Both the position numbers and the translations under genes were made by a program. From a virus: 28,053 bases of DNA. Location: positions 1 to 28,053 of the IMG/VR virus record IMGVR_UViG_3300023196_003495. One strand, written 5' to 3'. The notes under the pieces are model-generated. The model was not told the DNA's origin, made no database searches, and worked only from the letters and a program-made list of their open reading frames with translations. Positions 1 to 28,053 of this stretch are shown here, piece after piece (within the stretch, counting starts at the first letter, position 1; every line of letters starts with the position of its first letter).

Positions 1-2211
1 GGAGTTTCTACAATTGATCATATCTATGATGATCATGGTGTTGTATTTGGTGTTAAGTATGCCAACCCATATTCCATCAGAACAATTGTAGATGATAATA
101 AATTTGAAGTTGATGTATTGAAAGTTGGTTTTGCACATACATATGTTCCTAGCAGAAGAAGAGGCGTTCCTAGTGGAGAAGCGGCCGCATATTATTCTGG
201 TCTAACATTCGGATCTGGTTATTTTGGTGCAATTAACGTAGATGTTGAAGAAGTTGGTCATGAAGGAACTAATGCAACAATCACTGCTACTGCAGGTGTC
301 GGTGGAACAGCGATCTTCTCAATTACTAACGCTGGAACAGGTTATACATCTCCAACAATTAATATTGAAGATCCAAATTACTCTGAAATGCCTGTAGTGG
401 GTGTATCTCGTGTTTCTGTTGGCGAAACAACTGATTCTGGATTCGCTGCGAAACTTAATGTTATTGTTTCTGCTTCTACAACAACAGGTATTGGTTCGAC
501 AGTGTTTGAAGCTAGTGGATTTAGACTTGCTGATACTGGATTTGGATTTAGACGTGGTGATAAGTTCAAACCAGTCGGTTTAGTTACTGCTACTGGAGTG
601 GGAACCATCTTTACTGACATGATCTTTGAAGTTACTGAAATTTCAAATGATACATTCTCATCTTGGAACTTCGGACAAGTTGACTATATTGACTCAATTA
701 GTTCTCTGCAAAATGGTGTGAGAACTAGATTCCCTCTAAATTTGAATGGAGCTAGTCTCAGTTTCCAGAAGGATGAGCAAAATCCACAATCAGCACTAAT
801 TGATCTTGATGCTGTTCTTCTAGTATTTGTGAACGGCGTGATACAAACTCCTGGAAAAGATTACTTCTTCTCTGGTGGTACAAGTTTCAATTTTAACTTT
901 ACGGCTGCACCACTCAGATCTGATAATATTGCCATCTATTTCTATAGAGGAACTAAGGATGTTGATAGTAAGATTGTTACTGTCTTTGAATCACTCAAAG
1001 CTGGTGATATATTAAGATTGAAAGGTGATCGTTCTAGCTCAATTTTTGAGCAAAATGATAGAGTTCTAAGTGCTATTGTTGAATCTGAAAAAGTAGAAAC
1101 AAATATCTATAGAAATCAGGGCATTAATGAAAATATATTCAGACCAATTGATGTAACTAAGCAAAAGAGAGATTTGGTTATCTTTGAAGAAAAGATTACT
1201 AAAATTCGCGATTCGCTTGAAGCGCAGATTATGCCAGTTGCTAAGGTAATTAAAAACTTTAGTTCTAGTGATACTGAAATATTCCTTGACAATGCAGACT
1301 TCTTCCAGTATGAAGAAAATGCACCTGGAGCAAATCTAGCAGAAGTTGTTTGTGATGCAGACATTATTGGATATCAAAATGTAGTTGCAGCAGCTGCTAC
1401 TGCTACCGTTTCTGCTGCTGGAACAATTAGTGAAATTACAATTGTTGATGGTGGTTCTGGTTATCCTGATGGTGCAATTGAAATTAAGATTCAAGCACCT
1501 AAAAAGGTTGATAATTCACTATTCAACATCATTGGTATTGGTGGTACCGCAGAATTGACTGGAACTGCTTCTGGTGGTCAATTGACCAGTGTTACAATCG
1601 ATGAACCTGGATTTGGTTACACACATACAAATGTTCCACAAGTAATTGTTGAACTTGCAAAACCAATCAAAGATACAATTTTAGAAGCAGAAGTTATCCT
1701 AGGTTATTCTGGTATTATCACAGGTATTGGAACAACCACTGGAATTTCTGGACACCCCCTCGCAATGAAGTTTGAATTAGATCTATCCAAATCTGGTAGT
1801 CCAGCTCTACTGCAAACTTTATTAGTTGGATATCCAATCGTGGTTCAGAATACTACTGTTGTTGGAACAGGAATCACATCAGTTGACAGTTCTGACTCTG
1901 AAATTGTGGGCATCAGCACAATTGTTGATAACATCTATTATGTAAGTGGCATTTCATTTAATGGGAATGTTGGTGTTATAACATCTAATATCAAGTCTGA
2001 TACTATTACATCTGGCATTTCTTCAAACGGAGATTATGTTGGTGAATTCTCTTGGGGCAAACTGAGCAGCTTCAATAGAGTTGAGGGTGCATTATCATTT
2101 GAACCCAACGGAAATACATATGACGTTGGTCTGAGTACGTACCCAACTGTAACCAGAAAAGGTTTTGGATTAAGGAATACTGGAAACATATCCAAGAAGG
2201 TATTCATCTAA
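1..2211 (+). CDS. Virion structural protein, 5'-partial (gp7 position, baseplate wedge region)
   Basis: The reading frame is open from base 1, so the gene starts left of the window. The TTG at 118 lies in the middle of continuous coding sequence and is not a credible start. At least 736 codons are visible, ending at TAA 2209-2211. The product is Gly/Ser/Thr/Ile-rich and looks beta-structured. It has no Cys-rich or enzymatic motif. Three GxGY-type segments are visible: TNAGTGYTSPTI near 325-360, DGGSGYPDGAI near 1447-1480 and EPGFGYTHTNVP near 1600-1635. A more helical, charged stretch lies near 1100-1260. It sits directly upstream of gp8, where T4 has gp7, so a baseplate wedge or peripheral baseplate role is inferred from position. 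I do not recognise clear sequence similarity to T4 gp7. A tail appendage protein is the alternative. Confidence 0.75.
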   Translation, partial: GVSTIDHIYDDHGVVFGVKYANPYSIRTIVDDNKFEVDVLKVGFAHTYVPSRRRGVPSGEAAAYYSGLTFGSGYFGAINVDVEEVGHEGTNATITATAGVGGTAIFSITNAGTGYTSPTINIEDPNYSEMPVVGVSRVSVGETTDSGFAAKLNVIVSASTTTGIGSTVFEASGFRLADTGFGFRRGDKFKPVGLVTATGVGTIFTDMIFEVTEISNDTFSSWNFGQVDYIDSISSLQNGVRTRFPLNLNGASLSFQKDEQNPQSALIDLDAVLLVFVNGVIQTPGKDYFFSGGTSFNFNFTAAPLRSDNIAIYFYRGTKDVDSKIVTVFESLKAGDILRLKGDRSSSIFEQNDRVLSAIVESEKVETNIYRNQGINENIFRPIDVTKQKRDLVIFEEKITKIRDSLEAQIMPVAKVIKNFSSSDTEIFLDNADFFQYEENAPGANLAEVVCDADIIGYQNVVAAAATATVSAAGTISEITIVDGGSGYPDGAIEIKIQAPKKVDNSLFNIIGIGGTAELTGTASGGQLTSVTIDEPGFGYTHTNVPQVIVELAKPIKDTILEAEVILGYSGIITGIGTTTGISGHPLAMKFELDLSKSGSPALLQTLLVGYPIVVQNTTVVGTGITSVDSSDSEIVGISTIVDNIYYVSGISFNGNVGVITSNIKSDTITSGISSNGDYVGEFSWGKLSSFNRVEGALSFEPNGNTYDVGLSTYPTVTRKGFGLRNTGNISKKVFI

Positions 2212-2215
2212 ACAA

Positions 2216-2223
2216 TATAAATA
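2216..2223 (+). promoter_or_regulatory. T4-type late promoter box, TATAAATA
   Basis: This is an exact match to the T4 late promoter -10 box TATAAATA. It lies in the 39-nt gap after the preceding stop, 27 nt before the gp8 ATG. T4-like phages read such boxes with the gp55 late sigma factor and a sliding clamp. The predicted transcript would have a leader of about 20 nt. Confidence 0.7.
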
Positions 2224-2250
2224 AAAAAAACCCCAGAGTAAGTACCAATA

Positions 2251-3813
2251 ATGGCTTCTATTGTAACGGACCAATTTAGAATATTGAATGTCAATAACTT
2301 TATTGAGTCTGTAGAGAATTCCAATAACTCTTACTATATCTTTACGTCCCTACCAAATCCTTCACTATCGGTTGGATTTGGTAGAACTGCAGATTGGAAT
2401 ACTAATGCAGCTGGTGCTCCCAGCCCTATTGATAATAACAATTATTCAAATCATGTTTATGATACTACAATGTTTGGTAGGAAAGTTACCAACTCAAATG
2501 TTAGAAGAATTGTAAAACGAGTTGACTGGACTCAAGGAACAATTTATGAAAAATATAGACATGACTACAGCATTAATAACGTTTCTCCAGTAACTGGATC
2601 CACACGTTTATATGATGCTAGATATTTTGTAATGAACGCTGAATATAGAGTTTATATTTGTATTGATAATGGATCTACATATTCAAACTTGATTGGTAAT
2701 GCCTCTCAGGACGAACCAGGATTCACAGATTTAGAACCAACTAGAGCTGGTGAGAGTGGAGATGGTTATATTTGGAAATATCTATTTACTGTTAACCCAG
2801 CAGATATTATCAAATTTGATTCTACTGAATATATCACTCTACCATCAAATTGGTTAGGTTCTACGGATTCTCAGATTCAAGCTGTTAGATCTGCTGGAAA
2901 TTCAGATATCAATGAAAACCAATTAAAGCATATTAGCATTGAGAGGTCTGGATTTGGATATGGTCTAGGTCTTGATATTGAGGTTGATATTTTAGGAGAT
3001 GGTGAGGGTGGAAAGGCTATTATTTCTACAGATAGTAGTGGTAGGATTGTAACCGCTCAAGTCTCTTCTGGTGGAAAAGGTTATAGTTATGGTATTGTTG
3101 ATTTAGGACCAATTCAGTCTGGTAGTATTTCAGAACTTGCTACACTAATTCCAATCATTCCACCCTCAAAGGGTCATGGGTATGATTTGTATAAGGAATT
3201 GGGGGCAGAAAAAGTTCTCCTATACACAAGATTTGATGATAGTACGGCAAACTTCCCAACAGATACACAATTCGCGCAAATTGGTATTGTAAAAAATCCA
3301 ACTTCTTTGGGATCAACTAGTGTCTATAAAGATAATAACTTTTCATTAGTTGATGCTCTCAAATTGGTAAATGTTACTGGAAGCTTGACTGTTGGAGATC
3401 AGATTAAGCAAGTGGTAGGAACAACTACAGCTACTGGTTATGTGGTTTCATTTGACGAACAAACTAATGTAGTTAAGTATACTCAAGATAGATCACTATA
3501 TTTTAATAAAACATCGGGTGATCAGAGAGACTATGTTGGAGTTTCTTCTGAAGCAAGAGTTGTGAAATTTGAGTCGTCATCTGAAAATGTAAATTCTACT
3601 GGTGGTTTCTCGGCATCTGTCGATTCTACATTTAGTGGAATCACTACAGTTATTGCTGATACTACAATAAATCTAGGTGTAAACTTCGCAGATGGAGTCG
3701 CTCAACCTCAGATAAATAAGAGGTCAGGTGAAATAATTTATCTTGATAATCGCCCCACTGTAGCGAGAAATGCTCGCCAAAAAGAAGATATCAAAGTAGT
3801 ACTGGAATTCTAA
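2251..3813 (+). CDS. 8: Baseplate wedge subunit gp8
   Basis: gp8 is a structural subunit of the T4 baseplate wedge. The N-terminus (IVTDQFRILNVNNF, then FGRTADWN) and the segment GDGYIWKYLFTVNPAD near residues 168-185 match T4 gp8, which has the form GDGYVWEYLF. The C-terminus GEIIYLDNRP followed by EDIKVVLEF matches T4 GEMIYMENRP and EEINILFTF. At 520 residues it is much longer than T4 gp8 (334). The extra length lies roughly between residues 215 and 490 and carries GxGY segments (RSGFGYGLGLDI, SSGGKGYSYGIV) and a VGDQIKQVVGTTTATGYV module. The ATG is placed 27 nt after a perfect late promoter box. The leader has only weak Shine-Dalgarno character. Identity is firm; the role of the inserted part is unknown. 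Confidence 0.93.
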   Translation: MASIVTDQFRILNVNNFIESVENSNNSYYIFTSLPNPSLSVGFGRTADWNTNAAGAPSPIDNNNYSNHVYDTTMFGRKVTNSNVRRIVKRVDWTQGTIYEKYRHDYSINNVSPVTGSTRLYDARYFVMNAEYRVYICIDNGSTYSNLIGNASQDEPGFTDLEPTRAGESGDGYIWKYLFTVNPADIIKFDSTEYITLPSNWLGSTDSQIQAVRSAGNSDINENQLKHISIERSGFGYGLGLDIEVDILGDGEGGKAIISTDSSGRIVTAQVSSGGKGYSYGIVDLGPIQSGSISELATLIPIIPPSKGHGYDLYKELGAEKVLLYTRFDDSTANFPTDTQFAQIGIVKNPTSLGSTSVYKDNNFSLVDALKLVNVTGSLTVGDQIKQVVGTTTATGYVVSFDEQTNVVKYTQDRSLYFNKTSGDQRDYVGVSSEARVVKFESSSENVNSTGGFSASVDSTFSGITTVIADTTINLGVNFADGVAQPQINKRSGEIIYLDNRPTVARNARQKEDIKVVLEF

Positions 3814-3817
3814 GAAA

Positions 3818-6800
3818 ATGCCCCAAAAGACTAATTTAAACGTCTCACCATATTTTGACGATTTTAATTCTGATAGTGATTATTACAAGGTTTTATTTAA
3901 ACCTGGATTCCCAATACAAGCCAGGGAATTAAATAGTCTCCAGACTATGCTGCAGGGGCAAATTGAAAATTTTGCCGATCACTTTTTTAAAGATGGTGCA
4001 GTAGTAATTCCTGGGGGAATTACTTATGATGAAGATTATTATGCGGTCAAAATAAATGCAAATTTCTTAGGACTATCGGTATCTACTTACATTGACCAGT
4101 TTGTAGGGAAAAGAATTAGGGGTCAAAATTCACAAGTTACTGCAACAGTTTCAAAAATTCTATCCGCAAATGACTCCGAAACAGGAGATCTTACCATCTA
4201 TGTTAAGTATTTAAATTCTGCAATTACCCAAGAATTTACTGCATTTGAAGATGGTGAACTTTTAATTGCAGATGAAACTGTCATTTATGGAAACACCACC
4301 ATCGATGCAGGATCTTCTTTTTCTCAGGTAATTCCCCAGAATGCTACAGCAATTGGATCTGCTATTAATATTGATGATGGTATTTATTTTGTCAGAGGAT
4401 ACTTTGCACGAGTTGAGAAGCAGAGTATTCTTCTAGATCAATATTCAAATACCCCAACATATAGAGTTGGTCTAAACATTATTGAGACCAGTGTAAATTC
4501 TAGTGAAGACACTAGTCTATATGACAATGCAAGAGGATTTAATAATTTCTCAGCTCCTGGTGCTGATAGATTTAAGTTTGAATTAAAATTAGTAAAGAAA
4601 GATATTGATGATATTGACGATAAAACTTTTGTAGAATTACTTCGTATCATTGACGGCGAGATTGTAAAACTTCAACGAAAAAACGAATATGATCATCTAA
4701 GAGATTATTTTGCGAAAAGAACTTTTGAGGAATCTGGAGATTATGTAGTAACTCCATTTAACTTTAACGTTGAAGAGAGTTTAAACGATGAGCAAAACAA
4801 TAATGGTATTTTTGGTAGTGATCAAATAACTAGAGATGGTGCTATTCCATCTGAAGATATTGCATGTTTGCAGATTGGTCCAGGAAAGGCATATGTCAAA
4901 GGATATGATGTTCAGGTAACAGGGACAAAAATTATTGATTTGCCCAAACCAAGAGATACTAATAATGTCCCTACATCTTTAGTTCCCTTCTCAATGGGAA
5001 ATGTTTTAAGGGTCAATAATGTTTTTGGTACTCCAGTAATTGGTTTAAACAAAGATTCTACTCACGTAGTGGAATTATATGCTCAAAGAACTGGTAGCAA
5101 TACTGCAGGAACTGGGGAAAAAATTGGAGAAGCAAGAGTATATTCTTTTGGTGTCACTGACGATTCATACAAAGATGACGCAACCCTTTGGGATCTAAGA
5201 CTATTTGATATTCAGACTTATACTCAGTTCACATTAAATCAGCAATATTCTTTCTCTAAGGGAACTTACTTTAAAGGTCTAAGTAGTGGAGCTATTGGAT
5301 ATGCTGCTGCAGCATATTCTAGTGGAAATACAGTAACCTTACATCAAGTTGCTGGCAAGTTCCAAGAAGGCGAGCAAATCTCAATTGATGGAATCACAGA
5401 ATATAATAGATCCATTAGAGATATTAAAACATATTCTCTAAACGATGTAAAATCTGTATATCAAGACGCATCAACTTTAGGTTTAGCATCAGATTTTGTT
5501 GCTGATGTTTCATTAATAACTAGAGTTGCAAATGGGTTTGGTATTACAGATAAGATACAAATTACTTCTGGTGGATCAGTAACATCTGCAGGTCGTAAAT
5601 TTACTGGAATTGCTACTAATACCATTATTCAATATCAAAATCCAGCACATACTGATGTTTCATATAATAGAGTAACTGAAGTTTCTTCAGATGGCAACAC
5701 TATGACTGTTGTGTCTGTTCCCGATATTAGTAGTGTTAATAAAGGATCTCTTCCTGGTTCAACCATTGAAGTTGATTTTAGAGCAACTTCTGCAGAATTT
5801 ATTTTTGGAGATACCCAAGGATCTTTAGTTGTTCCACTATCAAATAGAAATATTGCATCAGTAAATCTTAGTAAGGCTAATTTACCAATCTATAAGCAGA
5901 TTGATAGCCTTTCCACAGATGCTTTTGGTAAGTTGACGACAACTGTAGATGCAATATCAGGAATTACTAGTTCTGTATTTGAAACATTTGATTCTGAAAG
6001 ATATTCACTTCATTATTCTGATGGGTCAATTGAAAATCTTACTGGAGATCAATTTACTATAGGTTCTGATGGAAATTCTATTACAATTGAAGGTCTAACT
6101 GCAAATCAAAGTAATGTAACACTAATTACAACAATCAAAAAGCAAGGTTTAAGATCTAAGGTAAAAATTTATACTAGAAGTACAAAAGTAACTATAGATA
6201 AGTCAAAATTTAGAACGGCTGGTATTTCGTCTAATACTTCAAATGGACTTGATTTCAATTCATTCTATGGTTTAAGAGTAGAAGATGAAGAGATCTCACT
6301 AAACAGACCAGATGTTGTCAAAGTCTTGGGTATATTTGAATCTACAAATTCAGCAGATCCAGTCTTAGATAAACTCACCTTTGAGAGTGGTATAACATTA
6401 AATACAAACTCCGTTTTAGGTGAAAAAATTAGTGGTCCTAACAACAGGGCTCTTGCCCAAATTGTTACTAGACTTTCTAGTACAGAAGTTGAAGTTGTAT
6501 ATCTAAATGAAGATAGATTTACTCCTGGAGAGCAGATTACATTTGAAGAATCTGGTATTGTTGCTGGATTGCAAGGAATTACTGGTGGTTTATATATTGA
6601 TAGAACAGATGAATTTACTATGGATAAAGGTCAAAGACCAGATATCTATGATTATTCTAGAATTGTAAGGAATAGAGGTTCTGCAGAGCCAGCAAAACGT
6701 CTCACAGTAATCTATGATCACTATACAATTGCAGATACTGATGAAGGTGATGCATTTACGGTATTGTCATATAGTGGAGATAGATATACAAAAGATGTTC

Positions 6801-9800
6801 CATCATTACAACTACCAAGTGGAGATTCTAGATCTGGTGTAGAAGTAAGAGTTACTGATACTATTGACTTTAGACCTAGAGTTTCAAATTTCACGTCAAC
6901 AACATCATCACCTTTTGATTATGATTCAAGAGATTTCTCTACTACTGGTAGTACAACCACTGTTATACCAAAACCAGATGAGAGTACTCTAATTTCATAT
7001 GATTATTATCTACCTAGAATGGATAGATTGATTCTCACTAAAGAAGGAGTATTTAAAGTAATACAAGGAACATCTGCAGATAAACCATCTGTACCATTTA
7101 TTGTTGAACCTTCAATGACTTTAGGTACCATCGTGTACCCAGCGTATCTCTATGATGTGAGTGATGTAAGAATCATTCAAGTTGATAATAGAAGATATAC
7201 TATGAGAGATATTGGTATTATCGAAGATAGGGTCCAAAACTTGGAAGAAGTTTCTTCACTATCACTACTTGAGTTAGAGACAAGATCTCTACAAATTACT
7301 GACAAGGATGGTTTAGATAGATTTAAAACAGGTTTCTTTGTAGATGATTTCACTAGCAGCAATTTCTTAGATCTTGCACAAACAACATGTCAGGTTGATC
7401 TTGGAATTGATCATTTATCCACACCGACAGATAGACTAACCTTTACACCGCAACTTGCACCAGATGTAGTTCCACAGGCCAAGGCATTTAATTTTGGATC
7501 AGATTACACTCTGCTTGATGGCAATCTTAGAAAAACTGGAAACGTTGTAAGTATAGATTATGAAGAGATTCTTGCAACACAACAACCATTTGCAACCAGA
7601 ACTGAAAATGTAAACCCATTTAATATTATTGAATGGGTCGGAAGCATTACACTGGAACCTGCAAGAGATTCTTGGACTACTAACTTAACAAATACCAACA
7701 AAAACACAGTTGAAAGGTTCCAAACTATTAACACTGGAAGAACAATTCGTACTGTTGGTGACGTTAGTATTGGCAATGGTGGACCTGCTGGAGGAAGAGT
7801 TGCTGGTATTACTAGAACACAATCAACATCATCGCAAACTAATAGTTGGCAGACTAGGGCTCTAACAAATATTGATGCTAGTATTGATATTAATGAAACT
7901 CAAGATCCTTTCATGAGATCTAGAAACGTTGAGTTCAAAAGTGAAGGTCTAAAACCATTTACAAGATATTATGCATTTATGGACGGTTCCAATAGACTGG
8001 ATGTAATTCCAAAACTATTGGAAGTTAATAATGTAAATGGGTCTTTCCAAGTTGGTGAAACCGTAGATGGTTTCAATACCAATGGCATAAGAATTATTAC
8101 ATTTAGAATTTGTACTCCAAATCACAAGAATGGTCCATTTGATGCACCGACAACAACGTTTGATGTAAATCCATACGATAGAGAACTTTCTCTTTTAAAT
8201 TCTGAGTCATATAACGCATCATCAACATACTTAAACATTGACACTGAATCACTTGCAATTGCCCAGCAGGGAAGTTTCTTTGGAAGACTTGTAGCAGATA
8301 TGACCTTTATTGGTCAGACTAGTAATGCTCAAGCTGATTTAAATTTTGTAAGACTTGTAAGTGATAGTTTTGGAAGTGTGTATGGATCCTTCTTCTTCAG
8401 AGATCCTGAAGGATCTCCAAGGTTTAGAACTGGAACTAGAACATTCAAGTTAACAACCAGTCCTACTGATGCAATATCTATTGTTGGAGATTTGACTAAT
8501 AGTGATGCTGAAGCACCGTTTACTGGAACTGGTATTACTAGAAGAACAACCTTGAATCTCCAGCAAACTGCGATGACGACTACAAGGAGGGATACTACTA
8601 CAACTATTACAAATAATCTACAATTTAGATTTGCACCACCTCCACCACCAGTTATCATCAGGAGAACTATTGACAGAACTGTCACTGTTAATAGAACTAT
8701 TATTAGGCGCGTGGAGAGGAGAGACCCTCTAGCTCAGACTTTCTTGACTGACAATAAAGGATACTTCTTGACTTCTGTTGACATTTATATGTTTACAAAA
8801 GATGAAAGAACACCATTAACTGTAGAAATTCGTACTGTTGAACTTGGAACACCAACTTTATTCTTAGCGTCTGAAGAATCACAAATTGTTCTACAACCAA
8901 GTCAAGTAAATGTTTCTGATGATGGAAGTGTAGCAACTAGAGTGACTTTCAAATCACCAGTTCCACTTCTACCAGAAACAGAATATGCAATTGTACTCCT
9001 ATCACCAACCAGTGATAATTACACTGCGTGGATTGCAAGGCTGGGAGAAAGAACTGTGAATACTGCAGAACTTCCTGGTCCAGAGTCTGTTCTTTACACC
9101 CAACAATATGGTGCTGGTTCTCTATTCAAGTCACAGAATGGTTCCACATGGACTCCAACTCAGTTTGAGGACTTAAAGTTCACTGTCAATAAGTGTGAGT
9201 TTGCACATAAAACTGGAACAGCAACATTCTTTAACCCTGACATATCATTTGATTCTGATATTCTACCACTGCTACCAAATAATCCAATCAAATCTCTACC
9301 AAGAAAATTAAAGGTAGGAATTACCACTGTAGAAACAACTGATATGCAGGAGATCTTAACTCCTGGTAGAAAAGTTGGTTACGGTGAAACTGGTAGTGAA
9401 GCTGCTCTAACTGCATTCATTGAGAATGTTGGTGGACCCGTTGCAAATCTTGCAGTAAGTCTGGTTGGAACTGGATATTCAAATGGAACATACAACAATG
9501 TTAATTTCTTCTCCTTAACGGGGTCTGGAAGCGGCGCTGTGGGCGTTGTAACAATTTCTAGTAGTGGTTTAAGTGCAGTGTCAATTACAACGCCTGGAGA
9601 GGGTTTCCTGGTGGGTGAGACGCTTGGTATTCAAACCAGTGATGTTACCAAAGGTATTGGAGCCAATTTTACTGTTACCAATATTACTGGTTATGATACT
9701 CTATACACAACAAACGTTCAAGGAGAGAACTTCTCTCAAGATGATCCTCTAGTTTACTATGATGGAGCGACAAAAGTTTCTGTTGGAGATACAGTTATTC

Positions 9801-11152
9801 GTAGCTCTACTTTAACAAGTCAAATCTATTCTGGTAATATTATTGAAGTTCTACATCCATCTCATGGAATGCATGGTATTACTAATACCATTGATATTAA
9901 GAATATTTTCCCAACGACTTCGCCAACAACACTATCAGCTGATATTACTGCCACAGATAATACAATTTCTATAGCAAATACTTCAGTCTTTGCGACATCT
10001 TTGGGTGTTTCAACAGATGCTGGATTTGCACTTATTGGAAATGAAGTTGTTTATTACAATAGCATTGGAAGTGGAACTCTAGGAATTTCTACTAGAGGTG
10101 CTGAAGGATCTTCATCAGCACGTCATACTAATGGCACTGAGATTCGCCCATATGAATTTAATGGCATGAGTCTTGTTAGTATCAATAATCAGATTGATAT
10201 GCCATCAGATACAACCCTACAAGCTAACAAAGGAATTGATACGTATTATTTGGAGATTGATAGACGTGACAGACAAACTGGAGAAAATCAAGTCAACTTT
10301 ACTGATGAAAGAGTCGCTGGTGGAAAAAATGTCTGGGTTTCTAGAAACCTACAGTTTGATAGAATAACACCTCGTTTTGATATTGTTACACCGAATGATA
10401 CGACCACACAATCACGTATTAGAACGATAAGTGGTAGAAGTGCAGGTGGAACTGAAACTTCATTTGAAGATCTAGGATTCACAACATCCGAATTAAATTC
10501 TACATTGCTATATCCAACACCAAGACTTGTCGCATCTAAAGTCAATGAAACTAAACACTTAGATGGTCTACCAAGAAACAAGTCTCTTACTATTGAAGTA
10601 GATCTTGTCTCCGAGGATCCAAATTATTCACCATTCATCTATCTAGACAACTGCTCTATCGATATTGATAGAAGTCGTCTAAACAAACCCGTCGATGATT
10701 ATACTACTGATGGAAGAGTGAACAGCATTAATCAAGATCCACATTCTTCGATTTATGTTTCTCAGAGAGTGAACCTTCAAAATGCATCAACATCATTGAA
10801 AGTTCTAACTTCTGCATATATTGACTCTACTGCAGATATGAGAGTTCTTTATAGATTATTCCTACCAGATTCTGCAGATGTTGAACCAACATATGAACTA
10901 TTCCCTGGTTTTGATAATATGAACGATACCGATGATGATGGATTTGGAGATAGTATCATCAACCCTGCCAAAAACAGTGGCAAATCCGACGCATTTGTTT
11001 CACCTAGTGCATTTGATCAATTCAAAGAATATCAATTTACATCTAAAGATCTTCCACCTTTCACTGGATATCAAATCAAGATTGTATTCAGTGGAACAAA
11101 TGAATCTTATGCTCCTCGACTAAATGATATTAGGGCAATCGCACTAGCATAA
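3818..11152 (+). CDS. Giant virion protein, 2444 aa (DUF4815-like N-terminus; baseplate/tail-fibre type)
   Basis: This is the largest gene in the window and fills the place of T4 genes 9-12. The N-terminus (TNLNVSPYFDDF, then GFPIQARELNSLQ and DGAVVIPGGI) has the form of DUF4815-type proteins common in T4-like marine phages. A Thr/Arg-rich stretch ends in five prolines (residues 1607-1611) and leads to DPLAQTF (1636 onward), beginning a beta domain. GE-x-I-x-G modules occur near 5270-5390, 6412-6575 and 8035-8090, and a GTGY/GEGF pair near 9445-9630. The last 200 residues start about GLPRNKSLTIEVDL and end with PRLNDIRAIALA, a C-terminal form shared by large marine phage tail proteins. The start follows gp8 by 4 nt. 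Structural role is confident; whether it is a fibre, a baseplate spoke or a host-binding scaffold is inference. Confidence 0.85.
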   Translation: MPQKTNLNVSPYFDDFNSDSDYYKVLFKPGFPIQARELNSLQTMLQGQIENFADHFFKDGAVVIPGGITYDEDYYAVKINANFLGLSVSTYIDQFVGKRIRGQNSQVTATVSKILSANDSETGDLTIYVKYLNSAITQEFTAFEDGELLIADETVIYGNTTIDAGSSFSQVIPQNATAIGSAINIDDGIYFVRGYFARVEKQSILLDQYSNTPTYRVGLNIIETSVNSSEDTSLYDNARGFNNFSAPGADRFKFELKLVKKDIDDIDDKTFVELLRIIDGEIVKLQRKNEYDHLRDYFAKRTFEESGDYVVTPFNFNVEESLNDEQNNNGIFGSDQITRDGAIPSEDIACLQIGPGKAYVKGYDVQVTGTKIIDLPKPRDTNNVPTSLVPFSMGNVLRVNNVFGTPVIGLNKDSTHVVELYAQRTGSNTAGTGEKIGEARVYSFGVTDDSYKDDATLWDLRLFDIQTYTQFTLNQQYSFSKGTYFKGLSSGAIGYAAAAYSSGNTVTLHQVAGKFQEGEQISIDGITEYNRSIRDIKTYSLNDVKSVYQDASTLGLASDFVADVSLITRVANGFGITDKIQITSGGSVTSAGRKFTGIATNTIIQYQNPAHTDVSYNRVTEVSSDGNTMTVVSVPDISSVNKGSLPGSTIEVDFRATSAEFIFGDTQGSLVVPLSNRNIASVNLSKANLPIYKQIDSLSTDAFGKLTTTVDAISGITSSVFETFDSERYSLHYSDGSIENLTGDQFTIGSDGNSITIEGLTANQSNVTLITTIKKQGLRSKVKIYTRSTKVTIDKSKFRTAGISSNTSNGLDFNSFYGLRVEDEEISLNRPDVVKVLGIFESTNSADPVLDKLTFESGITLNTNSVLGEKISGPNNRALAQIVTRLSSTEVEVVYLNEDRFTPGEQITFEESGIVAGLQGITGGLYIDRTDEFTMDKGQRPDIYDYSRIVRNRGSAEPAKRLTVIYDHYTIADTDEGDAFTVLSYSGDRYTKDVPSLQLPSGDSRSGVEVRVTDTIDFRPRVSNFTSTTSSPFDYDSRDFSTTGSTTTVIPKPDESTLISYDYYLPRMDRLILTKEGVFKVIQGTSADKPSVPFIVEPSMTLGTIVYPAYLYDVSDVRIIQVDNRRYTMRDIGIIEDRVQNLEEVSSLSLLELETRSLQITDKDGLDRFKTGFFVDDFTSSNFLDLAQTTCQVDLGIDHLSTPTDRLTFTPQLAPDVVPQAKAFNFGSDYTLLDGNLRKTGNVVSIDYEEILATQQPFATRTENVNPFNIIEWVGSITLEPARDSWTTNLTNTNKNTVERFQTINTGRTIRTVGDVSIGNGGPAGGRVAGITRTQSTSSQTNSWQTRALTNIDASIDINETQDPFMRSRNVEFKSEGLKPFTRYYAFMDGSNRLDVIPKLLEVNNVNGSFQVGETVDGFNTNGIRIITFRICTPNHKNGPFDAPTTTFDVNPYDRELSLLNSESYNASSTYLNIDTESLAIAQQGSFFGRLVADMTFIGQTSNAQADLNFVRLVSDSFGSVYGSFFFRDPEGSPRFRTGTRTFKLTTSPTDAISIVGDLTNSDAEAPFTGTGITRRTTLNLQQTAMTTTRRDTTTTITNNLQFRFAPPPPPVIIRRTIDRTVTVNRTIIRRVERRDPLAQTFLTDNKGYFLTSVDIYMFTKDERTPLTVEIRTVELGTPTLFLASEESQIVLQPSQVNVSDDGSVATRVTFKSPVPLLPETEYAIVLLSPTSDNYTAWIARLGERTVNTAELPGPESVLYTQQYGAGSLFKSQNGSTWTPTQFEDLKFTVNKCEFAHKTGTATFFNPDISFDSDILPLLPNNPIKSLPRKLKVGITTVETTDMQEILTPGRKVGYGETGSEAALTAFIENVGGPVANLAVSLVGTGYSNGTYNNVNFFSLTGSGSGAVGVVTISSSGLSAVSITTPGEGFLVGETLGIQTSDVTKGIGANFTVTNITGYDTLYTTNVQGENFSQDDPLVYYDGATKVSVGDTVIRSSTLTSQIYSGNIIEVLHPSHGMHGITNTIDIKNIFPTTSPTTLSADITATDNTISIANTSVFATSLGVSTDAGFALIGNEVVYYNSIGSGTLGISTRGAEGSSSARHTNGTEIRPYEFNGMSLVSINNQIDMPSDTTLQANKGIDTYYLEIDRRDRQTGENQVNFTDERVAGGKNVWVSRNLQFDRITPRFDIVTPNDTTTQSRIRTISGRSAGGTETSFEDLGFTTSELNSTLLYPTPRLVASKVNETKHLDGLPRNKSLTIEVDLVSEDPNYSPFIYLDNCSIDIDRSRLNKPVDDYTTDGRVNSINQDPHSSIYVSQRVNLQNASTSLKVLTSAYIDSTADMRVLYRLFLPDSADVEPTYELFPGFDNMNDTDDDGFGDSIINPAKNSGKSDAFVSPSAFDQFKEYQFTSKDLPPFTGYQIKIVFSGTNESYAPRLNDIRAIALA

Positions 11153-11355
11153 TGAAAAATATAAAGATTGATGGTGATCCCGATTTATATCGGGATTCTG
11201 ATTCTAATGCTATCATTAATACAAATAATGCGGCATATGAAAATTATATCAAAGCGAAGAAACATAGGGAATCATCTAAGAATGAGATTCAAAATCTTAA
11301 GGACGAGATAGTAGAAATCAAGTCTTTACTTAATATTCTCATAAATAAGTCATAA
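11152..11355 (+). CDS. Small coiled-coil protein, 67 aa, function unknown
   Basis: The ATG overlaps the stop of the giant gene (TAATG), suggesting translational coupling. The N-terminal half (DGDPDLYRDSDSNAIINTN) resembles short proteins I associate with tail gene clusters of marine T4-like phages. The C-terminal half is charged, with leucine/isoleucine at heptad-like spacing (EIQNLKDEIVEIKSLLNILI), predicting a short coiled coil. There is no signal peptide or membrane segment. Its position between a large appendage gene and the neck genes suggests a minor virion part or an assembly helper; this is inference only. A perfect hairpin lies inside its first 15 codons, and its last codons contain a late promoter box for the next gene. 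Confidence 0.75.
   Translation: MKNIKIDGDPDLYRDSDSNAIINTNNAAYENYIKAKKHRESSKNEIQNLKDEIVEIKSLLNILINKS
11177..11196 (+). other. Perfect 8-bp hairpin at the start of a small ORF
   Basis: ATCCCGAT (11177-11184), loop TTAT, then ATCGGGAT (11189-11196). It lies 25 nt inside the 67-aa gene and just after the giant gene. No T-run follows, so it is not a standard terminator. It could affect mRNA stability or translation. Confidence 0.5.
11340..11347 (+). promoter_or_regulatory. Late promoter box, CATAAATA
   Basis: CATAAATA lies in the last codons of the preceding gene, 27 nt before the ATG at 11375. This is the same spacing as the boxes before gp8 and gp20. The match to the T4-type late box is seven of eight bases. 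Confidence 0.55.
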
Positions 11356-11374
11356 GCCGTATAGAGTCTGGTAG

Positions 11375-11710
11375 ATGGCAGTATACGTACACAATGTTAT
11401 TATTAATCAGGGATCGGACTTTAATGTTAAGTTTGATATTGAATCAGCAGCTACTGGTGATGCATTAAATTTGGTTGGATATGCAGCATCTGCACAACTG
11501 AGAAAAACTCATAGCAGTTCAACTGCAGTTTCATTTGCTGCAACTGTTTCAAATGGACTTTTTGGTGAAGTAAGGTTGAGTCTAGAACCTTCAGAAACTT
11601 CAAATATCAAACCTGGAAGATATGTTTATGATGTTACAGTGACTGATCCATCAGAAACCGTTAGGTTGGTTGAAGGTTCCGCACTAGTAAGAGCAGGAGT
11701 AACAAGGTAA
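11375..11710 (+). CDS. Small beta-rich virion protein, 111 aa (fibritin position)
   Basis: The product starts MAVYVHNVIINQGSDFNVKF and continues with alternating polar/hydrophobic segments ending EGSALVRAGVTR. The pattern (INQGSDF, then YVYDVTVTDPSETVRLVEGSALV) resembles the Ig-like or BppU-type N-terminal domains of phage baseplate and appendage proteins. I see no catalytic motif. The ATG is 27 nt after a CATAAATA box. The gene is followed by a TAATG overlap with the next small gene and then gp13, so it occupies the place where T4 has fibritin (wac). A collar, neck or tail decoration role is inferred from this context. Confidence 0.8.
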   Translation: MAVYVHNVIINQGSDFNVKFDIESAATGDALNLVGYAASAQLRKTHSSSTAVSFAATVSNGLFGEVRLSLEPSETSNIKPGRYVYDVTVTDPSETVRLVEGSALVRAGVTR

Positions 11711-11928
11711 TGTCTGACGCAGTAAGAGTTAGAGTTGGTCAATCAAATGCAATCAGAATTACACAGTCAGATCGTGTAAATTCTTTTGCGAGGTTGGATG
11801 ATGTTGACCTATTAGCAAATGGTCAACATGACGGTGGTCTTTTAGTTTATGAAGAAGTTACCCAAAAGTGGACAGCTAAAAACAACTTACTTGAAGCTGG
11901 ATTGACAATTGATGGAGGTTCATTCTAA
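11710..11928 (+). CDS. Small virion-associated protein, 72 aa, function unknown
   Basis: The ATG overlaps the upstream stop and its own TAA overlaps the gp13 ATG, so three genes are translationally linked. The sequence contains DVDLLANGQHDGGLLVYEEV followed by TQKWTAKNN, the form (D-V-D ... G-L-L-V-Y-x-x-x-T-x-K-W) seen in short linker modules of phage tail fibres. This suggests a small structural or attachment module at the neck or tail. It has no Cys, signal peptide or membrane segment. Assignment rests on the motif and on the neighbours. Confidence 0.75.
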   Translation: MSDAVRVRVGQSNAIRITQSDRVNSFARLDDVDLLANGQHDGGLLVYEEVTQKWTAKNNLLEAGLTIDGGSF

Positions 11929-12767
11929 TGGCATCACCAACAACCAGGCAAGGACTTATTGATCATTGCTTTAGAAGATTAGGTGCCCCAGTACTAGAAA
12001 TTAACGTTGATGATGATCAGGTTTCTGATCTTGTAGATGACGCTATTCAATATTTTCAAGAACGTCACTATGATGGTTCTGAAAGGATGTACCTCAAGTA
12101 CAAAATTACTGAAGATGATATTAATAGGGGAAAGGGACCTGGAAATGGAGGTTCTACTGGCATCACAACAACTACAGTATCTGAATCTGTAGGTAATACA
12201 ACAGAATTCCAGTTTGAAGAGAATGGTAATTATATAAAGTTGCCAGATCATGTCTTGGCAATCAATAAAGTATTTAAGTTTGATAGTAATGCCATATCTG
12301 GTGGCATGTTCAGTATCAAATATCAATTATTTTTAAATGATCTATATTATTTTAGTAGTGTAGATCTTCTCCAATATTCAATGACTAAAAGATATCTTGA
12401 AGATATCGACATGCTTTTAACAACAGATAAGCAACTAAGATTTAATCAAAGGCAGGGAAGATTATATCTTGATTTGGATTGGGCAGCTCAAAACAAAGAT
12501 AACTATATTGTCATCGATTGTGAACGTGCTTTAAATCCTAACGATTTCCCTAAAATGTATAATGATAGTTGGTTGAAAAGATACCTCACTTCAATGATCA
12601 AGAGACAGTGGGGAGCTAACATGATGAAATTCCAAGGTGCTAAACTACCTGGAGGAATTGAACTGAACGGTAGACAGTATTATGAAGATGGTGCTTCAGA
12701 GATGGCTCAAATTGAGCAAGCGATGCAATCAACTTATGAATTGCCACCAATGGATCAAATAGGATAA
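11928..12767 (+). CDS. 13: Neck protein gp13 (head completion)
   Basis: gp13 forms part of the neck ring that closes the filled head and receives the tail. The N-terminus (TRQGLIDHCFRRLGAPVLEI, then DDQVSDLVDDAIQYFQERHYDG) is the characteristic gp13 form, followed by the conserved C-terminal region (FPKMYNDSWLKRYLTSMIKR, then QWGANMMKFQGAKLPGG). Its 279 residues compare with 309 in T4. A short Gly/Thr-rich stretch near residues 65-85 is probably a surface loop. It is directly followed by gp14, its ring partner in T4. The start overlaps the preceding stop (TAATG). Confidence 0.95.
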   Translation: MASPTTRQGLIDHCFRRLGAPVLEINVDDDQVSDLVDDAIQYFQERHYDGSERMYLKYKITEDDINRGKGPGNGGSTGITTTTVSESVGNTTEFQFEENGNYIKLPDHVLAINKVFKFDSNAISGGMFSIKYQLFLNDLYYFSSVDLLQYSMTKRYLEDIDMLLTTDKQLRFNQRQGRLYLDLDWAAQNKDNYIVIDCERALNPNDFPKMYNDSWLKRYLTSMIKRQWGANMMKFQGAKLPGGIELNGRQYYEDGASEMAQIEQAMQSTYELPPMDQIG

Positions 12768-12768
12768 T

Positions 12769-14172
12769 ATGGCACCTCTCAATCCATTCTTTTTGCAGGG
12801 TTCACAGCATGAGCAATACTTGCTGCAGGATCTTATTAACGAACATCTAAAAATGTATGGGATAGATGTTTATTACTTGCCCAGAAAAATTTTAGGTAGA
12901 GAGAAACTTTCTAGAGAAGTCATCTTATCCAAATTTGATGATAACTTTGTCATTGAAGCCTACTTGAATAATTTTGAGGGTTATGGAAAAGACTCCGAAA
13001 TTATGTCAAAATTTGGCATTCAGATGAAGAATGAGGTAAATTTAATTATTTCACAAGAAAGATTTGAGTTATTCATTGAACCATTTTTAGAAGATCTCAA
13101 TACTTTCAAGGACTCTGAGATTGAAGTAACACAAAGACCAAGAGAGGGTGATTTAATTTACTTCCCATTAGGTCAAAGATTTTTTGAGATTAAATTCGTA
13201 GAGCACGAAAAACCATTTTTTCAGTTAGGTAAGAATTACGTATTTGAGTTGTCATGCGAACTCTTTCAACTCGAAGATGAAATTATCAATACTTCTATTA
13301 ATGAGATTGATAATACAGTTATTGATGAAGGGTATATTACACAACTAATTTTAACTGGAGTTGGTGCTACTGCTATAGCAAGTGCTAGTGAAATTGTAGA
13401 TGGTGGTGTTAGAAGTATTGATCTAATAAATCAAGGATATGATTACAGTTCAACACCAGTAGTATCTATTTCCACATCCCCAAGTGGTGGCAAAAATGCA
13501 ACTGCTGTTGCAATTACAACTTCTGTTGGTGATGCACAAGCAATTAAAGAAATTTTTATTACCAACGCTGGTTCAGGATACACTCAATCTCCCACTATAA
13601 CCATAACAGGTGGTGGTGGAGTAGGAGCTGCAGCAACGGCAATAATTGGTGATGGTGTTGTTCGTAGTGTTGGTTTAGACACTAGTTTTATTCCAACACT
13701 TGTTGGATATGGTTACAGTTCTGTTCCAATAATTACTGTAAGTGCTCCTGTTTCAGGAACAACCGCTGTAGCAACAGCATCTGTCGGTACTGGTGGATCT
13801 ACAACTAATTATAGAATGAGTGAAGCTGGTGAGGGATATGTATCACTCCCAAGTGTGACAGTTCAACCGCCAACCTCTATTGGCATTGGAACATTTATTG
13901 CAGGAGAAACTATTACAGGATCACTATCTGGATCTACTGCAAGAGTTAAGAACTTTGATAAAGATGATCTATTCTTAAATGTTTACATAAATAGTGGAAG
14001 CTTCACGCCTGGTGAGAGTATTACTGGTGACGAGTCTGGTGCATCATGGACAATAAGTTCTCATGATATAGAACCCAGTAATGAAATTGCCTATTCGCAA
14101 AATGAAGAAATTGAATTAGAAGCAGACAGCATATTGGATTTTACAGAATATAATCCCTTTGGAGGATACTGA
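12769..14172 (+). CDS. 14: Neck protein gp14 with a large repeat insertion
   Basis: gp14 joins gp13 in the neck ring of T4. Residues 1-175 match T4 gp14: YGIDVYYLPRK, AYLNNFEGYG, then REGDLIYFPLGQRFFEIKFV and FFQLGKNYVFEL. The protein has 467 residues against 256 in T4. The excess lies about residues 193-440 and consists of at least four GxGY-type beta repeats (INQGYDYSSTPVVSI; TNAGSGYTQSPTITI; VGYGYSSVPIITV; AGEGYVSLPSVTV) and then two GE-x-I-T-G modules (AGETITGSLSGSTARV; PGESITGDESGASW). A gp14-like acidic tail resumes after it and ends EYNPFGGY. The insertion between conserved ends suggests a domain displayed on the neck surface. It ends in a TGATG overlap with gp15. Confidence 0.93.
   Translation: MAPLNPFFLQGSQHEQYLLQDLINEHLKMYGIDVYYLPRKILGREKLSREVILSKFDDNFVIEAYLNNFEGYGKDSEIMSKFGIQMKNEVNLIISQERFELFIEPFLEDLNTFKDSEIEVTQRPREGDLIYFPLGQRFFEIKFVEHEKPFFQLGKNYVFELSCELFQLEDEIINTSINEIDNTVIDEGYITQLILTGVGATAIASASEIVDGGVRSIDLINQGYDYSSTPVVSISTSPSGGKNATAVAITTSVGDAQAIKEIFITNAGSGYTQSPTITITGGGGVGAAATAIIGDGVVRSVGLDTSFIPTLVGYGYSSVPIITVSAPVSGTTAVATASVGTGGSTTNYRMSEAGEGYVSLPSVTVQPPTSIGIGTFIAGETITGSLSGSTARVKNFDKDDLFLNVYINSGSFTPGESITGDESGASWTISSHDIEPSNEIAYSQNEEIELEADSILDFTEYNPFGGY
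13400..14070 (+). repeat. Tandem GxGY and GE-x-ITG protein repeats inside gp14
   Basis: Four GxGY units centre near 13440, 13575, 13710 and 13835, spaced about 125-140 nt apart. Two GE-x-ITG units follow near 13905 and 14015. The repeats are degenerate at the DNA level and clear only in the protein. Related units occur in the genes at 1, 2251 and 3818. Confidence 0.7.
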
Positions 14173-15002
14173 TGTTAGGAACTTATTACTATCATGAAAT
14201 ACTGAGAAAGACTATCATATCTTTCGGCACATTGTTTAATGATATTCATATTAAACATGCTGGAATTGAAGCAGTGGGTACCAATACTGGAGTTGTAGAT
14301 GAAAATGTAATTAGTGATATCAAAGTTCCTTTAGCATATGGACCACAACAAAAGTTTTTAGCTAGACTTGATCAGTTGGGTAACGATCCTGACAGATCTA
14401 TTGCAATGACATTGCCAAGAATGTCATTTGAGATGACAGGGGTATCATATGATTCTTCAAGAAAGTCTGGAATTACAAAAACATTTAAAGCAGTTGATGG
14501 GGATAATATAAAAAAAGTATTTTATCCAGTACCATATAATGTAGAGTTTCAGTTGTCTATCATGACAAAATTAAATGATGATGCATTACAAATTATTGAA
14601 CAAATTCTACCATACTTTCAACCAACTTTTAAAGTAACAGTGGATTTGGTTAAATCTATTGGAGAAAAAAGAGATATTCCAATTACTCTTAATAATATTC
14701 AGATGCAAGATGAATATGAGGGTAATTTTGAGCAAAGAAGAGTTTTACTTTATACATTAAACTTTACAGCACATACGTATCTGTTTGGTCCCATTTCTGA
14801 TAGTAGTGACGGTCTAATCCGTAAGGTTCAAGTTGATTATCATAATGGAACCGAAAGGGAGAGTGCTAAAAGAGAAGTTAGATATACTGCGGTTCCAGAT
14901 CCAATCACAGCTGAACCTGGAGATGATTTTGGTTTTACTGAGACAACAGAGTTTTTCTCAGACTCCAAATCATACAATCCAACTAAGGGAACTGACACCT
15001 AA
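14172..15002 (+). CDS. 15: Tail completion / sheath terminator protein gp15
   Basis: T4 gp15 caps the finished tail sheath and tube and makes the joint to the head. The match to T4 is close in length (276 against 272 residues) and along the whole sequence: MLGTYYYHEILRKTIISFG at the start, IIEQILPYFQPTFKVTVDLV in the middle (T4 has QIVEQILPYFQP), and GLIRKVQVDYHNGT near the C-terminus (T4 has GLIRTTYTDFHANT). The ATG overlaps the gp14 TGA. No Shine-Dalgarno stands out, which fits coupling to gp14. Confidence 0.96.
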   Translation: MLGTYYYHEILRKTIISFGTLFNDIHIKHAGIEAVGTNTGVVDENVISDIKVPLAYGPQQKFLARLDQLGNDPDRSIAMTLPRMSFEMTGVSYDSSRKSGITKTFKAVDGDNIKKVFYPVPYNVEFQLSIMTKLNDDALQIIEQILPYFQPTFKVTVDLVKSIGEKRDIPITLNNIQMQDEYEGNFEQRRVLLYTLNFTAHTYLFGPISDSSDGLIRKVQVDYHNGTERESAKREVRYTAVPDPITAEPGDDFGFTETTEFFSDSKSYNPTKGTDT

Positions 15003-15009
15003 TTAACCC

Positions 15010-15417
15010 ATGAAAAAATTCGATGAAATTAGCGAGGCTCTGAATACAGAGACTGATATCATTAATGTCACGCCATCAGAATCTGTTGTGGAAAAACCAG
15101 TCAGAACAGATTCTGATGATCAGATTAAAAAGGACTATGAATATACAAGAGGAAACTTGTATTCAGTTATTGAAAAGGGTCAGGAAAGTCTTGATGGAAT
15201 CATGGAACTTGCTCAACAATCCGATTCGCCAAGAGCTTATGAAGTTGCGGGGCAATTAATTAAAAACGTTTCTGATGCCACAGATAAATTAATAGATCTT
15301 CAGAAAAAAATGAAGGAACTAAATAAGGATGATGAGGGACCAAAGTCTGTTACTAATAATGCACTTTTTGTTGGTTCTACTGCAGATTTATCTAAATTTT
15401 TAAAGACACAAAAATGA
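15010..15417 (+). CDS. 16: Terminase small subunit gp16
   Basis: gp16 is the regulatory small subunit of the DNA-packaging terminase. It forms rings and stimulates gp17. The diagnostic parts are present: AQQSDSPRAYEVAGQLIKNV with LIDLQKKMKEL (T4 has ADSPRHMEVFATLMGQ and LKLHKDMKD) and, near the end, NNALFVGSTADLSKFL (T4 has ATVFMGSPTEL). The central region is predicted helical, as in the oligomerising core of T4 gp16. At 135 residues it is somewhat shorter than T4 (164), mainly at the C-terminus. The TGA overlaps the start of the next gene (ATGA), so a protein of unknown function is coupled between the two terminase subunits. Confidence 0.93.
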   Translation: MKKFDEISEALNTETDIINVTPSESVVEKPVRTDSDDQIKKDYEYTRGNLYSVIEKGQESLDGIMELAQQSDSPRAYEVAGQLIKNVSDATDKLIDLQKKMKELNKDDEGPKSVTNNALFVGSTADLSKFLKTQK

Positions 15418-16433
15418 ACGAGGATAAAAAAATGGAAGAAGCATATGAAAGATTTCAACGTTTAGGTAAAAACTACAAAGTATTTTTTACTTTTAGGGGA
15501 CAATATAAGTCTCTAGACTTTTTCTTTCCAACAGCAAAGAGACCGTCTAGACAAGATGTGAAAACACAACTCAATAAAATTTTCCCCGAATCTGTACTAA
15601 TCAACTATTTTGAAAGAGAAAGAGAAGAAGATAAACCAGTTGTTCATGTAGAAGGTGCTAAATCTTTTGGTAATTTCATTGCAGAAGTTTCTGCTGAAAC
15701 GAAATCTGATATTAAAAGGAGATTTGCTGATAGAAAATCAAATAAAGAATTTAGAGCTGGTGGTGGATATGCTGCAATGGACCAAAAAGGTCAAACTGCG
15801 GATGAAGTAAGAACTCAGGGGCAGCGTAATTTTGAACCTAGAAAGTTCCAAGCACCTAATGTTCATAACACTAAAACAAAAGATAAAATCACTTATGCTG
15901 GTAATCCTCCAATGACATTCAAAATAGGTGAGGACAAATCCGATGTAGAAGAGGGTCTTGTTACTGGTGCATTAGCAGGTGCTGCATTAATTGGTGGTGT
16001 TGCTTCTATCATGAGTAGAGCAAAGAAAGCTACAAGTAAAGAAAATCATAGTGATAAAGCTGTTGGTAAACCAACTCTTCAGGGTGTATCATCTGGATTC
16101 CGAAATAAAAATGCTGCATTAGAGAAAGCACGAAAGAAAGCACGGGGAGAATCTTTCGATCCTGAAGGTGAGACTATTGAAGAGAAGTCTGCTGCATGGA
16201 CTAGGAAGTCTGGTAAGAACAAAGAAGGTGGTCTCAATGAAAAAGGACGTAAGTCTTATGAAGCAGAGAATCCTGGTTCTGATCTAAAAGCACCTTCTAA
16301 GAAGAAAGGTAATAAGAGAAGAGCATCATTCTGTGCAAGAATGAAAGGTATGAAGTCTAAACTCACTTCTGCCAAAACTGCTAGAGACCCCGATAGCAGA
16401 ATCAATAAGTCCCTTAGAGCATGGAACTGTTAA
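15414..16433 (+). CDS. DUF6321-like protein, 339 aa, between terminase subunits
   Basis: The N-terminal part (residues 20-75, YKVFFTFRGQYKSLDFFFPT) looks like a small alpha/beta domain. A basic, probably disordered middle follows. Residues 181-200 (GLVTGALAGAALIGGVASIM) form a Gly/Ala-rich hydrophobic segment that could be a membrane or buried helix. The C-terminal 80 residues (GGLNEKGRKSYEAENPG, RRASFCARMKGMKSKL, DPDSRINKSLRAWNC) are the DUF6321 form, which also occurs as a stand-alone protein in phages. The C-terminus is strongly basic and may bind DNA. T4 has no gene here. An internal head protein or packaging accessory is inferred only from position and charge. Candidate gp21-type cleavage points are FIAE/V at 91 and VEE/G at 180. 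Confidence 0.8.
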   Translation: MNEDKKMEEAYERFQRLGKNYKVFFTFRGQYKSLDFFFPTAKRPSRQDVKTQLNKIFPESVLINYFEREREEDKPVVHVEGAKSFGNFIAEVSAETKSDIKRRFADRKSNKEFRAGGGYAAMDQKGQTADEVRTQGQRNFEPRKFQAPNVHNTKTKDKITYAGNPPMTFKIGEDKSDVEEGLVTGALAGAALIGGVASIMSRAKKATSKENHSDKAVGKPTLQGVSSGFRNKNAALEKARKKARGESFDPEGETIEEKSAAWTRKSGKNKEGGLNEKGRKSYEAENPGSDLKAPSKKKGNKRRASFCARMKGMKSKLTSAKTARDPDSRINKSLRAWNC

Positions 16434-16441
16434 ATTAAATT

Positions 16442-18088
16442 ATGTCTGATAATGTATACCTTGGTAATCCAAATCTAAAGAAAGCCAATACGAAAATAGA
16501 ATTTAGTGAAGATGATATTCGTGAATTTTTGAAGTGCAAAGAAGACCCCGTATATTTTGCTAAAAATTATATTCAAATTGTATCTCTAGATGAAGGTCTT
16601 GTACCATTTAAAATGTATAAGTTTCAAGAGAAACTTGTAAAAAACTTTCATAAGAATAGATTCAACATCTGTAAGATGCCACGTCAGACTGGTAAGTCTA
16701 CTACTGTGGTTTCGTATCTATTACATTATGCAGTCTTTAATGACAATGTTAATATTGCTATCCTAGCAAACAAAGCAGCTACTGCGAAAGATCTTCTTGG
16801 AAGATTGCAACTTGCATATGAAAATTTGCCCAAGTGGATGCAACAGGGTATTGTTTCTTGGAACAAACAATCATTAGAGTTGGAGAATGGATCTAAAATT
16901 ATCGCCGCATCTACATCTGCATCTGCTGTCCGTGGCGGGTCCTATAATATCATCTTTCTTGACGAGTTCGCTTTCATCCCAAATCATATTGCTGATGCGT
17001 TCTTTGCCTCTGTTTATCCTACTATCTCATCTGGTAAAAATACAAAAGTAATTATCGTCTCCACCCCACACGGTATGAATCATTTTTACCGTATGTGGCA
17101 TGATGCAGAAAGAAAGAAGAATGAATATATTCCAACTGCAGTTCATTGGTCTGAGGTTCCTGGAAGGAATTCCAGGTGGAAATCTCAAACTATCGCAAAC
17201 ACATCGGAATCCCAGTTTAAGGTTGAGTTTGAGTGTGAATTTCTAGGCTCTGTTGATACTCTTATTGATGTATCTAAACTAAGAAATTTAGTATATGATG
17301 ATCCAATAAAAAGAAATAAAGGATTAGATATATACGAAAATCCTATAAAGGATCATAATTATATGATGACGGTTGACGTTGCCAGAGGAATTGAGCATGA
17401 CTATTCAGCATTCATTGTTTTTGATATTACAGAGTTTCCATACAGAGTAGTAGCAAAATATAGAAACAATGAGATAAAACCAATGCTTTTCCCAAGCATT
17501 ATCAAACAAGTTGCTGATGGATATAATAATACCTGGGTATTAATTGAGGTTAATGATATTGGAGATCAGGTGGGATCTATTTTATATTTTGATCTTGAGT
17601 ATGAGAATATGCTCATGTGTGCTATGAGAGGTAGGGCTGGACAGGTTGTTGGTTCTGGATTTTCGGGGAAAAAATCTCAACTTGGTGTCAGGATGACATC
17701 CGCAGTTAAAAAATTAGGTTGCTCTAATTTGAAAACACTTATAGAAGATGATAAGTTAGTCACTAGTGATTATGAAATTATATCAGAACTTACGACTTTT
17801 GTGCAAAAGAGGCAATCATTTGAAGCTGAAGAAGGTTGTAATGACGACTTGGCAATGTGCCTGGTAATTTTTTCTTGGTTAGTTGCACAAGATTACTTTA
17901 AAGAAATGACGGATAATGATGTTCGTAAGAGAATATATGAAGAACAAAAAAATCAAATTGAGCAAGATATGGCCCCATTTGGATTTATTTCAGATGGACT
18001 TGATAGTGAAAGTTTTGTAGATGGTAATGGTGACAGATGGCATACAGATGAGTATGGTGATCAATCGTACATGTGGGAATATAGATAA
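16442..18088 (+). CDS. 17: Terminase large subunit gp17 (packaging ATPase/nuclease)
   Basis: gp17 is the motor that cuts concatemeric DNA and pumps it through the portal. ATPase motifs are visible: Walker A MPRQTGKSTT (residues 79-88), Walker B IIFLDEFAFIP with D174 and E175, and the coupling motif STPHG (207-211). The C-terminal RNase-H-like nuclease shows the expected acidic residues: D312 in MMTVDVARGIEHD, E369 in WVLIEVNDIG and D468/D469 in CNDDLAMC. At 548 residues it is shorter than T4 gp17 (610) but has both domains complete, with no intein or intron. It starts 8 nt after the preceding gene and overlaps the next gene by TAATG. Confidence 0.98.
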   Translation: MSDNVYLGNPNLKKANTKIEFSEDDIREFLKCKEDPVYFAKNYIQIVSLDEGLVPFKMYKFQEKLVKNFHKNRFNICKMPRQTGKSTTVVSYLLHYAVFNDNVNIAILANKAATAKDLLGRLQLAYENLPKWMQQGIVSWNKQSLELENGSKIIAASTSASAVRGGSYNIIFLDEFAFIPNHIADAFFASVYPTISSGKNTKVIIVSTPHGMNHFYRMWHDAERKKNEYIPTAVHWSEVPGRNSRWKSQTIANTSESQFKVEFECEFLGSVDTLIDVSKLRNLVYDDPIKRNKGLDIYENPIKDHNYMMTVDVARGIEHDYSAFIVFDITEFPYRVVAKYRNNEIKPMLFPSIIKQVADGYNNTWVLIEVNDIGDQVGSILYFDLEYENMLMCAMRGRAGQVVGSGFSGKKSQLGVRMTSAVKKLGCSNLKTLIEDDKLVTSDYEIISELTTFVQKRQSFEAEEGCNDDLAMCLVIFSWLVAQDYFKEMTDNDVRKRIYEEQKNQIEQDMAPFGFISDGLDSESFVDGNGDRWHTDEYGDQSYMWEYR

Positions 18089-18315
18089 TGGACTTTGATG
18101 AGCAGGTATCTTTAGAGCACCTACTTTTTAAAGAGAGAAAATGTAGAATATGTGGAAAAACCAAAGATCTTATTGATGGGTTTTATTTGACAAGAAGAGA
18201 TAGAGGGGAAATTCCTTCATCATATTCATATGAATGTAAAGATTGTACAATAGGAAGAATAACGAAATCAAGACGTAAAACTACTAGTAACCACTGGAAA
18301 TATCCAGATTGGTAG
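18088..18315 (+). CDS. Small zinc-ribbon-like protein, 75 aa
   Basis: Two CxxC knuckles are present: C19-R-I-C22 (KCRICGKTK) and C50-K-D-C53 (ECKDCTIG). They are separated by 27 residues that include an aromatic GFYLTRRDRG turn. This is the layout of a treble-clef or zinc-ribbon fold such as those found in phage HNH-related and endonuclease VII-like proteins. No HNH catalytic histidines are present, so nuclease activity is not supported. The C-terminus is basic (KSRRKTTSNHWKYPDW), compatible with nucleic acid binding. The ATG overlaps the gp17 stop, so it is coupled to the terminase and might serve packaging or late transcription; both are guesses. Confidence 0.75.
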   Translation: MDFDEQVSLEHLLFKERKCRICGKTKDLIDGFYLTRRDRGEIPSSYSYECKDCTIGRITKSRRKTTSNHWKYPDW

Positions 18316-18324
18316 TGTTCACTT

Positions 18325-18347
18325 AGTGTTTCCCCAGTCAAAACACT
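18325..18347 (+). other. Hairpin in the gp17-gp18 intergenic gap
   Basis: AGTGTTT (18325-18331) and AAACACT (18341-18347) form a perfect 7-bp stem with a 9-nt loop. A second AGTGTT at 18314-18319 offers an alternative pairing. No T-run follows, so a weak terminator or an RNA processing/stability element is possible. It lies just before the late promoter of gp18. Confidence 0.45.
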
Positions 18348-18353
18348 CTAAAC

Positions 18354-18361
18354 AATAAATA
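18354..18361 (+). promoter_or_regulatory. Late promoter box, AATAAATA, before gp18
   Basis: AATAAATA lies in the 82-nt gap upstream of gp18 and ends 36 nt before the ATG. It is the start of a new late unit for sheath and tube. The gap also holds a good Shine-Dalgarno (AGGAGAG) just before the ATG. Confidence 0.6.
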
Positions 18362-18397
18362 ACTTTAGATTAATTTTGTACCCCGTAGGAGAGAAAG

Positions 18398-20578
18398 ATG
18401 CCGCTCAATTTAGCATCTCCTGGTATTGTTGTAAGGGAGGTTGACCTCACTTTAGGTAGAGTTGACCCTACCTCCGATAAAGTGGCTGCTGTTGTAGCAC
18501 CATTTAGCCAGGGTCCAGTAGAAGTTCCAACATTGGTTGAGAATGAATCAGATCTACTGGCAAATTTTGGTAAGTCATACAGCACAGATAGGCATTATGA
18601 GCACTGGATGGTTGCATCATCTTTCCTATCTTACGGTGGTTCACTCCGCGTAGTTAGAGCTGACAACTCAGATCTTAAAAACGCATTCGTTGGACTTGGA
18701 ACCACAGCACCAAAAATTAAGAGTTTGGATCATTATAACCAACTAGGTTATGATGAAAATACCATTCAAAATGTTACCATAGCAGCAAGAAACCCAGGTA
18801 CTTGGGGCAACGGAATCAAAGTTGCAGTTATTGATGGATATGCCGATCAAGTAATTACTGGTATTTCCACCGCTGCAATTTCAGTTGGATTTGGTATTAC
18901 TCAAACTGTAGCTGATGGAACAGTAATCGCTGGAGCTGGATCCACTTCACTTCTAGATGGATATTTCAAAGGTGTTGTAACCTCTGTAGGATCCAGTGAG
19001 ATTACTGTCAAGTTTGTACAACATGTTTCTGCTGCTGGAGTAATCACGCAGAAAGATTATCAGGAAAACGGAATCTACAGATTTAGTGCAACTACAGCAT
19101 CTAATACTCAAATCATCAACAATAGTGGTGTTGGGGTTCAAACTGTAACAACAGGCCTCACTCCTACTGATTGGTTTGATTCTCAGGAAATCGTCCTAAC
19201 TGGTGATAATATCAATTGGAACTCACTCGCATCACGTCCTGGAACTTCTGCATATGCAGAAGGGAGAGATTCAAGATTTGATGAAGTTCACGTTGTTGTT
19301 ATCGATGACGATGGAGACATCACTGGAAATCCTGGATCAATTATGGAGAAGCATCTAAACCTTTCTAAGGCAACAGATGCAGCGTTTGCAAATGGATCCA
19401 TCTCTTATTGGAGAGAATATATCAAGTCAAGTTCTGGATATATCTTTGCTGGTGGAGAACCTACTGGATCTGTAGTTACCGACTTCAAGACTGGTGGTTC
19501 GGTAGGAAACGGATTTGTCAAGCAAAGTGATGTTGACTGGGACCAGGCTGCTAAAGGAATTGCATTTGCCGCAAATGGAAACAGTACTTATACCTTAGCA
19601 AATGGTACGGATTATGGTGGTAAAGGCAGTATTGATGAGACTGGTGCTTTAGCTGCGTCAATATCTAACCTAAGTGCTGCTTATGAGACTCTAGAAAATC
19701 CTGATGAATACGCCATTGACTTTATTCTACAAGGATCTGGAAACTATTCTAAAGAGGCTGCCCAGGCTGTCGCTCTAAAAGCAATTGATATTGCATCAAG
19801 AAGAAGGGATTCTATTGCATTCATCTCACCTTATAGAGGTGCAATCTTCACTGACAATGCTACTGAGTCAGTGGTAAGATCTGCAGAGACAATTACAGAT
19901 AATGTAATTGGTCACTTTTCTTCAATCACATCAAGTTCTTTCGCAGTCTTCGATAGTGGTTATAAGTACACTTATGATCGCTTCTCTGATAAGTTCCGAT
20001 ATGTTCCCCTAAATGGTGACGTTGCTGGTACTTGCGCTAGAACTGATATTAACGCATTCCCTTGGTTCTCTCCTGCTGGAACTGCAAGAGGTGCAATTCT
20101 AAATGCAATCAAGTTACCTTACAATCCATCTAAGTCACAGAGAGATCGTCTATATAGCAATAGAATCAACCCTGTAACCTTTATCCCTGGTTCTGGTATT
20201 ATTCTATACGGTGACAAGACTGGTCTTGCTAAGTCTTCTGCATTCGATAGAATCAATGTTCGTAGATTGTTCCTCTATCTAGAGAAAGCAATCTCCTCAG
20301 TTGCTAGAGATCAACTCTTTGAATTCAACGACGAGATCACTAGAAGCAACTTTGTAAATGCGGTTGAACCTTTCCTACGCGAAGTTCAGTCTAATCGTGG
20401 CGTTGAAGAGTTTGTAGTTCGTTGTGATGAGACCAATAACACAGCTGCTGTTATTGATCGTAATGAGTTTGTTGCTGATATCTTCGTCAAACCTGCTCGC
20501 TCTATTAACTTTGTCGGTCTCACCTTTGTCGCTACCCGCACGGGTGTTTCCTTTGAAGAAATCATCGGAAACGTTTAA
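18398..20578 (+). CDS. 18: Tail sheath protein gp18
   Basis: gp18 forms the contractile sheath around the tail tube. The N-terminus LASPGIVVREVDLT and the early block YSTDRHYEHWMVASSFLSYG then GSLRVVRADN are characteristic. The C-terminal core domain contains INPVTFIPGSGIILYGDKT followed by FDRINVRRLFLYLEKAI, which matches the conserved sheath domain used in sheath-sheath contacts. At 726 residues it exceeds T4 (659). Residues about 145-270 look like an additional Gly/Thr/Val-rich surface domain. The ATG at 18398 has a clear AGGAGAG ribosome binding site. The 3' half uses more C-ending and CGN-type codons than the preceding appendage genes, fitting high expression. Confidence 0.97.
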   Translation: MPLNLASPGIVVREVDLTLGRVDPTSDKVAAVVAPFSQGPVEVPTLVENESDLLANFGKSYSTDRHYEHWMVASSFLSYGGSLRVVRADNSDLKNAFVGLGTTAPKIKSLDHYNQLGYDENTIQNVTIAARNPGTWGNGIKVAVIDGYADQVITGISTAAISVGFGITQTVADGTVIAGAGSTSLLDGYFKGVVTSVGSSEITVKFVQHVSAAGVITQKDYQENGIYRFSATTASNTQIINNSGVGVQTVTTGLTPTDWFDSQEIVLTGDNINWNSLASRPGTSAYAEGRDSRFDEVHVVVIDDDGDITGNPGSIMEKHLNLSKATDAAFANGSISYWREYIKSSSGYIFAGGEPTGSVVTDFKTGGSVGNGFVKQSDVDWDQAAKGIAFAANGNSTYTLANGTDYGGKGSIDETGALAASISNLSAAYETLENPDEYAIDFILQGSGNYSKEAAQAVALKAIDIASRRRDSIAFISPYRGAIFTDNATESVVRSAETITDNVIGHFSSITSSSFAVFDSGYKYTYDRFSDKFRYVPLNGDVAGTCARTDINAFPWFSPAGTARGAILNAIKLPYNPSKSQRDRLYSNRINPVTFIPGSGIILYGDKTGLAKSSAFDRINVRRLFLYLEKAISSVARDQLFEFNDEITRSNFVNAVEPFLREVQSNRGVEEFVVRCDETNNTAAVIDRNEFVADIFVKPARSINFVGLTFVATRTGVSFEEIIGNV

Positions 20579-20597
20579 TTTAGGAGTCTAACCCAAA

Positions 20598-21173
20598 ATG
20601 GCATCAACAAATCAAGTAAATTCTCCCGCTTTAAGGACTATATCAGACTTCAAAAATAAACTTGCGGGAGGTGGCGCAAGACCTAATCTATTTGAAGTCG
20701 TCCTTGCATTCCCAACTTCATCACCAGCGTCTTCTACGACTCTAGAAAAAGCAAGATTTATGGTAAAGGCAGCTGCGCTGCCAGCATCAAACATTGCACC
20801 AATTGATATTGCTTTCCGTGGTCGTCTTCTAAAGATTGCAGGTGACAGAACGTTTGACACCTGGACAATCACAGTTATAAATGACACTGACTTTGCACTA
20901 AGAGGTGCCTTTGAGCAGTGGATGAATAGTATGAACAACGTTGCAAATGCAACTGGTGCAACTAATCCTGCTGACTATCAAGCTGAGGCATATGTCTATC
21001 AATTGAATAGGGAAGGTGAAGTTCTAAGAAAGTATCGTTTCTTCGATGTTTTCCCAACTAACATTTCTCAGATTGATCTTTCTTACGATTCTTCCGATAC
21101 TTTGGAAGAGTTTACTGTTGAACTACAAGTTCAATATTGGGAAGCTCAAGGAAATGGTGGTGACGTTGTGTGA
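20598..21173 (+). CDS. 19: Tail tube protein gp19
   Basis: gp19 polymerises into the inner tail tube through which DNA passes. The diagnostic block is FRGRLLKIAGDRTFDTWTIT followed by NDTDFALRGAFEQWMNSMNN (T4 has YRGRKFPIAGDR and NDNGMALRNSFERW). The end DVFPTNISQIDLSYDS then EFTVELQVQYWE is the conserved C-terminal strand pair. It has 191 residues against 163 in T4. It lies 19 nt after gp18 with a TAGGAG ribosome binding site, so it shares the gp18 transcript. Its stop codon overlaps a late promoter box for gp20. Confidence 0.97.
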   Translation: MASTNQVNSPALRTISDFKNKLAGGGARPNLFEVVLAFPTSSPASSTTLEKARFMVKAAALPASNIAPIDIAFRGRLLKIAGDRTFDTWTITVINDTDFALRGAFEQWMNSMNNVANATGATNPADYQAEAYVYQLNREGEVLRKYRFFDVFPTNISQIDLSYDSSDTLEEFTVELQVQYWEAQGNGGDVV

Positions 21174-21179
21174 TAAATA
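21172..21179 (+). promoter_or_regulatory. Late promoter box, GATAAATA, before gp20
   Basis: GATAAATA overlaps the gp19 TGA and ends 27 nt before the gp20 ATG. It matches seven of eight bases of the T4-type box and starts the head gene unit. Confidence 0.6.
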
Positions 21180-21206
21180 AAGTTACTACAGTAGTTTCTT
21201 TATAAC

Positions 21207-22844
21207 ATGGCGAGACTTTTTGGATTCTCTATTGATGATAACGAAAAAAAATCTAAAGGTATAGTATCCCCCGTTCCTCAAAATAATGAGGACGGGGTTG
21301 ATCATTATATTGCTAGTAATTTTTATGGGCAATATTTAGATTTAGAAGGTGTATATAAATCAGAGTTTGAATTAGTAAAAAGATATCGTGAAATGGCACT
21401 CCATCCAGAGGCGGATGGTGCTATTGAAGATGTCGTAAATGAAGCAATTGTTAGTGATTTAAATGACACCCCCGTTACTATCAATCTTGATAATTTGCCA
21501 GCTAGTCCTGGAATTAAAACGAGGATTAGGGAAGAATTTAAAAACATCAAAGATCTTTTAAACTTTGATGCAAAATCACATGAAATTTTTAGAAATTGGT
21601 ATGTTGATGGAAGACTTTATTATCATAAAGTCATTGACGTTAAAAATCCTCATGAGGGGATTAAGGAACTAAGATATATCGATCCCCTCAAAATGCGTTT
21701 TGTCAGGGAAGAAAAAAAGAAAGATAAAGCAGCTCAGGTTCTAGAATTAAACAGTAGGGCACAAGAGAGAGCAGTCTTCCCTGAGATTGAAGAATATTTT
21801 ATGTATATTCCCAAACCAACTTATGCTGGTGGTGGAAGTCACAAATATTCTGGATCTAAAGGAGTTAAGTTTTCAAAAGATTCTATTACATATTGTACTT
21901 CTGGTCTTGTAGATAGAAATAAAGGTGTAGTTCTATCATATCTACACAAAGCAATTAAGTCTCTCAATCAACTTAGAATGATTGAAGATTCCCTCGTAAT
22001 CTATAGATTATCAAGAGCTCCTGAGCGTCGTATTTTTTATATTGATGTTGGCAATCTTCCTAAAATAAAAGCGGAACAATATCTTCGCGATGTGATGAAT
22101 CGCTATCGTAATAAACTTGTTTATGATGCATCTACTGGCGAAGTTAGAGACGATCGTAAGCATATGAGTATGCTTGAAGATTTCTGGCTTCCTAGACGTG
22201 AAGGCGGCCGCGGTACAGAAATTACAACACTTCCTGGTGGACAAAACCTTGGAGAACTCAGTGATGTTGCATATTTTCAGAAAAAACTATACAGATCACT
22301 ATCTGTTCCAGAGTCTAGAATTGCTGCTGAAGGTGGTTTCAATCTAGGTCGCTCCAGTGAAATTCTTAGAGATGAACTTAAGTTTTCAAAGTTTGTTGGT
22401 CGTTTAAGAAAGCGTTTTGGTAACATGTTTATTGACATGTTGAAAACTCAATGTCTCCTAAAAAATATTTGCACACCAGAAGACTGGACAAAACTTGCAG
22501 AGCATATTCAGTTTGATTATATCTACGATAATCATTTTGCAGAACTAAAAGAAAAAGAATTGTTGGAGGGCAGACTTGCTATATGCGCTCAAGCAGAACC
22601 TTATCTTGGCAAATATTATTCTGTCGAATATTTACGTAGAAAGGTACTTCGTCAAACCGATGAAGAAATTATTGATATTGATAGTCAAATTGACGATGAA
22701 ATCAATAAAGGCATTCTTCCAGATCCAAATGCACCAATTGATCCAGCATCTGGAATTCCATTAGATTCTCCAAAAAATATAGCATCAGCTGCTATACAAG
22801 ATCCAGAAATTGATGGGTCTGCCACGGAAGCACCAGAAAAGTAA
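21207..22844 (+). CDS. 20: Portal protein gp20
   Basis: gp20 forms the dodecameric portal at the special head vertex. It nucleates prohead assembly and docks the gp17 motor. The typical segment KSEFELVKRYREMALHPEAD followed by GAIEDVVNEAIVSD is present near residues 50-85. The conserved core LEDFWLPRREGGRGTEITTL with PGGQNLGELSDVAYFQKKLY follows near 320-360, and SVPESRIAAEGGFNLGRSSE near 370. Length is 545 residues (T4 524). The acidic, Pro-rich C-terminal tail (IDIDSQIDDEINKGILPDPN) is probably flexible. The leader lacks an evident Shine-Dalgarno. A strong GC-rich hairpin lies within the first 30 codons. Confidence 0.98.
   Translation: MARLFGFSIDDNEKKSKGIVSPVPQNNEDGVDHYIASNFYGQYLDLEGVYKSEFELVKRYREMALHPEADGAIEDVVNEAIVSDLNDTPVTINLDNLPASPGIKTRIREEFKNIKDLLNFDAKSHEIFRNWYVDGRLYYHKVIDVKNPHEGIKELRYIDPLKMRFVREEKKKDKAAQVLELNSRAQERAVFPEIEEYFMYIPKPTYAGGGSHKYSGSKGVKFSKDSITYCTSGLVDRNKGVVLSYLHKAIKSLNQLRMIEDSLVIYRLSRAPERRIFYIDVGNLPKIKAEQYLRDVMNRYRNKLVYDASTGEVRDDRKHMSMLEDFWLPRREGGRGTEITTLPGGQNLGELSDVAYFQKKLYRSLSVPESRIAAEGGFNLGRSSEILRDELKFSKFVGRLRKRFGNMFIDMLKTQCLLKNICTPEDWTKLAEHIQFDYIYDNHFAELKEKELLEGRLAICAQAEPYLGKYYSVEYLRRKVLRQTDEEIIDIDSQIDDEINKGILPDPNAPIDPASGIPLDSPKNIASAAIQDPEIDGSATEAPEK
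21269..21297 (+). other. Strong bulged hairpin inside the 5' end of gp20
   Basis: CCCCG (21269-21273) pairs with CGGGG (21293-21297), and TCCTCA (21275-21280) with TGAGGA (21287-21292). T21274 is bulged and the loop is AAATAA. Eleven base pairs is unusually stable for this AT-rich sequence. It begins 63 nt after the first base of the gp20 start codon and has no T-run. Confidence 0.55.
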
Positions 22845-22847
22845 AGT

Positions 22848-22855
22848 AATAAATA
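22848..22855 (+). promoter_or_regulatory. Late promoter box, AATAAATA, before the core-protein gene
   Basis: AATAAATA lies 4 nt after the gp20 stop and ends 28 nt before the ATG at 22884. The leader resembles that of gp20, both ending in AACATGG. Confidence 0.6.
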
Positions 22856-22883
22856 GTTTCTAGTTAGTCGTTTACAATTTAAC

Positions 22884-23060
22884 ATGGAAGATATTATTGA
22901 CTTGATTTTTAATGACTCTGGTAGTTCACAAGTAAGTGATGCTATCAAAGATGCTCTTTACGGCAAATCTGCAGAAAAAATTGACACCCTTCGTCCAGTG
23001 GCTGCAGCATCACTATTTGGTAATGAAACTGCACCCATTGAAGATTCTGGAGAAGAATAA
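22884..23060 (+). CDS. 67: Small prohead core protein, gp67-like, 58 aa
   Basis: This short gene encodes a 58-residue acidic protein, MEDIIDLIFN to IEDSGEE. It lies between portal and prohead protease, where T4 has gene 67. The central pattern (SDAIKDALYGKSAEKIDTLR then PVAAASLFG) is comparable with T4 gp67 (LVAARKLFAEAMAARTIDLI, then IARNFLIEG). T4 gp67 is an internal core protein that is cut to small peptides by gp21. The long acidic tail of T4 gp67 (80 aa) is reduced here to a few residues. The start follows a late promoter box by 28 nt and the stop overlaps the next ATG (TAATG). Family identity is moderately supported; position is the stronger argument. Confidence 0.75.
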   Translation: MEDIIDLIFNDSGSSQVSDAIKDALYGKSAEKIDTLRPVAAASLFGNETAPIEDSGEE

Positions 23061-23326
23061 TGGCGAGATCACTTGTCCTTGGACCACAGGAAAATTGCCC
23101 CACTAGTGTTGGAGCTGCTTCTAGTATTGAATCTGCTACCGTGGTACGTTTATATAACAGTAATGCAGGTGCCCAGTTAATTACCATTCTTGATGAAAAT
23201 TATCAAGGCATTGGTTCTATGACTATGCCAACTGGAACTGTAGAATATGTTGAGAAAAAGCATAAAGATATGATCTTAGCTGGATCTGCTGATGTAAAAG
23301 TAACCAAAGTAGGATTTACCGCGTAA
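23060..23326 (+). CDS. Small beta-rich protein in the gp68 position, 88 aa
   Basis: The ATG overlaps the stop of the gp67-like gene and the stop is 5 nt before gp21. The sequence (ESATVVRLYNSNAGAQLITI, GSMTMPTGTVEYVEKKHKDM, then VKVTKVGFTA) reads as a small compact beta domain rather than the helical, acidic form expected of a T4 gp68 core protein (141 aa). I therefore do not name it gp68. It may be a minor virion or head-decoration protein. The P-T-G-T-V-E-Y-V-E-K motif is reminiscent of small capsid-associated folds, but I cannot confirm that from sequence alone. Confidence 0.75.
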   Translation: MARSLVLGPQENCPTSVGAASSIESATVVRLYNSNAGAQLITILDENYQGIGSMTMPTGTVEYVEKKHKDMILAGSADVKVTKVGFTA

Positions 23327-23331
23327 AAAAA

Positions 23332-23982
23332 ATGAAACTGATTAGAGAAGAAATCGAACAAGTAGAGATTATCGTTGAGCAACGCAACGGTAAAAAGCAT
23401 CTCTATATTGAAGGAGTTTTCCTTCAGGGTAATATGCCCAATAGAAACAGAAGATATTATAGCGGCAATCTTCTTGAGAGAGAAGTGAAGCGTTATAATG
23501 AAAATTTTGTTGCTAAAGGTCGTGCTCTAGGTGAGTTGGGACACCCTGATGGACCTTCCATTAACCTAGATAGAGTTTCTCATAAAATCGTATCACTTCA
23601 TAGAGAAGGTGATAATTTTATTGGAAAGGCAAAAATCCTTTCCACTCCAATGGGAAAAATTGCCGAATCTCTTCTAAACGATGGTGTCAAACTTGGAGTT
23701 TCTTCTCGTGGAGTCGGAACCTTATCTCCTACAAGAGAGGGTTACAACATGGTAAATGATGATTTCAATCTAGCTACTGCTGCCGATATTGTTGCCGACC
23801 CTTCAGCACCTGATGCTTTTGTGGATGGTATTATGGAAGGTAAAGATTGGGTCTGGGATGGAGGAATTCTCCGCGAAAGATTTGCAGAAAAAACATATAA
23901 GCAAATTAATACTCTGGTTGATCAGAAAAAACTAGAAGAAAATAAGTTAAACTTATTCTCAAACTTCCTATCAAATCTATAA
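23332..23982 (+). CDS. 21: Prohead core protease gp21
   Basis: gp21 is the serine protease that digests the scaffold and trims gp23 during head maturation. It is related in fold to herpesvirus assemblin. The catalytic histidine is H71 in ALGELGHPDGPS, and the catalytic serine lies in KLGVSSRGVG (S124 or S125); this matches the T4 gp21 layout. The conserved LYIEGVFLQGNMPNRNRRYY opens the protein. Length is 216 residues (T4 212). The C-terminal helix region (QINTLVDQKKLEENKLNLFS) is probably the self-cleaved propeptide. It shares the transcript of the core-protein genes; no promoter lies in the 5-nt gap. Confidence 0.97.
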   Translation: MKLIREEIEQVEIIVEQRNGKKHLYIEGVFLQGNMPNRNRRYYSGNLLEREVKRYNENFVAKGRALGELGHPDGPSINLDRVSHKIVSLHREGDNFIGKAKILSTPMGKIAESLLNDGVKLGVSSRGVGTLSPTREGYNMVNDDFNLATAADIVADPSAPDAFVDGIMEGKDWVWDGGILRERFAEKTYKQINTLVDQKKLEENKLNLFSNFLSNL

Positions 23983-23984
23983 TT

Positions 23985-23992
23985 TATAAATA
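23985..23992 (+). promoter_or_regulatory. T4-type late promoter box, TATAAATA, before gp22
   Basis: Exact TATAAATA, 2 nt after the gp21 stop and 44 nt before the gp22 ATG. This gives the scaffold gene, and by read-through gp23, a strong late promoter. Confidence 0.7.
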
Positions 23993-24036
23993 AGTATAGA
24001 TTTTCCACTTAATATCTTATTCGGAGAGTTCAAAAA

Positions 24037-25020
24037 ATGTCCTCAGATTTACAAGAAATGGATAACGTCGTGAAAAAGGGCGCTGCAGCTAGTCAGGGTA
24101 TGGACACATCCCTTGCTGGTAAAGTAGATGATCTTGGTGGTCCTACCCCCGAGAACTATCGCTCAACTGACGATTCCGCAAAACTAAAGGATCCAGCATC
24201 AATTATGGCAAAAGCACCTCAACCTAAGGCGAAAGCTGAAGAAGCTGAGATTAAAGAACCAGTGGTTGCAGAAGCAGAAACACCTGTTTCTGAAGATCAA
24301 CTACCAGAAATCAATGTCGAAGAAGATGTTGCTGCTTTGTTTGCTGGAGAAGAACTCTCCGAAGAGTTCCAAGAAAAAGCAAAGACTGTTTTTGAAGCTG
24401 CTGTAACCGCAAGAGTTACAGCAGCTAAAGCACAGATCGAAGAGCAGGCACAAGCATCTCTAGTTGAAGAACTAGAAGAACTTAAGTCTGCACTTACTGA
24501 GCGTGTTGATGCATATCTTGAGTACGTTGCTCAAGAATGGATCGAAGAAAACGCACTTCAGATCGAACATGGTCTGAAAACTGAAATGACAGAATCCTTC
24601 CTACAAGGTATGAAGGGTCTTTTTGAAAATCATTATGTTTCTATCCCTGAAGATAAGTATGATGTTGTAGAAAATATGGTAAATAAACTTGATGACATGG
24701 AGGTCAAGCTCAACGAGCAAATCGAAAGAAATATCAATCTGAATCGCAGACTTGGAGAAACCACTGCTGAAGGTATCTTCGGCCAAGTTTCTGAAGGTCT
24801 AGCACTTACTCAGAAAGATAAGCTCGCTTCTCTAGTAGAAGGTGTTGAGTTTGAGGGTGAAGAATCTTACCGTGAAAAGTTAACGACTCTAAGGGAGTCC
24901 TATTTCCCCGCTGAGATGAAGTCTGAGACTTCTGAAACTCTTTCTGAGGGTGTTGATAGCGGCCGCGACGTAACCAATTCAATGTCTCGTTATCTAGAAA
25001 CACTTTCTAGAATTAAGTGA
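24037..25020 (+). CDS. 22: Prohead scaffold (major core) protein gp22
   Basis: gp22 forms the internal scaffold of the prohead and is destroyed by gp21. The product is very rich in Glu, Ala and Lys, helical throughout, with long coiled-coil stretches (residues about 110-175 and 200-240, for example EEFQEKAKTVFEAAVTARVT). The segment VEFEGEESYREKLTTLRESY and the ending SMSRYLETLSRIK are conserved in T4-like scaffolds. Length is 327 residues against 269 in T4; the extra part is the Pro/Ala/Glu-rich N-terminal stretch. Possible gp21 sites (hydrophobic-x-Glu) include TVFE/AA. The ATG has a GGAGAG ribosome binding site at 24023-24028. Confidence 0.95.
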   Translation: MSSDLQEMDNVVKKGAAASQGMDTSLAGKVDDLGGPTPENYRSTDDSAKLKDPASIMAKAPQPKAKAEEAEIKEPVVAEAETPVSEDQLPEINVEEDVAALFAGEELSEEFQEKAKTVFEAAVTARVTAAKAQIEEQAQASLVEELEELKSALTERVDAYLEYVAQEWIEENALQIEHGLKTEMTESFLQGMKGLFENHYVSIPEDKYDVVENMVNKLDDMEVKLNEQIERNINLNRRLGETTAEGIFGQVSEGLALTQKDKLASLVEGVEFEGEESYREKLTTLRESYFPAEMKSETSETLSEGVDSGRDVTNSMSRYLETLSRIK

Positions 25021-25067
25021 AGTTAACACTATTATCTTTTATTAAACCTTAAACTCAAAGAAAAAAA

Positions 25068-26486
25068 ATGTACAACAATCCCCAACTCCTAGAGAAGTGG
25101 GCACCTCTTCTAGACTATGAAGGTGTTGACACTATCAAGGATACTCACAGACGTGCAGTAACCGCTCAACTTCTAGAGAACCAAGAGCGTTTCCTAGGCG
25201 AACAGCGTGCCTTTGAAGGCGGCTTCGACCTACAGGAAGCACCCACCACTTCTATGTCTACTGGTGGCGGTGGCGGATTCAGTGGTACTGCTGCTTCTGA
25301 TAGCGGCACTCCTACTGCTGGTTTCGACCCCGTTCTAATCAGTCTAATCCGTCGCTCCATGCCCAACTTGGTCGCTTATGACCTTGCTGGTGTGCAGCCC
25401 ATGAACGGACCTACTGGTCTAATCTTCGCCATGCGCTCACGCTATGAGAACATGGGTGGAAGAGAGGCATTCTTCAATGAGCCCGATTCTGCATTCTCTG
25501 CCCAGCGCGAAGGTTATGATGCCAGTCAGGGTGACTACACTGCTGGCGCTGATAGTGCTGGTTCTGTTGGTTTCGGTACCACCCTACAGCGTGGTTCTAA
25601 CCCTGGTGTACTTGATCCTAACGCTGGTCCTGCAGACTATAGCGTTGGACAAGGTTTCCCCGTAACTGAGTCTGAGACTCTAGGCGAAAGCGGAAACGAC
25701 TTCAACGAAATGGCTTTCTCAATCGAGAAGGTCACCGTAACCGCTAGATCCAGAGCACTCAAGGCTGAGTACTCCTTGGAACTTGCACAAGACCTTAAGG
25801 CAATTCATGGTTTGAATGCCGAGGCTGAACTTGCAAACATTCTCTCTTCTGAGATTCTTTCCGAGATCAACCGCGAAGTCATCAGAACCATCTATAAGTC
25901 TGCTGAGGCTGGTGCTCAACTCAATACCGCTCAGGCTGGTCAGTTTGACCTAGACGTTGACTCCAACGGTCGCTGGAGTGTTGAGAAGTTCAAGGGTCTC
26001 CTCTTCCAAATCGAAAGAGATGCCAACCAGATCGCACAAAGAACTCGTAGAGGAAAGGGTAACATCATCCTAACTTCTGCTGATGTTGCTTCTGCTCTAA
26101 CCATGGCTGGTGTACTTGATTACACCCCTGCTCTTAACGCTAACCTCAACGTTGATGACACTGGCAACACCTTTGCTGGTACCATTAACGGTAAGTATCG
26201 CGTATTCATCGACCCATTCGCCTCTAACAACGCTGCACTTCAGTACTACGTTGTTGGTTATAAGGGTTCTTCACCTTATGACGCAGGACTCTTCTACTGC
26301 CCATACGTTCCTCTTCAGATGGTTCGTGCAGTTGGCGAGAACACCTTCCAGCCCAAGATCGGATTTAAGACTCGCTACGGCATGGTCGCTAATCCCTTCG
26401 CTGAAGGTACTGATGTCGCACTTGGTGCAATCAAGGCTGGCACCAACCGCTACTACCGTCGCGTTTCCGTCAAAAACCTTATGTGA
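25068..26486 (+). CDS. 23: Major capsid protein gp23
   Basis: gp23 is the HK97-fold shell protein. LIRRSMPNLVAYDLAGVQPM followed by NGPTGLIFAMRSRYE (about residues 97-130) is the best-known conserved block of T4-like capsid proteins. The C-terminus ends GTNRYYRRVSVKNLM. Length is 472 residues (T4 521). A probable maturation site is FDLQE/APTT at E57-A58, fitting the T4 protease preference for Leu/Ile-x-Glu followed by Ala/Gly. Codon use is shifted to C-ending and CGC/CGT codons compared with neighbours, as expected for the most abundant virion protein. The 47-nt gap upstream has neither a late promoter box nor a clear Shine-Dalgarno. A strong terminator follows. Confidence 0.98.
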   Translation: MYNNPQLLEKWAPLLDYEGVDTIKDTHRRAVTAQLLENQERFLGEQRAFEGGFDLQEAPTTSMSTGGGGGFSGTAASDSGTPTAGFDPVLISLIRRSMPNLVAYDLAGVQPMNGPTGLIFAMRSRYENMGGREAFFNEPDSAFSAQREGYDASQGDYTAGADSAGSVGFGTTLQRGSNPGVLDPNAGPADYSVGQGFPVTESETLGESGNDFNEMAFSIEKVTVTARSRALKAEYSLELAQDLKAIHGLNAEAELANILSSEILSEINREVIRTIYKSAEAGAQLNTAQAGQFDLDVDSNGRWSVEKFKGLLFQIERDANQIAQRTRRGKGNIILTSADVASALTMAGVLDYTPALNANLNVDDTGNTFAGTINGKYRVFIDPFASNNAALQYYVVGYKGSSPYDAGLFYCPYVPLQMVRAVGENTFQPKIGFKTRYGMVANPFAEGTDVALGAIKAGTNRYYRRVSVKNLM

Positions 26487-26509
26487 TCCATCAGGATACA
26501 CAACTACTT

Positions 26510-26532
26510 GGACCCTTCGGGGTCCTTTTTTT
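26510..26532 (+). terminator. Rho-independent terminator after gp23
   Basis: GGACCC (26510-26515), UUCG-type loop TTCG, GGGTCC (26520-26525), then seven T. The stem starts 24 nt after the gp23 stop. It ends the capsid unit. Confidence 0.92.
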
Positions 26533-26565
26533 ATGAGTATATATTCGTAGGCATAAATTTTTATG

Positions 26566-26594
26566 TTGAAACGAACACTTTTTGTATATATAGT
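26566..26594 (+). promoter_or_regulatory. Host sigma-70-type promoter in the gp23-gp3 gap
   Basis: A -35 TTGAAA (26566-26571) and a -10 TATAGT (26589-26594) are separated by exactly 17 nt, each matching five of six consensus bases. The predicted start is near 26601, just before the GAGGTGA at 26606-26612. It would let host RNA polymerase transcribe this island early, unlike the ATAAATA-driven neighbours. Confidence 0.65.
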
Positions 26595-26616
26595 ATTAGA
26601 ATTACGAGGTGACCCA

Positions 26617-26688
26617 ATGAGCCCAAACTCAAGTTATATTATGAGTCACATTTACAGAAGTAAAAACTATGAACAATCTCGCCTCTAG
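26617..26688 (+). CDS. Possible 23-aa leader peptide
   Basis: ATG 26617 follows a textbook Shine-Dalgarno, GAGGTGA at 26606-26612, with a 4-nt spacer. The frame encodes MSPNSSYIMS...EQSRL and stops at TAG 26686-26688. It overlaps the start of the next tiny ORF by 20 nt in a different frame, so it could couple translation to it, or the two could be joined by a frameshift. The very strong ribosome binding site is the main evidence. The peptide resembles nothing I know. Confidence 0.45.
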   Translation: MSPNSSYIMSHIYRSKNYEQSRL

Positions 26689-26827
26689 AAATCAATTATA
26701 CGAATGGACACAATCTGAAGATTCCACAGAACTAGAAAAAATCAACGATTACTACGAATGTCTAATTGAATGTACCGATACACATCAAGCATCATGTAAA
26801 CGAATCTGTAGAGAAGTGCTTATGTAG
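26669..26827 (+). CDS. 52-aa twin-CX3C microprotein
   Basis: MNNLASRNQL is followed by an acidic helix-like region and then CLIEC (C31, C35) and CKRIC (C43, C47), separated by seven residues. The twin CX3C layout suggests a helical hairpin held by two disulfides or by a metal ion. No signal peptide is present. An in-frame stop at 26642-26644 limits the frame, and ATG 26669 is the only ATG before the conserved-looking part. Its own ribosome binding site is weak (GAAG), so it may depend on the overlapping leader ORF. It has its own promoter and terminator between gp23 and gp3. Function is unknown; a small host-directed or regulatory protein is a guess. Confidence 0.65.
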   Translation: MNNLASRNQLYEWTQSEDSTELEKINDYYECLIECTDTHQASCKRICREVLM

Positions 26828-26837
26828 ATAAGAATCT

Positions 26838-26862
26838 AGACCCCTTGAAGGGGTCTTTTTTT
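26838..26862 (+). terminator. Rho-independent terminator after the microprotein gene
   Basis: AGACCCCT (26838-26845), loop TGA, AGGGGTCT (26849-26856), followed by a run of T to 26862. It starts 11 nt after the stop codon of the 52-aa ORF and closes the island. Confidence 0.92.
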
Positions 26863-26863
26863 A

Positions 26864-26871
26864 TCTAAATA
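26864..26871 (+). promoter_or_regulatory. Late promoter-like box, TCTAAATA, before gp3
   Basis: TCTAAATA lies directly after the terminator and ends only 9 nt before the gp3 ATG. If used with T4 spacing, it would give a nearly leaderless mRNA. The CTAAATA variant also occurs at 28030. Confidence 0.45.
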
Positions 26872-26880
26872 AAAATAAAA

Positions 26881-27426
26881 ATGACTTCCATATTAAGAAA
26901 CGAAATCCAGAACAGGAATCTATTGACTCCTAGTGGTTTTGAGTTCGTTATTGATAAGAATAGGAAGATTGATTTTTTCTGTCAAACTGCTAGTATACCA
27001 GAGATTTCTCTTGGTACTGCAATCCAACCTACATATTTGAAGGACATAGAAGTTCCTGGAGAGAAACTCCAGTATTCAGATTTTGAAATGTCATTTCTTG
27101 TGGATGAAAATTTTGAAAACTATATGGCAGTTCACAACTGGTTAACGGGGCTAGGATTCCCACAATCACCAGAACAATTCGATAACCTTACAACAGATTC
27201 TGATGGTCTTGAAGACTATAGAGAACAATTCTCAGATGGAACACTAATTGTTCTAAACAGTAACTTCCAACCAAACTTTAAGATTACATTTCAAGATATG
27301 TTCCCCGTAAGTCTCACTTCTCTAGAGTTTGATACCAAACTCCAACAGGAAGAGTACTTTACAGCAAGGGTGGTTTTCAAGTATACTGTGTATGAAGTGA
27401 CTAGTATCCTTGGCAAGGCTTTATGA
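26881..27426 (+). CDS. 3: Tail completion protein, probably gp3 (tail-tube fold)
   Basis: The 181-residue product lies between gp23 and uvsY, the place where I recall T4-like cyanophages carrying gene 3, the tail tube terminator/sheath stabiliser (T4 gp3 has 176 aa). The sequence itself has the tail-tube fold pattern shared by gp19 and gp54: FFCQTASIPEISLG, then IEVPGEKLQYSDFEMSFLVD, ENYMAVHNWLTGLGFP, and a terminal MFPVSLTSLEFDT with ARVVFKYTVYEV. This compares with gp54 (MPENRLSY, RAMQDWVNS, VPISVSSPELSYD) and with gp19. Structural identity is sure. The exact name rests on position, and a gp54-like tube initiator is the alternative. The stop overlaps the uvsY start (ATGA). Confidence 0.8.
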   Translation: MTSILRNEIQNRNLLTPSGFEFVIDKNRKIDFFCQTASIPEISLGTAIQPTYLKDIEVPGEKLQYSDFEMSFLVDENFENYMAVHNWLTGLGFPQSPEQFDNLTTDSDGLEDYREQFSDGTLIVLNSNFQPNFKITFQDMFPVSLTSLEFDTKLQQEEYFTARVVFKYTVYEVTSILGKAL

Positions 27427-27851
27427 ATCTTGATGACATTCAGAAAATGTGGACCCGTGATTCGGAGATTGATCGTGATGATCTCGCTAGCGAATCTCTG
27501 AAGACTTCACAACTTCATGCAAAATATTATGAAGTTTATAATACTACTTTACTTTTACGAGAAAGAGCAAAAGAAACCTATGACAGAGTGTACCTAGATA
27601 GATATAACTACTACACAGGTAAAGCTGATCCAGAAATTTACGATAAGGAACCCTTCCCATATAAAGTCAGAGAAAAAGAAACTTTAAATCGTTATATGAA
27701 TGCAGACGAGAAGGTATCAAAAACCGATTTAAAGATTCGTTATTATGATACAATGCTCCGTTATTTGGAAGAAATTATCAAATCTTTATCTAATAGAAAT
27801 TATGCCATCAAAAATGCAATTGACTGGATGAAATTTCAAGCAGGAATGTAA
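27423..27851 (+). CDS. uvsY: Recombination mediator UvsY
   Basis: UvsY loads the UvsX recombinase onto single-stranded DNA covered by gp32, a step in recombination-dependent replication and repair. The 142-residue product matches T4 UvsY (137 aa) in order: MNLDDIQKMW with ID at the start, YYTGKADPE (T4 YYSGRGDGD), LNRYMNADEKVSKTDLKIRY (T4 VLSADKDVLKVDTSLQY), and NRNYAIKNAIDWMKFQAGM (T4 SRGFAIKHIQDMRAFEAG). The ATG overlaps the gp3 stop by ATGA, so a replication gene is translated from a late tail transcript. Confidence 0.96.
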   Translation: MNLDDIQKMWTRDSEIDRDDLASESLKTSQLHAKYYEVYNTTLLLRERAKETYDRVYLDRYNYYTGKADPEIYDKEPFPYKVREKETLNRYMNADEKVSKTDLKIRYYDTMLRYLEEIIKSLSNRNYAIKNAIDWMKFQAGM

Positions 27852-28033
27852 TGGATAACGAATACTATCAAATAGAATTAAATATCAGAGGAATTAGGCT
27901 TATTCATGAAGGTCTTCGACAAGCAGTCGAAAAATGGTCTGGTGGAGATCCAGCAGAACAAATAAACTTGATGACTATGAGAGATAATTTTTATAGAATT
28001 ATTTTAGAAGATCAGTTCAATTTGGAAGACTAA
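27851..28033 (+). CDS. Small helical protein after uvsY, 60 aa, unknown
   Basis: The ATG overlaps the uvsY stop (TAATG). The product (YQIELNIRGIRLIHEGLRQA, then VEKWSGGDPAEQINLMTMRD) is predicted mostly helical, without Cys, signal peptide or membrane segment. Its position directly after uvsY suggests a recombination/replication context. I recall small ORFs between uvsY and uvsW in related phages, but no function. The last codons contain a CTAAATA box for the gene beyond the window. Confidence 0.8.
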   Translation: MDNEYYQIELNIRGIRLIHEGLRQAVEKWSGGDPAEQINLMTMRDNFYRIILEDQFNLED

Positions 28034-28036
28034 ATA
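28030..28036 (+). promoter_or_regulatory. Late promoter-like box, CTAAATA, at the right edge
   Basis: CTAAATA overlaps the stop of the 60-aa gene. If the usual 27-28 nt spacing holds, the next gene should start about 28064, just beyond the window. Confidence 0.4.
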
Positions 28037-28053
28037 TTTTTAGGTGATAACTT

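Follow-up and report, generated by a model that had tools for sequence, protein, structure and literature searches.

The window, a virus record of 28,053 nt, represents a genome fragment from a marine cyanophage of the T4-like type; its right end carries, in order, gp23, a short island, gp3 and uvsY. The island sits between capsid and tail genes, in the late structural block of a virus that infects ocean cyanobacteria, and all features described below lie on the plus strand. Two terminators, a sigma-70-type promoter with 17-nt spacing, a GAGGTGA ribosome site and two overlapping ORFs had been listed in the original prediction, and each of these elements is present at its proposed place. ATAAATA late-promoter boxes lie 34–51 nt 5' of several structural genes of the window, and scanning found no such box within 80 nt upstream of the second ORF, a 52-aa gene. 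At three positions (2217, 11341 and 21173 of the window) the distance from box to following gene start is exactly 34 nt, and at two more it is 43–51 nt. On the 3' side of uvsY, overlapping its stop codon, is a further small gene of unknown function (27851–28033, PHROG 628, E = 2e-22).

The 52-aa ORF (26669..26827) matches the PHROG 665 profile over its full length (profile positions 1–56 of 56, E = 1.4e-24). PHROG 665 is T4-GC 363, with Syn9 gp134 and Syn33_126 among its members; its proteins are cyanophage-specific and about 48–65 aa long, and all 87 diverse members matched the profile. About 240 loci with homologues were collected in four viral scans. Full-length homologues occur in 355 cyanophage records, about three quarters of the 461 records named Synechococcus, Cyanophage or Prochlorococcus that contain uvsY, and in many records the gene is left unannotated. 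The frame is conserved down to 34–38% identity, the median dN/dS is 0.07 with none of 559 pairs above 1, and divergence is seen in the leader DNA but not in the protein. Judged by these comparisons, the ORF is a genuine gene under strong purifying selection. Cellular matches were confined to four marine MAG contigs (L251–L254), assigned to the unrelated Euryarchaeota, Rhodopirellula, Bacteriovorax and Flavobacteriales; a cellular origin was considered and set aside, as these are most likely mis-binned cyanophage contigs.

The AlphaFold2 model of the protein has three helices (mean pLDDT 77), with a confident hairpin formed by helices 19–33 and 37–51 (block pLDDT 83–91). Its four cysteines are spaced CX3C-X7-CX3C, within a family pattern of CX3C-X6-7-CX3C. 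Cysteines 1 and 4 are present in all 122 distinct PHROG 665 proteins, and several divergent members lack both cysteine 2 and cysteine 3, a pattern that fits two nested pairs better than a four-cysteine metal site. Sequence searches returned no Pfam, NCBIfam or PADLOC family and no relative in the PDB, and Foldseek and VIA-align gave only weak matches to the model, as they do with any small helical hairpin. The product may be a small helical, host-directed protein, possibly disulfide- or redox-responsive.

The gene lies between two intrinsic terminators. The upstream one, on the 3' side of gp23 (26487..26532), contains GGACCC-TTCG-GGGTCC and a T-run at 26510–26532, with the stem at 26510–26525 and a UUCG loop. 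The distal one (26838..26863) consists of AGACCCCTTGAAGGGGTCT and a T-run. In 2.25 kb, the terminator scan found 3 sites against 1.3 ± 1.2 in shuffled sequences. Among 86 nonredundant homologous copies with enough flank, a downstream terminator was found within 150 nt in 83 (2.0 expected), an upstream terminator in 58 (3.2 expected) and both in 57. The transcription unit is short, about 260 nt, and its order (terminator, -10 block with conserved AGAATT, leader, gene, terminator) is conserved also in copies at quite different genome places. These results support the predicted view of the island as an independent, insulated transcription unit inside the late block. The case is far stronger by conservation than by the single sequence, because the recurrence of the elements exceeds chance and the lone promoter score does not. 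In L003, L009, L091 and about 60 loci, a conserved CCGTGTGAAGGAAGTG element lies between the PHROG 665 stop codon and the distal terminator; it is missing from the window and practically confined to the PHROG 665 gene.

The predicted core promoter TATATAGT (26587..26603) comprises the -10 hexamer TATAGT (26589–26594) and a conserved AGAATT (26598–26603), the latter overlapped by a second -10-like TAGAAT at 26597–26602; transcription is predicted to start at about 26600–26602. In the leader alignment, the -10 block has the consensus TAnATA(G/A)T (in percent, T96 A92 N A94 T98 A98 N T84), with AGAATT 3' of it (A94 G92 A79 A86 T88 T85). The -35-like TTGAAA (26566..26571), 17 nt from TATAGT, showed no conservation among relatives in this alignment, and by itself the promoter prediction does not exceed chance: 2.25 kb of sequence contains 5 sigma-70-like sites, and shuffled versions contain 6.5 ± 2.6. 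Thus both hexamers of the sigma-70-type promoter first proposed are there and its -10 is conserved, but the -35 is not, which argues against a canonical sigma-70 promoter (TTGACA and TATAAT at 16–18 nt, both conserved). An HMM of promoter plus leader found one site in the window, at the PHROG 665 gene (E = 1.3e-9). In the complete Syn9 genome it found a strong site upstream of gp134 (E = 1.7e-7), the next best (E = 0.04) being on the opposite strand inside a gene. We describe the element as a predicted host-type -10 promoter with a weak or no -35. L031, L033, L020, L112 and L186 have inverted repeats (GTCAG-N6-CTGAC or TGTTA-N6-TAACA) immediately 5' of the -10, about 100–120 nt before the gene, perhaps as an activator site replacing a -35; the palindrome is clear in some lineages, and overall 41 of 84 loci have perfect repeats against 29 expected.

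Further upstream is a late-promoter-like box, TAGGCATAAATT (26548..26559). Its CATAAAT lies 117 nt upstream of the 52-aa gene and is conserved in about 50 homologous loci. A box of this TAGGCATAAAT type is found 120–140 nt upstream of the gene in 53 homologous loci and, among the loci compared, outside those positions only in another homologous locus and in the window itself. It resembles a late promoter and could provide a second start, and hence possibly late transcription of the gene in addition; for cyanomyoviruses, an overlap of early and late promoters has been proposed (PMC2984593). Taken together, the cassette is likely on a transcription schedule other than that of its neighbours, for which early timing is plausible.

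The first ORF (MSPNSSYIMSHIYRSKNYEQSRL, 26617..26688) runs for 23 aa from the ATG at 26617 to the TAG at 26688, out of frame over the gene start, with which it overlaps by 20 nt; a further ATG in its frame lies upstream at 26563. The GAGGTGA site noted earlier as a perfect ribosome site is present at 26606–26612 as a strong Shine-Dalgarno, but it serves this ORF and not the 52-aa gene (ATG at 26669), which is without a good Shine-Dalgarno of its own in this phage. Of 85 anchored leaders, 81 have ATG and 4 have GTG as the upstream start codon, with an anchoring rule that favoured ATG over GTG. In 48 of these leaders the frame is only 1–2 codons long, its stop being codon 2 or 3, and a separate 25 have Pro at codon 3, the Met-X-Pro class to which the window belongs. 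Early stops are enriched in this frame only (49/170 in frame 0 against 2/170 and 7/170 in the others). Weighted over 39 protein clusters, which are related by descent and hence not fully independent, early stops amount to 25.9 against 5.7 expected and Pro at codon 3 to 7.4 against 1.0. A strong Shine-Dalgarno is associated with the Pro class (p = 0.005). Ribosome sites are strong before long frames and weaker before minimal ones.

Leader comparison found no conservation of the peptide of the long frames beyond the first residues, and the position of their stop moves; the ORF is for this reason not a second gene, its start codon and third-codon pattern alone being conserved. Of the two tiny ORFs originally proposed, then, one is a gene and the other appears to be a regulatory leader uORF. 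The suggested check in related cyanophages likewise gave a divided answer, with conservation of the -10/AGAATT block, the 52-aa gene and the terminators, but not of the -35 or the first-ORF peptide. Part of the uORF pattern could stem from conservation of the RNA word ATGNNNYNAAA instead of from codons. Outside the PHROG 665 gene, the leader pattern gave about 10 scattered matches in 2.3 Mb of strand sequence. A single metagenomic contig (L030:3001–3150) carries a natural deletion, about 32 nt long, that on our reading joins the uORF in frame to PHROG 665, as expected if the uORF start codon works.

The leader alignment also contains a conserved box RTYAT(G), in the window ATTATG (26638..26643), usually 14–23 nt (median 18) past the start codon of the uORF. 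One alternative is that the leader serves mainly as an RNA operator to which a protein such as the phage translational repressor RegA binds, with the upstream ATG no more than a part of that site. The box consensus UUURUYAUG bears a short sequence resemblance to the T4 RegA SELEX consensus aaAAUUGUUAUGUAA, as given in PMC3014915; regA is listed as a core gene of cyanomyoviruses in PMC2984593, and it is annotated in Syn9. However, the RegA-like box lies 20–30 nt upstream of the gene's own start and not over it, and such an operator leaves the ATG-to-GTG replacement and the in-frame stop or Pro at codon 3 unexplained, so that we consider this reading unlikely. The leader could also be a structured RNA, thermosensor or riboswitch-like, with a hairpin of the start-codon arm AUGA and UYAU. 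Pairing is slightly stronger between a leader's own arms (-4.25 kcal/mol) than after arms are swapped (-3.69 ± 0.19 kcal/mol; 0 of 200 swaps reach the own value), but this swap test is confounded by relatedness and the pairing extends over only about 4 bp. Individual minimum-energy folds have no common structure, and covariance models gave no Rfam match at gathering score in the region, the window or 16 related loci; a structured leader is thus quite improbable.

That the island is intergenic debris, its gene read only by late read-through from gp23 and its promoter a chance match, would agree with the chance-level promoter score in the single sequence, but the -10/AGAATT block, the leader and the terminators are conserved even where the gene is far from gp23, and we regard this as very improbable. 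The small regulatory RNA originally suggested, with accidental ORFs, is hardly credible: it would fit a short insulated unit with its own terminator, but the conserved product is a protein, as its identity range, low dN/dS and constancy over a diverging leader indicate, and no Rfam family matched.

The cassette is not fixed in its position. The gp23–gp3 junction houses the PHROG 665 gene in 86 loci, and a further 84 loci with long flanks have it at other places: it adjoins transaldolase and psbA in S-SKS1, is near psbA–psbD in ACG-2014f and near thyX in S-CAM1, and lies behind gp32 in ACG-2014d and before tRNA genes in P-RSM6. In S-T4 and Sf-CH8, the isolates closest by gp23 (87–90% DNA identity), the gene is absent from the whole genome. 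In S-T4, only 69 nt separate gp23 from gp3, and the final 27 nt are the same as in the window; a late-promoter-like CTAAATA (26865..26871) is assigned to gp3, the next unit. Sf-CH8 carries a tryptophan halogenase at the same junction (L083:2275–3447), which marks gp23–gp3 as a hot spot for extra genes.

Phages whose gp23 is 85–88% identical in amino acids carry a PHROG 665 allele of 49–59% identity at the same place, whereas in phages with a gp23 of 60% identity the PHROG 665 protein is 92% identical. At the DNA level, identity to these distant phages is 73–74% in gp23, 79–94% in the aligned parts of the cassette and about 65% in gp3. The mismatch between gp23 and cassette indicates that the cassette is exchanged as a block, horizontally, between distant cyanophages. 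Its left boundary lies at or just behind the gp23 stop codon and its right boundary near the distal terminator; 26487..26532 is 91–94% identical over ~70 aligned nt to L004 and L020, whose gp23 DNA is only 73–74% identical. The cassette appears to behave like a phage moron, in that it is extra DNA between genes adjacent in a relative (S-T4), has its own factor-independent terminator downstream (in the window and in 83 of 86 copies) and bears a conserved promoter-like block. A base composition unlike that of the neighbours is another often cited moron trait; the island, at 31.8% GC, is far below gp23 (50.3%), but gp3 and uvsY have 36.6% and 33.1%. Given its wide spread, PHROG 665 resembles a persistent accessory gene more closely than it does a rare moron.

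We propose that the island is probably an autonomous, single-gene, moron-like cassette with host-type transcription and uORF-tuned translation. The observed gene, its conservation, the unit architecture, the mobility and the start-codon and third-codon pattern of the uORF are the footing of this proposal, and promoter use, timing, uORF translation, coupling and the role of the protein are inferred. Late transcripts from gp23 would be stopped by the upstream terminator, and a host-type (sigma-70-like) RNA polymerase would start near 26600, at the -10 with its conserved start region. The resulting mRNA would comprise the leader with the upstream start codon and then the gene, and would end at the second terminator, so that the gene would be expressed off the late schedule, probably earlier. 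The uORF would be translated and tune translation of the 52-aa gene. In most lineages it would act as a one- or two-codon start-stop unit; in the clade of the window phage it is longer, its ribosome site is strong, codon 3 is Pro, and the frame runs past the gene start. As the 52-aa gene lacks its own ribosome site there, it is probably translated by coupling. A bolder extension, which we hold to be rather doubtful, is a family-wide switch in which a leader start followed by a stop or Met-X-Pro would stall or drop initiating ribosomes, the PHROG 665 level reporting the state of the translation apparatus in host takeover; if true, its expression would sense ribosomes, release factors or tRNA during that takeover. 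T4-like cyanophages abound in the ocean, and among their small genes PHROG 665 is very widespread, unexplained and often left without annotation; its organisation as a separate, exchangeable unit with a predicted promoter and a leader of its own makes this gene a concrete target.

Syn9 gp134 and Syn33_126 belong to the same protein family and are found at the same gp23–gp3 place, and PHROG 665/T4-GC 363 is known solely as a hypothetical protein. Searches of the S-PM2, P-HM2 and field-transcript papers returned no passage on the gene, and the papers found gave no description of its promoter, leader uORF or cassette exchange. Like the T4 RegA-controlled leaders of PMC3014915, the mRNA leader of this possibly early gene contains a UUAUG-like box, but in the cassette the box does not coincide with the start codon of the gene itself. 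The two-codon minigenes of PMC8708949 (axe-txe mg2 and the LEE1 minigene cited there) likewise have a start-stop frame of 1–2 codons upstream of the main gene, in cis. A start, at most one sense codon and a stop upstream of the main gene are found in 48 of the 85 relatives; the window uORF, with 23 codons, is not such a minigene. In contrast to those minigenes, the cassette frame is conserved over a phage family and alternates with a longer, overlapping Met-X-Pro frame, as in the window, its regulation being putative. Phage morons, according to PMC2629481, are gene units, usually independently expressed, inserted in the late morphogenetic block; the ant moron of P22-like phages is, like the cassette, a unit in that block that is absent or different in close relatives. 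Unlike these, the cassette occurs in lytic phages, carries a conserved leader uORF and is built on a single gene family that recurs throughout a whole phage group, at several genome places.
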